Origin: Streptomyces sp. NRRL B-24085
Lineage (GTDB): Bacteria; Actinomycetota; Actinomycetes; Streptomycetales; Streptomycetaceae
Assembly (NCBI RefSeq): GCF_001282115.1
Contig: NZ_LJBR01000037.1
Location: 1 to 64,000, forward strand
DNA length: 64,000 nt
Reading direction: 5' to 3'
The notes beneath the pieces were generated by a model. That model had not been told where the DNA came from. It saw only the letters and a program-made list of their open reading frames with translations, and ran no database searches. Shown in pieces: positions 1 through 64,000 of this stretch. The position numbers were made by a program, and so were the translations under genes. Numbering within the stretch: the first letter of the stretch is position 1; each line of letters starts with the position of its first letter.

Positions 1-292
1 GTACGGAACACGCACACCCGCTGAGGTGGGGGCGGGGAGGGGGCTGCGGCGGGCGACGCATACTCAAGCACCGGTAACAGGAGTACGCAATATGTCGCGC
101 AAACTTTGTAATTCTCTGATGGTGGATGCTCACTTTGCCCACGTCGGCCGCTGGCGAGCGTGAGACCTCCCCGTTCAGCGCACAGTTGTGCAAGTGAGCT
201 GCGCCTCTCCATGAGCTGTGGCCAGGCACCGACCTGGTCGCCCTAACGGAGACCTCGAAAGCAGCCACCCAGGCCGGTGCCCTCGCTTCGCC

Positions 293-615
293 TCAGCGCG
301 CCGCCTGGAAGGGCCCGACCGGCAGTCGTGGTCGTTGTGCCGTCCGTGAACAGTCCGCTGCTCGGCTTCGACGGGTCCGCGCCCAGCCCGAACCAGGCGT
401 AGCGATGCGCGTAGGGCAGGCTGTCCAGCATGTTCGTGGACGCGGTGACGAACGCCGCCTGTTGCGCCGCGGACGGGAACCGCGTCCCTGCGAGAAATCG
501 ATGAGCGCGTACTCGGTCAGCCAGCTCGGCTTGTGATAGCGCGCGTACACCTGCGTCAGGCACGACCTCAGTTGCTCGACCGCCTGCGGGGTGCGGAAGT
601 CACCGCCGTACCAGT
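293..615 (-). pseudogene. Asl1-like glycosyl hydrolase, C-terminal remnant
   Basis: Short minus-strand frames together spell the last third of a secreted glycosyl hydrolase of the Asl1-like type. AHWYGGDFRTPQAVEQL lies near 610-560 and YHKPSWLTEYALIDF follows. After a frame change comes AAFVTASTNMLDSLPY and a typical C-terminal segment (GLGADPSKPSSGLFTDG). A further frame change occurs just before the usual final residues. The N-terminal two thirds, including the signal peptide, are absent because the upstream side runs into a SpoIIE fragment. The family assignment rests on recalled similarity. Frameshifts plus truncation make it a pseudogene. Confidence 0.6.
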
Positions 616-660
616 GCGCTTGCGCCAGCGCACCGGTCCGGTCAGGGCCACCGCCCTGGT

Positions 661-819
661 GAGGACACCGTCGCCCTGCTGGAAACGATGCCGGGAGGTG
701 CCGGGGACGATGTCGCCGTGCTGGCGCTGTCGGTCCCGATGGACGGGGCAGCCCGCGACGACGAAGTGCTCACCGGTCCGCCCAGCCCTTCCGCGGCCTC
801 AGACGCGGTCGGGCAGTGA
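661..819 (+). pseudogene. SpoIIE-type PP2C phosphatase, C-terminal tail
   Basis: An in-frame stretch ending at TGA 817-819 reads EDTVALLETMPGGAGDDVAV followed by LALSVPMDG. This is the pattern closing SpoIIE/RsbU PP2C phosphatase domains (a GDD-type metal-binding aspartate pair followed by the last beta strand). Nothing of the catalytic core lies upstream; the sequence before it belongs to a glycosyl hydrolase remnant on the other strand. Its stop is 18 bases before the STAS gene start, so the two were probably once an operon, the usual phosphatase/anti-anti-sigma arrangement. Confidence 0.55.
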
Positions 820-837
820 CAGGAGGGATGACCTGCC

Positions 838-1192
838 ATGACTGACGTCGAGATGACCGTCGAGAAACCTTGTGAAGGCGTCGCACTCGCCACTCTCATC
901 GATGACCTGGACGTGCGGAGCGGCCGTGGGCTGCGCGATCGGGTCGCGGAATTGGTCCGATATGAACCTACTTGTCTGGTTCTAAACCTTTCCCGCATCG
1001 GCTTCTGCGATTCCACCGGTCTGAGCGGCCTGATCGGGATCTGGCACACAGCCGTCCGGCGGTTCGGTCGATATTGTCGGCGTACCGACCCGTCTGCAGC
1101 GCATGCTCAGCCTCACCGGCGTGGACGAACCCTCTCCCGTGCATCCGACAGCCGCCGACGCGGTGCGAGACGCGCTGGCTCGGCCGTCTTGA
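838..1192 (+). pseudogene. STAS-domain anti-anti-sigma factor, frameshifted
   Basis: Starts at ATG 838 with the Shine-Dalgarno AGGAGG 13 bases ahead. The first 70 codons give a normal SpoIIAA/RsbV-type STAS domain with the phospho-acceptor motif CDSTGLSGLIG. Near 1055-1062 the frame breaks. The missing C-terminal half continues in another frame as SVDIVGVPTRLQRMLSLTG and ends at TGA 1190-1192 (ALARPS). Without the shift the product would be about 117 residues, normal for the family. It follows a SpoIIE-type phosphatase tail. Either a recent inactivating one-base indel or a sequencing error; the Ser-containing half is intact. Confidence 0.8.
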
Positions 1193-1378
1193 CGGAAACC
1201 ACCCCCTACGGCTGGGACGCCCGCAACAACGCCCACCTCCGCCAGGCTCCCGCTGGGGAGCGACCGCATCGGTGACGGCGTATCAGACCATCGCGGGCAC
1301 CGCTCTGCCCAATGACTTCACCAGCGCCGGCCACCGTGGCAGAGAGGATGGTGGCGACCAGCAGGGATGTCCGGTCGG

Positions 1379-1726
1379 TCAGCCTCCGGACGGCACCTTG
1401 ACGGTCTTGCCGTCCTCGTCGAGCGTGTGGGTGTCCCAGTAAACGTCCCACTTGTCCCCGACCTCCTGCGGCACCTTGCCCTCGGGGTATCTCGTGTAGC
1501 CGGCGTCGGGCTCCTTGCCCTCCTGGACACAGGCCTGGCCCGTCGAGCCCACGGACAGGACCGGGTACTCATCGCTGCCGCAGATGTTCTCCTTGTACTC
1601 CCAGCCACCGCATCCGGTGAGCGTTACGAGCGCGGCCGCGCTCGCCAACGCGGCGGCGACACGCCCTCGTACGGGCCGCGAGGCGTATGCAGAGGCGGGG
1701 CGGCCTGCGATGCGGCGCTCGTTCAT
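1379..1726 (-). CDS. SCO0607-like small lipoprotein
   Basis: 115 residues. An arginine-containing n-region and hydrophobic core end in the lipobox LTGC near residue 39, so the mature protein would be a diacylglyceryl-anchored surface lipoprotein of about 75 residues. The mature part is Trp/Tyr-rich (GGWEYKENICGSDEYP, then VGSTGQAC), with two Cys that could form a disulfide, and ends DKWDVYWDTHTLDEDG. This matches the small Streptomyces family named after SCO0607. Function unknown. It stands alone, with no convincing partner on either side. Confidence 0.75.
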   Translation of the reverse strand: MNERRIAGRPASAYASRPVRGRVAAALASAAALVTLTGCGGWEYKENICGSDEYPVLSVGSTGQACVQEGKEPDAGYTRYPEGKVPQEVGDKWDVYWDTHTLDEDGKTVKVPSGG

Positions 1727-2057
1727 GGTGTTCCTCCCGTTGTTCGGTGTGTCCTTACTCTCGCTGCCGACCTGCCTCCGTCTCCTGAGTACGCGTACTC
1801 AAGGGCACCTGCGCGGATGCTCAACGTGTTCGACTGGCTCGTGTCAGGCGAGCGAGGAGAAACACGCGGCAGTGCAGCGCTGGAACAGGGAGTGCGCACG
1901 TGTGCCCAGTCCGCCGGGGGCCGCCCTGCTCGCGGTGCAACCAAGGTCTCTGTCGGACGGCAGACCCGTTCCGGCTGACCTCGGGTGGCCGTGGGCCCCG
2001 GACGGCCCCTGCGAGCCATCTCTTCGCTCTCGACGGCGGAACGCACCGCCTGCGGAT
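1727..2057. other. Intergenic, no gene recognised
   Basis: 331 bases between the lipoprotein start and the HxlR remnant. Frames on both strands are open but show low-complexity, Arg/Pro-rich translations typical of antisense frames in GC-rich DNA. It presumably holds the lipoprotein promoter. No hairpin or RNA gene was recognised. Confidence 0.4.
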
Positions 2058-2262
2058 CAGCTGCCACGGGCTTCGCTGTCGTAGTGAGCCCGGCTGCGCG
2101 TGATCTCGTCGTGGTGGGTGCCCGCCCAGTCGGTCAGGGCGGTGACCGCGTCGAGCAGGGTGGGCCCAGCCCGGTCAGCGCGTATGCGACGCGCGGCGGC
2201 ACCTCCGGGTAGGCAGTTCGGGTGACCGGGCCGTCGCGACGCACGCGGACCATTACGGTGAG
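2058..2262 (-). pseudogene. HxlR-type winged-helix regulator, C-terminal remnant
   Basis: Minus-strand translation gives VRRDGPVTRTAYPEVPPRV then AYALTGLG, the hallmark wing and following strand of HxlR/MarR-like regulators. A one-base deletion near 2160 shifts the frame, after which LLDAVTALTDWAGTHHDEI runs to TGA at 2058-2060. The DNA-binding N-terminal half is missing. HxlR regulators usually sit beside a redox gene such as the adjacent SDR, so this is probably the broken regulator of that SDR. Confidence 0.7.
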
Positions 2263-2289
2263 ATATGGGACCGAACCGTGCCGGAGGTG

Positions 2290-3084
2290 TCAGGGCAGGA
2301 TCGAGTCGACGTAGCCGCCGTCGACGCGCAGGGCGCCGCCGGTGGTCGCTGACGCGTAGGGCGAGGCGAGGTAGACGACCATGTGGGCGATCTCCTCTGG
2401 CTCGATGAGGCGCTGGATCAGGGACTGCGGGCGGTGCTTGATCATGAACTCGCGCTGCGCCTCGTCCCAGGGCGACTCGTCACCGACCAGCTCACGGACG
2501 AAGTCTTCGACGCCGCCCGTGTGTGTCGGGCCGGCGATGACGGAGTTGACGGTCACACCCGTGCCAGCTGCCTCCTTGGCGAAGCCGCGGCTGACGGCGA
2601 GCAGCGAGGTCTTGGTCATGCCGTAATGGATCATCTCGGCGGGGATAACCACGGCCGAGTCGCTGGCGAGGTTGAGGATGCGACCCCAGCCCTGTGCCGT
2701 CATGGCGGGCAGATAGGCGCGGATGAGCCGGATGGCGGAGAGGACGTTCACCTCGAAGTAGCGGCGCCACTCGGCGTCATCGATCTCCAGCGGCGCGGCG
2801 GAGCCGAAGACGCCGAGGTTGTTGACCAGGATGTCGACCGAGGGGACGGCCTCCAGGACGGCCGCAGCGCCCTCTTCCGTCGCCAGGTCGCCTACGGCAG
2901 CGATGACGTCGTCGCTTCCGGAGTCGACCCGCGCCCGGTCCACCGCGGCTGTGACGCGCTCCGTGCTGCGGCCGTTGACGGCGACCCGGGCGCCGGCGCG
3001 GGCGAGGCCGACGGCGATGGCGTATCCGATGCCCTGGGTGGAGCCGGTGACCAAGGCGGTGCGGCCGGAAAGGTCGATGTGCAC
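2290..3084 (-). CDS. SDR family NAD(P)-dependent oxidoreductase
   Basis: 264 residues from GTG 3084, chosen because AAGGAGG lies 7 bases ahead and the N-terminus (VHIDLSGRTALVTG) then matches classical SDRs; a longer frame to 3168 is less likely. Cofactor motif TGSTQGIG near residue 14, NNLG near 88, and catalytic YGMTK with an upstream Ser (NLASDS). The C-terminus ends GGALRVDGGYV, as in FabG-like enzymes. Likely a cytosolic carbonyl or alcohol reductase. It follows a broken aldo-keto reductase and an HbpS-like gene on the same strand, suggesting a former reductase operon. Confidence 0.85.
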   Translation of the reverse strand: MHIDLSGRTALVTGSTQGIGYAIAVGLARAGARVAVNGRSTERVTAAVDRARVDSGSDDVIAAVGDLATEEGAAAVLEAVPSVDILVNNLGVFGSAAPLEIDDAEWRRYFEVNVLSAIRLIRAYLPAMTAQGWGRILNLASDSAVVIPAEMIHYGMTKTSLLAVSRGFAKEAAGTGVTVNSVIAGPTHTGGVEDFVRELVGDESPWDEAQREFMIKHRPQSLIQRLIEPEEIAHMVVYLASPYASATTGGALRVDGGYVDSILP

Positions 3085-3199
3085 GATGGGTCCTCCTTGT
3101 CGCGGGTGTGGGGCTGTACATCGTTGCCGGTGGACGGCAGGTACCCCGAGCGCCTGTTTCCGTGACACGAGGGACGGGGCGGGCGCTCGGGGCGGTGGT

Positions 3200-3747
3200 T
3201 CAGTTCAGGGTGGCGGAGTCGAGGCCGGTGCGCAGCCCGCGGTCCAGTCCCGCGATGGCGTCCATGTCGGCGTCGCTCAGCTCGAAGCCGAGGACGTCTA
3301 GGTTCTGCCGGATCCCCGGGGACACGCCGTGCGATCCGGCGATCAGAACGATCGGCTCGTCCGTGAGGACCGCGCCCTGGGCCAGAGGACTCCACGCCTC
3401 GGTGGCGATGCCGTGCTCGGCGTGGAAGGCGCGCAGCTGGTCCTGCTGGAGGGCGGGGTGCAGCTCGATCTGAGCCGTTCCAGGGAGGCGTCGAACGCGT
3501 CCGGCGCCTTGTCCTTGCTCTGGTCGTCGTTCCACAGCTCGGTCGTCATGAAGATGTCCTCGCGGGGGAGGCCGGAGGAGGCAAGGGCCGTGCCGACGCC
3601 CCGCTCGTTGCCGTGGACCGAGGCGGTGTGGATGCTGCGGTATCCGGCAGACAGGGCACCGCCGACGGCGCGGAGGGTCTCCTCATGGGGAACCCGGAAG
3701 ACGCCGAAGCCGAGCTGGGGCATGACCACGCCGCTGTTGAGCGTCAC
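3200..3747 (-). pseudogene. Aldo/keto reductase, internally deleted and frameshifted
   Basis: The N-terminal part (MPQLGFGVFRVPHEETLRAV) and C-terminal part (RQNLDVLGFELSDADMDAI) of an AKR of the 2,5-diketogluconate reductase type lie in different frames. About 65 residues between the first third and IELHPALQQDQLRAFH are missing, including the lysine-containing strand. A further ~28 residues are lost near 3300. The motif normally YRSIDTAxxYGNE reads YRSIHTASVHGNE here, so both catalytic Asp and Tyr are changed to His. The remnant is about 180 codons against about 275 for the family. Clearly non-functional. Confidence 0.85.
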
Positions 3748-3806
3748 GCTCGGATGGCCGTCACGTGGAGCCTTTCACTTGTGCCGTGGGTGTCCTTCGG
3801 CACGGG

Positions 3807-4220
3807 TCACAGGGCCTCGAGCGCGGTCTGAGCGAACACGTGGTCCTGTTCGGGGGCACCGCCGCCGAGCCCGAGGGCGCCGACGAGCTGACCGTCGCGG
3901 CGGACGGGCACTCCGCCCGCGATGAACAGCAGGGGCTTGTTCAGCGCGGTGGGCAGCGAATGGAAGGGGCCCTCCGGCTTGACCAGGTCGGCGACCTCGG
4001 CGGTGGGGGCGTTGAGCTGAAGGGCGGTGTAGGCCTTGGCGGTGCTGGTCTCGCCGGAGATGAGTACGGCGCGCTCGTCACGGCGGAAGGCCAGCAGGTG
4101 CCCTCCGGCGTCGAGAACGGTGATGCTGACGGGCACTCCCGCCTCGTCGGCGGCGCGGCGTGCCGCGGCGATGAGGGTCTCGGCGTCGGCTGTGGTCAAC
4201 GGGGTCACGGTGGTGCTCAT
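3807..4220 (-). CDS. GlcG/HbpS (DUF336) family protein
   Basis: 137 residues, the usual size of cytosolic members of this heme- or cobalamin-binding fold. Recognisable by the N-terminal helix ADAETLIAAARRAADEAGVP, the strand SITVLDAGGHLLAFRRD, and C-terminal GGVPVRRDGQLVGALGLGGG. No signal peptide, unlike secreted HbpS of S. reticuli. The family occurs as accessory protein in redox sensing and in catabolic operons; the ligand cannot be read from sequence. First gene of the minus-strand group with the AKR remnant and SDR, facing a truncated MarR gene. Confidence 0.8.
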   Translation of the reverse strand: MSTTVTPLTTADAETLIAAARRAADEAGVPVSITVLDAGGHLLAFRRDERAVLISGETSTAKAYTALQLNAPTAEVADLVKPEGPFHSLPTALNKPLLFIAGGVPVRRDGQLVGALGLGGGAPEQDHVFAQTALEAL

Positions 4221-4481
4221 GGGTCACTTTCCTACGGTGGGGGATGGACGGCTGCGTGTCGCGGCCGTCAGGCTCCTCGGACGGTGCAAGAGTCGCGGCG
4301 ACAACCCTCCTGGCGGGAAGCGCGGCTTGCGCCTTACGAGGGCAACAATAGTTGCAGCCGCCTGATACTTGCAAGCGCGGGTATAGCGACTGGTGATGCA
4401 CCGGTGCTTCTGGCCGGTCTGGGTTCCTCGCTCGCAAGGTCAGATCGAGGGAGCGGGGACAGGACGGCCACCGACCCGGCT
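4221..4481. promoter_or_regulatory. Divergent promoter region, HbpS-like gene / MarR remnant
   Basis: 261 bases between divergent starts. It contains an AT-richer segment (about 4346-4385, with GCAACAATAGTTGC and CTTGCAAGC nearby). GCAACtatTGTTGC-like symmetry at 4343-4355 (GCAACAATAGTTGC, arms GCAAC/GTTGC) is a plausible MarR operator. That MarR normally represses such divergent redox genes is family knowledge; binding here is inference. Confidence 0.45.
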
Positions 4482-4643
4482 ATGACCGCACCGGCGCACC
4501 CTTGGCCGACCCTCTCACTGCTGCACGGCCGGATGAGGAGCCGCATCGAACGCGCACTTCAGGCGGAGCACAAGCTGAATGCGCGCCAGTACTCGCTCCT
4601 GGAGGCGCTCGGCAGGCTGACAACGGCTGACACAATGAGGTGA
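4482..4643 (+). pseudogene. MarR-family regulator, N-terminal fragment
   Basis: 53 codons from ATG 4482 match the first two helices of a MarR regulator (LSLLHGRMRSRIERALQAEH, then LNARQYSLLEAL). The frame departs at about codon 47 and stops at 4641-4643, so the winged helix is lost. An IS5-type transposase fragment starts about 45 bases on, so an insertion/deletion event probably removed the rest. The original gene would have been the divergent repressor of the HbpS-AKR-SDR operon. Confidence 0.7.
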
Positions 4644-4688
4644 GTCGGTCCTGATGGGCGTGTTCGAGGGGGGGAGTCAGGCGTTCGG

Positions 4689-4820
4689 TTGGACGTGGGG
4701 ACATCCCCGCCGAGCGTGTCGGATGAGCTGTGGGACCGTCTGGAACCGTTGCTGCCGCCGCGTGCGCCCAGGTGCCGGTACCCCGGCCGCAAAGCAATGC
4801 CGGACCGCGAGGTGCCGGGG
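4689..4820 (+). pseudogene. IS5-family transposase, N-terminal fragment
   Basis: Plus-strand reading gives SVSDELWDRLEPLLPPRAP, then RYPGRKAMPDREV, the conserved N-terminal domain of actinomycete IS5 transposases (usually SDELWxxxxPLLPP...GRKPxxDRxxL). Homology stops at about 4820; no DDE residues or second end of the element were found. This scar probably explains the truncated MarR gene. Confidence 0.75.
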
Positions 4821-5162
4821 TTGAAGCTAAGGTTGGTGTCGGCACTGGGGCCTGGCCAGCGGCGTAATGCCTTGGGAGCCCCTGCACTTCCTTGCTCGCT
4901 CCGCTGACCTTCCTCCCGAGTGATCTCACCTGGGCTGCAGGGTGCCGAGGCCGGCCCCAGAACCGCCCGGACCTGCGGCCCCCTGAGCCGGGTCGCGAAA
5001 CGCGCTCCGAGACTGCGCCTTCCGGGAGGCTGCGCGGCGGGCCCTGGGGATGGAGCAGCCATAACGCACTCGCACCACTGCGCGGCGCCGCCCGTACGAC
5101 GGGCGGCCGACGATGCGCGCCGCAGCGCCGGTCGTGAGGGTCCGCTTCCGTGACGGCCTTCT
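4821..5162. other. Intergenic, no gene recognised
   Basis: About 340 GC-rich bases between the IS5 scar and the toxin-antitoxin operator. Both strands are open but translations look like antisense noise. No RNA gene or hairpin stood out. Confidence 0.35.
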
Positions 5163-5179
5163 TGCCACTAAATTTGGCA
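5163..5179. promoter_or_regulatory. Putative autoregulatory operator of the TA pair
   Basis: TGCCA-N7-TGGCA dyad (TGCCACTAAATTTGGCA) ends 2 bases before antitoxin ATG 5182. The AT-rich centre is unusual for this DNA. Type II antitoxins with ribbon-helix-helix folds typically bind such dyads over their own promoter. No Shine-Dalgarno is visible between dyad and ATG, so the transcript may be leaderless or nearly so. Confidence 0.45.
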
Positions 5180-5181
5180 TC

Positions 5182-5367
5182 ATGACTGCCATCACCCTGC
5201 GGATCCCCGACGCCATGGACAAGCCGCTGCGGGACGCTGCGGCCGACGCCCCCTCGCTGAACGACTACATCGTGCGCGCCGTGCGTCGGCAGATGACGCT
5301 AGATGCCGCCCGCAAACTCGCCACCATCGCTCCGCTCGATCTCGCGGGCGAGGGCGACGCCCTGTGA
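5182..5367 (+). CDS. Type II antitoxin, ribbon-helix-helix-like
   Basis: 61 residues from ATG 5182; upstream in-frame starts would add unrelated residues and ignore the dyad. The N-terminal strand ITLRIPDAMDKPLRD followed by SLNDYIVRAVRRQM resembles the CopG/RHH DNA-binding unit. The C-terminal tail would wrap the toxin. The stop overlaps the toxin GTG (GTGA at 5364-5367), giving the antitoxin-first translationally coupled order typical of MazEF/PemIK modules. Confidence 0.75.
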   Translation: MTAITLRIPDAMDKPLRDAAADAPSLNDYIVRAVRRQMTLDAARKLATIAPLDLAGEGDAL

Positions 5368-5675
5368 CCATCCGCAAGGGCGACGTCTGGGACGTCGACA
5401 CCGGCAAGGGCACCCGCACCGTTCTCGTCGTCAGCCTCGACGGCCTCGCCGAGGCCTACAACGCTGTAGTCGTCCTCGTCCTCCATGCTCCCGCACAGCA
5501 TCCCGACACGGCCATGAGCGTGCATCTGACCACTCCGGTCGACGCCTCCCTCGTAGCTGTGAACCTCCTCCAGCTCTCCGCCATCCGCTTCGAAACCGGC
5601 ACGCTGCACGGCAACATCGGCCCCGAGCAGCAAGAGCTCGTCGACAACGCCCTCCGCGCGGTCCTCGACCTGTAG
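5364..5675 (+). CDS. PemK/MazF-family mRNA interferase toxin
   Basis: 103 residues from GTG 5364. It begins IRKGDVWDVDTGKGTRTVLV, the PemK/MazF opening strand pair (normally RGDVW-VDLG...RP-LV). The middle NLLQLSAIRF corresponds to the conserved strand giving the base-binding loop, and the C-terminal helix is EQQELVDNALRAVLDL. Family members cleave mRNA at short single-stranded sites and are blocked by the cognate antitoxin. The usual catalytic Arg/Thr pair is only partly recognisable, so activity is an inference. No frameshift: one of the few intact genes in this border. Confidence 0.75.
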   Translation: MTIRKGDVWDVDTGKGTRTVLVVSLDGLAEAYNAVVVLVLHAPAQHPDTAMSVHLTTPVDASLVAVNLLQLSAIRFETGTLHGNIGPEQQELVDNALRAVLDL

Positions 5676-5869
5676 GCGGGGTGCCGTAGGGAGCGGCCTC
5701 CATGTGCGGACTGCGTTGGTCGGGCATTCAACGGGCGTATTGCCGCCTCAGCGATCGCACGGATGCCGATCACGTTCGGCCTAGTGAGCATTCCGGACTC
5801 GGTGCACGCCGCCACACCGCACCCCGTAGGCAGGTTCATGTCAAAGACGGCTTGAGGATTCGGAGGCGA

Positions 5870-6025
5870 CGCTTTGCCAGGCTGAGGCGGTTGAGGTGCT
5901 GTATTCGGACGTGCCCAGAGGGTCCGAGGTGCCCGATAGCCGCGTGGTTGTCCTGACGGACGAGGATCTGGCGGATCTGCCGCAGCCGATGGCGCGGTCG
6001 ATCGAAGTCCTCGGCATGGTGCAGG
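5870..6025 (+). pseudogene. Ku-family NHEJ protein, internal fragment
   Basis: In-frame stretch EVLYSDVPRGSEVPDSRVVV, then LTDEDLADLPQPMARSIEVL. This is the signature of the bacterial Ku core (usually V.Y.D..RGYE...G..VVLTDEDL..LP.P....IEVL.FV). Similarity stops after EVLGMVQ. There is no N-terminal beta-barrel and no C-terminal tail, so it cannot encode a working DNA end-binding protein. Streptomyces often carry several Ku paralogues in chromosome arms, so this is probably a broken extra copy. Confidence 0.75.
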
Positions 6026-6029
6026 CCCA

Positions 6030-6345
6030 GAACGCGGAACTCAAGGTAACCCAGCGCGATGGTCCCGCCGTCGGTGGCGGTTCCATGCTTGGCGACTACC
6101 TGGGCCTCGCCGACGGTCGACTGAACGGTTGCCGATTCCCGGGCGGTAGTCAGGACGCCTTGGTGGCCGCCGCCCTTCCAGTGAAACCCGCAGCCGAGCC
6201 TCCTTCTCCTGGTCGGGGCGGCCCGGCAGCCGGACGACCAGCGGCACGGACTGCGTCTCGATCGTCGCCGTCGCGGGAGGTAGGTGACCGAGGTCTTGCC
6301 GCCGTACTCCTTCTTGTACGGGGCCACTTCCACCTCGGCCATTCT
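6030..6345 (-). pseudogene. Unrecognised decayed coding sequence
   Basis: Two minus-strand frames alternate: MAEVEVAPYKKEYGGKTSVT then, shifted, LPPATATIETQSVPLVVRLP and PDQEKEARLRVSLEG, followed by GEAQVVAKHGTATDGGTIAL. Residue use (acidic/basic mix, few Arg/Pro runs) looks like real protein rather than antisense noise, but I do not recognise the family. At least one frameshift near 6280. Its 3' side collides with the Ku fragment. Confidence 0.3.
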
Positions 6346-6512
6346 GCGGCCCGCACGGTGGCGCGCGGCAGCGGCATGAACGGCACCGAGGTGGCCACCG
6401 AGCTGACGCTGGGCATACGGCCGGAACCCACGCCGGCACCGGGCGGCGGCTTCTCCGGGACACGGAGTCCTTTACGACGGACCCGTGTCCGGGGAGGACA
6501 TACCGCGGGACG

Positions 6513-8414
6513 TCACGCCACGATCAGCGTGATCGCCCCCGTGTAGGTGGTACCGGCGGCGATAGCTGTCTCGGTGCCGTCGACCGTCATGGCTACCGTC
6601 TTGCCGAGCGGTGCCTTGACGGCCGCGTCGGAGGCGAGGGTGAGGGAGGTCAGGTACGAGGTGCCGGTGACCGTCCAGGTCGAGCCGCCGCCCAGCTTGA
6701 CGATCGCGCCGTTGTTGACGGCGGCCTGGGCAGTGTTGGTGACGATGCCCAGCTCGTAGAAGATGGACGCGTCGATGCTGGAGACGCGGTGCTTGGCCCT
6801 CGTTGCCGAGATGACGCCCTCCACGGTGGAGTCGTCGAAGGTCAGCACCATGTTCTTGCCCTTGCGCAGGCCGTTGTAGAAGTCGCCCCTCAGTGCGATG
6901 GAGGTGAAGGTGGCGGCTCCGTCGGAGGGGTGGACGGCCGTGGTGTCGAAGGAGGAGTCCTTCGTCGGATCGTCGGTAGGCTCGGTGTAGACGCCGACGT
7001 TCAGCATCTTGCCGTCGACGTTGACCGGACCCGGGTCGTCCAGCTCGATCATCTGCAGGATGACCCCGTCGCGCGGGTTGAGCCGGGCGCCCTGGGAGCC
7101 GTCGACGGTGATGGCGGTCTGCTGGCTCTTGTTGAGGAACGTGGCCCGCTCGGAGTTGACGACGGTGCCGCCGTCCAGGGTGAGCGTCCCGGCGCCGAAG
7201 AACATGTAACCGAAGTGCCCGGAGTTCACGGTCGTGCTGCGCTCCGGGATGGCCGCCAGCTCGGCCGAGCCGAGGCCGAGTCCGAGCTCGGTGTTGAGCG
7301 CGGCGACGGCCTTCGCGGTGCTGTCGCCGTAGTGCACGACCGCCGCGGGGCCGGCGATGATGGTCGCGTAACTGCCCACGTCGAAGCGGGAGCCGAGGAC
7401 GCGGACGGTGGCGTCGCCGATGGCGTAGGTGCCGTAGCCGTACGCACCGGTGTTGCCGACGTGGCTGTTGATCGTGGTCAGCTTGAGCCCGCTGCCGCCC
7501 TCGACCGACAGGGCTCCCCATGTCTCCGAGAAGACGGTGGAGTTGATGTAGGTGGAGGTGCTGTTCTTGCCGATCAGGTTGGTGGCGCGGACGTTTCCGT
7601 CGAGTCCGAGCATCCACGGCACCGACTCCATGTACGGCGTCTCGACGGTGGCCTGGTAGTCGGCGGGGAGTTCGCCGTTGCGGCAGCGGATCGAGGAGTT
7701 CTTGACGACGACGGTGGCGCCGTCGTTGGAGATGACGCCGGTGCGCACCACGCCCTTGGTGCTGATGCGGGCGCCGTCCACGACGAGCTTGGTGGCGGAG
7801 CCGTCGCCGACGACCGCGGCGCCGTACCCGGCGAAGTCGCAACGTCCATTGCCGCTCAGGGAGATGGTCGGCCGATCCAGTGTGTAGGTGGCGTCCTGCA
7901 CGAACACGCCGTCGAAGCACTCGCCGGTCGAGGTGATCGACACGTTGCGGGCGGCGGAGTCGGTGAGCCGGCCGCCGAGCACCGCGGACAGGACGGACCT
8001 GTCGCGGTCGACGCCGTCGCCGCCGACGTACAGGGCCTGGCGGAAGGGGAAGGTGAGCGCCTCGTACGTCACCTCGTTGGCCTCGGCCACCGTGAGGACG
8101 ACGTCGCCGCGGTAGCTGCCCGGCTGGATGAGCGTGACGGTGCCGCCGGTCTCGGTCAGCAGCTGGCCGGTCTCCACGCCGTCCACGGTCATAGTGAGGC
8201 TGTGACCCTCCGGGGCGACGATCGTCCCGCCCTCCGCGATCGTCAGCCGGCTCACCCGGGTGGTCGCCGGGAGCTCGTACGCCTCTCCGGAGCCGACGGA
8301 GGTCTGGTTGCCGGTCGCCTTCGGTGCGGCGGTGGCGGAGGCGGCCGGGACCAGCAGGGTTCCTGCCGTTGCCGTGCCGGCGATCAGGAGGGAGCGTCGG
8401 GTGATCAGCGTCAT
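6513..8414 (-). CDS. Tat-exported right-handed beta-helix protein
   Basis: 633 residues from ATG 8414, preferred over the ATG 6 bases earlier because GGGAAGG then has normal spacing. N-terminus LITRRSLLIAGTATAG is a twin-arginine signal followed by AASATA-A cleavage. The mature part is a long series of short beta-strand repeats rich in Asn, Gly, Thr and Val (SRLTIAEGGTIVAPEGHS; LVVDGARISTKGVV; LTLDGGTVVNSERATFLNK), as in pectate-lyase-like or autotransporter-like beta-helices. No obvious catalytic cluster. Probably a secreted polysaccharide-active or surface protein; substrate unknown. Monocistronic. Confidence 0.8.
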   Translation of the reverse strand: MTLITRRSLLIAGTATAGTLLVPAASATAAPKATGNQTSVGSGEAYELPATTRVSRLTIAEGGTIVAPEGHSLTMTVDGVETGQLLTETGGTVTLIQPGSYRGDVVLTVAEANEVTYEALTFPFRQALYVGGDGVDRDRSVLSAVLGGRLTDSAARNVSITSTGECFDGVFVQDATYTLDRPTISLSGNGRCDFAGYGAAVVGDGSATKLVVDGARISTKGVVRTGVISNDGATVVVKNSSIRCRNGELPADYQATVETPYMESVPWMLGLDGNVRATNLIGKNSTSTYINSTVFSETWGALSVEGGSGLKLTTINSHVGNTGAYGYGTYAIGDATVRVLGSRFDVGSYATIIAGPAAVVHYGDSTAKAVAALNTELGLGLGSAELAAIPERSTTVNSGHFGYMFFGAGTLTLDGGTVVNSERATFLNKSQQTAITVDGSQGARLNPRDGVILQMIELDDPGPVNVDGKMLNVGVYTEPTDDPTKDSSFDTTAVHPSDGAATFTSIALRGDFYNGLRKGKNMVLTFDDSTVEGVISATRAKHRVSSIDASIFYELGIVTNTAQAAVNNGAIVKLGGGSTWTVTGTSYLTSLTLASDAAVKAPLGKTVAMTVDGTETAIAAGTTYTGAITLIVA

Positions 8415-8711
8415 TTTCATGCCTTCCCACGGTTCTGGTGCGTCGTGGCGCAGCGTGACGAGTCCGTCGTTGCGAGGGGGGCGACGACGGCTCGGAAAAG
8501 GGCACCTGGGGTGCGCATGAGGGAGTGAAGCAGCGTTCAGAAGCAGGGAATAGGCGCTGCGCACACCCATGCCGGAACCCGATGCCTGAGATCGGGCGGC
8601 TGGTTCCATGGCGGTCACATAGAGTGGTCACAGGGTGGTGACGGGCCCGCGCATGACGGCGAGGCGGGCGGCGCGTACGCCGTCCACCTCGCCGTTCGTG
8701 TTCCGTTGTGG

Positions 8712-9482
8712 TTACGCGGGTGCGATCATCCCCGCCGACAGGTCGATGTCGGCCCCGCACAGGCCGGGCATCGCCAGCATCGCCAGCAGGGCCCGGGCTA
8801 CCTCGTCCTCCTCGACGAGACGGCCGAGCGCGGCTCGGGAGGCGAAGTCGCGTTCAGCCTCCTCGACGGTGCAGCCGGTCAGTTCGGCCGTGAGCCGGAA
8901 GTTGCGGTCCATGCGCGGACCTCGCACCGGCCCCGGGGAGAGGGAGTTGACGGAGATTCCCAGCGGACCGACCTCCCCGGCCAGTGTCCGGGTGAGTCCC
9001 AGCAGCGCCATCTTGGAGGCGGTGTAGGGGGAGCGGTTGAGCAGCGGGCGTTTGCCGCTGACCGAGGCGACGTTGACGACGTCACCCCGGCCGGCCGCGA
9101 TCATCGGCGGCAGGAAGGCCCGGCACATGAGGTAGACACCGCGGACGTTGACCGCGAACACGTCGTCCCACTCGTCGGGTCCGATGTCGACGAGCGGCCG
9201 CACGGGGCCCGCGACACCGGCGTTGTTGACGAGCAACGAGACCTCCTCACCGGCCAGTTCGGCGGCGAGGCCGGCCACCGACGACGGATCGGAGACGTCG
9301 CACACCGCCGTGCGGGCCTCGCCGCCGTCCTTGGCCACCCGCTCCGCCGCGTCCGCGAGGGCCCGCTCGCCGCGGCCGACGAGGACGACCCGCGCGCCCG
9401 CGCCCGCCAGCGCCAGCGCGAAGGCCCGCCCGAGCGGTCCGCCGCCGCCGGTGACGAGCGCCGTACGGCCGACGAGGGTCAT
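8712..9482 (-). CDS. SDR oxidoreductase, last gene of left catabolic operon
   Basis: 256 residues. Motifs: TGGGGPLGRA (Rossmann), NNAG, Ser in VASVSGK and YTASK. C-terminus GLCGADIDLSAGMIAP matches FabG-like SDRs. Its ATG overlaps the TGA of the HisD-like gene (ATGA at 9479-9482), so it is translationally coupled as fourth gene of the minus operon. Likely a dehydrogenase acting on an alcohol or ketone intermediate of the pathway. Confidence 0.85.
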   Translation of the reverse strand: MTLVGRTALVTGGGGPLGRAFALALAGAGARVVLVGRGERALADAAERVAKDGGEARTAVCDVSDPSSVAGLAAELAGEEVSLLVNNAGVAGPVRPLVDIGPDEWDDVFAVNVRGVYLMCRAFLPPMIAAGRGDVVNVASVSGKRPLLNRSPYTASKMALLGLTRTLAGEVGPLGISVNSLSPGPVRGPRMDRNFRLTAELTGCTVEEAERDFASRAALGRLVEEDEVARALLAMLAMPGLCGADIDLSAGMIAPA

Positions 9483-10780
9483 GCGCGATTCCAGGGCAGT
9501 TCGTCCCCGGCGGCCCGCGCCGCCCGTACGTCACCGGAGCGCGCGTGTCCCTCGAACAGCTCGACCCGCGAGGCCCGTCCGCACACCCGGCCGAGCAGGG
9601 CCTGCGAGGCGGTGTCGGTGACCTCCTGGTAGGTCACCGTCTTGAGGTACTTTCCGACCCACAGACCGCCGGTGTAGCGGGCGGCGCCCCGGGTCGGCAA
9701 CACGTGGTTGGTACCGATCACCTTGTCGCCGAAGGACACACAGGTGCCCTCGCCGAGGAAGAGGGCCCCGTACTGGGTCATCCTCTCCAGCGCGAGCCGC
9801 GGCTCGGCGGTCAGCACCTCCACGTGCTCGAAGGCGAACTCGTCGGCCAGCGCGTACAGTTCGTCGACCGAGTCGACGACGTGGACCTGGCCGTGGTCGC
9901 GCCAGGCGGGCTGGGCGAAGTCGCGGGTCGGCATGCCGGGCAGCAGCCGCTCGACCTCGGCGACGGTGCGCTCGGCGACCTCGCGGGAGGTGGTGATCAG
10001 CACGGCCGGGGAGTCGGGGCCGTGTTCGGCCTGGGAGAGCAGGTCGACGGCGCAGACGAACGGGTCGGCCTGCTCGTCCGCCAGGACCAGGATCTCGGTG
10101 GGCCCGGCGAACAGGTCGATGCCGATCTCGCCGAACAGCTGCCGCTTGGCCTCGGCCACGTAGGCGTTGCCGGGGCCGGCGATCAGGTTGACCGGGCGCA
10201 TCGAGTCGGTGCCGACGGCCATGGCGGCGACTGCCTGTACCCCGCCGAGCAGCCAGATCTCGTCCGCGCCCGCCAGGTGCATGGCGGCGACGGTCGCGGC
10301 CGGGATCTCGCCGCGGATGGGCGGCGTGCAGGCGACCACGCGCGGCACCCCGGCCACCTTGGCGGTGACGATGGTCATGTGGGCGGAGGCGGTCAGCGGG
10401 TAGCGTCCGCCCGGGATGTAGGCGCCGGCGGCCTGGACGGGGATGTGCTTCTGTCCGAGCCGCACGCCCGGCAGGGTCTCCACCTCGAACTCCCGCAGGG
10501 AGTCGAGCTGGTGGCGGGCGAAGGAGCGCACCTGGTCCTGGACGAACCGGATGTCGTCGATGACCTGCTGGGGCACCGACGCGACGGTCTTCTCGACCTC
10601 CTCGTCGCTCAGCCGGAAGGAGCCGGGGCTCCAGTTGTCGAACTTCTCGGAGTACGCGCGCACGGCAGCGTCCCCGCGCTCGCGGATGTCCGCGATCACG
10701 CCGGCCACGGTCTCGCGGACCTGGTCGAGGGAGGCGGCGACCTGCGCCTTCGGCACGGCATGCTTCAGGATCTCTGCCAC
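9479..10780 (-). CDS. Histidinol-dehydrogenase-like (HpsN-type) dehydrogenase
   Basis: 433 residues with all HisD landmarks: GRYPLTASAHMTIVTAKVAG, GPGNAYVAEAKRQLFG, AGPTEILVLAD and the catalytic pair in FEHVEVLT. The C-terminal block GLWVGKYLKTVTYQEV is typical of catabolic HisD paralogues such as sulfopropanediol dehydrogenase HpsN rather than biosynthetic HisD. Such enzymes oxidise an alcohol via aldehyde to carboxylate with two NAD+. Context (dioxygenase, FAA hydrolase, SDR) argues for catabolism, not histidine synthesis. 28 bases separate it from the dioxygenase gene. Confidence 0.85.
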   Translation of the reverse strand: MAEILKHAVPKAQVAASLDQVRETVAGVIADIRERGDAAVRAYSEKFDNWSPGSFRLSDEEVEKTVASVPQQVIDDIRFVQDQVRSFARHQLDSLREFEVETLPGVRLGQKHIPVQAAGAYIPGGRYPLTASAHMTIVTAKVAGVPRVVACTPPIRGEIPAATVAAMHLAGADEIWLLGGVQAVAAMAVGTDSMRPVNLIAGPGNAYVAEAKRQLFGEIGIDLFAGPTEILVLADEQADPFVCAVDLLSQAEHGPDSPAVLITTSREVAERTVAEVERLLPGMPTRDFAQPAWRDHGQVHVVDSVDELYALADEFAFEHVEVLTAEPRLALERMTQYGALFLGEGTCVSFGDKVIGTNHVLPTRGAARYTGGLWVGKYLKTVTYQEVTDTASQALLGRVCGRASRVELFEGHARSGDVRAARAAGDELPWNRA

Positions 10781-10808
10781 AACTGCGGCCTTTCTGCGGG
10801 TGGGCGGA

Positions 10809-11744
10809 TCAGACGGGGGGCGCTTCGAAGAGCACGTCGGGGTCGTTGAACTGCTCCTTGGCGACCGATTCGCTCATCGGGTCGGCGGTGCCCCACTGGT
10901 CCTGGGTGAGCGGGTCGTCGACGTCGTGCCGGCCCGGGTGCCAAAGGTCCTCTTCGAGGACGGCGAGTTCGGTGGTGTACTCCACGGTGTTGCCGTGCGG
11001 GTCGTGGAAGTAGGAGAAGGTGTTGTCGCCGGCCAGGTGGCGGCCCGGCCCCCAGGTCAGCCGGGTCCCGGCGCGCAGCGCCCGGCCCGTGCCGCGCATG
11101 TACTCCTCCACCCCGCGCATCTCGAACGAGGCGTGGTGCAGGGAGACATGGGGTCCGCGGGCGATGGCGAAGGAGTGGTGCAGCGGGTTGCACCGCAGGA
11201 AGTACATGAGGTCACCCATGTGCGTGGAGTACAGGGTGTCGGTGAGCCGGAAGCCGAGGTGCTCGACGTAGAAGTCGCGCAGTGCCTCGGGATTCCGGGA
11301 GTTGACGACGCAGTGGGAGAGCCGTACCGGAACGGCCTCCCGTTCCTCGACCTTGCGGTGGGTGCGGGTGGCGACGTCCGCGGAGACTTCGACGACCCGG
11401 CCGTCCGGGTCGAAGAACCGCAGCCCGTAGCCGCCGCCGGGTGTCTCCAAGTCCTTGGGCTCGTGGACGAGTGGGACGCCGGCCCGGCCGAGCCGCAGCG
11501 CCAGCTCGTCCACCGCCGCCTGTGACACCGCCCCGAAGGCCACCAGGTCCATGCGCTTGCGCTGGTCCTCGCGGACGCGCACCACGTACTGCTCGGGGCT
11601 GCCCTCGGCGGCGAAGAAGGCGATCCCGCTGTCGTTCGCCACCTCCGTCAGGCCCCAGGTGGTGCCGAAGAAGGTCCGCTGCCGTTCGAAGTCCGGTACG
11701 GCCAGGTCGACATGGCGCAGGTGGGTGATGGGCTGGAAGCTCAT
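10809..11744 (-). CDS. Type I extradiol (VOC) ring-cleavage dioxygenase
   Basis: 311 residues with two tandem VOC modules (about 8-130 and 142-275), the architecture of 2,3-dihydroxybiphenyl and catechol 2,3-dioxygenases. The C-terminal module keeps candidate iron ligands: His in VRLSHCVVNS, His in HVSLHHASFEM and Glu in HGNTVEYTTEL, with the usual Tyr nearby. These enzymes use Fe(II) and O2 to open a catechol next to the diol. ATGA overlap with the upstream FAA hydrolase gene. This is the strongest indication that the cluster degrades an aromatic ring. Confidence 0.85.
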   Translation of the reverse strand: MSFQPITHLRHVDLAVPDFERQRTFFGTTWGLTEVANDSGIAFFAAEGSPEQYVVRVREDQRKRMDLVAFGAVSQAAVDELALRLGRAGVPLVHEPKDLETPGGGYGLRFFDPDGRVVEVSADVATRTHRKVEEREAVPVRLSHCVVNSRNPEALRDFYVEHLGFRLTDTLYSTHMGDLMYFLRCNPLHHSFAIARGPHVSLHHASFEMRGVEEYMRGTGRALRAGTRLTWGPGRHLAGDNTFSYFHDPHGNTVEYTTELAVLEEDLWHPGRHDVDDPLTQDQWGTADPMSESVAKEQFNDPDVLFEAPPV

Positions 11745-12703
11745 GCGTGGCTCCTGACGGTGTTGCGCTGGAGGCCCAGTCCGGTGATCTCCGCCTCCAG
11801 GACATCTCCCGGCGCGAGGAAGACGCCCCAGTGCGCGCCGTTGCCGGCCGGGGAGCCGGTCAGCAGCAGGTCACCCGGGAGCAGGGTGGTGGTCGTGGAG
11901 ACGTAGGCGATGAGCCGAGGGATGTCGAAGATCATGTCTTTGGTGGACTCGTCCTGCCGGACCACGCCGTTGTGGCGCAGGGTGATCCGCAGGTCGTTCG
12001 GGTCGCCGACGAAGGCGGCCGGGACGAGGAAGGGGCCGGTGGGCAGGAAGGTGTCGGCGTTCTTGGCGGTGAACCAGTCGGTGCCGATGGCTTTGAGGTC
12101 GGGTCGGTAGAGGCGGTCGCGGGTGGTGAGGTCGTTGCAGATGGTGTAGGCGGCCACGTGGCCCAGCGCCTCGTCGGCCGGGATGTCGCGGCCCGTCTTC
12201 CCGATGACCAGGGCGAGTTCGAGCTCCCAGTCGTGCTGCTCGCCGAGCGCCGGGAGCACGATGTCGTCGTAGGCGCCGCACATAGCGCGCGGTGAGCCGA
12301 GGAAGACGTAGGGGACGCCGTGGCGGATCCGTTCGTCCATCATCTTCTCGGCGTCCGCGCGGGCCTCCTCGGGGGTGGCGCCGTGCACGCTCTGCTTCTC
12401 GGCGGCGACCAGATCGACCACGTGCTTGCGGTAGTTGGCGCCGCTCTGCAGGATCTGGCCCGGCTCGATCGGGGGCAGCACGCGCAGCGCGGACAGGTCG
12501 TGCCAGGGGCCGTCGGCGGACCGGGCGAGCTCCTCCAGGCGGGGCAGCCAGGCGTCCCAGTCGGCCACCAGGGCGCGGGTGGAGGGCACATGGCCGGACA
12601 GGTCGCGCACGCGGGCGCCGGTGACCAGGCCCGGGAAGGGGCCGGCACCGGCACGGAACGTGCCGAGCGCGAACGGTCCGGCGTGGGGGAGTGGATCGGG
12701 CAC
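11741..12703 (-). CDS. Fumarylacetoacetate hydrolase family protein (first)
   Basis: 320 residues, lead gene of the minus operon. FAH-fold signatures: YRKHVVDL, the metal-binding E-x-E in DWELELALVIGK, and ICNDLTTRD, then TGSPAGNGAHWG near the C-terminus. Family members hydrolyse or decarboxylate 2-oxo/2-hydroxy-dienoic ring-cleavage products using Mg2+ or Mn2+. Directly coupled to the dioxygenase gene, so its substrate is probably the meta-cleavage product or the next intermediate. A paralogue lies in the opposing operon. Confidence 0.85.
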   Translation of the reverse strand: MPDPLPHAGPFALGTFRAGAGPFPGLVTGARVRDLSGHVPSTRALVADWDAWLPRLEELARSADGPWHDLSALRVLPPIEPGQILQSGANYRKHVVDLVAAEKQSVHGATPEEARADAEKMMDERIRHGVPYVFLGSPRAMCGAYDDIVLPALGEQHDWELELALVIGKTGRDIPADEALGHVAAYTICNDLTTRDRLYRPDLKAIGTDWFTAKNADTFLPTGPFLVPAAFVGDPNDLRITLRHNGVVRQDESTKDMIFDIPRLIAYVSTTTTLLPGDLLLTGSPAGNGAHWGVFLAPGDVLEAEITGLGLQRNTVRSHA

Positions 12704-12931
12704 GGGCGGCTCTCCTCGTACGGGTGGGTTCGCCTTCGACGCTAGGCATCCCGCACGGGCGGCGGAAATGGCCGTTCGCGATGCCTGCCATCACGGGCCC
12801 GCCCGGCCCTGAACTGGGCCTCCATCGCCGTACGGGATGGATGACGTCACCCTTGCCGATGACTCGATCCGTTGACCGTGCATCGACCGTCCACGCAGGC
12901 TCGGAGCACCCCACCACCCGAGGAGAGACAC
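12704..12931. promoter_or_regulatory. Divergent promoter of the two catabolic operons
   Basis: 228 bases between the FAA hydrolase start (minus) and the ABM gene start (plus). It must hold both promoters. A LysR-type box is listed separately. A longer inverted pair AGGCATC (12744-12750) / GATGCCT (12780-12786) is also present, suggesting more than one regulator contact. Confidence 0.55.
12822..12840. promoter_or_regulatory. Candidate LysR box in the divergent promoter
   Basis: CCATC-N9-GATGG dyad, fitting the T-N11-A rule and the ATC-N9-GAT form used by NodD-like regulators. The cluster's own LysR regulator (18835) belongs to that NodD-like branch. A second CAT-N11-ATG element lies before the SDR-VOC-MFS operon at 24763. 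Binding is inference. Confidence 0.45.
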
Positions 12932-13228
12932 GTGGTAGTCGAGCATGCCCTGCTGACCGTGGAGGCCGGCCGGGAAGAGGAGTTCCAGGAGGTCTTCGGC
13001 AAGGCACGGCAGGTGCTGGCCGAAGCCGACGGGTTCCACTGGTCGGAACTGCTGCGCTGTGCGGAGCGGCCCCGGACCTTTCTGCTGCTGGTCGGCTGGG
13101 AGTCGGTCGAGGCCCACACCGTCGGCTTCCGCGAGTCCGACCGCTTCGGCCGCTGGCGGGCCCTGGTCGGCCCGTTCTTCGCCGAGCCGCCGGCCGTCGA
13201 GCACTACCACGAAGTCAGCCCGCGCTGA
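12932..13228 (+). CDS. ABM-domain (antibiotic biosynthesis monooxygenase-like) protein
   Basis: 98 residues from GTG 12932 with GAGGAGAG 6 bases ahead. Single ferredoxin-like dimeric alpha/beta barrel: VVEHALLTVEAGREEEFQEV, a helix, LLLVGWESVEAHTVGFRESD and a C-terminal HYHEV. Members act as cofactor-free quinone-forming oxygenases or stabilise unstable intermediates. First gene of the plus operon, 31 bases before the flavin monooxygenase, so it probably assists the hydroxylated or quinone product. Confidence 0.8.
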   Translation: MVVEHALLTVEAGREEEFQEVFGKARQVLAEADGFHWSELLRCAERPRTFLLLVGWESVEAHTVGFRESDRFGRWRALVGPFFAEPPAVEHYHEVSPR

Positions 13229-13259
13229 CCCGTCCCTCCCTACGCCCCAAGGATCGCCC

Positions 13260-14384
13260 ATGCCCGTACAGAAGGTGCTCGTCGTCGGCGGCGGCATCAC
13301 CGGAAGTGTGCTCGCCCTCGCCCTTGCCCAACGCGGCGCCGACGTCGACCTCGTCGAGATCTCCCCCCAGTGGTTCGGTGTGGGCCACGGCATCACCATC
13401 CAGGGCAACGCGCTCAAGGCGCTGCGCTCGGTCGGCGTGCTGGAGCGGGTGCTGGAGCGGGCGGTGCCGTTCGACATCATGCGGCTGCGCCGCGCGGACG
13501 GCTCGCTGATCATGGAGCTGCCCACCCCGCACACCGGGGGCTCCGACCTGCCCTCGACGGCGGGAGCGCTCCGCTGCGACCTGCAGAGCGCGCTGTGCGA
13601 CGCCGTGTACGCGCACGGCGTACGGGTCCGGCTCGGACTGAGCGCCGAGCGGCTCGACCAGTCGCCCGGCCACGTCGACGTGACCTTCACCGACGGCTCC
13701 ACCGGCCGCTACGACCTGGTCGTGGGTGCCGACGGCATCAACTCGGCGATGCGGGCCCTGATCGGTTTCCCGCACCGGCCGCGCCCGGTCGGCATGTCGA
13801 TCTTCCGGGTGGTCGCCCAGCGCCCCGCCGAGATGGACTGCGCCGAGGTCTACTACGGCGGCCCGCGCTTCAAGGCCGGCTACAGCCCCATTTCCCCCGA
13901 CCAGTGCTACGCCTACCTCCTGGACGAGAACCTCGACGCCTCCCTGGTCGGCCCGCGCGCCCCGCTGTCGCTGATGCGCGAGCGTGGCGCCGGCTACGAC
14001 GGCATCTGGGGCAAGATCGTCGCCTCGCTGCCCGACGACACGGCGGTGGACTACCGCTGGATCGAGGCGGTTCTGGTCGACGAGGACTGGCACCGCGGCC
14101 GGGCGATCGTCGTCGGCGACGCGGCCCACGCCTGTCCGCCACTCATCGCGCAGGGCGCCGCGATGTGCATGGAGGACGCGGTGCTGCTGGCAGAGCTGGT
14201 CACCGGGGACGAGCCGCTGGAGCGGGCCCTCGGCCACTTCATGGCACGCCGGCTGCCGCGGGTGCGGATGGTGCTGGAGAACTCCCTGCAGCTCGCCGAG
14301 TGGGAGATCCATCCGGGCACGCCCGGCGCCGATCCCGCCCGGATCATGTCGGAGACCCTTGAGTCGCTGACGGCGGCCGCATGA
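13260..14384 (+). CDS. Class A FAD-dependent aromatic hydroxylase
   Basis: 374 residues from ATG 13260. N-terminal FAD motif VLVVGGGITGSVLALALA, middle DG motif YDLVVGADGINSAMR and second FAD motif GRAIVVGDAAHACPP are those of PHBH-like single-component NAD(P)H monooxygenases, which insert one oxygen ortho or para to an existing hydroxyl. Soluble, no export signal. Its TGA overlaps the next ATG (14381). It probably makes the catechol opened by the dioxygenase of the opposing operon. Confidence 0.85.
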   Translation: MPVQKVLVVGGGITGSVLALALAQRGADVDLVEISPQWFGVGHGITIQGNALKALRSVGVLERVLERAVPFDIMRLRRADGSLIMELPTPHTGGSDLPSTAGALRCDLQSALCDAVYAHGVRVRLGLSAERLDQSPGHVDVTFTDGSTGRYDLVVGADGINSAMRALIGFPHRPRPVGMSIFRVVAQRPAEMDCAEVYYGGPRFKAGYSPISPDQCYAYLLDENLDASLVGPRAPLSLMRERGAGYDGIWGKIVASLPDDTAVDYRWIEAVLVDEDWHRGRAIVVGDAAHACPPLIAQGAAMCMEDAVLLAELVTGDEPLERALGHFMARRLPRVRMVLENSLQLAEWEIHPGTPGADPARIMSETLESLTAAA

Positions 14385-15385
14385 ACACGCCGGTCGTCGA
14401 CTTCCACGGCCATCTGGCCGTCCCGGCCGCCGACGCGCTGGTCGCCGGCACACCGGGCCTCGCCGCCGAGCTGGCGGCGGAGCAGCGCGCCCACTCCTCC
14501 GCCTCGCTGGCCGCCAACCGCGCCCAACTCCAGTGTCTGGCAGGCAAGTTGACGAGCGTCGTGGAGCGTCTCGCCGACCTGGACGCGATGGGCGTGGACG
14601 CGCAGGTGGTCGGCCCGATGCCGATGCACCACTACTGGGCGGACCCCGGCCTGGCTGCCCACCTCGCCCGCAGGGTCAACGAGGCGGTCGCCGCGCACTG
14701 CGGTGCGGCCCCCGAGCGGCTGTACGGGCTGGGCACTGTCCCCCTCCAGCACCCGGACCTGGCCGTCGCCCTGCTGGACCGGGCGATCACCGAACTCGGC
14801 CTGTACGGCATCAGCGTGTCCACGAGCGTCGAGGGGCGGGAGCTGGCCGATCCGGCGCACGACGACGTCTGGCGCCGGGCCGAGGAGCTGGGCGCGGTGG
14901 TCTTCGTCCACCCCTGGGGCTGCTCCCTGGGCGAGCGGCTGGCGACCCGCTACCTCGGCAACACCGTCGGCCAGCCCGTGGAGACCACGGTCGCGCTCTC
15001 CCACCTGATTTTCACCGGGGTCCTCGACCGCTTCCCGCGGCTGAAGCTGGTGGCCGCGCACGGCGGCGGCTATCTGCCGACGTACATCGGACGCTCCGAC
15101 CACGCCTGGCGGGTGCGCGAGGACGCCCGCGGCTGCGCCGAGCCGCCGAGCACCTACCTGCGCCGGATGTGGTTCGACGCCCTCGTCTACACCCCGCGCG
15201 CCCTGCGTCACCTGGTCGAGGAGGTGGGCGCCGACCGGGTCGTGCTCGGCACCGACCACCCCTTCGACATGGGCGTCGACGACCCGCTGGTCCGCCTGGA
15301 CGCGGCCGGACTCGCGCCGGCCGACCGTGCCGCGATCGCCGGGGGCAACGCCCTTGACCTGCTGCTGAAAGGACGTACCCGATGA
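14381..15385 (+). CDS. ACMSD-like metal-dependent amidohydrolase/decarboxylase
   Basis: 334 residues. Metal ligands of the amidohydrolase fold are visible: H-x-H in VVDFHGHL (residues 9 and 11), His in VFVHPWG, His in AAHGGGYLP and Asp in GTDHPFDMG. This pattern matches ACMSD, gamma-resorcylate decarboxylase and related non-oxidative decarboxylases rather than ureases or deacylases. Likely removes a carboxylate from an aromatic acid or from a ring-cleavage semialdehyde. ATGA overlaps on both sides tie it into the operon. Confidence 0.85.
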   Translation: MNTPVVDFHGHLAVPAADALVAGTPGLAAELAAEQRAHSSASLAANRAQLQCLAGKLTSVVERLADLDAMGVDAQVVGPMPMHHYWADPGLAAHLARRVNEAVAAHCGAAPERLYGLGTVPLQHPDLAVALLDRAITELGLYGISVSTSVEGRELADPAHDDVWRRAEELGAVVFVHPWGCSLGERLATRYLGNTVGQPVETTVALSHLIFTGVLDRFPRLKLVAAHGGGYLPTYIGRSDHAWRVREDARGCAEPPSTYLRRMWFDALVYTPRALRHLVEEVGADRVVLGTDHPFDMGVDDPLVRLDAAGLAPADRAAIAGGNALDLLLKGRTR

Positions 15386-16350
15386 CCCTCGGCCCGATCG
15401 AGGAAGAGCTCGCCAAGGCCCGTGCCGCCTACCGCAACTGGGGGCGCTGGGGCGAGGACGACGTGCTGGGCACGCTCAACTTCATCGACGGCTCGCTCCG
15501 CGCCCACGCGGCGGGGCTGGTGCGACGCGGGCGCTCCTTCTCACTGTCGCTGGAGTTCAACGAGGACGGTCCGCAGCGCGGCTTCCGCGGTCGGATCAAC
15601 CCCGTGCACTACATGAAGGACACCGGCTCTGACGCGGCGGCCGGCACGCAGGGCTTCCCGCACGGCTTCGGCGGCGCGGACGACCACATCGTGATGCCCC
15701 TCCAGGCATCCACGCAGTGGGACGGGCTGGGCCACATCTACGACAACAAGCAGGCGTGGAACGGCCGTCCGTGCACCATCGTCAACGGCAACGGTGACTC
15801 CGTCACCGGCATCGAGCACATGAGGGACGCCTTCACCGGGCGCGGCGTACTGCTGGACGTGGGCCGCGCGGTCGGCGACGGACACGGCGAACTCCCGGAC
15901 GGTTTCCCCATCATGGAGGAGCACCTGCGCGACACGATCGAGGCGCAGGGCGCCACCTCCACGGTCCGCCGCGGTGACCTGGTGCTCGTGCGCACCGGCC
16001 AGATCGGTCGGGTACGGCGGCTCGGCGCATGGGGCACCTACGCGGCCGGCGACGCGCCGGGGCTGTCGTTCACCACGCTGGGCTGGCTGCACCGCACCGA
16101 GATCGCGGCGATCGCTTCGGACACCTGGGGACTCGAGGTGCGGCCCTACGAGTTCACCGAGCCGGCGATGTCCCCGCTGCACCAGATCGCCATCCCCAAC
16201 ATGGGCCTGCCGCTGGGCGAGATGTGGGACCTGGAGGCGCTGGCCGAGGACTGCGCGGCCGACGGCGTCTACGAGTTCCTGCTGGTCGCCGCACCCCTGC
16301 CGGTCACCGGCGCGGTGGGCGCCCCCGTCAACCCGATCGCGATCAAGTGA
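15382..16350 (+). CDS. Cyclase-family (kynurenine formamidase-like) hydrolase
   Basis: 322 residues, PF04199-like. The metal-binding motif normally HxGTHxDxPxH is represented by STQWDGLGHI near residue 115, a variant found in larger members of about 320 residues. Other conserved points: MEEHLRDTIEAQG, GDLVLVRTGQIG and PLHQIAIPNMGLPLGE. Relatives hydrolyse N-formylkynurenine or cyclic amides and lactones. Within this operon it may open a lactone or amide of the aromatic intermediate. Coupled by an ATGA overlap to the preceding gene. Confidence 0.8.
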   Translation: MTLGPIEEELAKARAAYRNWGRWGEDDVLGTLNFIDGSLRAHAAGLVRRGRSFSLSLEFNEDGPQRGFRGRINPVHYMKDTGSDAAAGTQGFPHGFGGADDHIVMPLQASTQWDGLGHIYDNKQAWNGRPCTIVNGNGDSVTGIEHMRDAFTGRGVLLDVGRAVGDGHGELPDGFPIMEEHLRDTIEAQGATSTVRRGDLVLVRTGQIGRVRRLGAWGTYAAGDAPGLSFTTLGWLHRTEIAAIASDTWGLEVRPYEFTEPAMSPLHQIAIPNMGLPLGEMWDLEALAEDCAADGVYEFLLVAAPLPVTGAVGAPVNPIAIK

Positions 16351-16358
16351 GCACCGCC

Positions 16359-17723
16359 ATGAACCGATTCTCCGGCACCTTGCACCTCCCCGGCGACGAA
16401 GGCTTCGAGGAGGCCTGCCTCGGGCGGGTCTTCAACGCCCGCCGACCCACCGACCGCAGACCCGCGGCCGTCCTGGAAGCCCGCACCGAGGAAGACGTCG
16501 TCGAGGGCGTGCGTCTCGCCCTGGAGCGCGGCTGGCAGGTCGCCGTCCGCTCCGGCGGGCACAGCTGGGCCGCCTGGTCGGTGCGCGGGGACGCCCTGCT
16601 GATCGACCTGGGAGGCTTCCGCGAAATGGCGTACGACCCGGACACCCGGATAGCCACGGCGACCCCCAGCGTCAAGGGCGGCGACGAACTCAACCCGTTC
16701 CTGGGCGTGTTCGGGCGTTTCTTCAACGGCGGCCACTGCCCCTCCGTCGGCATCGGCGGCTTCCTGCTCCAGGGCGGGCAGGGCTGGAACGCACGCGGCT
16801 GGGGGTGGGCGGCGGAGAACATCGTGGCGATCGACGTCGTCACCGCCGAGGGCGAGCTGGTGCGCGCGGACGAGACGCACCACAGCGACCTGTTCTGGGC
16901 GGCGCGCGGCGCAGGACCGGGCTTCTTCGGTGTCGTCACCCGCTTCCACCTGCGCACCCGCCCGCTGCCCGGACACCTCGCGCACACCGTGCACGCCTAC
17001 CCCCTCGACCTCTTCGACGAAGTCATGACGTGGCTGCACGAGACCCACCACACCGTCTCGGACCTGGTCGAGATCGTCGCCGTGACCCAGGCGCTCCCGG
17101 AATACGACGAACACGTCCTGCTGGTCACCGGCCTGTCCTTCACCGACACCCCGGAGCAGGCCGCCGAGGCGCTGGCGCCGCTGCACGCCAACCCGTACGC
17201 GGACCGTGCGCTGTTCCGCGTGGAGGCCAGACCCACCACGCTCGCCGAGCAGATTCACGGCCAGCGGGAGGCCAACCCCGAAGGCCACCGATACTTCGTG
17301 GACAACGCCTGGCTGACCGGAGGAGCCTCGGACGTCGTCCCGGCCATCCGCAAGGCCTTTACCGAGCACCCGACCCCGCAGACCTTCACCATCTGGTTCT
17401 CCATGGCCCCGCTGCGCGAACTGCCCGACATGGCTTTCTCGTTGCAGTCGGAGATCTACTGCGCCACCTACGTCGTGCACGACGGGCCCGAGCGCGACGC
17501 CGAGCTGCGCGCCTGGCTGGACGAGGCGATGGCGGCGATGCAGCCGGTGACGGCGGGCCAGTACCTGGGGGATTCCGACTTCACGGTACGGCAGTTGAAG
17601 TTCATGGGCGACGAGCAGTGGCGGCGGCTGCAGGAGATCCGGGCCGTGCGCGACCCCAAGGGCCTGTTCGCCGGCTATCTGAGCGCGGGGGCCGTCACCA
17701 ACACCAACCACTGGGAGCAGTGA
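16359..17723 (+). CDS. BBE-type FAD-linked oxidase, bicovalent FAD sites
   Basis: 454 residues from ATG 16359; an in-frame GTG at 16347 overlapping the upstream stop is possible. PCMH-type FAD domain with AVRSGGHSW (His68, 8-alpha-histidyl FAD) and FFNGGHCPSVGIGGF (Cys127, 6-S-cysteinyl FAD), so flavin is probably attached twice. The C-terminal FAGYLSAGAVTNTNHWEQ is the BBE cap. Such oxidases turn alcohols, sugars or phenolics into carbonyls using O2. No signal peptide, so cytosolic, unlike many secreted relatives. Confidence 0.85.
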   Translation: MNRFSGTLHLPGDEGFEEACLGRVFNARRPTDRRPAAVLEARTEEDVVEGVRLALERGWQVAVRSGGHSWAAWSVRGDALLIDLGGFREMAYDPDTRIATATPSVKGGDELNPFLGVFGRFFNGGHCPSVGIGGFLLQGGQGWNARGWGWAAENIVAIDVVTAEGELVRADETHHSDLFWAARGAGPGFFGVVTRFHLRTRPLPGHLAHTVHAYPLDLFDEVMTWLHETHHTVSDLVEIVAVTQALPEYDEHVLLVTGLSFTDTPEQAAEALAPLHANPYADRALFRVEARPTTLAEQIHGQREANPEGHRYFVDNAWLTGGASDVVPAIRKAFTEHPTPQTFTIWFSMAPLRELPDMAFSLQSEIYCATYVVHDGPERDAELRAWLDEAMAAMQPVTAGQYLGDSDFTVRQLKFMGDEQWRRLQEIRAVRDPKGLFAGYLSAGAVTNTNHWEQ

Positions 17724-17726
17724 GCC

Positions 17727-18683
17727 ATGCGTTTGGCGACATACGAGCACGAGGGTGTGGAGCGCGCAGGGGTGGTGCGGGAGGGGGTGATCCACCCGCT
17801 GCCTGAGGGTGTCACGGTCCTGACGCTGCTGGAGCAGGAGGTGCTGATCTCCGCTGGCGTCGAAGCGCTGCGGAAACGCAGCGAGTTGACGGTGGATCAG
17901 GTGCGGCTGCTGCCGCCGCTCACGCCGCCCTCGATCCGGGACTTCGTCGGTTTCGAGGCGCACATCGAGGGCGTGTCGAAGTCGCTGGACGGGCTGGAGC
18001 ACGTGCCCGAGGAGTGGTACCGGGCGCCCAACTTCTACTTCACCAACCCGCACGCGGCCTGCGGCGCCCACGACGACGTGCCCGTCCCGGCGGGCTGCTC
18101 GGTGCTCGACTTCGAGCTGGAGGTGGGCGCGGTCATCGGACGCGCAGGCCGCGACCTCACCCCCGAGCAGGCGCGCGAGCACATCGTCGGCTACCTGGTC
18201 TTCAACGACTGGTCGGCGCGCGATCTGCAGAAACCGGAGAAGAACCTGGGGCTTGGCTTCTCCAAGGGCAAGGACTTCGCCCACACTCTCGGCCCCTACC
18301 TGGTCACCGCCGACGAGGTGGCGGACCGGCGGGACGCGGACGGCTTCCTCGACCTGGAGATGACGGTCACCCTCAACGGTGAGCTGCTCGGCCGCGACAC
18401 GCTCGCCAACTGCTCGTGGACCTTCGAGGAGATGGTCGCCTACGCCGCCCGCGACACCTGGGTGCGCCCCGGGGACGTTCTCGGCTCGGGCACCTGCGGC
18501 TGGGGAGCGCTGGCGGAGTTCTGGGGCAGGCTCGGCGAGCGGACCCCGCCGTCACTGACGCCGGGCGACGAGGTGACCCTGACCGTGGAGCGGCTCGGCA
18601 CCGTCTCCAACCGGGTCGTGGCGGGACGCACCGACGCCTACCTGCCGCGGGCCCGCAAACGGGGGCGCACCCCGCGGCCGTAA
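17727..18683 (+). CDS. Fumarylacetoacetate hydrolase family protein (second)
   Basis: 318 residues, starting 4 bases after the BBE stop. FAH landmarks: IRDFVGFEAHIEG, metal ligands in DFELEVGAVIGRAGRDL, VFNDWSARD and the C-terminal GSGTCGWG. It is closer in layout to bifunctional FAH/isomerase enzymes than the first FAH protein, so the two probably act on different intermediates. Last gene of the plus operon; a 31-base palindrome follows. Confidence 0.85.
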   Translation: MRLATYEHEGVERAGVVREGVIHPLPEGVTVLTLLEQEVLISAGVEALRKRSELTVDQVRLLPPLTPPSIRDFVGFEAHIEGVSKSLDGLEHVPEEWYRAPNFYFTNPHAACGAHDDVPVPAGCSVLDFELEVGAVIGRAGRDLTPEQAREHIVGYLVFNDWSARDLQKPEKNLGLGFSKGKDFAHTLGPYLVTADEVADRRDADGFLDLEMTVTLNGELLGRDTLANCSWTFEEMVAYAARDTWVRPGDVLGSGTCGWGALAEFWGRLGERTPPSLTPGDEVTLTVERLGTVSNRVVAGRTDAYLPRARKRGRTPRP

Positions 18684-18711
18684 CCTCACACGGCGCTGAC
18701 CTGCGCACATC

Positions 18712-18742
18712 CAGGGATCCGATAGCTGCTATCGGATCCCTG
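18712..18742. promoter_or_regulatory. Perfect 31-base palindrome between operon end and LysR gene
   Basis: 15-base arm CAGGGATCCGATAGC, one central T, then the exact complement. It lies 28 bases after the FAA hydrolase stop and 92 bases before the LysR start. It could be a terminator stem (no T-tract, as is common in Streptomyces) or the operator for LysR autoregulation. It does not obey T-N11-A, which slightly favours the terminator reading. Confidence 0.6.
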
Positions 18743-18834
18743 TGAGTTGCATCCGGGCCTCTTCCTCGACGGCGGGCCCGTGGTTACCCTCCGAATTCAC
18801 CGAGCTTCAACGACGCGGCCGGAAGGAAACACCC

Positions 18835-19818
18835 ATGGGTCTCGGAGCCATCGACCTGAATCTTCTGGTGGCGTTGGAGGCGCTCCTGGAGGAGAAGAAC
18901 GTCACCCACGCCGGGGTCCGTCTGTCCACCAGCCAGTCCGCGATGAGCGGCTCCCTGGCCCGGCTGCGCCGCCACTTCAACGACGAGCTGCTGATCCGGG
19001 TGGGCCGGGAGTACGAGCTGACGCCGCTGGCCGAGCGGCTGCTGCCGGTCGTGCAGGCCTCGCTGCACAAGGCGGAGGAGGCCCTCTCCCTGACCCGGCA
19101 CTTCGACCCTTCGCGCAGCCGGCAGCGCTTCTCGGTCGTGATGTCGGACTATGTGATGACCATGCTGGTGGAGCCGCTGCTGCGGATCATCGCCGAGGAG
19201 GCGCCCGGCGTCCGCATCGACTTCCACCCGATCGTCGGCGGACAGCTGGAGAACGAGACCCACCTGCGCTGCCACGACCTGATGGTCGTCCCGCTCGGCT
19301 ACCAGCTGCCGGGCGTCAGCGAGGCCGTCATGCATGATCGTTTCGTCTGCATCGTCGACCGGCGCAACCCCTGGCTGCGCGACGGCCGGCTCACGCTGCA
19401 GGACCTGGCGGAGATGCCGCACGCCACCTGCGCCCTCGGCAAGAGCCACACGCCCGCCGAGCGTCAGCTGGAGACCCTCGGCATCACACCGAAGGTGCAG
19501 GTCAGCACACCTGGGTTCAGCGTGCTGCCGTTCCTGGTCAGCGGCACCGAACTGGTCGCGCTGGTGCCGGAGCGGCTGGCCCTGCGCTACGAGTCGTTCG
19601 CGGGCTGTGCCGTCGTACCGACACCGTTCCCGGACGTGCCGCTCGTGGAGGCCATGTACTGGCACCACAACCGCCACTCCGACCCCGCGCACCGGTGGCT
19701 GCGCGAGACCGTGCGGCAGGTCGGCGCCTCGCTGGATAAGCCGGCGCGCGCGGAGATCGCCCCGGTGGATGACAGGCATGAAGAAGAACCGTTTCCGGAG
19801 CTGAGCGCGGCTTCCTAG
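18835..19818 (+). CDS. NodD/LinR-like LysR-type regulator of the cluster
   Basis: 327 residues from ATG 18835, preceded by GGAAGGAAAC; a longer frame from 18742 is unlikely. The N-terminal winged helix starts IDLNLLVALEALLEEKNVTH, with QSAMSGSLARLRRHFNDELL as recognition helix, the NodD/LinR/PnpR branch wording. The effector domain follows. Such proteins activate divergent catabolic promoters when bound to an aromatic inducer. It lies between the plus operon and another SDR in the same direction, so is very likely the cluster activator. Confidence 0.85.
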   Translation: MGLGAIDLNLLVALEALLEEKNVTHAGVRLSTSQSAMSGSLARLRRHFNDELLIRVGREYELTPLAERLLPVVQASLHKAEEALSLTRHFDPSRSRQRFSVVMSDYVMTMLVEPLLRIIAEEAPGVRIDFHPIVGGQLENETHLRCHDLMVVPLGYQLPGVSEAVMHDRFVCIVDRRNPWLRDGRLTLQDLAEMPHATCALGKSHTPAERQLETLGITPKVQVSTPGFSVLPFLVSGTELVALVPERLALRYESFAGCAVVPTPFPDVPLVEAMYWHHNRHSDPAHRWLRETVRQVGASLDKPARAEIAPVDDRHEEEPFPELSAAS

Positions 19819-19856
19819 CGTGGTCGGGAGGAATCCCGCACCCCACTGGAGGAACC

Positions 19857-20627
19857 GTGAGCCGTACGCGTCTGGCGGGCCGTACTGTCGTCGTCACCGG
19901 AGCCGCGCAGGGCCAGGGAGCCGCCGAGGCCGAGGCGGCCGCCCGGGAGGGCGCGAAGGTGATCGCGACCGACGTCCTGGACGAGGCCGGCGAGGCGCTC
20001 GTCGCGTCCCTGTGCGCCGACGGCCTGGAGGTGACCTTCCGGCACCTGGACGTGACGTCACCGGAGGACTGGGCCGCGCTCGCGGCCGGCCTGGACGTCG
20101 TACACGGCCTCGTCAACAATGCCGGCATCCCGATGCGGGCCCGCCTCGGAGAGGTCGAAGTCGCCGACTTCAACCGGGCGTTCGCGGTCAATACGACGGG
20201 CGCCCTGCTCGGCATCCAGGCCCTGGCGCCTTTGATGCTGGCGGGCTCCTCCATCGTCAACGTCGGCTCGGTCGCGGGCCTGACCGCCCATCACGCGGTG
20301 GCCTACACGACCAGCAAGTGGGCGCTGCGCGGGCTGTCGAAGGTCGCGGCGCTGGAACTGGCGCCCCGCGGCATCCGCACCAACGTCGTCCACCCCGGGT
20401 ACATCGAGACCCCGCTGATGGCCTCCGCCAACCCGTTGTTCGTGCGGGCGCACGTGGCGATGACTCCCCAGGGGCGCGCGGGCACCGTCGACGAGGTGGC
20501 CCCGCTGATCGTCTACCTATTGTCTGACGAGGCGTCGTACGTCAACGGCGCGGAGATCACGGTCGACGGCGGGTATGCGGCGCACGGCGGGGTCAAGGCC
20601 ATCACGAACGCGCTCGACGGGCCGTGA
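19857..20627 (+). CDS. SDR family oxidoreductase
   Basis: 256 residues from GTG 19857 (GGAGGAACC ahead). TGAAQGQGAAEAEAAAREG is the cofactor motif, NNAG the second strand, NVGSVAG plus YTTSK the catalytic site, NGAEITVDGGYAAHGG the C-terminus. 38 bases after the LysR gene, so probably co-transcribed. Closest in wording to 3-alpha-hydroxysteroid or 2-hydroxycyclohexane-carboxyl-CoA type SDRs, which does not fix a substrate. Confidence 0.85.
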   Translation: MSRTRLAGRTVVVTGAAQGQGAAEAEAAAREGAKVIATDVLDEAGEALVASLCADGLEVTFRHLDVTSPEDWAALAAGLDVVHGLVNNAGIPMRARLGEVEVADFNRAFAVNTTGALLGIQALAPLMLAGSSIVNVGSVAGLTAHHAVAYTTSKWALRGLSKVAALELAPRGIRTNVVHPGYIETPLMASANPLFVRAHVAMTPQGRAGTVDEVAPLIVYLLSDEASYVNGAEITVDGGYAAHGGVKAITNALDGP

Positions 20628-20925
20628 CCAGCACGTCCGGCTCCGGACGCGGAGGCGGACGCACGCGCAGCACGACTCGGGCGCGGACCGCCCGGGCGAG
20701 GACCAGGACGATGCAGGCCGTGAACGCGGCCCGGTAGCCCGCTGTCAGTGCGGCGAGCCGGTCCGGGCCGTTTGTCTTTGACACGGCGACCGAGGTGGGT
20801 CGGCCACCACGAAGGCCCCGCCGATCTTGAAGGCCGCCGTGTTGACGCCCCACGACCTCTCCCCATTCCTCGCGGAACGCGGCGCCGACCGCCTCCTCGA
20901 TCCCGTCCGTGGCACTCACTTCCAG
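20600..20925 (-). pseudogene. Fused scraps: ECF sigma N-terminus and MFS C-terminus
   Basis: Minus-strand frame begins TDGIEEAVGAAFREEWGEVV, the start of SigJ-type ECF sigma factors normally paired with YCII proteins. After about 20 nondescript codons it becomes LTAGYRAAFTACIVLVLA, the last transmembrane helix of an MFS exporter with a basic tail. Two unrelated broken genes joined by deletion. The 3' end overlaps the last codons of the SDR on the other strand. Confidence 0.6.
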
Positions 20926-20929
20926 ACCG

Positions 20930-21258
20930 GCCGCACCTCGACCGAGCCGCCGTTGCGGGCGGCCGAGTGCCCCGGGCGGCTAGGGCGATGGCCTGGTCGA
21001 CGTCGGGGACCTAGATGGAGTCGAGGCCGGCGAGGTACTCCTTCGTCTCGGCGAACGGCTCGTCCCTGAGCAGCACTTCGTCATCGCGCACGCGTACGGT
21101 CGTGACGTCCGCGGCCGGACGCAGGCGGTCGCCGCTGATGACACGGCCCACCCCCGCGTGTGCCCGGTAGTCGTGGAACCGGGGGCCGCCGGCGTGCCGC
21201 GCGGGCTCTCCTCCGCGCCGCCGACCGGGGAACAGGAGAACAGGACGAACTTCATCAT
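20930..21258 (-). pseudogene. YCII-related protein, frameshifted
   Basis: Begins MMKFVLFSCSPVGGAEE, shifts frame near 21180, continues VISGDRLRPAADVTTVRVRD, then DEPFAETKEYLAGLDSI and hits a stop, with only faint similarity beyond (SVEVRP-like end). DGPFAETKE-type wording is diagnostic of YCII-like domains that accompany ECF sigma factors. Part of a wrecked sigma/YCII locus. Confidence 0.65.
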
Positions 21259-21480
21259 GCTTCCCGCGCGGGCGAGGCATGCTCGTGGGTGACCCGCCAC
21301 CGCACACCGGCGCCGCGGTAGCCGATAGCGAACTGGCCCTGCAGCGCCGTGCCGTGGGCATCACGGCCGTGCCGGCCAGGGTGGACGATCTCGGCGTCGG
21401 AGACGTAACAGGCCAGGGCGCGCTCCAAGTCGTGCTCTCCGACGGCCCTCCGCGTCGAGGGCCCAGATGGCCTTTTTCGG
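21255..21480 (-). pseudogene. SnoaL/NTF2-like protein, C-terminal remnant
   Basis: Reads EHDLERALACYVSDAEIVHP, then DAHGTALQGQFAIGYRGAG and WRVTHEHASPAREA to a stop overlapping the next ATG. This is the pattern of DUF4440/SgcJ-like NTF2 folds (KDVDAALALYADDAVFV-type). Its N-terminus is fused to the tail of an upstream YCII gene, so it is a remnant. Confidence 0.5.
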
Positions 21481-21489
21481 GGTCCTCCC

Positions 21490-21810
21490 GCTCCCACATC
21501 GGTCAGAAGGGCCGCAACTCCAGGACCCGATGCCGGCGACGGGGTGCTTCGCGGCGGCCTCGACCACCTTTCCCAGGCTGTCGCATTCCAGCACGTCGAA
21601 TCCGGCGACGTGCTCCTTTGTCTCGGCAAACGGGCCGTCGATGCGCAGCACCTCGCCGTCGCGCACGGGGGTGGCCTTGGCGGGCAGCCCCAGCCGGAGG
21701 CCGTGCAGGCGCACCCGGCACTCGCCGAGCTCTTGCACCCAGGGCTCGACGGGTGCCATGCCCGAGGCGCCGGCGGTGTCGCCGCCGCAGGCAAGCAGCA
21801 TGTACTTCAT
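21490..21810 (-). pseudogene. Second YCII-related protein, frameshifted near its end
   Basis: MKYMLLACGGD from ATG 21810, then VQELGECRVRLHGLRLGLPA, GEVLRIDGPFAETKEHVAGF and EAAAKHPVAGIGS, i.e. a nearly complete YCII domain. At GIGS the frame changes; the expected LELRPF ending lies in a neighbouring frame. About 110 codons, normal size. With the sigma scrap and the other YCII copy it belongs to one decayed regulatory cluster. Confidence 0.65.
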
Positions 21811-21931
21811 GGTCCCCCCGGTCCTCAGGCCGTTCCTGCACCCCACCGACGACGGGGGCCGGGCGGAATCGACATCCGGGTAGGTCGAAGGGCCGGGACG
21901 TGTCGCCCCGGCCCTTCGACTGCGGTGTGCG

Positions 21932-23464
21932 CTACGCCGACGCCGTCTGCACCGTCGGCTCTCCCGCGCCCACTGCGGCCCGCGCGGTGCTCTTGCGCAC
22001 CAGGAGCAGCGTGACCAGTGCGCCCAGCAGCGAGGCGCAGCCGCAGATCACCACGCCGACCGCCATGCCGTGCCCGAGCGCGCTCTGCGCGGCGGCCCGG
22101 GCGCCGTCGCTGCCCGCGTTGACCACGGCCAGGGGTCCGGCGGCCGCCTCCATGCCCGCGTCCGCGCCGCTGAGCTTGCCGACCAGCACGGAGGAGGCGG
22201 CGCTCATCGCGACCGTGCTGATGACCGCCGGGCCGAGAGCCTGGCCGAACTCGCGCACCAGGCTGGTGGCGCCGCTGGCCATACCGGTCATGCTGAGCGG
22301 TACGGCGTTCACCGCGGCGGAGGTCAGCGAGGAAACCACGCAGATGAAGCCGATGCCGAGGAGCAGGACCGGACCGATGAAGGCGGCCAGGGACGTGGTG
22401 GTGACGGGCAGCGCGGCGATCCAGAACTGGCCCGCGGCCATCGGCAGCAGCCCGCCCATCAGCAGCCAGCGCGGCTCGACCCGGGTGAGCATCTTGCTCA
22501 GCACGGGCGCCAGCAGCAGCGGGATCGCCTGGAGGATCACGAACGGCATGCCGGCCCGGAGAGCGCTCAGGTGCATCACGGCGCCGAGCCGGATGGAGAC
22601 GCAGTACGCGGTGCCGATGAAGCCGAACATGCCTGCCAGCGCGACGACGGCCGCGGCGGCGAAGGACGGGATTCGCAGTAGGTCCAGGTTGAACATTGGC
22701 GACGCCGACCGCTTCTCGGCGACGACGAAGCCGACCAGGGCGACGAAGGCCAGGGCGAGCGTGCCGACGATCGCCGGGCTGCTCCAGCCGCGGTCGCCGC
22801 CCTCGATGACTCCCCACAGCAGCGCGGTCAGGCCGACGGCGATGCTGATCTGTCCCGGCCAGTCCAGGGTGCGGCCCTCGGGTGCCTTGGAGTCGGTGAC
22901 CAGGAACAGGCAGTCGACCCCGACGACCAGGCCGAGGACGACCGGCGGCACGAACACCCAGCGGAAGTCGGCGACCGTGGCGAGGATGCCGGAGGACAGC
23001 GGACCGATCGCCGAGGCGAGGGAGATGCTCAGCGCCCAGGTCGAGACCGCTTTCGCGCGGTCCCTCTCCTGGGGCGTGGCGGCCGCGATCACCGCGAGGG
23101 AGCTGGGGAAGAGCGCGGCGGCGCCGACGCCGGCGAGGGCCTGGCCGATCCAGAGCATGGTGATGTTCTGCGAGGTGGCGTTGAGGAGTTCGCCGAGTGC
23201 CAGGATGAACCCGCCGAGCACCAGCAGCCGCTTGCGGCCGAACAGGTCGCCCACCACACCGAAATTCAGCTCGAGAATGGCGGTGGGCAGAATGAACGCG
23301 GAAGTGACCCAGGCCACCTGAGAGCCCGACGCACCGAATTCGGCCTGAATGTTTCCGTTGATCGGTGAAGGCACCGTAATGCACAACTGTGCTGCCGCCA
23401 CGGCCAGGCAGCAGGCTATGAGCGTCCCTTTGTCGAGTCTTTTCAGGGAGATCGATTCCGTCAT
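21932..23464 (-). CDS. MFS drug:H+ antiporter of the 14-TM (DHA2) type
   Basis: 510 residues from ATG 23464 (GAGGG ahead); a GTG at 23479 overlapping the upstream stop is the alternative. Starts with a short cytosolic helix, then TM1 (LIACCLAVAAAQLCITVPSP) and about 14 hydrophobic helices. The MFS loop after TM2 reads GDLFGRKRLLVLGG. Motif C wording is found near GPLSSGILA. Probably exports a pathway substrate, product or toxic aromatic. Third gene of an SDR-VOC-MFS operon at the right edge of the catabolic cluster. Confidence 0.85.
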   Translation of the reverse strand: MTESISLKRLDKGTLIACCLAVAAAQLCITVPSPINGNIQAEFGASGSQVAWVTSAFILPTAILELNFGVVGDLFGRKRLLVLGGFILALGELLNATSQNITMLWIGQALAGVGAAALFPSSLAVIAAATPQERDRAKAVSTWALSISLASAIGPLSSGILATVADFRWVFVPPVVLGLVVGVDCLFLVTDSKAPEGRTLDWPGQISIAVGLTALLWGVIEGGDRGWSSPAIVGTLALAFVALVGFVVAEKRSASPMFNLDLLRIPSFAAAAVVALAGMFGFIGTAYCVSIRLGAVMHLSALRAGMPFVILQAIPLLLAPVLSKMLTRVEPRWLLMGGLLPMAAGQFWIAALPVTTTSLAAFIGPVLLLGIGFICVVSSLTSAAVNAVPLSMTGMASGATSLVREFGQALGPAVISTVAMSAASSVLVGKLSGADAGMEAAAGPLAVVNAGSDGARAAAQSALGHGMAVGVVICGCASLLGALVTLLLVRKSTARAAVGAGEPTVQTASA

Positions 23465-23475
23465 CGTCCGTGCCC

Positions 23476-23889
23476 TCACTCTGCGTTCTTCTCTATGAGT
23501 TCGATGAGATTTCCCTCTGGGTCGGTGACCCAGGCCATGCGGATGCCGGGCTCGGGAGAGGGTCCCGGCGGCACGGCCTCGCCCGCTCCGTGGGCCACCA
23601 GGGCCGTGTAGAGGGGGTCGAGTTCGGGGGTGGTGACCGCGAAGTGCCCGTATCCCTCGGTGAGGGTGGCGGTCAGTGGGTCCGGCGCTTTCAGGCCGGG
23701 GGCGGAGCCGCGTCTGGTGAGCAGTTCAACGCGCCAGCCGTGTGGATGTTCGAGGACAACACCTCGCAGGCCGGGCCCTTCGAGGTGGAACTGGAAGACT
23801 GTCGTCAGTTCGAGCGCCTTCGTGTACCAGGCGGTCAGGGCGTCCAGGTCGCGTACGTTGACGCCCACGTGGTCGAGTCGGATGGTCAC
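23476..23889 (-). CDS. VOC/glyoxalase-family protein
   Basis: 137 residues, a single VOC module: IRLDHVGVNVRDLDALTAWY opens it, HFAVTTPELDPLYTALVAHG is the second half, and WVTDPEGNLIELIE carries the C-terminal Glu ligand, with His at residue 6 as the likely first ligand. Could be a lyase, isomerase or single-domain dioxygenase. Six bases after the SDR and overlapping the MFS reading region, so co-transcribed. Confidence 0.85.
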   Translation of the reverse strand: MTIRLDHVGVNVRDLDALTAWYTKALELTTVFQFHLEGPGLRGVVLEHPHGWRVELLTRRGSAPGLKAPDPLTATLTEGYGHFAVTTPELDPLYTALVAHGAGEAVPPGPSPEPGIRMAWVTDPEGNLIELIEKNAE

Positions 23890-23895
23890 GGGCGC

Positions 23896-24666
23896 TCAGC
23901 CGGCCATGGCGCTGTCGCCGCCGTCGACCATGAGGTTGGCGCCGTTGACGAAGGCAGCCTCGTCGGAGCAGAGGAAGGCCGCGACGCGCGCGATGTCCTC
24001 GGGCTGTCCGACCCGGCCGACCGGGATCCGCGCCTCCAGGTGGGCTTTGGGTCCCTCGGGGTCGTCCAGGAAAGGTGCGGTGGCCGCGGTGCGGGTCATG
24101 CCGGGCGCGATGGTGTTGACGCGGATGTGGTGCGCGGCGCCGGCCGCGCACAGGTGCTTGCTCATCGCCAGCACCCCGCCCTTGGCGGCGCCGTGCGGCA
24201 CCATCGGCAGGAACGGCGCGCCGCGTACGGCCGCCACGGAGGCGACGTTCAGGACGGCGCCGCCGCCGCGCGCGATCAGGTGCGGCCAGGCCGCCTGCGT
24301 GCAGAAGTACGGGATGTCCAGCTCGTTCTTGATGGTGAAGTACCAGTCGTCGGCCGGCATCGTCTCGAACGGTCCGTTGCGCAGCGCCGAGGCGTTGTTG
24401 TACAGGATGTCGATCCCGCCGCATGCCTCGACGCCGGCCTCGATCCAATCCCGCGCCCCGGCCTGCGTGGACAGGTCCACGGGGGCCAGGGACCGCATGA
24501 CGCCGCCGACCTTCTCGACGAGTTCCACGGTTTCGGCGGCGGTTTCCTCGTCGATGTCACAGCCGAATACAGTGGCGCCCTCCGCGGCGAATACAAGCGC
24601 TGCGGCCCGGCCTATTCCGGCCCCCGTGCCACTGATGAAAGCGATTTTCCCGGCCAGTCGACCCAT
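23896..24666 (-). CDS. SDR oxidoreductase with His in the catalytic Tyr position
   Basis: 256 residues. SGTGAGIGRAAALVFAAEG binds cofactor; NNAS and VASVAAVRG follow. The usual YxxxK appears as VPHGAAKGGV, so Tyr is replaced by His while Lys is kept. C-terminus FVNGANLMVDGGDSAM. A close subgroup of SDRs carries this substitution, so it may be natural rather than decay; activity by the classical mechanism is doubtful. Lead gene of the SDR-VOC-MFS operon. Confidence 0.8.
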   Translation of the reverse strand: MGRLAGKIAFISGTGAGIGRAAALVFAAEGATVFGCDIDEETAAETVELVEKVGGVMRSLAPVDLSTQAGARDWIEAGVEACGGIDILYNNASALRNGPFETMPADDWYFTIKNELDIPYFCTQAAWPHLIARGGGAVLNVASVAAVRGAPFLPMVPHGAAKGGVLAMSKHLCAAGAAHHIRVNTIAPGMTRTAATAPFLDDPEGPKAHLEARIPVGRVGQPEDIARVAAFLCSDEAAFVNGANLMVDGGDSAMAG

Positions 24667-25020
24667 GATTGCCCAAGTCCCTTGTTCCCATGCCGCCGGA
24701 GTGCGGTGGTGGCAGCGTAGGTATGGCCTTGGGCCGGAACAAGAAATCGGTCAGCGAAAGGGCATCGGGCGTTCGTATGGCTGGTATGCGGCGGGCTCAG
24801 TCCACGACGGGGACGGCCTTGCCGCGCACGCTCCGGTCTGCGAGCGTCTGCACTGCGTCGCCGATCTAGATCACGGTCTCTCTTCCGCGTCCTGACCGAA
24901 CGCCGGCACCCTGCCGCAGCCAGCGCCGGGCCAGAGGACCCCCGCTGAGGTGCACTGGCAATATCACGCGGGGGAGTGTAAATCTGACGGCGGATCCGAC
25001 GATCATGGGAAAGACGTCAA
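24667..25020. other. Intergenic: operon promoter, oxidoreductase scrap, IS256 end
   Basis: Contains the promoter of the minus-strand SDR-VOC-MFS operon with a CAT-N11-ATG element at 24763-24779. A 20-codon minus-strand scrap (GDAVQTLADRSVRGKAVPVV, about 24865-24800) is the C-terminus of a quinone/zinc oxidoreductase. From about 24965 the sequence (GGGGGAGTGTAAATCTGACG) is probably the left end of the IS256 remnant. Confidence 0.5.
24763..24779. promoter_or_regulatory. Second candidate LysR box (CAT-N11-ATG)
   Basis: CATCGGGCGTTCGTATG obeys T-N11-A and shares the CATCG...ATG arms with the box at 12823-12839. It lies 97 bases before the SDR start. If real, the cluster LysR regulator would control all three catabolic transcripts. 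Confidence 0.35.
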
Positions 25021-25505
25021 GTGACCGACACCGCGGTGGAGTTGGAGACCGTGGAACCTGCCGAGAGTGCCCAGTCCGGGCCGTCCGTCTCCGTGTCGGA
25101 CGGCAACTGGTCGCGATGCTGGTGGAGCGGGCTCGGTCGGAGGGGCTGCAGCTGACCGGGCAGGGTGGGCTGCTGCAGCAGCTGACCAAGCGGGTCCTGG
25201 AGTCTGCGCTGGAAGGCGAGATCACCGATCACCTCGGCTACGAGAAGCACGATGCCGCCGGCCGGGGCAGCGGCAAGTCCCACAACGGGGGCCGGGTCAA
25301 GACCGTGCTGACCGACGTCGAGCCGGTCGAGGTCACAGTGCCGCGTGACACTGCGGGCACGTTCGAGCCGCAGATCGTCAGGAAGCGGCAGCGGCGGCTG
25401 ACCGGGGTCGACGAGATGGTGTTGTCGTTGTTCGCGAAGGGGCTCACGCACCGCGAGATCGCGGCTCACCTGGCCGAGGTCTACGGGGCCGAGGTGTCCA
25501 GGCTG
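25021..25505 (+). pseudogene. IS256-family transposase, N-terminal fragment
   Basis: Starts at GTG 25021 (TDTAVELETVEPAESAQSG). A one-base deletion near 25108 moves the frame to QLVAMLVERARSEGLQLTG, then LTKRVLESALEGEITDHLGY, SHNGGRVKTVLTDVEPVEV and VDEMVLSLFAKGLTHREIAA, all characteristic of IS256 (mutator) transposases. It ends abruptly after VYGAEVS at about 25505, before any DDE residue. Confidence 0.85.
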
Positions 25506-25608
25506 GTGCGCTTCCGCTGTCTGCCGGTTGTGGAGTGCCAGGAGGAGGGGGAGAGCGCGGGCGAGGTGCGGGCCGCCGCGGACGACTTCCGCCGCAACCA
25601 CTTGGGTG

Positions 25609-26335
25609 GCGGAGCACTTCGGCTGTCCCGACGACCCCGAGGAGGTGCGCCGGACCATGCTCCGGCACATCGCGGTGGTCGCCGGTCACTTCAGGGGAAA
25701 GGTCGCGCAATGGGATGTGGTCAACGAGCCCCTGTCCGACGACGAGGAGAGCTACACGGGCGGGGATCATGATGTGCGCTCCGAGTGGAGCCCGTGGTTC
25801 GAGGTCATGGGCGAGGAGTACATCGACGAGGCGTTCAGGGCCGCTCACCGGGCCGATCCGAAGGCACGGCTGTTCCTCAACGAGTACGGGGTCGAGGAGG
25901 AAGGCGAGCGGTGGGACGCCCTTTATGGTCTGGTCGAGCGGCTCAAGGAACGCGGCGTACCGATCGACGGCGTGGGTTTCCAGACCCATGAGTACGAACC
26001 CGGCGACCGCATCGACCCGGAGATCTTCCGCGGCCATGTGCGGGATCTGGCGGAGCTCGGGGTTCAGGCGCGGGTGTCGGAGATGGACGTCACGATAGGT
26101 GAGGACGAGGAGGACGGGCGGCAGACCCAGGCTGATGAGATGGCGGGCAAGCTGCGGGTCTGCCTGGAGGAGCCGACCTGCACATCGTTCTCGACCTGGG
26201 GATTCACCGACCGGTACGGTTCCACCGCCGACACCGAGATCTATCCTCCGCGCCCGGCCGATTCCCTGCCGTGGGACGCGGCCCTGCGGCCGAAACCGGC
26301 GTACGAGCGCTTGCTCGAGACCTTTACGAGGTGTG
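25609..26335 (+). pseudogene. GH10 endo-1,4-beta-xylanase lacking its N-terminus
   Basis: About 240 codons of a GH10 barrel in one open frame: HFRGKVAQWDVVNEPLSDDE holds the acid/base Glu, GVGFQTHEYEPG the substrate loop, ARVSEMDVTI the nucleophile Glu, and STWGFTDRYGS plus PKPAYERLLE the C-terminal strands. The first third of the barrel and any signal peptide are missing; sequence before 25609 is unrelated and IS256 ends at 25505. No start codon with ribosome site precedes it. Both catalytic residues survive but the fold is incomplete. Confidence 0.85.
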
Positions 26336-26339
26336 AGAA

Positions 26340-26745
26340 AGCAAGGTGTGACCTCTCCGTTGGTGTCGATGGCAGCGAGACGGCCCATCTCGATCAGGTC
26401 CTCGACCACGCGGCGAGCTGCGCGGCTGTGATCTCGGCGACGTGGTCCTGGGGGCCGAGACGGGCGGCGTTCAGCAGCTGGCACCAGGACGTCCGGCCCG
26501 ATTCGAGGGCGGCGACGAACGAGTACGACCAGCCGGGGATGAACTGGTCCGAAGCCCCGTCCGCTGCGGCCGTAGACGTGGCAGAACAGACGTTCCGAGG
26601 TGGTCCGTGCGTCGGGGCGGAGCCAGTTGCTGACGTCGACCGCCAGGACCAGGCGCCCGTCGGCGGCCCGCGGCATCGGCAGACCGGCCAGCACCTGTCC
26701 TGGATGCCACGACCGCAAGAGGAGCAAGTCCCGTTGGCGTGGTCG
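26340..26745 (-). pseudogene. IS701-like transposase fragment
   Basis: Minus-strand frames give ADGRLVLAVDVSNWLRPDAR, then TTSERLFCHVYGRSG, then in another frame FIPGWSYSFVAALESGRTSW, QLLNAARLGPQDHVAEIT, and back to RRVVEDLIEMGRLAAIDTNG. This order matches a Streptomyces transposase-like family of the IS701 group. Two frameshifts and loss of both ends. Confidence 0.65.
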
Positions 26746-26914
26746 GCTACGCACAGAGCAGGCTTGACGCGGCGGCCCGCCGGTAGTGGTGGTGGTCACC
26801 GTTGCCTGTACGGGTGCGCCACCGGCGCACCGAGGGGTGTGCCGAAGGTTGCTCCACCCGCATTCCGGCGGCGCGGATTCCACCGGGCCATTCACATGGG
26901 CAAACCCTTCTCGG

Positions 26915-27590
26915 GCAGGCCGACAGGACCTGCTCACCCTCGCTCACCTGCGCAACGGCCAGCCGTACGCCCAGCTTTCGGCCGGGCCGGATTCGGGATC
27001 GGCACCACCACCGCCTACCGGTACATCACCGAGGCCGTCGACCTCCTGGCCGCCCTCGCCCCCACCCGCACCGAAGCCGTACGAGCGGCATCGACGAAGG
27101 TGTACGTGATCCTGGACGGGAAGCTCGTGCCGATCGACCGAATCGCCGCCGACCGCCCGTTCTACTCGGGCAAACACAAGAAGCACGGCATGAAGGTGCA
27201 GGTCATAGCCGATCCGCAGGGTTGTCTGCTGTGGGCTTCACCAGCCTTGGCCGGCGCCGTCCATGACGTCCGTGCCGCGCGCGAGCACGGCGTCATCGAG
27301 GCACTCGTCGGGGCCGGCATCCCCTGCTGGGCAGACAAGGGCTTCCAGGGTGCAGGCGGCACGGTCCGTCTCCCTTACCGCAGCCGACGGGACAGCCTCT
27401 CCACCGGTCAGCAGGCCGTCAACCGAGCCCACGCAAAGGTCTGCGCACCGGTCGAGCGGGCCATTGCCACCCTCAAGTCCTGGCGACTCCTCCGCGAGCT
27501 CCGCTGCTCGACGACCCGGATCACGAGCCTCGTCCAAGCCGTCCTGGTCCTCCAGCTCGCCCCTCGGGCTGAAGTCAAACCGCAGCATTC
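26915..27590 (+). pseudogene. IS5-family transposase, N-truncated with a frameshift
   Basis: GRQDLLTLAHLRNGQPYAQL in one frame, then, past a 5-base insertion near 26985, FGIGTTTAYRYITEAVDLLA. VYVILDGKLVPIDRI (first Asp), GCLLWASPALAGAVHDVRAA (second Asp region), CWADKGFQGAG and ERAIATLKSWRLLREL (Glu) follow. About 220 codons of an IS112-like DDE transposase remain. No inverted repeats recognised. Confidence 0.8.
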
Positions 27591-27592
27591 AC

Positions 27593-27850
27593 CAGGTCCG
27601 TCAATTCGTCCTCGGTCGTGCCCTCCCGCATAGGAACGTCGAAGGTGTAACCCTCCATCGCAGAACACCAGGTCAAGGTCCATGGGCGTCAGCTCGCGGA
27701 AGACGATCGCCAACCAGATTGCGTCCGAACGCACGAGTGATTCCCTCACGCGGCACCGCGACGCTTCAACCAGCCGACTGCGATCTGGCCTCGTCACCGC
27801 GCCCGAGCTGCACTGCTGTTGGAGCCACTTGCCGATGTCGCCGTCCATCA
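27593..27850 (-). pseudogene. Unrecognised small decayed gene
   Basis: Minus strand reads MDGDIGKWLQQQCSSGAVTR, ESLVRSDAIWLAIVFRELTP and MDLDLVFCDGG. A neighbouring frame then gives MEGYTFDVPMREGTTEDELT and DLVNAAV to a stop at about 27593. The balanced composition suggests a real protein. The frame change near 27655, or alternatively two small genes, cannot be resolved. Family not recognised. Confidence 0.3.
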
Positions 27851-27911
27851 GCACGCCGGGCGCGATGTCGGGCAGTTGGCCGTCGGCTTCGAGGGCGTGG
27901 CCCGTGGCCGC

Positions 27912-28256
27912 TTACGCGCGGAGCAACCGCCCGGTGATCTCGCGGTACTCCCGCAGCGCGAGTCGGAGTTCGGTGGAACGCGTCTCGGCATCCTGATCCT
28001 GCCAGCCCTCGCGCAGGTCGCGCCGCCGTTCCGCGAGGGCCTTCACCAGCGCGTCGGCCGCTGCGTCGAAGGCGACCTCGGCCTCCTCCAGTGCTTCGCG
28101 CGGGGTGTCCGCGAAGTGGTTGACGGCGCGCCCGAGGTGCCGGACGATCTTGTCCCGCTCGTCGGACGGGATCAGCGGTTCGGGGCCCTGGGTGCGGCGC
28201 GCCGCGAAGCCCGAGGACCGGTCGTCGGGCTGCTGGGCGCGTGTCTGGTCGTACAT
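27912..28256 (-). CDS. Conserved Streptomyces hypothetical protein
   Basis: 114 residues from ATG 28256. Polar N-terminus (MYDQTRAQQPDDRSSGFAAR), then PLIPSDERDKIVRHLGRAVN and an Ala/Glu/Arg-rich helical region (EALEEAEVAFDAAADALVKA) ending LALREYREITGRLLRA. Mostly alpha-helical, no signal peptide or membrane segment. Similar cytosolic proteins are widespread in Streptomyces; function unknown. Confidence 0.65.
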   Translation of the reverse strand: MYDQTRAQQPDDRSSGFAARRTQGPEPLIPSDERDKIVRHLGRAVNHFADTPREALEEAEVAFDAAADALVKALAERRRDLREGWQDQDAETRSTELRLALREYREITGRLLRA

Positions 28257-28805
28257 CGTCGTCTGCACCGTCTTTCGTGGCGATGGGGTCACCGTCCGAG
28301 GTTGCCTTCGCCTTCACGACGGCTGCGCAGGGCCGCCAAAAGCCGGTCGACCCTGCCGTTCACGGTCCTGCTCCGTGTTGCCAGTCAACGTCGGGTGACC
28401 ATCCGTGTCAACGCGGTTCGCCAGCGGGCACACCTCGCCCGGGACGGGGCGGTCGACCGCAGGAGCCCTCCTGAGGCGATCCGCTCTTCTCCTGCACTGC
28501 CGAGGGGCCGTGCTGTCGTTCTACGCCCCCCGCCCCGTACCCAAGGTGCGCAGACTCCATGCGCCTCGGCCTCGACGGCGTTCCGGTACAGAGCGGCGGC
28601 GACCATGGAACGACGGCGAAGGAACACCGTCGTCGACTGGTCGCGGGCTGCCCCTACGTCACCGTGCGGCCCGCTGGTGTGGGCGAAGCGGCCCCGGGTG
28701 GTATTGAATGATGTTTGCGGTCAAGAATCCCGGGGGCTCCGTCGCCCGGGTTCTGGTACGGCTCCGACGTGGTGCCGGGGTCGGCGAGCGAGCTGAGAGA
28801 GTCGC
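28257..28805. other. Intergenic region upstream of the SpoIIE regulator
   Basis: 549 bases with no convincing gene on either strand; translations are Arg/Pro-rich. It should contain the promoters of the hypothetical gene (minus) and the SpoIIE gene (plus). No clear hairpin or consensus promoter stood out. Confidence 0.4.
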
Positions 28806-30965
28806 ATGGACTCCACCCCACCCCCCTCGTCTGTGTCACCGTTCGACATGGTCAGCAGCGCTTTGGGGCAGTACATGCCAGTCGAAGGGGCGGCGGCCGC
28901 CGATTCCGCCGGCCCGCAGGGGGACAACGCCGCCCGCCGAGACGTATCCGACAACCCGACCCCCGCGGGTCAGGAGCAAATCCTCGGCGCGGTCAATCTG
29001 GACCGGGATCTGAGAATCACCCGCTGCAATCTGGACGCCCCGGTCTTCGCGGGGGTGGAGGCCGTGGCCGGGAGGCCCTTCGTCGATCTCCTGCCTCCCT
29101 CGGATGTACCGACGGTCACCCGGCGCCTGCGGCAGGCCCTCGAGACCGGAGAGCCGCACGTCGCCCGGGTCCAGCGCCTGCGACGCGGCGACGGGTCGGA
29201 GCTGGTGGTCTCGATGAGTATCCTGGCCGCCGCAGCGCCCCAGGAGGGCCTGACCGTCTCCCTGATCGCCATGGCCAGGAGGCTGCACCTGTACGCCGCC
29301 GAGACCGCGATCGGCACCTCGTTGGACATCGGCGAGACCGCGCAATCGCTGGCGGAGTCCCTGCTGGCCTGGGGTGACGTGACAGCCATCGACCTCGACT
29401 TCGCCGTGTGGACGGGTGAGGCGGTCACCGAGCAGCCGCAGGGGCGCCTCCGGCTGCGCCGGGCGGCCCTGGTGCCGGACCGGGCGTGGCCCGACGGCTA
29501 CGTGCTCCCGGGCGACGATCTTCCCGGCGATGCGAGTCGACTGCTGTCGCAGGCCATACGGCGTGACGATGCCGCGCAGGCCATCGTCATACCCGACCGG
29601 GAAGCGATCGAGCGGGTGCTCGGCAGTCCTCGGCTGGTACGTGCCCTGGTGCCCGGCGACCAGGCGTCGGCCGTGGCGTGCATACCGCTGGTCCTGGACG
29701 GCTCGCCGCCCGTAGTCCTGGGGGTAGCGGAGGTCTGGCGGCGGGCGGACCGCCCCTTCGCGGACAGCGAGCTGTTGGACCTGCAGGAACTGGTGGCCAG
29801 GACCTCCCACCACGTGGACCTGGCCCGTCAGCACCAGCGCGAGCACACGCAGGTCCTGGCCTTGCAGCGCCGACTGCTGCCACGGTCCGGCGGCGACACC
29901 ATCCAGACGGCCAGCGTCTACCAGCCCGCCACCCCCGACAGCGCGGGCGTCGGCGGCGACTGGGTGAACAGCTTTCCGCTGCCGGACGGCCGTACCGCGC
30001 TGGTGGTCGGAGACGTCGTCGGGCACGGGCTGGGCGCCGCGGCGACCATGGGACAACTGAGCATGGAGGCCCGCGCGCTGCTGTCAGCGGGGCTGGCGCC
30101 CGACGAGGTGCTGGAGCACCTGGACGAGACCGTGTCGCTGCTGGACGACGCGGAGTCCGGGCTGGCGGCTGGTTACAGCGCCCTCGGGTCGACCTGCTGC
30201 ATCGCCGTGTACGACCCGGTCAGCCACCACGTGGCGGTGGCCAGCGCCGGCCACCTCCCCCCGGTCCTGGTACCCCCGGAGGGCCACGCCGGCCCGGTAG
30301 CGATCCACCCCCACCCTGGGCTCGGCGCCGAGTTCGCGCTGCGGGAGCCGTACGACGTGCACACGTTCCGTGCGCCCCCGGGCTCGTTGCTCGCCCTCTA
30401 CACCGACGGCCTGGTGGAGGATCCGGCCCTGTCGATCGACGAGGGCATCGACAGGCTGACGGACGCCGTGTCCTCGGTGCACCCCTGGGACGCCCTGGAG
30501 CAGGCCGCTCGACGCGTGGTCTCGGCGGTGGCGCCGACACGTCGGCGCGACGACGTGACTCTGCTGATCGCCCGCATGATCGGTTACCGCAAGGGGGACA
30601 CCACGACGTGGCGTCTGCCCGCCCGCCGTGACGCGGCCGCCCGGGCCCGCACACTGGTCTCCGAGCTGCTGGGACGGTGGGGCACCGGAGAGCACACCAG
30701 GGACAACGTGCTGCTGGTGGTCGATGAACTGGTTGCCAACGCGGTCCGCTTCGCCGGCGGACCCATCACCGTACGGCTGATCAGGACCGGTCACGGGCTG
30801 CTGTGCGAGGTGGGCGACACCGGCAACGGCAGGCCGCGGCTGGGCCCGAGCGGGCTCCTCGACGACGCAGGCCGTGGTCTGCACGTAGTGCATGGGCTCA
30901 CCACCCGGTGGGGGGTGCGGTGGACGGACACCGGGAAGGTGGTGTGGGCTTCGGTCGAGCGGTGA
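28806..30965 (+). CDS. Multidomain SpoIIE phosphatase with HATPase domain
   Basis: 719 residues. PAS-like domain at about 57-155 (VNLDRDLRITRCNLDAPVFA), GAF-like sensor at about 170-340, PP2C/SpoIIE phosphatase at about 350-570 with metal-binding GVGGDWVNSFPLPDGR and VVGDVVGHGLGAAATMGQLS, and a C-terminal HATPase_c of anti-sigma kinase type (LLVVDELVANAVRFAGG; GDTGNGRPRLG). Such proteins dephosphorylate STAS anti-anti-sigma factors and may also phosphorylate them, controlling stress sigma factors. Soluble; monocistronic. No STAS partner is adjacent; the only one in the window is frameshifted (838). Confidence 0.9.
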   Translation: MDSTPPPSSVSPFDMVSSALGQYMPVEGAAAADSAGPQGDNAARRDVSDNPTPAGQEQILGAVNLDRDLRITRCNLDAPVFAGVEAVAGRPFVDLLPPSDVPTVTRRLRQALETGEPHVARVQRLRRGDGSELVVSMSILAAAAPQEGLTVSLIAMARRLHLYAAETAIGTSLDIGETAQSLAESLLAWGDVTAIDLDFAVWTGEAVTEQPQGRLRLRRAALVPDRAWPDGYVLPGDDLPGDASRLLSQAIRRDDAAQAIVIPDREAIERVLGSPRLVRALVPGDQASAVACIPLVLDGSPPVVLGVAEVWRRADRPFADSELLDLQELVARTSHHVDLARQHQREHTQVLALQRRLLPRSGGDTIQTASVYQPATPDSAGVGGDWVNSFPLPDGRTALVVGDVVGHGLGAAATMGQLSMEARALLSAGLAPDEVLEHLDETVSLLDDAESGLAAGYSALGSTCCIAVYDPVSHHVAVASAGHLPPVLVPPEGHAGPVAIHPHPGLGAEFALREPYDVHTFRAPPGSLLALYTDGLVEDPALSIDEGIDRLTDAVSSVHPWDALEQAARRVVSAVAPTRRRDDVTLLIARMIGYRKGDTTTWRLPARRDAAARARTLVSELLGRWGTGEHTRDNVLLVVDELVANAVRFAGGPITVRLIRTGHGLLCEVGDTGNGRPRLGPSGLLDDAGRGLHVVHGLTTRWGVRWTDTGKVVWASVER

Positions 30966-31029
30966 CGGGGAGTCGGCTGGGCGGTGATGAGGCGTCAGCG
31001 GGCTGGCGGCGAGGCTTCGGCCGGCTGGT

Positions 31030-31046
31030 GGCAAGGCGGCCTTGCC
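31030..31046. terminator. Candidate hairpin between convergent genes
   Basis: GGCAAGG-CGG-CCTTGCC stem-loop 65 bases after the SpoIIE stop and 84 bases before the type III PKS stop. No T-tract, as usual in Streptomyces. Position suggests a shared bidirectional terminator. Confidence 0.4.
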
Positions 31047-31129
31047 GGGGGTGACGAGGCGTTGGTCGGGCGGTGCGGGAGTTGTTCGTCGGGCGGCGGC
31101 ACCGGCGTTATGAGGCGCGCGAGTCCGCG

Positions 31130-32314
31130 CTACAGCCACTCCCCTTCCAGGGCGGTGGCCGTGAGGCCCGGGGCAGCCGCGTACAGGACGGCACGGCTGC
31201 CCGCCTTCTGCCCGGCGTCGTAGGCTCTCCGCATGATGTCGAACACGGCGGCGCCTCCGCGGTTGCCGCTGGTGTAGCTGTCCCGGCTGTAGTGCAGGAG
31301 GCCCGTCGGCCATCCGTCGGGCATCGTCTGCTCCATGTACTCCAGCACACGCGTGCCGCCGGGGTGGGCGAGCAGAACGTCGGGGTGCCAAGAACCGGGG
31401 TCGTCCTGGTATCGGAGGCGCAACCACTCCCACATCGCGGTGACCGTCTCCTGCACGGCGCGTGGCCCGCGCCGGTCCATCACGAAGTGGGTGCCGTCCT
31501 CCCGTGTCTCCAGGCGGTGCAGGTCCCGGGTGCCGGGCAGCGTGTGGTGCCAGGCGGCGTCCAGCCGCAGCACCGACTCGGGCCTCGATCGGCCCGTGAC
31601 CACCGCGGCGACTGCGGTGTCCGCGAACAGCAACCGGACGATCAAGGACTCCAGAGTGTCGTCCGCGGGCTGGTAGGTCGTGCTCAGTGCCTCCGCGATC
31701 ACGACCAGGACCACCCGGTCGGGGTCCGCGGCCACGAGATCAGCCGCCAGGGCCAGGGAGCGGGTCCCGGCTATACAGGCCCACTGTGTGGCCGGCAGCA
31801 GCAGCACGTCGCTCCGGAGCGGGAGTTGGTTGGCGAGGGAGACGTCGAGTCCCGGCAGCGCGGGCGTGGTGGAGTGACTGGTGATCAGACAGTCGACGTC
31901 CGCGGCGTCCAGCCCGGCGCTCTGCAGGGCGCCGCGCGCCGCACGCTCACCGTAGGACTGCACTGCCGACCAGGCCGGCGCAGTGCGCTCCTGGACGGTC
32001 TGCGGCGCGGGTGTCGCCTCAAGGGCGGCGATCACGCGATCCACGTCCTGTTCGGTGAACCCGTCACCGGCCAGCGCCTCTCGGGCCGGCCCGATGGCGG
32101 TGGCCGGCAGGCCGCTTCCGCTGCCGGGCGCGACGGCTGCCTCGAACGGCACCATCCAGCCACGGGTTTCTATGCCCGTACTGGCCGCGATGCCGTCGAT
32201 CCGCGGCGCCCACGGCGCGTTCGGGTGCCGCCCGCGCACTTCGTCCACGATCTGGCTGGTCCGTACGGTGTGCTTGCCGTGTATCACGGCAGGCGGGCAC
32301 AGGTAAGCGACCAT
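31130..32314 (-). CDS. Type III polyketide synthase (chalcone-synthase-like)
   Basis: 394 residues from ATG 32314 (GAAAGG nine bases ahead; the frame runs further up but lacks a ribosome site). Thiolase fold with Cys180 (PATQWACIAGTRS), His317 (LLAHPGGTRVLEYM) and Asn351 (YTSGNRGGA). Spacing of 137 and 34 matches the Cys-His-Asn triad of chalcone synthase. It condenses a CoA or ACP starter with malonyl-CoA. The N-terminal VAYLCPPAVIHGKHTVRT and GIETRGWMVPFE resemble actinomycete germicidin or alkylresorcinol-type enzymes. No tailoring methyltransferase, P450 or oxidase lies alongside. Confidence 0.85.
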   Translation of the reverse strand: MVAYLCPPAVIHGKHTVRTSQIVDEVRGRHPNAPWAPRIDGIAASTGIETRGWMVPFEAAVAPGSGSGLPATAIGPAREALAGDGFTEQDVDRVIAALEATPAPQTVQERTAPAWSAVQSYGERAARGALQSAGLDAADVDCLITSHSTTPALPGLDVSLANQLPLRSDVLLLPATQWACIAGTRSLALAADLVAADPDRVVLVVIAEALSTTYQPADDTLESLIVRLLFADTAVAAVVTGRSRPESVLRLDAAWHHTLPGTRDLHRLETREDGTHFVMDRRGPRAVQETVTAMWEWLRLRYQDDPGSWHPDVLLAHPGGTRVLEYMEQTMPDGWPTGLLHYSRDSYTSGNRGGAAVFDIMRRAYDAGQKAGSRAVLYAAAPGLTATALEGEWL

Positions 32315-32544
32315 GAATTGGTGCCTTTCTACAGGGAGTGAGATCAAATGCCATGGGTGCTGGGTCATGGTCCACTTGGGAATGATTCACCCAAGTCCAC
32401 GACAGTACGAATAGGTTCATGAATCAGTGTCTGTTTTGAGCATGGATGCCACGGACTCGTTTGCGCTGTGATGTGGGCAACTTGGGAGGTTCCGCGATGC
32501 GTGAGACGGCGCACACTGCCGCAGGGGGCCAGCGGGGGGCCGTG

Positions 32545-32640
32545 CCTGCCTGACCTGCCACCGGTGGACCTCGCCATCGCCGCCACCGCGGCTCACCACG
32601 GCCAGGCTGTCCTCCACGACCGGGAGCCGGTGGTGCCGAT
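32545..32640 (+). pseudogene. PIN-domain (VapC-like) toxin, C-terminal scrap
   Basis: Plus-strand PDLPPVDLAIAATAAHHGQA followed by VLHD is the conserved third Asp region and last helix/strand of VapC RNase toxins (usually VDxLIAATAxxHGxxVxxxD). Nothing of the first two Asp motifs or an antitoxin is upstream. The IS630 element starts 75 bases on, so insertion-linked deletion is likely. Confidence 0.5.
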
Positions 32641-32714
32641 CCGTAGCGTCCCCCACCCGTCGGCTCGGTGTCCCGGGTCCTGGAACGCGGTTGCACGAAT
32701 TCGTCGAGCCCATA

Positions 32715-32739
32715 CTCAGGTTGAATCCGTGATGTCCGG
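32715..32739 (+). repeat. IS630 left terminal inverted repeat
   Basis: Identical in inverted orientation to 33858-33882 over 25 bases, 27 including the flanking TA. It begins CTCAGGTTGAATC and ends GATGTCCGG. Confidence 0.9.
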
Positions 32740-32779
32740 GCGGGGTGACGGGTCGTGATCCCTGCGGTACGACGTCCTC

Positions 32780-33881
32780 ATGCGGTACGCGCAAGGGGGC
32801 GGGTTGACGCCTGTTGAGCAGGTGAAGCGGGAGGCCGTGCGGCTGGAGGCTGCCAAATCGTTCGAGGCCGGGGCTGCCACGGCGCAGATCGCGGTCGAGT
32901 TGCGGGTGACGGATCGGTGGTGCGCCGGTGGCGGGCGGCCTGACGGCAGGGCGGTGTCGCAGCCCTGGCGTCGGCGGGGCCGATGGCGGTGGAGAAACTC
33001 TCCCCGCAGCAGTTGCAGCGGCTGGAGGCGGAGTTGAAGAGAGGGCCGCTGGCACACGGCTTCAACGACGAGGGGCAGGGCTGGACGCTGAAGCGGGTGA
33101 AGCTGCTGATCGGCCGTTTGTTCCACGTCGGCTACAGCGTCCAGGGCGTGTGGCGGCTGCTCAAGCGGCACGGCTGGAGCTGCCAGGTGCCGGTCCGGCG
33201 AGCGCTGGAACGGGACGAGGCGGCGATCGAGGTGTGGAAGGCCGAGCTGTGGCCGCGGGTAAAAGTACCGCGCACGACCGAGGCGCCCACATCTGCTTTG
33301 CGGACGAAAGCGGCCAGTCGCTGATCCCGCCGAGGGACCGGACCTGGGCGCCCCGCGGGGCCAGACCGGTGGTGCGGGTGGCGGGCCGTCGCGGCGGCCG
33401 GGTCAACATCGCCGGCGCGGTGTGCTTCAAGCCCGGCCACCGGCCGCGTATGTTCTTCAAGCTGCACGTCCACCGCGGCCGCAAGGGCGAGCCTAAGCCC
33501 TTCGCCTGGCACGACTACCGGGACTTCATCCGAATGGTGCACCTGCAGCTCGGTACTCCCGTCGTGTGGGTCTGGGACAACCTGAGCACGCATCTCCAGC
33601 AGGAACTCTTCGACTTCGAAGCGGAGCACAAGGACTGGCTGGTCATCTTCCATCTGCCGCCTTACGCACCGGAGATCAACCCGCAGGAAGGCATCTGGAG
33701 CCTGCTCAAGCGGGCGCTCGCCGACTTCGCCGCCGCCGACCTCGCACACCTGACCCGCGTCATCAAGCGGAAGCTCAAGAAGATCCAGTACCGGCCCCAC
33801 CTGATCACCGGCTGCCTGCCAGCCACCGGCCCGGACCTTCACGGCCTGATCGAGACACCGGACATCACGGATTCAACCTGA
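32780..33881 (+). pseudogene. IS630-family transposase in three frames
   Basis: The N-terminal HTH (LTPVEQVKREAVRLEAAKSF, EAGAATAQIAVELRVTDR) is interrupted by a one-base loss near 32912 and an in-frame TGA where Trp is expected near 32940. The second frame (AVEKLSPQQLQRLEAELKRG, HGWSCQVPVRRALERD) runs to about 33262. There an A4 run (GTAAAAGT) allows a -1 slip into the catalytic frame: HICFADESGQSLIPP (first Asp), VWVWDNLSTHL (second Asp), YAPEINPQEGIWSLLKRAL (Glu). The -1 site may be programmed, as in other IS630 members, but the first break makes the copy inactive. Confidence 0.85.
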
Positions 33882-33882
33882 G
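33858..33882 (-). repeat. IS630 right terminal inverted repeat
   Basis: Exact inverted copy of 32715-32739; it begins CCGGACATCACGG and ends AACCTGAG followed by TA. Confidence 0.9.
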
Positions 33883-33884
33883 TA

Positions 33885-34057
33885 CTGACTTCGGCGTTGC
33901 GGGGTCTGGATCTGTGTCGGGACTGGCGACGCGGTTTGTCCGGGTTGGTACGACGGGGGCATGCGGTATCCGGACGGTGGCGGGCTGATCGCCGAGCAGC
34001 GCAGGCGCCGGGAAGAGGTACGGATCCGGGCCCGGGGCAACCGCGGGCCGGGAGCCA
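33885..34057 (+). pseudogene. 5' fragment of a second, different IS630-type transposase
   Basis: From ATG 33961 the reading MRYPDGGGLIAEQRRRREEV matches the N-terminal start of another IS630 subgroup (usually MRYPDGGGLTAExRxRRExV). It stops within 30 codons at the end of the neighbouring TPR gene. The preceding 75 bases are probably its left end. Its 3' part is absent, so the conflict genes now occupy its place. Confidence 0.6.
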
Positions 34058-34060
34058 TTG

Positions 34061-35389
34061 TCAGGTGCCCAGGAAGTCGGCCAGTCCCTGACGGTACGCC
34101 CGGGACAGCCGGCGTAGCGGCCCCGGAGCCCCGCCCTGGGCGTCGAGCCGTCGGACCAGGTCCGCGACGATCGCCGCGGCCCGGTCCGAACGCTCGCCCA
34201 CCACACTGTCACCGCGCCACCAGACCGGCCACACCGGCAGATCCCAGACTGGGTGAGCCATGGCCTCCACGGCCTCCGCGCTCCCGGCCGGTGTCGTCAC
34301 CTTACGGTCGAGCTCGGCGACCACCAGCTCGAAGATCGTCGCTGCCCGGGCGTCCCGGCTGTCGAGGGCGAGTGCGAAGCCCACCGTGCCCAGGCACTGG
34401 TCACGCCAGGCCGGGGGGACGAACTGGACGATGCCCACGAGGACGTCGTGCGCCTGTGTGTACCGGCCCCCGCGCAGCAGGGCGATCCCGTGGTTGAACG
34501 CGACGTCGATGTCCTTGGGGTAGCGCCCGTAGGCGGCACGCAGTTCCTTCGCGGCCCGCTCGGCCCGGCCCGCCTCGGCGGCCCGCCGGGCGGCTTCAAG
34601 GTGCCGACGGGCCCGGTCGCGGTCGCGTGTCTCCTTGCGGATCTGCCGCGCGAGGTCCGCGGACCCCGGTGCCTTCAGCGCGGCGGCCTCGTCCGGCCGA
34701 CCCGTCATCAGCAGCAGCTGCACGCCGAGTTCGTTCCACCGGTGGTCATGGGGCCATTTGCGCCGCAGTACGGCGAAGGCGTCCCGCGCGCTGTGCACCG
34801 CTCCGAGCGCTCCGGCCGACTCCAGCAACTGGCCCCAGTACAGACGGACGTTGGGCTCCAATTCGACGGCTCGGTGCTCCAGTTCGATCGACGTCCCGTG
34901 ATCTCCCTGCCGTGCCCGCGCGATCGCCAGCGCGTGCAGGGCCACGACATGGGCGGGTGCTGCCGCGAGTATCCGGCTGGCCACCTCCTCGCATTCCGTC
35001 CAGCGCCCGGCCTCCAGCGCGGTCCGGATCCGCTGGAGCTCTTCCGCGTAGGGCTCCATGTCGCCCGCGGCCTCCTCGACCTCGAAGACGCCGCCATGGC
35101 CGTGCACGACCTGTGCCGGGTCCACGGTGGGCAGGCCCATATCGCGCAGCCGCGTCAGGTTCCTGCCGAGCTGGTCGGCCTTCTGGGCGGCCGTGGCCTG
35201 GTGGCGCAGGATTTTGATGAGGTGCAGACCGAGTCCCGTACGGCGGTTGACCAGGCTGTGGACGAAACGCTCGCCGCCCTGGCCGACGCAGGGGCCGATG
35301 ACGTACTCGGCGTCTCCCACGATCACCAGCCGGCCCTCGTACTCCTCCGGGTCGTCGGCCGCGATGTCCAGATGACGCGCGGGGCTCAC
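34061..35389 (-). CDS. TPR protein with kinase N-lobe-like domain
   Basis: 442 residues from GTG 35389, overlapping the upstream stop (GTGA). Residues about 15-110 resemble the N-lobe of a Ser/Thr kinase: VIGPCVGQGGERFVHSLVNR as Gly-rich loop, LGLHLIKILRHQ with the ATP-site Lys, and a helix. No HRD or DFG follows, so it is probably a kinase-like binding module rather than an enzyme. From about 125 on, tetratricopeptide-like helices repeat (EVASRILAAAPAHVVALHAL; IELEHRAVELEPNVRLYW; AYGRYPKDIDVAFNHGIALL). Probably a scaffold in a conflict or signalling system together with the next gene. Confidence 0.7.
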   Translation of the reverse strand: MSPARHLDIAADDPEEYEGRLVIVGDAEYVIGPCVGQGGERFVHSLVNRRTGLGLHLIKILRHQATAAQKADQLGRNLTRLRDMGLPTVDPAQVVHGHGGVFEVEEAAGDMEPYAEELQRIRTALEAGRWTECEEVASRILAAAPAHVVALHALAIARARQGDHGTSIELEHRAVELEPNVRLYWGQLLESAGALGAVHSARDAFAVLRRKWPHDHRWNELGVQLLLMTGRPDEAAALKAPGSADLARQIRKETRDRDRARRHLEAARRAAEAGRAERAAKELRAAYGRYPKDIDVAFNHGIALLRGGRYTQAHDVLVGIVQFVPPAWRDQCLGTVGFALALDSRDARAATIFELVVAELDRKVTTPAGSAEAVEAMAHPVWDLPVWPVWWRGDSVVGERSDRAAAIVADLVRRLDAQGGAPGPLRRLSRAYRQGLADFLGT

Positions 35390-36096
35390 AGCGCGGTCAT
35401 GGTGTCGTGGGCGGGCAGGGCGAGTTTCAGGAACAGCGGTGTGCCCACGACACGCTCGGACGAGGCGTCCAGCAGCAGGAAGACGGTGGTCATCCGCAGC
35501 CAAATCTCCTCCTCGAAGAACCGCATGTTCGCGGAGTTGATGTCGAACGAGCCGTCGGGCAGCGGTCCTTCGCTGAAGTTGCGCAGCGAGCAGTCGAGCA
35601 GCAGCCGGCGACCGCGGCCGAGGTCGGCGGCCACCGTCACGAACGAGTCCGTCTGCGGGGTGACCCGGGAGACCACCCGGAACGTGCCGCTGAAGTGGAA
35701 GTAGCCGGAACCGGACGCAGTAGCCTGCGCCCGCTGGAGTTCGGCCAGGTCCGGAATTGGGCTCCCGGCGGCCAGGGCCAGCATCACCCTCTCCAGCTTG
35801 CGCAGGTACGAGACCTTCACCTTCGCCTCGCGCTGGATCACTCCGGTACGGCCGTAGCTGCCCCCGGCCTTGAACAGGGTGATCACCTGGGGAACGCCCC
35901 AGTCCGTGTCCACCTTGCCGCTGGTGCTGGTCGTGGTGGATCGCAGCTCCGTGACCTCGTACTCCGCTTCCGGGTCGACCTGTTCGTACAGCTGGTCGAC
36001 CTTGCCGCGTGAGATATAGCAGAAGTACTCCAGCCGCCCGCCGGGCGCACCCGGGTTGTCGTCCCGCTGCACGCGGTGACGCCGCCACCATGCCAT
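35386..36096 (-). CDS. SAVMC3_10250/DUF7019-like protein
   Basis: 236 residues from ATG 36096. The opening strand GGRLEYFCYISRGKVDQLYE then VDPEAEYEVTELRS recalls a Streptomyces family I know as SAVMC3_10250 or DUF7019-like (YxxYxSxxKVDxLxxQI). The rest has alternating strands (SGYFHFSGTFRVVSRVTPQT; RRLLLDCSLRNFSEG) and a long final sheet. No signal peptide or membrane helix. Function unknown. Coupled to the TPR gene by a 4-base overlap, so the two are one unit. Family assignment is from memory and moderately sure. Confidence 0.55.
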   Translation of the reverse strand: MAWWRRHRVQRDDNPGAPGGRLEYFCYISRGKVDQLYEQVDPEAEYEVTELRSTTTSTSGKVDTDWGVPQVITLFKAGGSYGRTGVIQREAKVKVSYLRKLERVMLALAAGSPIPDLAELQRAQATASGSGYFHFSGTFRVVSRVTPQTDSFVTVAADLGRGRRLLLDCSLRNFSEGPLPDGSFDINSANMRFFEEEIWLRMTTVFLLLDASSERVVGTPLFLKLALPAHDTMTAL

Positions 36097-36162
36097 GCAG
36101 CCATGGTGCCCGAGCGACGCCGACGGGGGGAGCCGGTCGGCGAAGATCCCGATCAGCCGCTC

Positions 36163-36364
36163 ACGAGAAGGCGTCTGGAGCCTGCTCACGAGGGCCCTGG
36201 CCAACTTCGCCGCCGCCGACCTCGCACACCTGACCCGCGTCATCAAGCGGAAGCTCAAGAAGATCCAATACCGGCCGCACCTGATCACAGGCTGCCTGCC
36301 ACCCACCGGCCTTGACCTTCAGGGACTGACCGAGACACCGGACATCACGCATTCAACCTGAGTA
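36163..36364 (+). pseudogene. 3' end of another IS630 copy (direct repeat of 33680-33884)
   Basis: About 200 bases nearly identical to the end of the complete IS630: GVWSLLTRALANFAAADLAH, LTRVIKRKLKKIQYRPHLIT and the right inverted repeat with one mismatch, followed by TA. Together with the full copy it flanks the TPR/SAVMC3 pair by a direct repeat. The fragment starts inside the last third of the transposase gene. Confidence 0.85.
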
Positions 36365-36562
36365 CTTCATTACATGTACGTCGGCGCTGCGACGGCTGAG
36401 AGCCAGGACGTCGCCCAACCGGCCGGGGCCGTACTTGCGGCGAATTCATGCGCGGTCGGCGAGCTGGGCTCTACGGTGGGGCGACCAGCCGGGCGGGTGA
36501 TCGAATTGCGCGGGGTTTTCCACGCTTCCCGCTCTGCTGCCACCAGGGGAGGGCGAGAAACG

Positions 36563-36973
36563 ATGGACGTACGCATTCGGATCGAGTGCACCGACGCCGC
36601 GGAAGGGAACGCTGCGGAGTTGACCGAAGCGTTCGCGGATTGGCTGGGTGAGGACCGTGCGGTCGCCGCGCACGCGGACATCCGCAAGGTGCGCCAGCCG
36701 CGGAACGACGGCGGGATGTCGGGCGACGTGCTCAGCTGGATCTCGCTTGGCACGAGTTCAGGCTTCTCGGCGGCGGCCCTTGCCTACTCCCACCTGTCGT
36801 ATCGGGCATCGCTGCCGCGTCGGGTGCAGGCGGCCACGCGCCTCGTCATCGAGCGTGGCTCCACGCGAGTCACCATCGAGGGCGGCTCTGCGGACGACGT
36901 CTCCCGTATCGCTCAGGCTCTGGGTGCGGCCGAACTGGCCGGGCCTGCTGCCTCAGCCGACCCGTTGGCATAG
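36563..36973 (+). CDS. EACC1 (effector-associated constant component 1) protein
   Basis: 136 residues from ATG 36563 (GAGGGCGAGAAACG ahead). Beta-alpha start MDVRIRIECTDAAEGNAAEL, TEAFADWLGEDRAVAAHADI, a central Gly/Ser helix (SWISLGTSSGFSAAALAYSH), then strand VIERGSTRVTIEGGSADDVS. This wording matches EACC1, a small partner encoded just before caspases, trypsin-like or other effectors in actinomycete conflict systems. Here it is 8 bases before a caspase gene. The fold and role are predicted only. Confidence 0.75.
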   Translation: MDVRIRIECTDAAEGNAAELTEAFADWLGEDRAVAAHADIRKVRQPRNDGGMSGDVLSWISLGTSSGFSAAALAYSHLSYRASLPRRVQAATRLVIERGSTRVTIEGGSADDVSRIAQALGAAELAGPAASADPLA

Positions 36974-36981
36974 GACCTCCG

Positions 36982-39069
36982 GTGGCGCTACCCAATACGG
37001 GAACGAGTGCGGCGGTACTGATCGGCGTGGCCGCGTACACCCGGCTGGATCCCCTGCCCGCGGTCACCGCAGGGGTGACGCGGATGGCCGAACTGCTGCG
37101 CGACCGCCAGGTGTGGGGCCTGCCGAGGGAGCAGGTCACTCTGCTGGGGTCCAACGCGTCCAGAGACACCGTCCTGGGCGCGGTTCGGGATGCGGCGTCC
37201 GGCTGCACCGACACGCTGTTGGTCTACTTCGCCGGACATGGGCTGCGCGATCGTAGCGATGAGCTGTACCTGGCCCTGGCCGACGCCGACGATGAGCACC
37301 CGGAGATCGCAAGCCTGGCCTATCCGGAACTGCGCCGGGTCGTGGGGCGCGCGGGATACCGGGCGCGGCGCCGCATCACGATGCTGGACTGCTGTTACAG
37401 CGGCCTGGCAGGCGGGATGGGCGCGGCGACCCTTGCCCGTCCGGACCTCGCCCATCTTCTGGAGGAGGACGGCGACGACGAGCCCGAGGGCGGAGACTAC
37501 GGCAGCTGTGTGCTGACATCGGCGCCGAAGACCGGCCGCTCCTTCGCACCGCCCGGTGCACGGTATCCGGAGTTCACCGGTGAGCTGATCGAAGTTTTGG
37601 AGCACGGCATCCCGGACGCCGGACCGACCCTCAGCGTGGAACAGATCTGGCGGCGGGTGCGCCGCCGGCTGCTGACGCAGGGCAGCCCCGAGCCCCAGCA
37701 GTTCGGACACAACGCGGTCGCCCGCCAGGGCTGGGTGCACAACCGCGCGCACGGCCGCGCCCCCTCGTTCAAAGAGCCGTTCGAGGCCCCCACCGGCACT
37801 GCCCCGGCTCCAGCCGCACCGCCCTTGCGCCCCGATGCTGTCCTCAGGGCAGCATCGCGAACGACCGGTCAGAGCCTCCAGACGGCACCCACCCCTCAGG
37901 CACCGCCCATGCCCCAGCCGTCGGCTCTTCCCGGGAGCGCTCGGCCAGCGGTGCGGGGCATCACGCGCCGCCGGGCAATCATGCTGGGCACCGCGGTGGC
38001 AGCCTTGGCCGGCGGCATCGCCGAAGCCGTCAACCTCACCTCGGGCACGCATTCCGAACCCGACAAATGGCGCCTGCGCTGGCGATTCGATGCCGCCAAC
38101 GCACTCAGTGCCGCGCCCACGATCGCGGACGGCGTGGTCTACGTCGGCAGCGGCGACTACAACCTTTATGCGATCGACGCCGCCACCGGCACCAAGAAGT
38201 GGGCCTTCAAGACCGGCGACCAGATCAACTCCTCGCCCGCCGTGGTGGACGGGGTGGTCTACTTCGGCAGCGATGACCGCAACGTCTACGCTGTACACGC
38301 CGATACCGGCAGGAAGAAGTGGTCGCACCAGACCGGCAAAGCCGTGGCCGCTTCGCCCGCGGTCGTGGGCGGGACGGTGTACATCGGTGGCTGGGACAAC
38401 CACATGTACGCGCTGGACGCGGCGACTGGCGCCGAGAAGTGGTCCTTCCCCACGGGCGCCTACGTCGACGAAGTGCGGCCGGTGGTGGTGGGCGGTCTGG
38501 TGTACTTCGGCAGCCTCGACAAGAGCTTTTACGCCCTGGATGCTGCGACGGGAAAGAAGAAGTGGGCTTACGAGATCGGCGCCTCGTCCTCGTCGCCCAC
38601 CGCGGCGGGAGGCACGGTGTATGTGGGGGGCGGGAATGACAGCGTGTTCGCGCTGAATGCCGCGACCGGCACCAAGAAGTGGTCCTACCGCGGCGACGCA
38701 CAGGCCACGACCAACCGTGACAGCGAGATCACCTCCTCGCCAGTGCAGGCCGACGGCGTCCTCTACGTCGGCAGTTGGGACCACAACGTCTACGCGCTGG
38801 ACGCCGCGACCGGCACCAAGAAGTGGGCCTACGAGACCGGCGACGAGGTATGGGGCGGTCCCGCCGTAGTCGGCGGTGTGGTCTACATCGGCAGTTTCGA
38901 CCACCGTCTCTACGCGCTGGACGCCGCCACCGGCACCAAGAAGTGGAGCTACGAAACCGACTTCCAGATCCCCAGCTCACCTGTCGTCAAGAACAGCACG
39001 GTGTTCGTCTGCAGCAATGGTCAGTACGTCTACGCCCTGGACACGAGCGCCAAGAAGCCCTCGAGCTAG
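36982..39069 (+). CDS. Caspase-family protease fused to a PQQ-type beta-propeller
   Basis: 695 residues from GTG 36982. Residues about 8-215 are a caspase/metacaspase domain with His86 (VYFAGHGLRD) and Cys138 (TMLDCCYSGL). A Pro/Ala linker (265-320) leads to GITRRRAIMLGTAVAALAGG (325-345), a twin-arginine/transmembrane segment. From about 360 seven or eight PQQ-like blades repeat xYALDAATGTKKWxxxTG. The layout suggests a cytosolic protease anchored to, or exported across, the membrane with the propeller outside as sensor. Forms an operon with EACC1. Such systems are proposed to kill or arrest cells on invasion; the trigger is unknown. Confidence 0.85.
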   Translation: MALPNTGTSAAVLIGVAAYTRLDPLPAVTAGVTRMAELLRDRQVWGLPREQVTLLGSNASRDTVLGAVRDAASGCTDTLLVYFAGHGLRDRSDELYLALADADDEHPEIASLAYPELRRVVGRAGYRARRRITMLDCCYSGLAGGMGAATLARPDLAHLLEEDGDDEPEGGDYGSCVLTSAPKTGRSFAPPGARYPEFTGELIEVLEHGIPDAGPTLSVEQIWRRVRRRLLTQGSPEPQQFGHNAVARQGWVHNRAHGRAPSFKEPFEAPTGTAPAPAAPPLRPDAVLRAASRTTGQSLQTAPTPQAPPMPQPSALPGSARPAVRGITRRRAIMLGTAVAALAGGIAEAVNLTSGTHSEPDKWRLRWRFDAANALSAAPTIADGVVYVGSGDYNLYAIDAATGTKKWAFKTGDQINSSPAVVDGVVYFGSDDRNVYAVHADTGRKKWSHQTGKAVAASPAVVGGTVYIGGWDNHMYALDAATGAEKWSFPTGAYVDEVRPVVVGGLVYFGSLDKSFYALDAATGKKKWAYEIGASSSSPTAAGGTVYVGGGNDSVFALNAATGTKKWSYRGDAQATTNRDSEITSSPVQADGVLYVGSWDHNVYALDAATGTKKWAYETGDEVWGGPAVVGGVVYIGSFDHRLYALDAATGTKKWSYETDFQIPSSPVVKNSTVFVCSNGQYVYALDTSAKKPSS

Positions 39070-39459
39070 GTGTATTGACGCGCAGGGTGTTGTTCACACG
39101 GCGGTGGGGCGGCAGGCGTCCGCCCATGGTGAGGGGGAGTGTGAAGTACGCGGATGACCTGGGCGATGACCCCGTGCTGAGCGTCGAGGCTGCAGAACAA
39201 GCCACATTCGACGACTGTGCGGGAGCCGCCAGTCACCGTGATGTCGGCTTCCCCGGCTCCGGACTCGGACGCAGAAACGCGCGAAGGCGACCGGAACTGC
39301 CGCGACTCGCAGTGACCGCGCACGATGCGCCCACCGGGGGCACGGCCTGCCGATGTGGCGATCTCGGCCGGATGGCCTCGCCCCGGCCGGGGCGCTGTCG
39401 TCATACCGGCCCCGGCAACGGCATGCCGGTCTACTGTGAGGTGGGTGAAGGCTGAGGCA
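39070..39459. other. Intergenic, no gene recognised
   Basis: About 390 bases between the caspase stop and the shifted C-terminus of the IS701 transposase. Only antisense-like frames. It may include the right end of the IS701 element, but no inverted repeat was identified. Confidence 0.35.
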
Positions 39460-40734
39460 GCAGAGCTTGCCCCCGGTAGTGACAGCGACGAGCGACAGCC
39501 TGACGGTGTCGTCTCCACGCCGACCAATTCAATGCGTGGGTGACGGGATCGTGGTCGGCTCGTGGCCGGGGCAGGAGAGCGTCCAGGAGCCGCCGGATCT
39601 CTGCCACCGTGAGCGGGACGAGGGCTGATGCGTTTCTGCAGCCCCCTTTGTGTCGCTGCTGGCCTCGGCCGCGAGTGCGGTCAGGACTGCATGGGCGAGC
39701 ATCGCGAGTGTGATGTGTCGATGCCAGCCGATGTAGCGTCGGACTTCGTACTCATCCAGGCCGCACTCGTTCTTCGCGGCCTGGAAGCACTCCTCGATGG
39801 CCCAGCGGCTGCCGGCGATCCGGGCCAACTCGGCGATTTCGATGCCGGCGGAAGCGTAGGCCATGTAGTAGGCGATCTCGCTGGGGTCGGACAGGCTGCG
39901 CCGGGCCATCACCCAGCGGTGATGCGTGGGCGGATCAGGGTCGAAGATGATGTTGCCGGGCAGTTTTGCTGCGGCCCAGTCGTAGATGCGCGGGCCCTTC
40001 GCCCCGTCGCCGCAGGACAGCCGCTGCCAGACATCACCAGGTGCCTCGTCGATGAGTTGGTCGATCCGCCAGATACCGGCCAGGGACTTGATCTGCTGGG
40101 ACTTGGGCACCGCCACCACATAGCCGACGTCGAGTTGTTCGAGCAGACGGCGGAAGTGCCAGTCCTGTCCATAGGCCTCGTCCGCGGTGACCCATGCGGC
40201 GGGCAGGCCGGCAGCCAGGCAGCGATGCATGATGTCCCTGGCCAGTTCGCCTTTGGTGGCGAAGGCCCGCTCGTCGGGGATCTTCGCTGCTCGGCACCGC
40301 TCGCGGTCAGCCGTCCAGGACTTGGGCAGGTAGAGTTCCCGGTCTACCAGAGCCCGGCCAGAGCCGGTGGCGTAGGCGGCGAACACCCCGATCTGGCAGT
40401 TGTCGATCTTCCCGGAGGTGCCGGTGTACTGTCGGCCCACCCCGGCCGACGTAGTGCCCTTCTTGATGAACCCAGTGTCATCGATGATCAGCACACCGTC
40501 GGGCCCCAGTCGTTCCGACACGTAATCACGGACATTGTCGCGCAGGGCGTCTACGTCCCAAACGCTACTGTTCAGCAGCCGCTGGAAGCCGTCAGGGGTC
40601 CGGTGGCCTTCCCATTCCGCAAGCTGCCAGCCGTTCTTCCGCGTCGACCGCCCCAGCAGACCACGAACGTAATCCCGCATCCGCCACCCGAGCGAATACC
40701 GACTCCAACTCAGCAGCCCAGCAAGCGACTTCAC
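39460..40734 (-). pseudogene. IS701-family transposase, 5'-truncated, C-terminal frameshift
   Basis: Starts within the usual N-terminal domain (MRDYVRGLLGRSTRKNGWQL; about 30 residues short of family starts). DDE residues are visible: Asp in VLIIDDTGFIKKGTTSAG, Asp in AAWVTADEAYGQ, Glu in GSRWAIEECFQAAKNECGLD. Near 39625 the frame shifts. The conserved ending (VAEIRRLLDALLPRPRAD, LNWSAWRRHRQAVARRCHY) lies in a neighbouring frame to about 39460. The 5' loss coincides with the neighbouring IS5 insertion. Confidence 0.8.
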
Positions 40735-40800
40735 TCATCCCTTGCATGCCAGGACAACGACAACCGCCAGCTCAGGACACGAACCGCTGCTGGAGTAGTA

Positions 40801-41905
40801 AGAGGGCGTTTTCTTCTGTTGTTTCATCCCGGATTGCCGGATTGAGGTGGTTCACGTGCCGCGCCAGCTCGGGGTGGATTCGGCGGTGAGGCGACGGGTC
40901 ATGAGGTTGATCATCGCGAGGTGAACCATGGCTTCGGAGCGGTGGGGGTGGGCTTCGTAATCGCGGGCCAGGCGGCGGTGGTTCATCAGCCAGCCCAACG
41001 TTCTCTCGACGGTCCACCGCCGGGGCAAGGCGGTGAAGCCTCTGGCGGCAGGGTCGCGGCGGACGATGTGCATATCGATCCCGAGGGTCGCGGCGTGCTC
41101 GACGAGGTACTGGCGGTAGCCGCCGTCGACCCAGGTCTTGCGGACGGTGGGATGCTCGGCGGCCACCTTCTCGATGAGGGCCTGGCCGGCGACGGAGTCC
41201 TGCACGCTCGCGGCCGTGACCAGCACCGCCAGCAGCAGACCGACCGTGTCGATGACGATGCTCCGCTTACGGCCCACGATCTTCTTGCCCGCATCGACAC
41301 CTTGGCCGGATGCCGGGACGTTGGTGGACGTCTTGATGCTCTGCGAGTCGATGACGCATGCGCTGGGTTCGGCCTCGCGGCCTTCCTGCCTGCGGACTTG
41401 GCGGCGAAGGAGACTGTTGAACTGGTCGAAGACGCCCTCCTCCTGCCACCGGGCGAAGTAGGCGTAGACAGTGTTCCAGTGCGGGTAGTCGTGCGGGAGG
41501 TAGCGCCAGGGGATCCCGGTGCGGTTTACGTAAAGGATCGCGTCCAGGAGGCTGCGCAGGTCATGGTCGGGAGGCCGGCCGATGTCCAGTCCACGGCCGC
41601 GGCGTTCAGCTCGCCAGGCGGTCAGGACTGGCTCGACCAACTCCCAGCGGGCATCGGACAGATCACTCGGATATCGGCGGCGTTCAGGCACAATTCGGGA
41701 CTACCCGCAAGGCGCAGGCGCGCGTGCCAGCGCTCGAAGCGCACGGCGCATAGTCCGGCGCCTTGGGATGAAACAGGAGCAGCCAGGCCAAGACGCCCGC
41801 TAAATCAACTCTCCTGCAACGCAGACCCCATCAACCTCATCGCTCACACCAGGTCCGGCATGAAAACCTATCTAAAACACCTTGATAAAGCGCAAAACAC
41901 CCTCT
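40801..41905 (-). mobile_element. IS5-family insertion sequence, apparently complete
   Basis: About 1.1 kb bounded by short inverted repeats AGAGGGCGTTTT (40801-40812) and AAAACACCCTCT (41894-41905), one mismatch. One intact transposase lies inside. A target duplication could not be assigned. Its right end is 48 bases upstream of the chloramphenicol leader peptide, and its left end truncates the IS701 gene. Confidence 0.8.
40852..41691 (-). CDS. IS5-family transposase
   Basis: 279 residues, uninterrupted. N-terminal DUF4096 region (SDLSDARWELVEPVLTAWRA; HDLRSLLDAILYVNRTGIPW). DDE catalytic set: ACVIDSQSIKTS (Asp), KTWVDGGYRQYLV (Asp) and RRWTVERTLGWLMNHRRLAR (Glu). The normal length and unbroken frame suggest it may still be active, unlike every other transposase in the window. 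Confidence 0.9.
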   Translation of the reverse strand: MPERRRYPSDLSDARWELVEPVLTAWRAERRGRGLDIGRPPDHDLRSLLDAILYVNRTGIPWRYLPHDYPHWNTVYAYFARWQEEGVFDQFNSLLRRQVRRQEGREAEPSACVIDSQSIKTSTNVPASGQGVDAGKKIVGRKRSIVIDTVGLLLAVLVTAASVQDSVAGQALIEKVAAEHPTVRKTWVDGGYRQYLVEHAATLGIDMHIVRRDPAARGFTALPRRWTVERTLGWLMNHRRLARDYEAHPHRSEAMVHLAMINLMTRRLTAESTPSWRGT

Positions 41906-41953
41906 GAGAAAGCAGGATGCTTCGACGGGCGTCGGTCGGGTAGCGTGCGGGCC

Positions 41954-42019
41954 ATGTCGAGTCCTGAGTCAGACAAGGTGGGGGCTTTCGGTCACACCGT
42001 CAGCCCCCTGAACCACTGA
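41954..42019 (+). CDS. Leader peptide of the chloramphenicol exporter gene
   Basis: 21-codon frame MSSPESDKVGAFGHTVSPLN-H from ATG 41954 to TGA 42017-42019. A TAGCGT -10-like box ends 7 bases before the ATG, so the transcript is probably leaderless here. Chloramphenicol stalls ribosomes and cmx/cmlR-type genes are known to be induced by attenuation through a short leader peptide. The frame spans a hairpin (41980-42008). Expression as a peptide is inferred. Confidence 0.55.
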   Translation: MSSPESDKVGAFGHTVSPLNH

Positions 42020-42055
42020 TCTCGTAGCCCTGCCGTCACACCGCTTTCCGCGGTG
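41980..42055 (+). promoter_or_regulatory. cmlR leader: Attenuator-like hairpins before cmlR
   Basis: Stem GGGGGCT (41980-41986) / AGCCCCC (42002-42008) lies within the leader peptide frame. A second stem CACCGC / GCGGTG (42039-42055) follows. A CTCC (near 42112) could also pair with the GGAG ribosome site of cmlR. Ribosome stalling on the leader would open the first stem. Order and spacing fit transcriptional or translational attenuation; pairing was judged by eye. Confidence 0.5.
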
Positions 42056-42131
42056 GGACGAGTGTGCGCACGGGGCTGGCCGTGGTGACGAGATGACCTT
42101 CTCGTGCCTCTCCTCACCCCGGAGCCACTCG

Positions 42132-43310
42132 ATGCCTCTCCCGCTGTACCTGCTTGCCCTGGCGGTCTTCGCCATGGGCACCTCGGAGTTCATGCTCGCC
42201 GGCCTCTTGCCGGACATCGCCTCGGATGTCGACGTCACCGTCGGGACAGCAGGCGTGCTCACCTCGGGCTTCGCGATCGGCATGATCGTCGGCGCCCCCC
42301 TGGTGGCCGTGCTTGCCCGCCACTGGCCCAGGCGCCCGGCCCTTCTCGGGTTCGTCCTCGTCTTCGCGACAGCCCACGCCTTGGGCGCCGTCACCACGAG
42401 CTTCCCCGTCCTGTTCGCTACCCGAGTCATCGCCGCGCTCGCGAACGCGGGATTCCTCGCCATCGCTCTGACAGCCGCGGCCGGGCTGGTCCCACCCGGC
42501 AGGAAGGGACGCGCGCTGGCCGTCCTGCTGTCGGGCACGACGGTGGCCACGATCGCCGGTGTCCCCGGCGGGTCAGTGCTCGGCACGGCACTCGGCTGGC
42601 GGGCCACCTTCTGGGCAGTCGCCGCTCTCTGCCTGCCCGCCGCTCTCGGCATCCTGAAAGGCTTCCCCGCGGGACATGACGAGGATGAAGCGACCGGCAG
42701 GCCATCGTTGCGAGCAGAACTCGCCCAGCTCGCCCGGCCGCGGCTGATCCTCGTCATGCTGCTCGGCGCACTGGTGAACGCGGCTACCTTCGGCAGCCTC
42801 ACCTTCCTTGCCCCCGTGGTGACCGACAGCACCGGGCTGGGCGAGCTCTGGATCTCTGTCGCTCTGGTGCTCTTCGGTGCTGGTTCCTTCGTGGGTGTCA
42901 CCGTCGCCGGACGGCTGTCCGACCGAAGGCCCGGCCCGGCCATCGCGGTCGCCGGTCCACTGCTGCTCATCGGCTGGCCCACTCTGGCGGTGCTGGCCAA
43001 TGTGCCCGCCGCCCTGTTCACCCTCGTGTTCGTGCAGGGCGCGCTGTCGTTCGCGCTGGGCAGCACGCTGATCACACGGGTCCTTTACGAGGCCGCGGGA
43101 GCCCCCACGATGGCTGGCTCGTATGCCACGGCAGCGCTGAACGTGGGCGCCGCCGTCGGCCCCGTCGTCGCTGCAGCCACGCTCAACACCGAAGCCGGGA
43201 TCCTGGGACCGCTCTGGACAAGCGGGCTGCTCGTCGCGGTCGCGCTGCTCATCGCATTCCCCCTCCTCACCGTCATCACGGCCGGCCGGGGCACCGAGGT
43301 GCTGCGATGA
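42132..43310 (+). CDS. cmlR: Chloramphenicol efflux MFS transporter (Cml/CmlR type)
   Basis: 392 residues from ATG 42132 (CGGAG 9 bases ahead). Twelve-TM DHA1 exporter: LLALAVFAMGTSEFMLAGLL is the signature first helix of the Cmx/CmlR group, and VPGGSVLGTALGWRATFWAV is antiporter motif C. The C-terminal half, VQGALSFALGSTLITRVLYE and AAGAPTMAGSYATAALNVGA, is almost word for word that of the S. lividans/coelicolor chloramphenicol resistance protein as I recall it. Expels chloramphenicol against protons. Its stop overlaps the ATG of a transposase fragment. Confidence 0.9.
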   Translation: MPLPLYLLALAVFAMGTSEFMLAGLLPDIASDVDVTVGTAGVLTSGFAIGMIVGAPLVAVLARHWPRRPALLGFVLVFATAHALGAVTTSFPVLFATRVIAALANAGFLAIALTAAAGLVPPGRKGRALAVLLSGTTVATIAGVPGGSVLGTALGWRATFWAVAALCLPAALGILKGFPAGHDEDEATGRPSLRAELAQLARPRLILVMLLGALVNAATFGSLTFLAPVVTDSTGLGELWISVALVLFGAGSFVGVTVAGRLSDRRPGPAIAVAGPLLLIGWPTLAVLANVPAALFTLVFVQGALSFALGSTLITRVLYEAAGAPTMAGSYATAALNVGAAVGPVVAAATLNTEAGILGPLWTSGLLVAVALLIAFPLLTVITAGRGTEVLR

Positions 43311-43580
43311 CACATGCGCATGCGCCCTCGCACATCGAGGAACGCCGACGGCCTGTGGAGCGCTGCCGCACCCGCCCGATCGCGCACGTCGCCGCCGAAG
43401 CCGGTGTACCGCGCGCCTGCCTGCCCACGTGGAAGAACCGGCACGACACTCACGACGAAGCCGAGTTGCAGGACCGCCCGAGCGTCCCGCGGTCCTCACC
43501 GACCCAGCTCCCACCTGATGTCGTCGAACCGATCGAGCAGCGGCGGCGGGACAACAGGTGGCCCGCCCGCCGAAACACCC
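43307..43580 (+). pseudogene. IS481-family transposase, N-terminal fragment
   Basis: ATG 43307 overlaps the cmlR stop. Reads MTHAHAPSHIEERRRPVERC, RTRPIAHVAAEAGVPRACLP, LQDRPSVPRSSPTQLPPDVV: the HTH region of IS481 transposases, with degenerate residues where SKWxNR is expected. Similarity fades after WPARRNT at about 43580. No catalytic core. It marks a deletion end directly behind cmlR. Confidence 0.8.
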
Positions 43581-43881
43581 TCGAACCTGCACGAGTGGAT
43601 CCTGCCGAGGGCCATGTGCCGCGTCAGGCAACGTTTGCGATGTTCGTTGTTGGCCCCTGGACGGTAGGTAACGTGGCCCGAAGCCGAGCGTTGTGGGCGC
43701 CGTCCCAATGCGAACCTCAACGCTCCGAGCGCCGAATCGGTCGCGCGCTCGGTCTGCGGTCTGGTTCGCATCACGACGGCGTCACAGTAGGTGCCATCGG
43801 GACACCGATGAGAAATGGCGCCGACAGTCGTCTGATTGCGGTCCGGTGGACGCAGGGCGCGCATCAAGGGAGAGCCACGGC
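43581..43881. other. Intergenic, no gene recognised
   Basis: About 300 bases between the IS481 scrap and the dihydrofolate-reductase-like pseudogene. Only antisense-like frames; presumably holds that gene's promoter. Confidence 0.35.
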
Positions 43882-44450
43882 ATGAGACCACTTCGATACT
43901 CGATCAACGTCACACTCGACGGCTGCTGCCATCACGAGGCAGGACTTCCCCCGGACGAGGAGTCGATGCGCTACTGGACCGCTGAGATGGAGCGAGCCGA
44001 TGCCCTGCTGTTCGGCCGGGTGACCTACGAGATGATGGAGTCAGCGTGGCGGAAGCCGGCCACGGGCACGTGGCCTGAGTGGATGGGTGAGTGGGAGATC
44101 CCGTTCGCCGAGACCATCGACCGGGCGAAGAAGTACGTCGTGTCGAGCACGCTGAGCGAGGTCGATTGGAATGCCGATCTGGTGCGAGGCGACTTGGGGC
44201 AAGCGGTTCAGCGGCTCAAGCAGAGGCAGGCGACGGCCTGTGGGTGGGGGGCGTGACGCTCCCCACGGCATTGGCAGACCTGGGACTGATCGACGAGTAC
44301 GAGTTCCTCGTTCAGCCAGTCCTTGCCGGACACGGGCCGACGTTGCTCGCCGGTCTGCGCGAGCGCATCCAGCTTGAGCTCGTGGACCGCCGCGAGTTCC
44401 GGTCGGGGGCGGTAGCCCAGCGATACCGGCCCGCACAAGTCACGGCTTGA
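43882..44450 (+). pseudogene. RibD/dihydrofolate-reductase-family protein, one frameshift
   Basis: ATG 43882 with AAGGGAGAG ahead. RYSINVTLDGCCHHEAGLPP, ERADALLFGRVTYEMMESAW and AETIDRAKKYVVSSTL are the N-terminal half of the widespread DHFR-like RibD C-terminal family. Near 44222 the frame shifts; GLWVGGVTLPTALADLGLID and EYEFLVQPVLAGHGPTLLAG continue to 44450. Apart from this single indel the gene is full length (about 188 codons), so it was lost recently or the indel is a sequence error. Confidence 0.85.
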
Positions 44451-44883
44451 CTTGATGTGTTGTCCTGGCACATTGGCCGCTCCCTCGACGGAACGTCGGC
44501 TCGGGTCGCACTGTCCCGCGCTGCCCGTACCCCGAGCGGCGGACATGTCGACGGGGGACATCGCCCCGAGGTGCCGCTCGCGGACAGGACAAACGTTGCC
44601 TGACGTAGCACTAACAACGCCTAACGGAATGGGCCGTGCAGGCTGATCTGCAGAGGTCCCGACTCACCGTCGGCGACGAACCGCGGCAGGAATTGCTCCA
44701 GCAGTCCCAGAAGTTGCCGAAGGTCGTCGGCTACCCTGTCGAACTCCGGTTCGTCCAGTGATGCCGTCCGTGTTCGATACACCGATCCGTCATGCGGCGC
44801 CTCGAAGTTCCCAACATCCTCCTGCACGTTATGGTGCCGCGCGCCAGCAACCCGTCGATTCCCAGAACCAGTTGTGCACCGGC
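44451..44883. other. Intergenic; possible minus-strand gene tail
   Basis: On the minus strand, about 44790-44621, the reading DEPEFDRVADDLRQLLGLLE then QFLPRFVADGESGPLQISLH has protein-like composition and may be the C-terminus of a lost gene. I do not recognise it. The remainder shows nothing. Confidence 0.3.
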
Positions 44884-44918
44884 GGGGTGGCCCGTGCGGA
44901 GTCCGCACGGGCCACCCC
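44884..44918. terminator. Strong hairpin after the I36 inhibitor gene
   Basis: 17-base arm GGGGTGGCCCGTGCGGA, one central G, then the exact complement. It starts 5 bases past the stop of the minus-strand gene at 44924. A perfect GC-rich stem without T-tract, typical of Streptomyces terminators. Confidence 0.8.
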
Positions 44919-44923
44919 CGGTC

Positions 44924-45430
44924 TCACGGTCCTTCGCAGATGGCGTTCGTCCACTGGTGCGAAGAGATGTTGTCGTTCAGGGTCTCGCCCTGTCCGGGAC
45001 CGTTGTTCGGGAAAAACCACTGTGACAGGTCGGCGTAGTACCAGCCGTTGTCGATGCAGGCGTTCGCGCCACCGTAGCCGGTGTCCCAGTAGACGACGAC
45101 GTTCGCATAGGAACCCGGGTAACCGCGGTTCTCGATCGAGCTTGCCTGATTGCGCATGTTCCCGCCGGGCGAGCAGGTGGTCCAGTCGGTGTCGTTGCCG
45201 ACCCAGCGACAGTAGTTGCCCGTCCTGTTCGCGCCCTCCCAGGCGTAGAAGTAGCCGTCCGCGGCCACAGCCGAGGAATCGGCGGCAGCGGCGGAAGCGG
45301 CGGACTTCGAGCCGGGGGTGGGCACGGGGGCCTCTGCTGCGCCGGCGATCCCCGGTGCGGCGAGAATGCTCAGGCCCGCGAGGGCGAGCCCCGCGAGGCC
45401 GGTGCTGATCTTCCTGGGTGATGCAGACAT
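44924..45430 (-). CDS. Secreted peptidase-inhibitor family I36 protein
   Basis: 168 residues from ATG 45430. Signal peptide KISTGLAGLALAGLSILAAP ending AGA-A, then an Ala/Ser-rich propeptide-like spacer (30-55). The mature domain GYFYAWEGANRTGNYCRWVG, NMRNQASSIENRGYP and ANVVVYWDTGYGGANACIDN has the beta/gamma-crystallin-like pattern of family I36 (SMI, a metalloproteinase inhibitor from Streptomyces). Four Cys suit two disulfides. Followed by a strong terminator and preceded by a lipoprotein gene 37 bases away on the same strand, so probably one transcript. Confidence 0.8.
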   Translation of the reverse strand: MSASPRKISTGLAGLALAGLSILAAPGIAGAAEAPVPTPGSKSAASAAAADSSAVAADGYFYAWEGANRTGNYCRWVGNDTDWTTCSPGGNMRNQASSIENRGYPGSYANVVVYWDTGYGGANACIDNGWYYADLSQWFFPNNGPGQGETLNDNISSHQWTNAICEGP

Positions 45431-45467
45431 GGCTGTCTCCCTGATTGTCGCTTCCGTGGTCGCGCGG

Positions 45468-46394
45468 TCAGTGCCCGGACAGATAGGCGCGAGCCCGGGG
45501 AAGCGCGCCCCTCTCCAACTGGAGTCGGCTGTCCACCGCCGCGCGGTACTTCTTCTGCAGGCGCTGGTCATAACGGGCGTCCAGCCGCTGTGCGGTGGCG
45601 GACAGCCCGGTACTGTGCGCACACCGTGCTTCGTCGACCGCGGTACGCACTTCCTCCTTTTGGTCCTTGGCCTTGTCCGAGACGAAGGCCGCGCGGGCCT
45701 GGCTCGGATCCGTGTAGCGGTGACCGTGTCGGCGCATGCACGTCGCCCATTCCCGCGTGGATTCGCGGAACTGCGGATCGGCGAGGACGTCGGCCCGGCG
45801 GATCGACGCGAGCGAGTTGGTCACCGCCTTGGCCCGGAACCATTTCGCAAGGCCGCCGTAGAGCTCTCCCTCTGTCTCCGCCAAGCAGCCGTCAGTGTTG
45901 CGCCCGGCGATGGCGCCGGTGGGCAGGCGCACCTCCAAGCCTCCGGTTCTTCCGCTGTAGGCGTCGACCGCCTGCGTCCTGCGCTGCGGAGGCAGACTTT
46001 GCAGGTAACGGCGGTTCGGATCAGTGCGCCGCACCTGGGCGATGCGCCGCCGCACGTCGCTGCCGTACCCATGCCGCTGTGCCCAGGCCAAGTCAGCCAC
46101 CACGTAAGGGAACGACTTGTCCTCGGGCACCGGATTCTCGGGTACCTTCCACACTTTGAACCCCTTGCGGGCCATGCAGCTTTGCACCATGGCCTGTTCG
46201 GCGTCGTACAGCAGCGACTTCTCCCGCGCCGTCAACGGCCATGCCGTTCCCGCAGGCTTCATCCCAGCCGGATCTTCCGCCCGCGTCTCCGGAACGTTCC
46301 CGTTCGAGCCACAGGCGGCCACGGCAAAGATCATTAGTCCCGAGACGGCAGCCAATAACCGGCGCCCGAACGCGGTGTCCCCCGTGTTGCCCAT
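45468..46394 (-). CDS. Lipoprotein of unknown function, partner of I36 gene
   Basis: 308 residues. Signal with RRLLAAVSGLMIFAVAAC: lipobox AVAAC, Cys about residue 28. The mature part has paired Cys-containing motifs (EQAMVQSCMARKGFKVWKVP; STREWATCMRRHGHRYTDPS; VDEARCAHSTGLSATAQRLD), a GxGxDxR segment (RHGYGSDVRRRIAQ) and a basic helical C-terminus. A recurrent Streptomyces family; I know no function. Located directly before the I36 inhibitor gene. Confidence 0.75.
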   Translation of the reverse strand: MGNTGDTAFGRRLLAAVSGLMIFAVAACGSNGNVPETRAEDPAGMKPAGTAWPLTAREKSLLYDAEQAMVQSCMARKGFKVWKVPENPVPEDKSFPYVVADLAWAQRHGYGSDVRRRIAQVRRTDPNRRYLQSLPPQRRTQAVDAYSGRTGGLEVRLPTGAIAGRNTDGCLAETEGELYGGLAKWFRAKAVTNSLASIRRADVLADPQFRESTREWATCMRRHGHRYTDPSQARAAFVSDKAKDQKEEVRTAVDEARCAHSTGLSATAQRLDARYDQRLQKKYRAAVDSRLQLERGALPRARAYLSGH

Positions 46395-46656
46395 GGAGTC
46401 GTCCCACTCTTCCTAGTTCTCGGTCGCAGTGCGCCGCCGGGTGCGGATCAGAGAGCCATCAGCGGCACTCCGCCCCGCCACCCTTTCGGGCGATCTTCCT
46501 CAGCGCGCGGTCCAGGCGCGGGGCGCGGGCAGCCGGCAGACCGACGACTTGACGCCCCCAGAGGTGACGGTGGTGCGATGTACCCGTTCCCTCTGACCCG
46601 GGCCCACCGCCGTCACGGACATTGCCTGTGGCTCGTGGTCATGCTCTACGGCCGGC

Positions 46657-47019
46657 TCAGGCGTCGTCCCAGCAGTAACCGTTCTCGACGGACAGTCCGG
46701 CGTACTTGTCACCCTTCAGGTAGACGGCGCTCACCCACCACGAGTAGCGGCTGCCCTTCTTGCCGGTGGCCACCCAGACGTCGTTCGAGTAGCCGTTGTC
46801 CGTGATGGTCTCGCCCCACTTCCAGCACAGTCCAAAGACGGTGTAGTTGGCCGGGTATACGTCCTCCCGGGCGCTCTTCGAGGTCGGGTAGTCCCGGACG
46901 TTCACCCGCTCGTACGTGGTGACCATTGCGCCTTGAGCTGCTGATGCCGGGCTGGTGGCGATCGCGGAGCAGCCCGCGACCAACGCAGCGACCAGGGCCG
47001 CCTTGACGGCATGCCTCAT
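46657..47019 (-). CDS. Secreted SH3-like domain protein
   Basis: 120 residues including start, from ATG 47019 (GGGGGAAC ahead). Export signal HAVKAALVAALVAGCSAIAT; it may be cut after ASA (about residue 28) or processed as lipoprotein at VAGC. The mature part (VTTYERVNVRDYPTSKSARE, CWKWGETITDNGYSND, YSWWVSAVYLKGDK) is a bacterial SH3 fold with two Cys. Such proteins bind cell-wall peptides or act as secreted signals. Monocistronic. Confidence 0.75.
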   Translation of the reverse strand: MRHAVKAALVAALVAGCSAIATSPASAAQGAMVTTYERVNVRDYPTSKSAREDVYPANYTVFGLCWKWGETITDNGYSNDVWVATGKKGSRYSWWVSAVYLKGDKYAGLSVENGYCWDDA

Positions 47020-47079
47020 ACGTTCCCCCTGTTCGTCCAACGGTCACAGCGACAGTCGCACGCACCTGCCAGGAGCACC

Positions 47080-47640
47080 ATGTTTTCGATCCCCTTCGAA
47101 ACGTGGGCGCGCGTGGGCCGGCCGCCGGCGCTGCGCGAGTTCAAAGACCCGCTCTTCGAGGTGTATCTGGCAGCGGGCTCCCCCAGCCTGAAGGAGATCA
47201 CCGAGGCCATCACCGACGACGACGGCCTGGTGGGGGCGCCGAGCCGGGACACGGTCCACGGCCTCATCAGCGACGCAGAACGACCTGGCCAGCAGACCTA
47301 TGTGGTCGCCGTGGTGACGGTGCCGGCCCGGCGGGCTGCCTGGGACACTCCGGATCTGGTGGGGCGGGTGCGTGAGCTGTGGCTACGGGCCCGGATGGCG
47401 CAGGGCGCGGAGCGCCCGATCAGCGACCTGCGCGGCGATCTCCGGCTCCTCCTGGACGCAGGACTGGGCATCCACCCGGCCCTGGACACCGACGGCGCGC
47501 GCCAGGGGGTTCGGGATTCTGCCCGCCTACGTCCCGCGGGACCACGACGCTCGCCTGAGGACGGTGGTCGCCGGCAAGAGCCGCACTTTGCGGGAGGCGG
47601 GTCCGAGTGCCCCAGAAGACCTCATCGCCGTACTGACGGC
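47080..47640 (+). pseudogene. N-terminal remnant of a large NTPase/STAND-type conflict protein
   Basis: ATG 47080 behind CCAGGAGCACC. RVGRPPALREFKDPLFEVYL, AGSPSLKEITEAITDDDGLV and APSRDTVHGLISDAERPGQQ form an HTH-like N-terminal module known to me from big Streptomyces ATP-binding proteins. The frame breaks near 47510; GFGILPAYVPRDHDARLRTV continues in another frame and similarity fades before the Walker A motif. About 170 codons remain out of probably more than 900. Confidence 0.6.
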
Positions 47641-48195
47641 AGCTCAGCGTGCAAGGGGGCCCCGCCTGGTACGAGCAGCGGCAAACCGCCGCTCACCAGT
47701 CTCAGGGCTGCAACAGTCACGGACTCCGCGCCAGGCTGTGTGACGACGTCGACGCCCTCGGCAGTTCCCCACAGCTGGTTGCCGGCGTGTCGGAGGTGCC
47801 GGAGCCGGCACCACGTGACGGCCTGGTTCCGCCGCCGTGGGACGGTACGCCCCCGATCCGCGCCCCGGGGCCGTTCCTCCGGGCCTCGGTATGTCTTAGC
47901 CCGCATGAACGGCGACGGCCACCCGTCATCGACGCCTTCACACCTTGGCAAGTCAGCGCGGCAGGGATGGCCGTGAGCTGATCGCGCTTGGGTGTCGGCC
48001 ATGTCTGGATGCGGTCCCAGCGGTGTGCTTCACGCCCCGGTCGCCTCTGCCCCAATAGCGATCACTTCAGTTGGAATATCCCCAAAAGGATGCACTTCAG
48101 CCATGTCGCTGGCTCTGGAGGCCAAAAGATCGGCAGAGTCTGTGGGGCAACGACACCCGTCCCACGGCCTCCTGGCTCAGTGAAGGGAACCGGAC
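47641..48195. other. Intergenic, no gene recognised
   Basis: 555 bases. Frames on both strands are noise-like. The last 120 bases are less GC-rich (around 48060-48100, ATAGCGATCACTTCAGTTGG) and probably contain the promoter of the small secreted protein gene at 48196. Confidence 0.4.
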
Positions 48196-48516
48196 ATGAA
48201 CTACCGCAGGCATCTCGCCGTCAGTCTCGTCGCGGCATCGGCTCTCCTCGGCGCCGGCCTCGTGACAACTTCCCCGGCATCGGCAGCCCCCACGGCATCT
48301 GCGGTGTCCGCGCAGGGCACGGCGCCAGCCTGCGTCACGCGGGACGTCATCAAGCACCGAAAGTACGTAAAGGTCACCAACACCTGCAACGTGGCCATGC
48401 ACTTGAAGGTCGTCATCGACTGGGGCAACGACTCGCCATGCCTCACCTACCAGCCCGGTGAGCAGTGGGAGTGGAACTGGGGCCGCGGCTCCTACGGCAA
48501 GGTCGTCACCTGTTGA
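48196..48516 (+). CDS. Small secreted protein, alpha-amylase-inhibitor-like Cys pattern
   Basis: 106 residues with signal peptide RHLAVSLVAASALLGAGLVT, cleavage after ASA (residue 30). The mature part has four Cys (46, 64, 82, 106), spacing 18/18/24, close to tendamistat (16/18/28), and a beta-rich sequence APACVTRDVIKHRKYVKVTN, MHLKVVIDWGNDSPCLTYQP. The Trp-Arg-Tyr inhibitory loop of tendamistat is not seen, so inhibition of amylase is not claimed; only the disulfide plan suggests the fold. AAGGGAACCGG precedes the ATG. Monocistronic. Confidence 0.6.
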   Translation: MNYRRHLAVSLVAASALLGAGLVTTSPASAAPTASAVSAQGTAPACVTRDVIKHRKYVKVTNTCNVAMHLKVVIDWGNDSPCLTYQPGEQWEWNWGRGSYGKVVTC

Positions 48517-48865
48517 ACCGACCAGCGCCCCGTGCCCAGTCCTCAGTGACTGCGCGCCGGGACGCAAGCACTCTCCGCCCCGCCCAGTCCTTCCGCCGGA
48601 CCAGAGGGAACGGGAGGGGTACGGTATGCCGCGGCCGACTCGGGGATGGCCGCGGCACCCGCATCTCACTCACCCCGAAACGCGCCGGAAGTGCCACGCC
48701 CCGAAGGTGTTCACCAATTTCCCCTCCCACGTCCTGCCAGTCTGCGCCGATCGGGCGAACCAACTGACTCGCTCTCTGAGGGGCATGGGTGGGCGGGAAT
48801 GTCTGCTCCTTCCGCCACACCGTCTTTGCGGCGTGGCGGGGCGGTCGAAATCTTGAAGCGCCAAG
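48517..48865. other. Intergenic, no gene recognised
   Basis: About 350 bases after the secreted protein. No credible reading frame or strong hairpin was recognised on either strand. Confidence 0.35.
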
Positions 48866-49440
48866 GTCAGGCGGCGAACTCGATGTTGGTGACGTACTCG
48901 TATTGGCCTCACTGGGAACCGAGGTCGACGGCCAGGTTGACCCAGGCGCCGTCCAGCGCCTGGTCGTGGCCGACCGCCCACGCGGCGACACTCCGGTCCC
49001 AGCGGCGCAGATCCAGCGAATTCCATGGGGCGCTGGCGCAACCGGGAGACGCCGGACTGGTTGAAGGGATGGATCTCGACGCGGGTGCCGCGGCCGTCGC
49101 GGTTGAGCCGGGCGGCCGTTAGCGGGCGACGTTCTGGCGCCGCACGGTGCGGTACGCCTGCTCGATGCGCTCGAGGTTGCGTCGGGACGGGGTGGGGGTG
49201 CTGGCCGTCCAGGCGCACCGGGTGCGGTCGGTGACGGTCAGCCTGGCCGTGCGGGCCGCAGCCCGGGCGTGGGGGGTGCGGGTGAGGTAGTTCAGGCGGA
49301 CCAGGAGGGCGCATCGGGTGGTGACGGGGCAGCGATGTAGCTGGCCTGCACGTCCAGTTGGCGGGCGACGGCCTCGTGGCCCTTGATGCCGTGGGCGCCG
49401 CACTTGCCGAACTCGATGTTCCGTTTGTAGTGATTCCGCT
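48866..49440 (-). pseudogene. Plasmid/phage-type Streptomyces protein, multiply frameshifted
   Basis: Successive minus-strand frames give RNIEFGKCGAHGIKGHEAVA, ALLVRLNYLTRTPHARAAAR, RRNLERIEQAYRTVRRQNVA, RDGRGTRVEIHPFNQSGVSR, and finally ALDGAWVNLAVDLGS and YEYVTNIEFAA near 48870. The order and wording recall proteins on Streptomyces plasmids and integrative elements, often labelled transcriptional regulators. At least three frame changes and in-frame stops; no function left. Confidence 0.55.
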
Positions 49441-49769
49441 CTCCGGTGAGCGCGCGTGCATCGCGGGGGCGGGGAGACTCCCCTGGGCGGACGCCTTGCC
49501 GCGCAGCGCGGGGGCAACGCCATCCCGAATGAGACGAGAGCGGGTTGACCAGCAGATGTCCGTCCCGCAGGTGACCACCCCGTTCCTGAATCGCTCACGT
49601 GAACATGGGGTGCGGTGGCCTGGTGGCGCCAGGGCTACCGTGCCGGTTCGCCGCGGGCGGTCAGCGCAGATTTCGTGAAAAGCCGGGTGACGACCCCGCG
49701 ACAAGCAGAGCATTCCGTGTGCCATCTGTCATGTACCGGATCAGCGACATCTCACCCAAGGAGTTGCGG
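49441..49769. other. Intergenic, no gene recognised
   Basis: About 330 bases, no protein-like frame. It contains the promoter region of the secreted protein gene at 49770 and an AAGGAG ribosome site at 49759. Confidence 0.4.
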
Positions 49770-50249
49770 ATGAAGCGTTTACGGAGAACACAGCTGATCG
49801 GCCTCGGAGTCATGGCCCTGACGCTCGGCCTGGTCTCCGCCCCGACTGCGCAGGCGGCACCCTCCGGCGAGACAAATGCCGCTGCGGCCGGAGCCGTTGA
49901 GTGCAGTGGCAGTTGGGACGGCAAGAACTACTGGGCCAAGAGCCCTTCAGGGAGCAGCGGGGGCGGCTATGCGCGCACCTACTGGAACTCGTCGACCAGG
50001 CAGAACTGTGCGAAGTTCTTCTCCAGCCCCTACGACGGTCTGGCGTCCTACATCACGCTGTATCTCCACGACGAGAGCGGTGACTACGCAGCTGACCCGC
50101 CCCCCGAGCACCCAGCGAACTACCACTACTACGCCGGACCCGTCTACACCTGGTTCGACGCGACCAATCAATGCATCCACCTGAGCGGGTCACTGATCCG
50201 CGGTGGGGTGAAGTACACCCTCAGCACCCCGGACATCCGGTGCGGCTGA
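49770..50249 (+). CDS. Secreted protein of unknown function
   Basis: 159 residues from ATG 49770. Signal peptide RTQLIGLGVMALTLGLVSAP, cleavage after AQA (about residue 29). The mature protein has four Cys and many Tyr, Trp, Ser and Gly (SWDGKNYWAKSPSGSSGGGY, TYWNSSTRQNCAKFFSSPYD, YHYYAGPVYTWFDATNQCIH), implying a disulfide-bonded beta fold. No family recognised. Ends 50 bases before a strong hairpin, so monocistronic. Confidence 0.7.
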   Translation: MKRLRRTQLIGLGVMALTLGLVSAPTAQAAPSGETNAAAAGAVECSGSWDGKNYWAKSPSGSSGGGYARTYWNSSTRQNCAKFFSSPYDGLASYITLYLHDESGDYAADPPPEHPANYHYYAGPVYTWFDATNQCIHLSGSLIRGGVKYTLSTPDIRCG

Positions 50250-50299
50250 TCCATCTGCGCTGAACCGTCCAGCGGCACCACTCACTTCACAGGTGCTGT

Positions 50300-50325
50300 G
50301 GGGCACCCGGAGGAACGGGTGCCCC
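50300..50325 (+). terminator. Terminator hairpin after the secreted protein gene
   Basis: GGGGCACCCG-GAGGAA-CGGGTGCCCC, a perfect 10-base stem with a 6-base loop, 50 bases past the stop codon at 50249. Confidence 0.8.
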
Positions 50326-50546
50326 AGGTGCCTGGTGGCGTGGTCGGCTGCTGAGGGTGCCGGGGACAGGGATGCGCCGGGGTGTTCGGTGGTCACATCG
50401 GCGCGGGTGTGGCTGCCGTGCCGGGAAGGGGTCGGGGAGCATCTTCTCGCCCCCTCCCCCACTGCGTCCCCCTGAGAAACGTCAGCTTGGGAGATCAAAC
50501 TGATCAAGGGCTGAACCATGGAACGGCGGGAGCCCGACAGTGTCCA

Positions 50547-50951
50547 TCACGGCCCGTCGTCCCCATGACGGTGGGCGACCCGCCACCACCCGCCCTCGCG
50601 ACGGTAGACCTGAGTCACCCGCAACGTGTAACTCGTCGGCTTGCCGTGGACGGACACGGACGTGCGCTCGAAGCCGGCCGTCCAGGCCAGGTCGCCCACC
50701 ACGTCGCACGCCCGCAGCTCGAACGCATACGACGTGCAGTCGGAAAAGCTCTCCGCGAGGTGGGTGAAGAGCTCATCGACCTCACGTAGCCCGAAGGCGT
50801 TGCGCCAGGCGCCGAGCACACTCACCGGCTCCTCGTGGGACCACAGCGCCCTACGCGGGTCCGCGTCGCCGTTGTGGAGGGCCAGCTCCGCCGCGTACAG
50901 GTCGGATCCGACCCAGGCCAGGAAGTCGTCGCGCTCGCTCATAGCAGCCAT
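50547..50951 (-). CDS. SnoaL/NTF2-like (DUF4440) protein
   Basis: 134 residues from ATG 50951 (GGAGCGG ahead) or 131 from ATG 50942. Cone-shaped NTF2 fold: DDFLAWVGSDLYAAELALHN, DPRRALWSHEEPVSVLGAWR, and final strands TLRVTQVYRREGGWWRVAHR. Members are ketosteroid-isomerase-like or act as small binding proteins; no catalytic Asp pair is clear. Monocistronic, facing away from the SDR at 51328. Confidence 0.8.
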   Translation of the reverse strand: MAAMSERDDFLAWVGSDLYAAELALHNGDADPRRALWSHEEPVSVLGAWRNAFGLREVDELFTHLAESFSDCTSYAFELRACDVVGDLAWTAGFERTSVSVHGKPTSYTLRVTQVYRREGGWWRVAHRHGDDGP

Positions 50952-51327
50952 CGAAGCGCCGCTCCGGCCTGACCGCCTCCCAGCCCGGCAGGCGGGTGAT
51001 CTGCGACAGATCTCGATCCCCGTCGGGCGGCCGGTACGCCAACCCAGGGTGGTGATGTCGATGGTGCGTGCCTTGCGCGGCGAGCCCGGACCGATGGCCA
51101 CACGGCGACGAGTTCTCCGGCATCGGAGGATGGGCGCCCATGCCGAGACCAACGCTGCACGGTGGGCAGTGACTGGGCATGGGCGGCAGGTCTTGCCGCG
51201 TCCATTCGAGAGGATCAGGCAAGAGGCGAAGAGGATCATTCTTTTGCGCGGGCCTGGCACGGCGGTCTCCTGGAAGAGACACATTCCCCCGGATTTTAAC
51301 TGATCCTCAAGGCCCAGGAGGCACAGC
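50952..51327. other. Divergent intergenic region, nothing recognised
   Basis: 376 bases between the NTF2-like gene (minus) and the SDR (plus). It must carry both promoters. An AT-richer segment near 51280-51300 (CCCGGATTTTAACTGATC) lies 30 bases before the SDR ATG. No gene seen. Confidence 0.4.
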
Positions 51328-52086
51328 ATGAAGGTAGCCGTCGTGACCGGCGCAAGCTCCGGCATCGGTCAGAGCGCCGCCCTGCAGATCGCCCGGCGCG
51401 GTTCCGGCGTCATCCTCACCTACAGCTCCAACGAACAGGGCGCAAAGGACACCGTCGCCCGGATCGAGCAGCACGGCGGCACTGCCGCGGCACTGCACCT
51501 GGACCTCGCCGACACGGCGGGATTCACCGTCTTCCGGGAGACCGTTGCCGAGGTGCTGCGCGAGACCTTCCAGCGGACCTCCTTCGACCACTTGGTCAAC
51601 AACGCCGGATTCGCCGGCATGGCGATGATCGAGGACACCCGCGAGGAGGAATTCGACCGACTCACGAGCGGCCTGTTCAAGGGCCCCTTCTTCCTCACGC
51701 AGGCCCTGCTGCCGCTCATCGTCGACGGCGGCGCCATCGTAAACGTGACCAGCAACTCCATGCTGCCCCACGTGACCGCGCCGGGATACTCCGTCTACGC
51801 GGCGCTCAAGGGCGCCGTAGCGGTGCTCACCCGCTACATGGCCAAGGAGTTCGGCCCCCGCGGCATACGCGTGAACTCGGTCGCACCGGGAGCCACCGTC
51901 ACCCGCTTCGCCGACGACGCGTTCGGCAAGAACCCCGAGATCATCCCGGAACTGGCAAAGACCTTCACTCTCGGCCGCGTCGGCGAGCCCGACGACATCG
52001 GCATGGTCATCGCCATGCTGGTCTCCGAGGAAGGCCGGTGGATCACCGCCCAGGACATCGAAGTCTCCGGAGGCCAGAACCTCTGA
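51328..52086 (+). CDS. SDR family oxidoreductase
   Basis: 252 residues. VAVVTGASSGIGQSAALQIA, NNAGFAG, NVTSNSML and YAALK (catalytic Tyr/Lys), C-terminus WITAQDIEVSGGQNL. Ribosome site CAGGAGG 7 bases ahead. Followed 191 bases later by an AraC regulator in the same direction, a common pairing for stress-type reductases. Substrate not predictable. Confidence 0.85.
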   Translation: MKVAVVTGASSGIGQSAALQIARRGSGVILTYSSNEQGAKDTVARIEQHGGTAAALHLDLADTAGFTVFRETVAEVLRETFQRTSFDHLVNNAGFAGMAMIEDTREEEFDRLTSGLFKGPFFLTQALLPLIVDGGAIVNVTSNSMLPHVTAPGYSVYAALKGAVAVLTRYMAKEFGPRGIRVNSVAPGATVTRFADDAFGKNPEIIPELAKTFTLGRVGEPDDIGMVIAMLVSEEGRWITAQDIEVSGGQNL

Positions 52087-52277
52087 AACGCTCCTGCTGC
52101 GAACTTGAGCCGCGCCAAGAGCTCTCCGCCCAGCCACGGCTCACTCCGCGACGGGCCGAGACACCAGCCACCGGATCCGGTCGCGGGGGGACGACCGAAC
52201 ACTCACGGAGTCACCCGTGCATGCCCGATCCTGCCCAGCAAGCCTTCCGGTCTGGAGGTTTGTGCAAGGATCGATTC

Positions 52278-53177
52278 ATGTCTGCCCTGGATGAAATGCG
52301 TGAGCTACTCGACCGGCACGCGCGGCCCGACATGAGCACGGCGATCGACGGCATCCAAGTCTGCAGATTCCTCCCTCCCCACACGTCGGCAACCGGGATG
52401 TCCGGGACCGTGCTCGCAGTCATCGCCCAGGGCGGCAAACGTCTCGCCCTGGGCGAACGCCTTTACGAGTACCGGCCCGGCGAGTACCTGATCACCTCCG
52501 CCGACCTCCCCGTCACCGGCCATGTCCTGGACACCGGACAGTCCACCCTCGGCTTCGGCATGACCATCTCCCCCTCAGCCCTTGCCGACCTCCTGATGGA
52601 AGCCGACCCCCGGGACCTGCCGGCCACCCCACGCACCACAACGCCCGGCATCGCCGTCTCCACAGCTTCCCCCTCACTGCTGGACGCCATCGTGCGGCTG
52701 CTGCGGCTGCTGGACCAGCCCGCGGACCGCAAGATCCTCGCTCCCATGGTCAAGCGGGAAATCCTGTGGCATCTGCTGCGTGGGGAACAAGGAGCCGCTC
52801 TCCGCCAGCTCGGTCTCGCCGACAGCGCACTGGCCCACATCAACCGCGCCGTGCGTGAGATCCGGGAGAACTATGCCACCGCCTTCCGGGTCGAGGACCT
52901 GGCGGACATCGCCGGCATGAGCGTTTCCGCCTTCCACCGCAACTTCCAGACCGTCACAGGGATGAGCCCCATCCAGTTCCAAAAGCGCATCCGCCTGCAA
53001 GAAGCCAGGCTCCTGCTCGCCGGCCGCCCCTCGGACATCACCGGTGTGGGCCTCAGCGTCGGCTATGACAGCCCATCCCAGTTCAGCCGCGAATACCGTC
53101 GCATGTTCGGCACACCGCCCAGCAAGGACACCCAACTACGCACTCCGCCGGCAGAACGCACCACTGCCCTGCCCTGA
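52278..53177 (+). CDS. AraC-family regulator with cupin-like N-terminus (AraC_N)
   Basis: 299 residues from ATG 52278 (AAGGATCG ahead). The N-terminal AraC_N sensor (SGTVLAVIAQGGKRLALGER, YEYRPGEYLITSADLPVTGH) is that of YqhC-like regulators, which respond to aldehydes. Two C-terminal HTH units: RVEDLADIAGMSVSAFHRNF and ITGVGLSVGYDSPSQFSREY. YqhC-type proteins activate neighbouring aldehyde reductases, so the flanking SDR genes are likely targets. Confidence 0.85.
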   Translation: MSALDEMRELLDRHARPDMSTAIDGIQVCRFLPPHTSATGMSGTVLAVIAQGGKRLALGERLYEYRPGEYLITSADLPVTGHVLDTGQSTLGFGMTISPSALADLLMEADPRDLPATPRTTTPGIAVSTASPSLLDAIVRLLRLLDQPADRKILAPMVKREILWHLLRGEQGAALRQLGLADSALAHINRAVREIRENYATAFRVEDLADIAGMSVSAFHRNFQTVTGMSPIQFQKRIRLQEARLLLAGRPSDITGVGLSVGYDSPSQFSREYRRMFGTPPSKDTQLRTPPAERTTALP

Positions 53178-53527
53178 GAGCAGCGCCCGCGCCACCACCT
53201 CCACGACCTGACGAGCGAGTCCCTGAACAGGGTGAGGCGTCGCGCCGGGCAGGTGCCATGAGCCGCTTGCGGCGATCACGGTTGGTCGAACCCGTCCAGG
53301 CGCTACCAGGCGTGGGAAGCGGGTCGACTCCCGTGCGGGCGTCTCCGCCATCGCATGGCCGCCGAGGCGTTCGGCCCTCACGAGGTACGACCAGTCAGAA
53401 TCGTCCGGGGCCATCGGGTGAGACTTGTCAGCCGGGGCAGCCAGATGGTGGGCGGCGGCTTCCCTGCCGCGTCAGAGCCTGGCGGTCCGCCCGCTCCGAC
53501 GCGGTGGCCACTCCCGGACCAGGGACG
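53178..53527. other. Convergent intergenic region
   Basis: 350 bases between AraC and SDR stops. A minus-strand frame (about 53136-53414) is open but overlaps the AraC gene and shows no family. No strong hairpin found. Confidence 0.35.
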
Positions 53528-54424
53528 TCAGCTCGTCGTACGCGTGGTGAGCAGGTCGGTGAAGCCGATGCGCTCGTAGAAGTCGGCGCGGATCCGGTCC
53601 GCGACGTCGCTGACAGCTTCGGAGCCGTCGTCGGCCGGGTCGATGGTGGTCCTGAAGGGCCTGCTGCCCTTGGGCGTGTCGACGACGGTGACGATCGCCC
53701 GGGCCACCTCCCGCACGTCGGCGTCCGGCGGCGAGAGCGCCGCCAGGCGCTTGCCCACGTCCTCCATCAGACCGGCGTAGTGGACCTCGTACGCCTCCGC
53801 GGTGGCAGTGTCCTCGGGGTGCATGGCGTGGGCGAAGTGGTTGGTGCCGGAGGTGAACGAACCCGGGACGATGATCGCGCTGTCGATGCCGAAGCGGGAG
53901 AGCTCGACCGCGTAGCTCTTGGCGAGATGGTCCATGGCGCCCTTGGCGGCGAAGTAGGGCCCGAGGTACGGCGGCGTGCCGCCGTAGGTGCTGGAGGAAC
54001 CGACCCACACCAGCAGACCGTCCCGGCGCCGGCGCATCTGCGGCAGCACCGCGCGGTTGACCCGCTGGGTGGAGACCACATTGGTGTCGTAGATCTGGGC
54101 TATCTGCTCGGGCGTGAAGGACTCCGCAGGTCCGAGCACCATGTGGCCGACGTTGTGGACCACGACGTCTATGTCGCCGGCCTCGGAAGAGACGGTGGCG
54201 ACCGCGGCGTCGACGGAGTCCTGGCGGGAGACGTCGAGCTCGACCGTGCGCAATTGGACGCCGTGCTCATCGGCATAGGCCCTGGCGTCGGCCACGGCCG
54301 GGGCGTTGCGCCCGGTGGTGTGGCGTATGCCGGCGTAGACGGTGTGCCCGGCGTCAGCGAGGGCGCGGGCGGTCAGCGCGCCGAAGCCGCTGGAGGCGCC
54401 GGTGACGAGGATGACGTACGGCAT
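53528..54424 (-). CDS. SDR family oxidoreductase
   Basis: 298 residues. VILVTGASSGFGALTARALA, HNVGHMVLG, Ser in WVGSSSTYGG and YFAAK. Longer than average with a C-terminal lid (ADFYERIGFTDLLTTRTTS). This SDR subtype often lies beside aldehyde-responsive regulators. 69 bases downstream of the ADH gene start of the same operon direction, so both probably share a transcript starting at the LysR divergent promoter. Confidence 0.85.
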   Translation of the reverse strand: MPYVILVTGASSGFGALTARALADAGHTVYAGIRHTTGRNAPAVADARAYADEHGVQLRTVELDVSRQDSVDAAVATVSSEAGDIDVVVHNVGHMVLGPAESFTPEQIAQIYDTNVVSTQRVNRAVLPQMRRRRDGLLVWVGSSSTYGGTPPYLGPYFAAKGAMDHLAKSYAVELSRFGIDSAIIVPGSFTSGTNHFAHAMHPEDTATAEAYEVHYAGLMEDVGKRLAALSPPDADVREVARAIVTVVDTPKGSRPFRTTIDPADDGSEAVSDVADRIRADFYERIGFTDLLTTRTTS

Positions 54425-54493
54425 CGCGTTCTCCCTGGAACGAGTGACGGAAAGCGGGGACGAGAGGGTGGGGCGGAACGGGAGACGTGGGCC

Positions 54494-55504
54494 TCAGCCG
54501 AAGACGATGACACTGCGGCCGTGCGCGGTGCCGGCGGCCATCGCGTCGAGCGCGGCCGGGGCGTCGTCGAGGGTGATCGGCGTGACGTCGGGCAGGATGC
54601 CGTGCGCCGCGGAGAACCGGAGGGTGTCGCGCAGGTCGTGCGGAGAGCCGGAGGGGTTCGCCGCGACGTGCAGCCGGTTGAGGACCATGGGCTGTGTGGG
54701 CAGGACCAGCGGCTGCGATCCGTAGCCGCACAGCATCAGCATGCCGTCGGGAGCGAGGCCGCCAAGGGTGGCCGCCGCCGCGTCGGTCGACGGGGCCGCG
54801 TTCAGGATCAGGTCCGCACCGCCGTCCCAGGTCTTCAGGGCCTCGGCCGGATCGGTCTCGGACGTGGCGACGTAGCGTTCGGCGCCGAGGCTCTTCGCCT
54901 GCTCCTCACCGCGCGGCGAGCGGCCGACCACTGCGACCCGGGCGCCCATGGCGACGGCGTACCGGATCGCGAGCGCGCCGATGCCGCCCGCACCGATGAC
55001 CGCGATGCGCGCGCCGGGCCTGGCACCGCCCTGACGCAGTCCGTTGAAGGCGGTGATGCCGGCGCACATCAGCGGCGCGCCGCTGACGGGGTCGAGTCCG
55101 GCCGGCAGCGGCGTGACGTAGCCGGCCTTGAGCAGTACGTACTCGGCGTAGCCGCCGTCGGCCACGACCCCGGTGATCCGCTTGCGCGGGCAGAGGATCT
55201 GGTCGCCGCGCACGCAGTAGTCGCAGTGGCCGCAGGAGTCGTAGAGAAACTGTGCTCCTACGGCGGCGCCCACCTCAGGGAAGGTCACGCCCTCCCCCAC
55301 GGCCGTCACCACACCGGTGATCTCGTGGCCGGGCACCACGGGGAAGTGGGCAAAGGGGTAGTGGCCGCGGAGCAGGTTCAGGTCCGAGAAGCAGACGCCA
55401 CAGGCGGTCACCTTGACAAGGACCTCGCCAGCACCGGGCTCGGGTACGTCCAGGTCGGTGAGGGTCAGCGGGGTGTCCACCCCGGTGGCAACGGCAGCAC
55501 GCAT
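54494..55504 (-). CDS. Zinc-dependent alcohol dehydrogenase
   Basis: 336 residues from ATG 55504 (GGAG ahead; a TTG 12 bases earlier is open but unneeded). GROES domain with catalytic-zinc Cys in ACGVCFSDLN and GHE in VVPGHEITG. Structural zinc in SCGHCDYCVRGDQILC. Rossmann motif VIGAGGIGALAIRYA. MDR-type, NAD(P)-dependent. Lead gene of an ADH-SDR operon divergent from a LysR regulator. Confidence 0.9.
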   Translation of the reverse strand: MRAAVATGVDTPLTLTDLDVPEPGAGEVLVKVTACGVCFSDLNLLRGHYPFAHFPVVPGHEITGVVTAVGEGVTFPEVGAAVGAQFLYDSCGHCDYCVRGDQILCPRKRITGVVADGGYAEYVLLKAGYVTPLPAGLDPVSGAPLMCAGITAFNGLRQGGARPGARIAVIGAGGIGALAIRYAVAMGARVAVVGRSPRGEEQAKSLGAERYVATSETDPAEALKTWDGGADLILNAAPSTDAAAATLGGLAPDGMLMLCGYGSQPLVLPTQPMVLNRLHVAANPSGSPHDLRDTLRFSAAHGILPDVTPITLDDAPAALDAMAAGTAHGRSVIVFG

Positions 55505-55671
55505 AGAGAGCTCCAAGGGTGCGGGGGCGCGCAGCGAGCGGTGCCGACAGTCGTACCGGGCGCTCCGGGGACGGACGGCTCATAGACTGCTGAGAAAGGT
55601 GTTCGCTGCGGGGCCGTGTCTGTGGTACGTCCTTCGAGTCTGTGCCGCGGTCGCAGCCGGGTCCAATGCCT

Positions 55672-55691
55672 CTTATGAGGCCTTTGATAAG
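55672..55691. promoter_or_regulatory. LysR-type dyad in the ADH/LysR divergent promoter
   Basis: CTTAT-N10-ATAAG, AT-rich against the surrounding DNA, 36 bases before LysR ATG 55727 and 168 bases from the ADH ATG. Location and symmetry fit a LysR binding site that also autoregulates, although the spacing is one base off the strict T-N11-A rule. Confidence 0.5.
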
Positions 55692-55726
55692 CGCAAGGCA
55701 TCGACGCAGGGAGACGGACGGGTGGC

Positions 55727-56623
55727 ATGAGAAGCGGGCCGGCAGATCTGGACCTGCGAAGACTCCGCTATTTCGTGGCGGTGGCCGAGCGACTGCACTT
55801 CGGGCAGGCGGCGCTCGCGCTGCACGTCACCCAGCCCGCGCTGTCGCGCCAGATCCAGCACCTGGAGCACGACCTCGGCGCCCCGCTGCTCATCCGCAAC
55901 AGCCGGGACGTGGTCCTGACTCCCGCGGGCCGGCAGTTGCTGCACGACGCCAAGGACCTGTTGGCGTCCGCGGAAGCGGTCCAGGACCGGGTGCGCAAGA
56001 TCGGGGCCGACGTGCACTCCCTGAAGGTGGGCTTCATGCTCGGCACGGACGCGGCCACCGCGCTGCACGGGTTCTCGGCCCGGCACCCGGAGGTGATCAT
56101 CGAACTGATCCGGCTGCGCTGGTGGACCCAGACACGGGCGATCCTCGACGGTGACGTCGACATCGGCTTCGTGCGACTGCCGCTCGTCTCGGACCGGCTG
56201 AGTGTCTTGCCGCTCTACCAGGAGCATCTGAGCGTGGTGCTTCCCGCCGGACACCCCCTTGCCCTCCATGACTCGTTGCACCTCGCCTCAGTGCGGGACG
56301 AACCGCTGCTGCAGTACGCCGACGCGGAGCCGGGCTGGTCGGCCGTCTGGAACGGTGACCCGCGCCCCGACGGCACCACGGCCTTGCCCGGCCCGTGCTT
56401 TCACGACATGGAAGAACTCATGATGTACGTCAGCGCCGGACGCGGTGTCGCGCTGGTGCCGAGACCGGTCGCGGCCGTCTTCCCGCGACCGGACATCGTC
56501 CATGTCCCCGTGGCCGACGTCCCGGGCGGCCAGGTGGCCCTCGCCTGGGACGACACCCGGTGCACGCCTTTGGTCGCAGGCTTCGTGGAGGCGGCGAGGA
56601 GCTCGCTGCTGCTTGCCGAGTAG
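55727..56623 (+). CDS. LysR-family transcriptional regulator
   Basis: 298 residues. HTH: LDLRRLRYFVAVAERLHFGQ, ALALHVTQPALSRQIQHLEH, CbnR/BenM-like wording. The effector domain has WWTQTRAILDGDVDIGFVRL. Divergent from the ADH-SDR operon with a dyad between, the standard arrangement for LysR control. The co-inducer is unknown, likely a small aromatic or aldehyde. Confidence 0.85.
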   Translation: MRSGPADLDLRRLRYFVAVAERLHFGQAALALHVTQPALSRQIQHLEHDLGAPLLIRNSRDVVLTPAGRQLLHDAKDLLASAEAVQDRVRKIGADVHSLKVGFMLGTDAATALHGFSARHPEVIIELIRLRWWTQTRAILDGDVDIGFVRLPLVSDRLSVLPLYQEHLSVVLPAGHPLALHDSLHLASVRDEPLLQYADAEPGWSAVWNGDPRPDGTTALPGPCFHDMEELMMYVSAGRGVALVPRPVAAVFPRPDIVHVPVADVPGGQVALAWDDTRCTPLVAGFVEAARSSLLLAE

Positions 56624-56638
56624 GCCGTTTCGTCTGGA

Positions 56639-56860
56639 TCAAGGAGTGGGGGCCAGATGGATCGACAAGGAAGGCGCGTCGGACTGCTGGTTGATCTCGC
56701 ACCAGTCGCCCACAATCTTGTGGCTGGCATCGAGCCTGGCAAGGAAGTCAACTGATCCGAAGTCGGCACTGCCGCTCGCGTCGATCGCAGGCTTGTTGAC
56801 GCTCTGGCCCGTCCAGTGCAGGTCACGTACGGACGAGAAGACGAGCGTGGCGGGTCGCAA
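56639..56860 (-). CDS. Possible small ORF or gene tail
   Basis: Reading MRPATLVFSSVRDLHWTGQS, ASGSADFGSVDFLARLDAS and HKIVGDWCEINQQSDAPSLS, 73 codons. Balanced composition with Trp and Asp suggests real protein, perhaps the end of an immunity-type protein with a strand/Trp pattern. No ribosome site precedes the ATG. Low certainty. Confidence 0.35.
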   Translation of the reverse strand: MRPATLVFSSVRDLHWTGQSVNKPAIDASGSADFGSVDFLARLDASHKIVGDWCEINQQSDAPSLSIHLAPTP

Positions 56861-57267
56861 GCAGCTACTGACGTTTGCAAGGCACGCAGTTGTTGATGGC
56901 CGCTCCCCTGCGGACTCCTGCGATTCTCCGAGGGCCCGCTGTGCACAGCGGGCCCTCGGACGTGCGATCTTGCCGGTGCACCGTCGCTGGGGTGCTGCGG
57001 CACGAAGTTGGCCGTGGCGTTGCGGCCTGGTCAGAACTGTCGGTGTATCAGGACGACCTCTATCTCTAGAGAGCTTCGTGAACAGCTGCCGTTATCGTCC
57101 CCCAGCAGCTCAGATGCCACCGGGTGCCAGGACCCACAACCTGGCAGGCTGGTTCGCAGTGCCGCGCAGCCAGCGCGCACCTTCTCCAGGCAGGTGGGCC
57201 TCCCCGCTCGCAGGCCCGCCCTCAGCCCTGCGGTGGTGGAGCGGCCCCCCTCGCACGACTCCTGTCC
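56861..57267. other. Convergent intergenic region with a strong terminator
   Basis: Between the small ORF and TetR ends. Apart from the palindrome at 56927-56960, nothing recognisable; plus-strand frames look like noise. Confidence 0.4.
56927..56960. terminator. Bidirectional terminator, perfect 34-base palindrome
   Basis: 17-base arm TCCGAGGGCCCGCTGTG followed directly by its exact complement. As RNA it would form a 14-15 base stem with a UGCA-type loop. Lies between the LysR (plus) and TetR (minus) genes, so it can serve both strands. Confidence 0.8.
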
Positions 57268-57840
57268 TCACGGGCGGACCGTGAGGCCGTCCAGGGTGAG
57301 GTCGAGCAGGCGCTCCGCTTGCTGTCGGTGTTCAGCACCCGCCGAAGTGAGGGCGATACCTTCCAGGGCAGCGCCGATGTCGGTGGGCTGGATATCAGTG
57401 CGGATCGCCCCCGCGGCCGTGCAGGCGTCCATGAGTGAGGTGATGGCCGCCTGGATCATTTCCCGGCTGTTCCCATAAGGATTGCTTCCCGTGGCGGCGA
57501 TGGCGCGCAGGGCGTCGATCATGCCGTACTTGGCGGTGACGTAGTCCAGGAACAGGCGTGTCCACGCGCGCAGGGCCTCTGCTGGCGGCTTCTGCGCAAG
57601 TAGGACCGGGGCTGCATCGCACAGGTGGGCCACCTCGTTGCGGTAGACCGCCTCGATCAGGGTCTCCCGGGTGGGGAAGTTGCGGTACAGGGTCGCGCTG
57701 CCCACGCCTGCCTCCTTAGCGATGCGTTCCAGGTGCGCATCCAGCCCCTCCGTCGTGAAGACGCGTACAGCGGCCGTAAGGATCTTCTCCCTGTTACGCC
57801 GTGCGTCAGCCCGCAGCGGCCGAAGCGTTCCGTCAGTCAT
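57268..57840 (-). CDS. TetR/AcrR-family repressor
   Basis: 190 residues from ATG 57840; a longer frame to 57936 would run into the operator. HTH: ADARRNREKILTAAVRVFTT, IAKEAGVGSATLYRNFPTRE. The C-terminal SbtR-like domain (WTRLFLDYVTAKYGMIDALR) is common in repressors divergent from SDR genes. Predicted to repress itself and the SDR at 57986. Confidence 0.85.
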   Translation of the reverse strand: MTDGTLRPLRADARRNREKILTAAVRVFTTEGLDAHLERIAKEAGVGSATLYRNFPTRETLIEAVYRNEVAHLCDAAPVLLAQKPPAEALRAWTRLFLDYVTAKYGMIDALRAIAATGSNPYGNSREMIQAAITSLMDACTAAGAIRTDIQPTDIGAALEGIALTSAGAEHRQQAERLLDLTLDGLTVRP

Positions 57841-57869
57841 CAGTGCTCGCCATCCCCTCTTCGAAGTCC

Positions 57870-57906
57870 TCCGGACTTGATAACCGGATACGCCCCCACT
57901 TAGGAT
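57870..57906 (+). promoter_or_regulatory. Promoter of SDR with overlapping TetR operator
   Basis: TTGATA (57877-57882), 18-base spacer and TAGGAT (57901-57906) form a near-consensus housekeeping promoter for the SDR. The dyad TCCGG-N9-CCGGA (57870-57888) overlaps the -35 box and is a good TetR operator candidate. Confidence 0.6.
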
Positions 57907-57985
57907 CGAGCTAACTGGGGAAACCTCCGGTTTCACTGTAGGTCACTGCACTGACCTGCGTGCTCCCCAAGAAAGGAAGCCGATC

Positions 57986-58723
57986 ATGTCGGGCATCCAG
58001 GGCAAAGTCATCGCGATCACAGGTGCCAGCAGCGGTATCGGTGAGGTGACCGCGGCCTACCTCGCCGAAAAGGGCGCCCAACTCGTGCTCGGAGCCCGGC
58101 GCGAGGACCGACTGAATGCCGTCGTGGACGGCATCACGGCGAAGGGGGGCACGGCCACCGGCGTCGTCGTCGACGTCACGCGCCGCGAAGACCTCCAGCG
58201 CCTGACGGACACGGCTCTCACCCAGTACGGTCGACTCGACGTCCTCGTCTCCAACGCGGGCACGATGGCCGTCTCGCCGTTCGACGACCTGCGCCAGGAC
58301 GACTGGGACGCCATGGTCTCCACCCACATCACCGGCCTGCTCAACGGCATCGGGGCTGCTCTGCCCATCTTCCGCCGGCAGCGCTTCGGTCAGTTCGTCA
58401 ACGTCGGCTCCACTGCGGCCTACGTCGTCATACCTCCCCAGACGGTCTACGCGGCCACCAAAACGGCGGTAAAGGTGCTTACCGAGGGCCTACGCCAGGA
58501 GTCGGGCCCCCACCTGCGCGTCACCCTCATCTCACCCGGCTTCACCAATACCGAAGGCATCGGCAAGGGAGCCAGCCCTGAAGCCGCAGCCGCGATGATC
58601 CAGCAGCGGGACGAGATCGCCATGCCTCCCTCGGCAATTGCCTCCGCCATCGGCTACGCCATCGAACAACCCGACGGCGTCGATGTCGGCGAGATCGTCG
58701 TCCGCCCCACCGCGCAAGCCTGA
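57986..58723 (+). CDS. SDR family oxidoreductase (TetR-controlled)
   Basis: 245 residues, ribosome site AAAGGAAG. VIAITGASSGIGEVTAAYLA, SNAG, VGSTAAYV and YAATK (catalytic), C-terminus VDVGEIVVRPTAQA typical of YdfG-like reductases that act on serine/3-hydroxy acids or quinones. Divergent from TetR with an operator in its promoter, so probably inducible by a small toxic carbonyl or quinone. Confidence 0.85.
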   Translation: MSGIQGKVIAITGASSGIGEVTAAYLAEKGAQLVLGARREDRLNAVVDGITAKGGTATGVVVDVTRREDLQRLTDTALTQYGRLDVLVSNAGTMAVSPFDDLRQDDWDAMVSTHITGLLNGIGAALPIFRRQRFGQFVNVGSTAAYVVIPPQTVYAATKTAVKVLTEGLRQESGPHLRVTLISPGFTNTEGIGKGASPEAAAAMIQQRDEIAMPPSAIASAIGYAIEQPDGVDVGEIVVRPTAQA

Positions 58724-58896
58724 TAGCAGCGAGTCGGGCTAATGGGGCGCGGAGCTGGCCCTGTTGCAGGTCAACGTCGGAACGGCGGTTTCCGCCATAG
58801 CGGTGGTTTGCCGACCTGGCCGCCGTTCTGACCGATGCGCCACTAGGACACTGGCACGGGGCGGCCGGGGCGCCGCCGAGGAGGGCGGGAGAGCGC

Positions 58897-61308
58897 ATGG
58901 CCGACAGCAGGATCCTGGTCGCGGTACCGGAACACCCTCAGGGCGAGGGCGCCGGACCCCAGCAGTTACGGATGATCCGGGACGCGATCGAGGCAGGCGG
59001 CTTCGAAGTCCGGTGGGCGGTCACGACGGAGGACGCGGACGCTGTACTGCGCACCGAGGCTGGTCTGGCTGCCGCGCTGGTGGCCTGGGACCTTCCCGGG
59101 GTCGCCGGTGACGGGCCCGGCGCCGCGCTGGCCGCGCCGGCCCGCTCTCTCGCCCGGCCGGGCCGTACCCTCGACGGAACGCCGGGCGGCAGCGCCGTGT
59201 TGCGGCGGATCGGCCGCCGTTTCAGGGACCTGCCGGTTTTCCTGGTGATGGCCGACGAGGGCCTGGGGGACCTGCCGCTGTGGGTGTCCGAGTCTGTCGT
59301 GGGCTACGTCTGGCCGCTGGAGGACACCCCGGCCTTCATCGCGGGCCGCATCACCACCGCCGCCCGCGCCTACCGGGAATCAGTGTTGCCGCCGTTCTTC
59401 CGGGCACTGCGCCGCTTCGACGACGCCCACGAATACTCCTGGCACACCCCGGCCCACTCCGGCGGTGTCGCCTTCCTCAAGTCGCCGGCAGGACGCGCGT
59501 TCCACGACTACTTCGGGGAGCGGCTGCTGCGCAGCGACCTGTCGATCTCGGTCGAGGAACTGGGCTCGCTGTTCGAGCACACCGGCCCGATCGGCGAGGC
59601 GGAACGCAACGCGGCCCGTGTGTTCGGCTCCGACCTCACCTACTTCGTGCTGCACGGCGACTCCACGTGCAACCGCCTGGTCGGCCACTTCAGCGTCACC
59701 CGCGACGAGATCGCGCTGGTGGACCGCAACTGCCACAAGTCCGTGCTGCACGGCCTGGTTGTCTCGGGCGCCCGGCCGGTCTACATGGTCCCTACCCGCA
59801 ACGGCTACGGGCTGGCGGGACCGCTGCCCCCGGCCGAGATCGCCGCGGACTCGGTGGCGGCCCGGATCGCCGCGAACCCGCTCACCGAGGGCGCGGTGTC
59901 CCCGCACCCGCAGTACGCGGTATTCACCAACTCCACCTACGACGGACTCAGTTACGACGCCGTGCCCACCGCTCGCGCGTTCGCCCCCAGCACGCCCCGG
60001 TTGCACTTCGACGAGGCGTGGTTCGCGTACGCCCGTTTCCACCCGCTTTACGCCGGCCGTTACGGCATGTCGGTGGACGAGGAGGCATTCCCCGGCCAGG
60101 ACCGCCCGACCGTGTTCGCCACCCAGTCCACGCACAAGCTGCTGGCGGCGCTGTCGCAGGGTGCGATGGTGCACGTGCGATCCGCACCGCGAGCACCGGT
60201 GGAGCATGACCGGTTCAACGAGGCGCTGATGATGCACGGCACCACGTCGCCCCTCTATCCCATGATCGCCTCGCTCGACGTGGCGACGGCGATGATGGAC
60301 GGCCCGCAGGGCGAGTGGCTGATCGACGAGGCGGTGACCGAGGCGATCCGCTTCCGCCAGGAGATGGTGCGCCTGCGACGGCGGATCGAGAGCGCCGGGG
60401 ACCGGCCGCCGTGGTTCTTCGGGGTGTGGCAGCCGGACACGGTCACCGACCCTCTGACCGGCGAACGGCTGCCGTTCGAGGAAGCCCCGCCGGAACTGCT
60501 GCGCACCGAGCAGTCCTGCTGGCTGCTGGAGCCCGGCGCCGACTGGCACGGTTTCCCCGGACTGACCGAGAGCCACTGCATGTTGGACCCCGTCAAGGTC
60601 ACGCTGACCTGTCCCGGGATCAGCGCCACAGGCGAGATGGCCGACGAGGGCATCCCGGCCCGGGTGCTCACCGCCTATCTGGCCACCCGGAAGATCGTGG
60701 TGGAGAAGACCGACAGCTACACCACGCTGATCCTGTTCTCCATGGGCATCACCAAGGGCAAGTGGGGCACCCTCCTGGACGCCCTGACGGATTTCAAGGC
60801 CCTCTACGACGCCGACGCCCCACTGGAGCGCGTCCTGCCGGAAGCCGTCGCCGCGCATCCCCGCCGGTACGCGGGCCTGACCCTGCGCGGGCTGTGCCAG
60901 GAGATGCACGAGCAACTGCGCTCGGCGCGCCTGGTGGAGCTTCTGGACACGGCCTTCCAGCAGCTCCCGCAGCCCGTGGCACCCCCTCAGCACTGTTACC
61001 AGCAACTGGTGCGGGGCGACACAGAACGGGTCCGGATCTCGGAGGCGGCGGGCCGGGTGGCGGCCGCCATGGTGACGGTCACCCCACCCGGCATCCCGGT
61101 CCTGATGCCAGGCGAGTCCGTCGGCGCACTCGACGGCCCGCTGCTGCGCTATCTCACCGCTCTGGAGTCCTTCGACCGCCGCTTCCCCGGCTTCCGCAGC
61201 GAGACCCACGGCGTGATCATCGACGAGGGCACGGGCGATTACCTGATCGAGTGCCTGATCCAGGGCGCGGAGCAGCAGTCGTGGCACTCGCCCGGGCGTG
61301 CTGGTTAG
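58897..61308 (+). CDS. AdiA-type Orn/Lys/Arg decarboxylase
   Basis: 803 residues. N-terminal response-regulator-like wing (about 1-160, ILVAVPEHPQGEGAGPQQLR). PLP core with LHGDSTCNRLVGHFSVTRDE, HFDEAWFAYARFHPLY (PLP Asp) and ATQSTHKLLAALSQGAMVHV (Schiff-base Lys). C-terminal domain YTTLILFSMGITKGKWGTLL and PGIPVLMPGE. Length and order fit biodegradative arginine or lysine decarboxylases making agmatine or cadaverine and consuming protons. No antiporter beside it. Stop about 170 bases after the SDR, so its own promoter. Confidence 0.9.
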   Translation: MADSRILVAVPEHPQGEGAGPQQLRMIRDAIEAGGFEVRWAVTTEDADAVLRTEAGLAAALVAWDLPGVAGDGPGAALAAPARSLARPGRTLDGTPGGSAVLRRIGRRFRDLPVFLVMADEGLGDLPLWVSESVVGYVWPLEDTPAFIAGRITTAARAYRESVLPPFFRALRRFDDAHEYSWHTPAHSGGVAFLKSPAGRAFHDYFGERLLRSDLSISVEELGSLFEHTGPIGEAERNAARVFGSDLTYFVLHGDSTCNRLVGHFSVTRDEIALVDRNCHKSVLHGLVVSGARPVYMVPTRNGYGLAGPLPPAEIAADSVAARIAANPLTEGAVSPHPQYAVFTNSTYDGLSYDAVPTARAFAPSTPRLHFDEAWFAYARFHPLYAGRYGMSVDEEAFPGQDRPTVFATQSTHKLLAALSQGAMVHVRSAPRAPVEHDRFNEALMMHGTTSPLYPMIASLDVATAMMDGPQGEWLIDEAVTEAIRFRQEMVRLRRRIESAGDRPPWFFGVWQPDTVTDPLTGERLPFEEAPPELLRTEQSCWLLEPGADWHGFPGLTESHCMLDPVKVTLTCPGISATGEMADEGIPARVLTAYLATRKIVVEKTDSYTTLILFSMGITKGKWGTLLDALTDFKALYDADAPLERVLPEAVAAHPRRYAGLTLRGLCQEMHEQLRSARLVELLDTAFQQLPQPVAPPQHCYQQLVRGDTERVRISEAAGRVAAAMVTVTPPGIPVLMPGESVGALDGPLLRYLTALESFDRRFPGFRSETHGVIIDEGTGDYLIECLIQGAEQQSWHSPGRAG

Positions 61309-61429
61309 GGTGCTGGAAATGTGTTGGTCACAGCCACTCGTCGAGGACTGCTACCAGCACTGTGGCTTGCAACGGACGGCGAGCTTGATGCCTCTATGGA
61401 TTGGTCTTGACCCGAGATTTCGGACGTGG

Positions 61430-61700
61430 GCTGTGCGGCTTGGGTCAAGGGCAGTTTCTGTTGCGTCGAGTGCTGCCTTGTAAGCGATGGGACCGCACCC
61501 GAGGCGGGAGTGACCGCGTCGGGTGTCGTCATGATTGAGCCAGCCGAACGCGTCGAAACGCGCCCCACGTTCAACTCCCCGGCCAAATTTTCCCTGCCCT
61601 GCGCAGGATCTCCCGTACCTCGTCCATCTCGCGGGCTCCTTGCGCAGAGCGGCGTTCTCATCGCCCGCTGCCCGGGCCCCGTCCCGCCCACCTCTCTTCT
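61430..61700 (-). pseudogene. IS3-family scrap: orfA tail joined to orfB tail
   Basis: Minus-strand reading AGDENAALRKEPARW and, shifted, EMDEVREILRRAGKI match the leucine-zipper end of IS3 orfA. This is followed directly by FDAFGWLNHDDTRRGHSRLG and CGPIAYKAAL, the final motif of orfB (usually FxYIExFYNRxRRHSxLGYxSP). The catalytic core between them is deleted. Confidence 0.6.
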
Positions 61701-61922
61701 TCTGCTGCGGGAAGGGACTTGGGGCGTGGAGGGGAGGCCGCCTTCTCGACCACGACTGGACCCCCATGGTGACCCGCCGGGAGGTCCGCTCGCCTCATGC
61801 TGATGTGGAGTAATCCAGGGAGCCCGTCTGATGGTTCGTCGCGCCGAAGTTCCCGGCCAGATCCTCGGGGCGCCCGACCGGGCCAGCCCGTCCACCTGCC
61901 CTGGACCTTCCTCAGCCATGCG

Positions 61923-62948
61923 TCAGGTTCGGGTCAGCACGAGACGACCGGTGTGTTCGGCCCAGGCGACCGGCGCTTGGTCCCAGGGTGCCGTCTCGCC
62001 GACCACTGGGCTGGGATCCAGCCGACCGGAGGTGATGAGGTCCAGGGCCGAGGGCATGGCGGCGCGTGCGTCGATGCGGCCCGTCACGAAGGTGACGCCC
62101 TTGGTGTACATCTCCAGCAACGGGAGAGGGACATCGCCGTTGAAGAAGATCCCGGTGTCCGTGCACACCCCGGCCGAGCTGGTGGAGAGCAGGGCAGTGC
62201 GGAGGGTTTCCTGGTTCTTGCTGGTGTGGACGACGATGGGGTGGGACGGGTACTTGCGGCCGGCCGGCTCGCAGATCGCCTGCGCACCGAGCCGCTCGGC
62301 GACCGCGCAGCGGCTCTCGGCCTGGTCGACGTAGGTCACCTCGGCGCCCAGGGCAGCGGCGATGCCTGCGGCGTAGAGGCCTCCGGAACCGCCTCCGAAG
62401 ACCAGCACACGGGCGTCGGACGTCTCGTCCGGGCCACTCAAGTAAGGGGCTACCGTCCGCCAGCCGTCGACCAGGTTGTCCGACAGTCCGGCCAGCGCAG
62501 CAGCGTCAAGGCCCGCGGGAAGAGGAAGGCACATGTCGTCGGCGTACGGCACGAGGACCAGGTCGGCGACCGCTCCTCCCCACTGCAGGCCGTGGCTCAG
62601 CGGCCCCATGCCGTAGGCCGAACCGGCGGGGACCGACCGGCAGCGGCCAGTCCGGCCCGCACGGCAGGGTGCGCACCGCCCGCAGCTGATCTGGAACGGC
62701 ACCGAGACCCGGTCGCCAGGAGTCACGCCGGTGACGGCCTCTCCCACATCGACCACCTCCGCCACGAATTCGTGGCCCACCGGGAAGGGGCCGGGTACCG
62801 GAATCTCCCCCCTGAGGATCCAGCCGTCGAGATCGCAGGTGGCGACCGCGACCGGCCGCACGATCGCCGCTGCGGGATCGGTGATTCGCGGCTCGGGCGC
62901 CTCCCGCCATTCAAGCCGGCCGGGCCGGACGTACCAGAGCGCGCGCAT
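61923..62948 (-). CDS. Zinc-dependent dehydrogenase (glucose dehydrogenase-like)
   Basis: 341 residues. VATCDLDGW and FPVGHEFVAEVVDVG carry catalytic zinc ligands; SCGRCAPCRAGRTGRC holds the structural zinc (four Cys); RVLVFGGGSGGLYAAGIAAA is the Rossmann motif. Archaeal-type glucose or threonine dehydrogenase-like MDR. The substrate could be a sugar or polyol. Divergent from a TetR gene with two matching operators in the gap. Confidence 0.85.
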   Translation of the reverse strand: MRALWYVRPGRLEWREAPEPRITDPAAAIVRPVAVATCDLDGWILRGEIPVPGPFPVGHEFVAEVVDVGEAVTGVTPGDRVSVPFQISCGRCAPCRAGRTGRCRSVPAGSAYGMGPLSHGLQWGGAVADLVLVPYADDMCLPLPAGLDAAALAGLSDNLVDGWRTVAPYLSGPDETSDARVLVFGGGSGGLYAAGIAAALGAEVTYVDQAESRCAVAERLGAQAICEPAGRKYPSHPIVVHTSKNQETLRTALLSTSSAGVCTDTGIFFNGDVPLPLLEMYTKGVTFVTGRIDARAAMPSALDLITSGRLDPSPVVGETAPWDQAPVAWAEHTGRLVLTRT

Positions 62949-62966
62949 GCGTCCTCCTGAGGCTGC

Positions 62967-63013
62967 TAGAGCGATCGTTCTGATATGGAGAGACGGGTAG
63001 AATGATCGCTCTA
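62967..63013. promoter_or_regulatory. Twin TetR operators in the ADH/TetR promoter
   Basis: TAGAGCGATCGTTCT (62967-62981) and TAGAATGATCGCTCTA (62998-63013) are inverted copies of one site (14 of 15 bases match), each with core TAGA-N2-GATC-N2-TCT. One lies just upstream of the dehydrogenase ATG (62948), the other just before the AAAAGGAGG site of the TetR GTG (63028), ideal for repressing both. Confidence 0.75.
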
Positions 63014-63027
63014 AAAGGAGGTGTCAA

Positions 63028-63591
63028 GTGAGCCAACAGGCACGAGACCGGCTGGTCGAGAGCGCGGCGCGGCTTTTCCGGCGGCAGGGCTACGCGGCGA
63101 CCGGAGTCAAACAACTGCTCGATGACAGCGGCACGGTGGCAGGCTCGCTGTACCACCACTTCCCGGGCGGCAAGGAACAGGTTGCGGTAGCGGTGGTGGA
63201 AAAGGCCGGGCAGGAGGTCGGGACCGCGCTGAAAGCGCTGCTGGACCGCTCCGACGACGTCAACGCCGCACTGGACCGATGGATCACCCGGCTGATCCAC
63301 GCGCTGGACGCCAGCGACGGCCTGGACGGATGCCCCATCGCCCCGCTCGCGCTGGAGGCTCCCACGGCCAGCGGACCTCTGCAGCGAGCGGCTGCCGCCC
63401 AGTTCACGGCATGGGCCACCACGCTCTCGACCGCGCTGCGGGACGAGGGACATCCGGCGGACGACGCCGACCGACTCGGACTCGTGCTCCTCTCAGCGAT
63501 CGAAGGCGCCCTCCTGCTCAGCCGAACCTCCGGCGACCCGGCCGCGCTCCAGGCCGTGCGCGTCACCATCACCACCCTGCTGACCAGATAG
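63028..63591 (+). CDS. TetR-family repressor (LmrA/YxaF type)
   Basis: 187 residues from GTG 63028 (AAAAGGAGGTG ahead). HTH: RDRLVESAARLFRRQGYAAT, LYHHFPGGKEQVAVAVVEKA, wording specific to the LmrA/YxaF branch. The C-terminal domain has DGCPIAPLALE, the usual Cys-containing segment of this branch. Predicted to repress itself and the divergent dehydrogenase through the two operators. Confidence 0.85.
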   Translation: MSQQARDRLVESAARLFRRQGYAATGVKQLLDDSGTVAGSLYHHFPGGKEQVAVAVVEKAGQEVGTALKALLDRSDDVNAALDRWITRLIHALDASDGLDGCPIAPLALEAPTASGPLQRAAAAQFTAWATTLSTALRDEGHPADDADRLGLVLLSAIEGALLLSRTSGDPAALQAVRVTITTLLTR

Positions 63592-63703
63592 GCCGATCGA
63601 CCCGTTGCCACCACGGTGATCACGGCCAGAGGGCCGGGCCGCTGCTGGGATCCCGCCGACTCGGTGTTGCCAACACGGGCCCCCGCACTCCCCGGAGAAG
63701 CCT

Positions 63704-64000
63704 CATGTCGCACAACACCATTGCGTTCGAGCACCTGCGGGACCGGCTGCACCGCCGGCGCGGCCCGGGCGGCGGAGCTATGGTCGTCGCACTTCGTCAT
63801 CTTCGACGTGCGGCCGTCCGGCACCGACACGACCCCGTGGACCTACCAGCACCGCCGGGCGGTCCTCAAAACCTCTTCGCCGCCCGTCGGCGGCGACTAA
63901 CGTCGACTCAGCCGCCCGCCTCGATACCCGTGGCGGCCAACGCGCTGACGTGCCATGGTCTGCCTTCTGGTCGGGCGTCCTCCGCCACGGTCGGGGCGTG
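63704..64000 (+). pseudogene. ATP-dependent DNA ligase, frameshifted fragment
   Basis: TIAFEHLRDRLHRRRGP in one frame, then AARAAELWSSHFVIFDVRPS, GTDTTPWTYQHRRAVL in a second, and NLFAARRRRLT back in the first. These are successive parts of the nucleotidyltransferase domain of actinomycete ATP-dependent DNA ligases (RLHRR...FVxFDLLRLDGxDxTxxPYxxRRxxLExLF). The KxDG active site and the N-terminal part are missing; similarity fades and the window ends. Confidence 0.7.

Follow-up and report, generated by a model that had tools for sequence, protein, structure and literature searches.

A coupled gene pair in Streptomyces links a divergent DUF7019 relative to a TPR protein with a putative kinase N-lobe

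We describe a two-gene unit of Streptomyces sp. NRRL B-24085 that probably represents a non-catalytic form of an actinobacterial operon type. Operons of this type pair a DUF7019-family protein with a large repeat protein, at whose head a Ser/Thr kinase often stands. Both genes lie on the reverse strand of the window, by which we mean the whole 64,000-nucleotide stretch of DNA analysed here. The first gene encodes a DUF7019-like (SAVMC3_10250-like) protein of 236 aa (35386..36096; ATG at 36096, TGA at 35386-35388, with an alternative in-frame GTG start at 36072). The second encodes a protein of 442 aa (34061..35389; GTG at 35389, TGA at 34061), in which a kinase N-lobe-like domain (residues ~20-106, 35072..35332; G-loop GQGGERFVH, beta3 LIKIL) precedes a TPR superhelix (residues 113 to ~340) and a poorly predicted C-terminal tail (together 34064..35053, also on the reverse strand).

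The start of the second gene and the stop of the first overlap by 4 nt in a GTGA (35386..35389, reverse strand), which is ATGA in both orthologues. A scan of genome contigs identified one relative carrying both genes, Actinosynnema sp. ALI-1.44 (L043), and a search of the Actinosynnema family (249 genomes) yielded a third pair (L169). The gene order and the 4-nt overlap are identical in the three genomes, which bears out the claim of an earlier sequence-only reading that the DUF7019-like and TPR genes are translationally coupled at this place, and supports the pair as a real unit. The DUF7019-like orthologues in L043 and L169 are ~57-59% identical to the Streptomyces protein. The second protein is 35% identical overall between Streptomyces and L043, with 53% identity in the N-lobe region, its best-conserved portion, and 28% in the remainder; used at full length as a query, it returned only generic TPR matches. 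The TPR gene has a dN/dS of ~0.40 between L043 and L169 and the DUF7019-like gene one of ~0.27, indicating that both frames are maintained. Genes for a LysR protein, an MFS protein and a response regulator flank the pair in both of these genomes, which makes them a single vertical lineage, with the Streptomyces copy representing a second one.

The small protein sits at the edge of its family. PF22880 (DUF7019) scores 21.9 bits against the Streptomyces protein, where the cut-off is 22, and 22.1 bits against the L043 orthologue, and NF040893 (SAVMC3_10250) gives 21 bits, under its cut-off of 50; we therefore regard the protein as a divergent DUF7019 relative and not as a called member. An hhalign comparison with 17 DUF7019 proteins gave an E value of 1.8e-6, over only 28 columns, and the predicted model of the protein (pLDDT 39) was too poor for a fold search. 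In the 442-aa protein, TPR families exceed the Pfam cut-off, and the first ~110 residues are without a Pfam match.

Several lines of evidence suggest that residues 1-110 are the N-lobe of a kinase with its catalytic lobe missing, as had been proposed from the sequence, and this assignment is supported, not proven. An AlphaFold2 model, built on an alignment of only two sequences and of fair confidence up to residue 60 but low confidence for residues 84-101, predicts strands at 27-38, 41-48 and 56-61, a helix at 64-83 and strands at 95-97 and 100-106, with the TPRs following. This order, beta1-beta2-beta3-alphaC-beta4-beta5, is that of the elements of a kinase N-lobe and supports the kinase reading. 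A profile of residues 1-110, searched against the 249 Actinosynnema-family genomes, matched only three sequences besides the orthologues (E 1.2e-5, 1.3e-5 and 1.3e-4, calculated per genome), and each of the three lies at the start of a predicted Ser/Thr kinase, with an alignment that begins in the G-loop region. When 198 genomes of the class were searched at a relaxed threshold, the 29 best of the weak matches retrieved included 17 kinases, aligned at the corresponding position. An independent HMM built from 12 kinase N-lobes aligned collinearly over residues 29-104 and scored the Streptomyces, L043 and L169 proteins higher than nearly all of 2000 shuffled sequences. Actinobacterial PknB-type kinases read RYEIGEvIGrGGMAEVH...GRrVAIKILR where the N-lobe/TPR protein reads EYVIGPCVGQGGERFVH...GLHLIKILR, a similar beta1-G-loop-beta2-beta3 pattern.

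Residues 1-110 could instead form an unrelated beta-rich domain that happens to carry a glycine loop. The Pfam Pkinase model has no significant match to the N-lobe/TPR protein, an hhalign comparison of the N-lobe with the DUF7019-linked kinases covered 22 columns and stayed below significance, and of 2000 shuffled sequences, 2 (Streptomyces), 5 (L043) and 21 (L169) scored as well against the small N-lobe HMM. However, the profile searches repeatedly return kinases in the correct register and the predicted order of elements is that of an N-lobe, so that we consider an unrelated domain rather unlikely. The missing Pkinase and hhalign matches could also mean that the N-lobe stems from another kinase lineage. 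A sequence search of the PDB with the N-lobe profile found nothing significant, the DCLK1 kinase being among the weak matches (E 0.5), and a fold search with the whole N-lobe/TPR model returned only TPR proteins and was uninformative about the N-lobe.

Whatever its ancestry, catalysis by this protein is very unlikely to judge from its residues. The beta3 lysine of the VAIK position is Lys59 in the Streptomyces protein and leucine in both orthologues, no alphaC glutamate is conserved across the three, and a C-lobe with HRD and DFG motifs is absent, the TPRs starting at residue 113. In these respects, it differs from PknB-type Ser/Thr kinases, which possess the C-lobe and both motifs and conserve the lysine and the glutamate. 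The same losses would be expected if the gene were the drifting remnant of a kinase whose C-lobe had been lost. We give this explanation little credence, because the truncated architecture is identical in three genomes, the N-lobe is the part under the strongest conservation, and the dN/dS ratios between L043 and L169 are well under 1. Pseudokinases normally retain both lobes, and a literature search returned no precedent for pseudokinases that combine an N-lobe alone with TPRs.

The neighbourhoods of canonical DUF7019 genes provide the context for this architecture. DUF7019 is present in 28 of 296 Streptomyces genomes, and we inspected 29 loci, up to 7 kb on each side. An adjacent kinase gene on the same strand lies within 104 nt in nine of the 29: directly downstream, within 53 nt, at seven loci (L045, L046, L047, L052, L053, L054 and L061), and directly upstream at L066 and L067. 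All five of the downstream kinases that were scanned with Pfam are Pkinase-WD40 fusions. At five further loci (L048, L049, L051, L055 and L056), DUF7019 is followed by a repeat protein of one type, which consists of HEAT repeats in L048, the one scanned. Kinases account for 15 of the ~320 neighbouring genes at DUF7019 loci, and most of them fall within those operons. The Streptomyces pair follows the same habit, with the DUF7019-like gene first and, directly downstream, a repeat protein whose head appears to derive from a kinase. Because a Pkinase-WD40 or HEAT gene often comes next after a canonical DUF7019 gene, we read the pair as a form of this operon type in which the kinase part is inactive. 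It shares with the DUF7019 and Pkinase-WD40 operons a small gene immediately upstream on the same strand, whereas it has the N-lobe only, TPRs in place of WD40 repeats, and a distant DUF7019 relative at the family cut-off. The DUF7019 and HEAT-repeat loci likewise place the DUF7019 gene before a non-catalytic repeat protein, but one built of HEAT repeats and without a kinase piece. The literature searched contained no paper on DUF7019 or SAVMC3_10250.

Two further features were seen at these loci. DUF7019-kinase loci also carry a protein of ~240 aa that neither NCBIfam nor PADLOC matches (L045, 8882-9610; L050, 7387-8097). The kinases of L066 (6121-7290) and L067 (7886-9049), of ~388 aa, have an unusual N-terminal extension, and in each case the next gene downstream is a divergent DUF7019 gene.

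Upstream of the pair and divergent from it are an EACC1 gene (36563..36973, forward strand; PF19953, 44.3 bits) and a gene for an EACC1-type caspase with PQQ/beta-propeller repeats (36982..39069, forward strand; NF047832, 201.9 bits; GHG and DCC motifs). The sequence-only reading had correctly recognized this neighbour, and had gone on to suggest that the four genes act jointly. Such a four-gene conflict or defence system would account for the adjacency in the Streptomyces genome, and inactive kinase domains do occur within related actinobacterial conflict systems (PMC7159879). The proposed co-occurrence did not extend to the other genomes examined, however. At 20 EACC1-caspase loci from 120 relatives, no DUF7019, DUF7019-like or N-lobe/TPR gene was found within ~6 kb, and no EACC1-caspase adjoins the pair in L043 or L169; the Actinosynnema genome L043 encodes five EACC1-type caspase homologues, none of them on the contig of the pair. 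Kaur et al. 2020 (PMC7159879) describe EACC1-caspase as a conflict system of two genes; it is complete without the pair, to which its linkage is not conserved. We regard joint action of the four genes as very unlikely and judge both EACC1-caspase genes to lie outside the unit. Chance is the best account of their adjacency to the pair, in a stretch rich in IS elements. Two more DDE transposase genes, at 39529-40734 and 40852-41691 on the reverse strand, which we take to be IS701-like and IS5-like, respectively, make 32.7-41.7 kb rich in such elements.

The pair had also been described as bracketed by a complete IS630 and a near-identical 200-base end, and interpreted as a mobile or deletable defence cassette. 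Both are indeed present: an IS630 element of 1.17 kb lies downstream of the pair (32711..33886, forward strand; 27-bp terminal repeats, TA at both ends, DDE_3 PF13358), and the 200-nt right end of a related IS630 lies upstream (36167..36366, forward strand; terminal repeat 36338-36364, TA). Completeness and near-identity are where the description falls short. The transposase frame shifts twice and is interrupted by a stop codon, so that the element is unlikely to move unaided, and the second end differs from it at 16 of 200 bases (92% identity), which indicates that it derives from a related element and is no recent copy. We found no other copies of the IS630 in the assembly, a draft of 692 contigs that may under-represent repeats, and plasmids gave a match of 139 nt at 79% only.

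The outer repeats (32713-32739 and 36338-36364) are correctly inverted, each with TA on its outward side, and past mobilization of the 32713-36364 unit by a related transposase is therefore possible. This arrangement, together with the patchy spread of the pair (1 of 296 Streptomyces genomes and 2 of the 249 Actinosynnema-family genomes), would fit an independent defence pair carried between IS630 ends. Against this, the transposase is broken, neither orthologous locus (L043, L169) has an IS element beside the pair, the viral contigs and PLSDB plasmids searched contain no copy of it, and PADLOC assigned no family to either Streptomyces protein or to the L169 orthologues. We consider a mobile defence pair improbable; mobility is weakly supported, and a defence role is no more than possible. 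Elsewhere in the window, at 5182-5675 on the forward strand, two short overlapping genes resemble an antitoxin and a MazF-like toxin, as read from the sequence.

Returning to the pair as a kinase-dead operon variant, we infer its function from the architecture described above. The DUF7019-like and N-lobe/TPR proteins may form a complex, in which the TPR superhelix would serve as a scaffold or sensor and the N-lobe would be retained for the binding surface that it offers and not for catalysis. The most plausible option is that the N-lobe docks on the corresponding lobe of a genuine Ser/Thr kinase and thereby tunes that kinase, although, taken alone, we offer this step only tentatively; alternatively, the N-lobe may bind its DUF7019-like partner. 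In Mycobacterium, PknB, PknD and PknE dimerize and are activated through an N-lobe surface (reviewed in PMC3601408), which suggests that an N-lobe standing by itself on TPRs could activate a true kinase or titrate it. We regard as speculative the further proposal that a kinase N-lobe, having lost its C-lobe, has become a conserved module in its own right: carried by a TPR scaffold and kept with a DUF7019-type partner, it would regulate true Ser/Thr kinases by docking on them and not by enzymatic activity.

If so, half of a kinase, retained in three genomes of actinobacteria within an operon type that usually includes a whole one, would offer a natural test of regulation by the N-lobe alone. 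More broadly, the DUF7019 family is otherwise undescribed, and the finding that its genes often directly precede those for Pkinase-WD40 or HEAT proteins points to a role that can be tested, that of partnering kinases and scaffolds made of repeats.

Follow-up and report, generated by a model that had tools for sequence, protein, structure and literature searches.

Five exported proteins and their surroundings

Within the window, a stretch of 64,000 nucleotides from Streptomyces sp. NRRL B-24085, the region between positions 44884 and 50325 holds five intact open reading frames with Sec-type N-termini, and a crude signal test was true for all five (Table 1). This bears out the count of five small exported proteins given by the first-pass annotation, which was also right about the dead and mobile genes around them. 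Of its family hints, those that rest on PF03995 (peptidase inhibitor family I36; 27.8 bits, cut-off 21.1) and PF01356 (amylase inhibitor; 28.2 bits, cut-off 25) were confirmed in a Pfam profile search, and the lipoprotein, the SH3-like protein and the 159-residue protein gave no family above cut-off. Its word 'disulfide-rich' proved loose, as the mature part of the SH3 protein has two cysteines. The window contains no tRNA and no Rfam match at the gathering threshold.

Table 1. Features of the region, in order of position.
Feature	Position	Strand	Evidence or remark
17-bp perfect inverted repeat, likely terminator of the trio	44884..44918	-	RNA fold z -5.2
Secreted betagamma-crystallin-type protein (Pfam label I36 inhibitor), 168 aa, third gene of the probable operon	44924..45430	-	PF03995, AlphaFold
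Lipoprotein, 308 aa, second gene of the probable operon	45468..46394	-	lipobox Cys28; conserved Cys 73, 170, 219, 258
DDE-transposase gene relic between the SH3 and lipoprotein genes	46408..46591	.	DNA identity to L263-L270
Secreted stand-alone SH3-type domain, 120 aa, first gene of the probable operon	46657..47019	-	hydrolase C-terminal domain family
Broken gene, N-terminal part only	47080..47508	+	not part of the module
Secreted tendamistat-like protein, 106 aa, separate transcription unit	48196..48516	+	PF01356
Inverted repeat after the tendamistat-like gene	48627..48657	+	surrounding stretch fold z -0.8, not significant
Decayed repeated element or gene	48865..49423	.	copies elsewhere in the same and other genomes
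Secreted 159-aa protein, divergent SapA relative, separate transcription unit	49770..50249	+	sequence similarity
Hairpin after the 159-aa gene	50299..50326	+	fold z -3.2

The genes for the SH3 protein, the lipoprotein and the I36-labeled protein (the trio) follow one another in this order, all on the minus strand, and the only hairpin stands after the last of them. A scan of 44600-50600 for inverted repeats listed seven pairs: the three with separated arms that are given in Table 1 and, at 47742, 48479, 49080 and 49842, four overlapping palindromes. The span from 44919 to 47741, which contains the trio, is free of all seven. RNA folds of 46400-46500 and 46500-46640 were not clearly above shuffles (z -1.3 and -0.25), and a scan for T-tailed terminators found nothing above shuffles. 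The lipoprotein and I36 genes are 37 nt apart. The 262-nt gap between the SH3 and lipoprotein genes contains the transposase-gene relic, which is 79-83% identical in DNA to L263-L266 and 73-80% identical to L267-L270, and the homologous gene of L263 matches PF13359. The five genes had been described as each having its own terminator or gap; this was not borne out for the trio, with no hairpin inside its stretch and a gap of 37 nt. The same gene order recurs in S. chryseus (L203), whose lipoprotein is the nearest row to that of the window by path in a quick tree with open forks, and small SH3 genes stand beside related lipoprotein-crystallin pairs in few loci (the window, L137 and L203). The three genes probably form one operon with a conserved core, and the tendamistat-like and 159-aa genes look like single genes, unrelated neighbors of the trio.

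The 'patch' of the first-pass annotation thus becomes one probable operon and two single genes, and the five do not co-occur in the loci that we examined. Gene calls placed none of the other four families in six loci of close 159-aa orthologues and five tendamistat-like loci (18 kb each, one of 7.9 kb; the caller missed the tendamistat-like gene of L129). An exception further afield is SH3 locus L133, which also carries a distant SapA-like gene. A crude predictor rates 12 of 392 genes lying far from the lipoprotein (about 3%) as small (<320 aa), exported and carrying at least three cysteines; the 16 of 230 counted in control loci are inflated because those loci were selected for such genes. 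With the trio counted once, hand arithmetic from the rate of about 3% and about 8000 genes predicts roughly one group of three neighboring units of this kind per genome, and such clustering is unremarkable. A single cluster of competition proteins was rejected on two grounds: the five genes are not found together in the loci compared, and the trio is one unit.

WRY is the contact triad of tendamistat amylase inhibitors. The tendamistat-like protein resembles this family in its profile match and four cysteines and differs from it in carrying RKY at the WRY position; because the triad is absent, amylase inhibition by the window protein is unlikely. WRY itself occurs in 6 of the 26 relatives aligned over the triad site. 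The mature part of the 159-aa protein scores 23-29 bits in phmmer against three relatives and 7.8 bits against a fourth, and one of these relatives, L125, shares 47-57% identity with plasmid genes that are annotated as spore-associated protein (5 of the 15 listed rows). Six close orthologues (73-88%) occur among 199 genomes, and weaker relatives are 29-49% identical, some only across the signal region. By the similarity of its mature part to these family-linked relatives, the protein is a divergent relative of spore-associated protein A, which passages of PMC7042404 locate on the spores of S. coelicolor. Two of the five proteins had been said to have no known family; this assignment removes the 159-aa protein from that list and leaves the lipoprotein on it.

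A conserved lipoprotein-crystallin pair

Structure prediction, as the first-pass annotation had proposed, was run on the I36-labeled protein and the lipoprotein, each modeled by AlphaFold as a single protein. The core of the 168-aa model has pLDDT values mostly above 90, and its comparison with the PDB returned 67 chains at E <= 0.001. The model matches betagamma-crystallins: it superimposes on the archaeal 3hz2 with Z 13.5 and rmsd 1.7 over 84 residues, and on 1hdf with Z 12.9. The 'I36' domain of the trio is thus predicted to adopt the two-Greek-key betagamma-crystallin fold. The calcium motif of crystallins reads N/D-N/D-x-x-S/T-S. In the window protein, the second motif is present at residues 152-157 (N152-D153-x-I-S-S), and the first starts with Arg. 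At least one exact copy is found in 58 of 102 homologues, none in the other 44; H158 is kept in 101 of 103 aligned rows and W160 in all 103. In its fold and its second motif (N-D-N-I-S-S), the protein resembles microbial calcium-binding betagamma-crystallins such as spherulin 3a, 3hz2 and protein S. It differs from them in being exported with a dedicated lipoprotein and in being found also as a predicted kinase ectodomain, and its family has an invariant W, a near-invariant H after the motif and conserved cysteines.

The window lipoprotein carries the lipobox V-A-A-C28. Cys28 is nearly invariant in alignment A1 but is missing from the list of such columns in alignment A3. A lipobox-like pattern is present in 56 of 69 long lipoprotein rows and absent in 13, for which the choice of start is uncertain. 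Neither Pfam nor NCBIfam has a family above cut-off for this protein. Its AlphaFold model is helical and confident, and a PDB structure search with it gave nothing below E 1.6 (best Z 4.2), which is not proof of a new fold. The lipoprotein represents a real family without a name, which now gains a neighborhood and a testable role.

A crystallin ORF lies downstream of the lipoprotein ORF in 111 of 113 loci, made up of 67 in a first set, 45 in a second set and the window. The first set comprises 67 of the 88 non-window lipoprotein rows, the 21 weakest (E 7e-21 and weaker) being left out; three second-set loci (L194, L208 and L229) duplicate first-set loci, and 93 pairs are retained after removal of identical and short rows. 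This ORF count supersedes earlier gene-caller counts of 61/64 and 37/39, which omit lipoproteins that the caller missed. Conversely, all 30 I36 places adjoin a lipoprotein place in a comparison by eye. The two proteins co-vary (Mantel r 0.88; 0 of 999 shuffles as high), and the pair extends through Streptomyces, Nonomuraea, Sphaerisporangium, Actinomadura, Micromonospora, Catellatospora, Nocardioides, Kribbella and others. These comparisons show that lipoprotein and crystallin are a conserved, co-varying gene pair of actinobacteria. Searches of open-licence PMC papers showed no description of the pair in the titles and abstract openings of the matches listed. Relatives of the lipoprotein occur in nine plasmid records (the best at 33% identity, in an 11.8-Mb Nonomuraea record). 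Viral or plasmid cargo was rejected: viral contigs yielded no relatives of the lipoprotein or of the 159-aa protein, and plasmids none of the latter.

Regulators and wall enzymes beside related pairs

Elsewhere, interchangeable regulators stand next to the pair: SARP, Ser/Thr kinase, STAND-WD40 and ArsR-like proteins. In the 39 second-set loci with a called lipoprotein, and with labels defined on the first set, regulators and wall enzymes account for 41 of the 185 genes lying up to three genes from the pair and for 8 of the 157 that lie six or more genes away. The defining set shows a larger difference (77 of 310 against 1 of 235), which is biased by the way in which the families were picked. 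Within three genes, 31 of the 93 pairs, including the window (set by hand), lack these regulator types, and the second set has no kinase gene at that distance. PF03995 exceeds its cut-off, after a hydrophobic stretch, in five kinases of lipoprotein loci, and a search for crystallin-domain ectodomains returned 30 loci, 19 of which are kinase fusions, with a lipoprotein place within 10 kb of only 7 of the 19. The crystallin domain is also fused to an M23 peptidoglycan hydrolase, and the hydrolases among the identified recurrent neighbor families are peptidoglycan enzymes. The SH3 protein belongs to the domain family that makes up the C-terminal region of NlpC/P60 and M23 hydrolases encoded in related loci. 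It has no Pfam SH3 match; its own HMM matches the SH3 region of the M23 protein L111_8 (66.8 bits), which passes PF08239.

Several candidate assignments were dropped. SH3-like ectodomains noticed by eye on the L103 and L111 kinases failed to reach 1e-3 with the SH3 HMM. An FHA label for a kinase-neighbor protein was withdrawn, as none of five members has any Pfam match at E 0.01; a sixth has only a sub-threshold match to PF16697 (20.6 bits, cut-off 33.2). In the window between 40000 and 53000, tblastn (E 0.01) with related-locus proteins found no SARP, STAND, kinase or ArsR-type match; a SARP-type copy is kept in the same genome on another contig (C307). The broken gene beside the SH3 gene, whose relatives are found in open frames as long as 1255 codons, was rejected as the trio's lost regulator: these relatives are another family, and no regulator from related loci matches there.

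Possible roles of the trio

We lean towards the reading that the trio is the extracytoplasmic half of an envelope-sensing or wall-remodeling module, with the tendamistat-like and SapA-like proteins independent of it. The three proteins would be exported together. The lipoprotein would be tethered on the outer face of the membrane, where it would hold or present the calcium-type crystallin in the wall space, and the SH3 domain would bind peptidoglycan. At other loci, the role of cytoplasmic half would fall to a STAND-WD40 protein, to a SARP-type NTPase regulator accompanied by wall hydrolases, or to a receptor Ser/Thr kinase, the predicted ectodomain of which can be a crystallin or a lytic-transglycosylase-like domain; the window would hold outside parts only, with no regulator adjoining. 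More tentatively, and with the balance of our judgment against it, these loci may belong to an undescribed actinobacterial system of envelope surveillance. Here, a small set of outside domains (calcium-type betagamma-crystallin, SH3, lytic-transglycosylase-like) would be shuffled among proteins secreted in free form, peptidoglycan hydrolases and the ectodomains of receptor Ser/Thr kinases, a novel helical lipoprotein would anchor the free crystallin to the membrane, and the transducer (kinase, SARP, STAND-WD40 or ArsR-like) would be swapped, leaving the window as a stripped version.

The strict pairing and co-variation of a small secreted protein with an extracytoplasmic lipoprotein, and the cell-wall hydrolases nearby, would also be expected of a secreted toxin that attacks other cells and a lipoprotein that shields the producer's surface, and a crystallin-fold killer-toxin-like protein is known from Streptomyces. 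We consider this unlikely: the fusion of the crystallin to kinases and to the M23 hydrolase better fits a recognition domain, and orphan immunity genes are usually common, whereas lipoprotein loci without crystallin are rare (2 of 113). In favor of a protease inhibitor displayed by the lipoprotein to protect extracellular enzymes are the PF03995 match, which exceeds its cut-off, and the crystallin-like fold of the founding Streptomyces metalloproteinase inhibitor of I36. The likeness of the protein to family I36 is one of profile; the trio domain is common to an M23 hydrolase and to kinases, as a predicted ectodomain, and the neighboring identified hydrolases are peptidoglycan enzymes. We consider an inhibitor very unlikely. 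The protection by inhibitors suggested in the first-pass annotation fares poorly, with the amylase triad missing and the 'I36' protein modeled as a crystallin whose domain also occurs on kinases and a peptidoglycan hydrolase. Proteins labeled 'I36 inhibitor' in this setting may be crystallin domains acting at the envelope. A lipoprotein-anchored crystallin layer that assembles with calcium on aerial hyphae or spores would recall Myxococcus protein S, which, in passages of PMC10574481, polymerizes with calcium in spore development. The calcium-type fold and motif and the SapA-like gene nearby point in this direction, yet the association with kinases, with SARP and STAND regulators and with hydrolases does not, and a SapA-like gene was called in 0 of the 67 first-set lipoprotein loci; we regard such a coat as quite unlikely.

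Among known systems, the module that we favor shares with the NTP-dependent conflict systems of Kaur et al. 2020 (PMC7159879) the placement of some pairs beside nSTAND1-WD40 or NB-ARC regulators. In the main text of that paper, the terms 'secreted' and 'peptidase inhibitor' have a count of 0, and 'lipoprotein' appears once, in the references. PASTA-type receptor Ser/Thr kinases such as PknB offer another parallel, as kinases whose ectodomain is predicted to face the wall are encoded in some related loci. In contrast to PASTA kinases, these have a crystallin or transglycosylase-like ectodomain, in some cases together with a linked lipoprotein and a free crystallin, and the window has the outside parts only. 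The findings as a whole also point to kinases with crystallin ectodomains, whose ligand, calcium dependence and partner are directly addressable.

Organization of the region and its conserved pair

The region contains five intact exported open reading frames, which the first-pass annotation had taken for a patch of secreted disulfide-rich proteins that may serve competition or the protection of extracellular enzymes. From its anatomy we infer three transcription units, because the inverted repeats with separated arms are positioned outside the trio genes, one per unit: a minus-strand trio encoding an SH3 protein (46657-47019, 120 amino acids), a lipoprotein (45468-46394, 308 amino acids) and an I36/crystallin protein (44924-45430, 168 amino acids), and two single plus-strand genes, for a tendamistat-like protein (48196-48516, 106 amino acids) and a 159-amino acid protein (49770-50249). 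Our scan returned seven inverted-repeat pairs: three with separated arms, and four overlapping palindromes that are all at or beyond 47742; none of the seven lies amid the trio genes. The RNA folds around the repeats 3' of the I36 gene and of the 159-amino acid gene each beat 200 of 200 shuffles, and that 3' of the tendamistat-like gene does not beat all 200. Pfam places the I36 protein in PF03995 (27.8 bits; cut-off 21.1) and the tendamistat-like protein in PF01356 (amylase inhibitor; 28.2 bits; cut-off 25), and returns no family above cut-off for the lipoprotein, SH3 and 159-amino acid proteins.

Mobile debris, two transposase genes at 39529-41640 (DDE_5; IS4/5 type), flanks the region on one side. 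DNA at 44608-44792 has two counterparts of 80–85% identity in genome G020, and the host has one of 76% identity on contig C239. A decayed stretch at 48865-49423 has DNA relatives, 68–85% identical, on two other host contigs (C70 and C22) and in several other genomes; one of these relatives has no Pfam family. Just downstream of the region, 50547-50951 encodes a small SnoaL-like protein (PF13474).

Features of the region and of related loci (coordinates without a locus are those of the window)
Feature	Coordinates	Position	Evidence
Inverted repeat	44884-44918	3' of I36 gene	Inverted-repeat scan
Inverted repeat	48627-48657	3' of tendamistat-like gene	Inverted-repeat scan
Inverted repeat	50299-50326	3' of 159-amino acid gene	Inverted-repeat scan
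Transposase-gene relic	46408-46591	SH3-lipoprotein gap	DNA identity 79–83% to L263-L266, 73–80% to L267-L270
Ser/Thr kinase, predicted I36/crystallin ectodomain	L157:6229-7617
Ser/Thr kinase, predicted I36/crystallin ectodomain	L164:8482-9891
Ser/Thr kinase, predicted I36/crystallin ectodomain	L156:6026-7429
Ser/Thr kinase, predicted I36/crystallin ectodomain	L151:5008-6411
Ser/Thr kinase, predicted I36/crystallin ectodomain	L152:5031-6431
M23 peptidase, C-terminal I36/crystallin domain	L164:6017-6856	Directly 3' of lipoprotein-crystallin pair	PF03995
Kinase, lytic-transglycosylase-like ectodomain	L140:5426-6970		PF13406/PF01464 above cut-off
Kinase, lytic-transglycosylase-like ectodomain	L108:10083-11603		Weak Pfam match

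The core of the trio is a conserved gene pair, the lipoprotein and the I36/crystallin gene. Of 199 genomes of the genus, 65 contain a lipoprotein match at E ≤ 1e-10 and 27 an I36 match; the I36 matches occupy 30 places, and comparison by eye puts every one of these next to a lipoprotein place. For comparison we used the best 67 of 88 non-window lipoprotein places and 45 named loci from an independent scan (Streptomyces, Nonomuraea, Sphaerisporangium, Actinomadura, Micromonospora, Catellatospora, Mangrovihabitans, Nocardioides, Fodinicola and Kribbella). A six-frame profile search, independent of gene calling, found a crystallin frame 3' of the lipoprotein gene in 111 of 113 loci, the exceptions being L162 and L163; L194, L208 and L229 duplicate L110, L106 and L107. 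Over 93 distinct pairs, lipoprotein and crystallin distances correlate with r 0.88 (best of 999 shuffles, 0.09), a value to which species history contributes.

For the I36 protein, the AlphaFold model (37-row alignment), whose core is mostly above pLDDT 90, is that of a βγ-crystallin. All 50 rows shown by Foldseek, and all 50 by VIA-align, are βγ-crystallins; the best, an archaeal one, gives Z 13.5 (rmsd 1.7, 84 residues), and the model also resembles spherulin 3a (Z 12.9). Its first calcium-type motif begins with Arg and its second reads N-D-N-I-S-S, followed by H158 (101 of 103 aligned rows) and W160 (103 of 103). At least one exact calcium-type motif is present in 58 of 102 homologues; the remaining 44 have none. 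The lipoprotein model is mainly helical, with a confident core (block means 87–99 from residue 51) and four invariant cysteines besides the lipobox; neither fold nor sequence gave it a convincing PDB match.

Domains shared with hydrolases or kinases

NlpC/P60 hydrolases and one M23 peptidase in related loci have C-terminal parts from the family of the window SH3 domain. Likewise, the crystallin profile matches the C-terminal part of five kinases, all with PF00069 and PF03995 above cut-off; by hydropathy only, L156, L157 and L164 show a clear hydrophobic stretch before this part, L151 and L152 a weaker one. Two further kinases of the same group (L140 and, by a weak match, L108) carry a transglycosylase-like ectodomain in place of the crystallin. 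With the L157 ectodomain as query, the genus search gave matches in 40 of 199 genomes, and 19 of the 30 loci returned were kinase fusions. For only seven of these 19 is there a lipoprotein place within 10 kb, so the crystallin kinase occurs also away from the pair. Mainly because of these crystallin fusions, we read the crystallin as the recognition domain of an envelope module, not as an inhibitor.

Regulators beside the pair and a proposed module

Four sets of genes recur around the pair. The first comprises BTAD-NB-ARC-TPR regulators of SARP type (tested with Pfam in L102, L110 and L203), accompanied by an M15 peptidase, a sigma factor and an NlpC/P60-SH3 hydrolase. In the second, Ser/Thr kinases have a neighbour of 250 residues; the third consists of nSTAND1-WD40 proteins (tested with Pfam in L114 and L117), and the fourth of DUF5937/ArsR-like regulators. 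The kinase neighbour, labelled FHA by eye, is counted as an unnamed family because Pfam does not bear out that label. At L131:4611-9365, where no lipoprotein was called, a 1274-residue nSTAND1-WD40 protein has an SH3 protein and a small protein of the I36 family (PF03995) beside it.

Family labels defined on the other set were applied to the 39 named loci that have a called lipoprotein. Recurrent families there account for 41 of the 185 genes lying no more than three genes from the lipoprotein, versus 8 of the 157 that are six or more genes away; no kinase or kinase neighbour is among the 41. The defining set, biased by the choice of families, gives 77 of 310 versus 1 of 235. Regulators have probably been exchanged often, since their four labels need 18 changes on a quick tree. 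There the window lipoprotein sits in a supported set of seven rows, four of them SARP-type, nearest by path to S. chryseus L203, whose order is SH3-SH3-lipoprotein-crystallin-SH3-SH3 with a SARP gene adjoining.

We propose that the SH3 protein, lipoprotein and crystallin would be exported together, the lipoprotein serving as anchor, the SH3 domain holding to the wall and the crystallin recognising an envelope state or a calcium-dependent state; in complete loci, a cytoplasmic regulator would read or control this extracytoplasmic half. At window positions 40000-53000, the SARP, STAND, kinase and ArsR-type families of these loci gave no match. The host has a second pair (L102, contig C307:1-8400) with SARP, M15 peptidase, sigma factor and NlpC/P60-SH3 genes. 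Because no regulator partner was found in the window, its trio could be a remnant, or it could work together with the copy on C307.

The two single genes

The tendamistat-like protein has RKY at the position of WRY in Z-2685. Among the 26 relatives whose alignment covers this position, 6 have WRY and the four most similar lack it; those keeping it lie in other genomes of the genus (L049, L050, L051, L054, L057 and L061).

The 159-amino acid protein has six close orthologues (73–88%) among the 199 genomes, plus weaker relatives. Used on its own, its mature part matches three relatives at 23–29 bits and a fourth, in the SH3 locus L133, at 7.8 bits. One of the three, L125, is 47–57% identical to plasmid genes annotated as spore-associated protein, an annotation carried by 5 of the 15 rows among its listed matches; its best match among the plasmid rows listed (81%) is annotated hypothetical. 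SapA of S. coelicolor is described as located on spores (PMC7042404). In L133, a single 18-kb stretch contains genes for a kinase, for the 250-residue protein that neighbours it and for two small SH3 proteins, together with a distant SapA-like gene.
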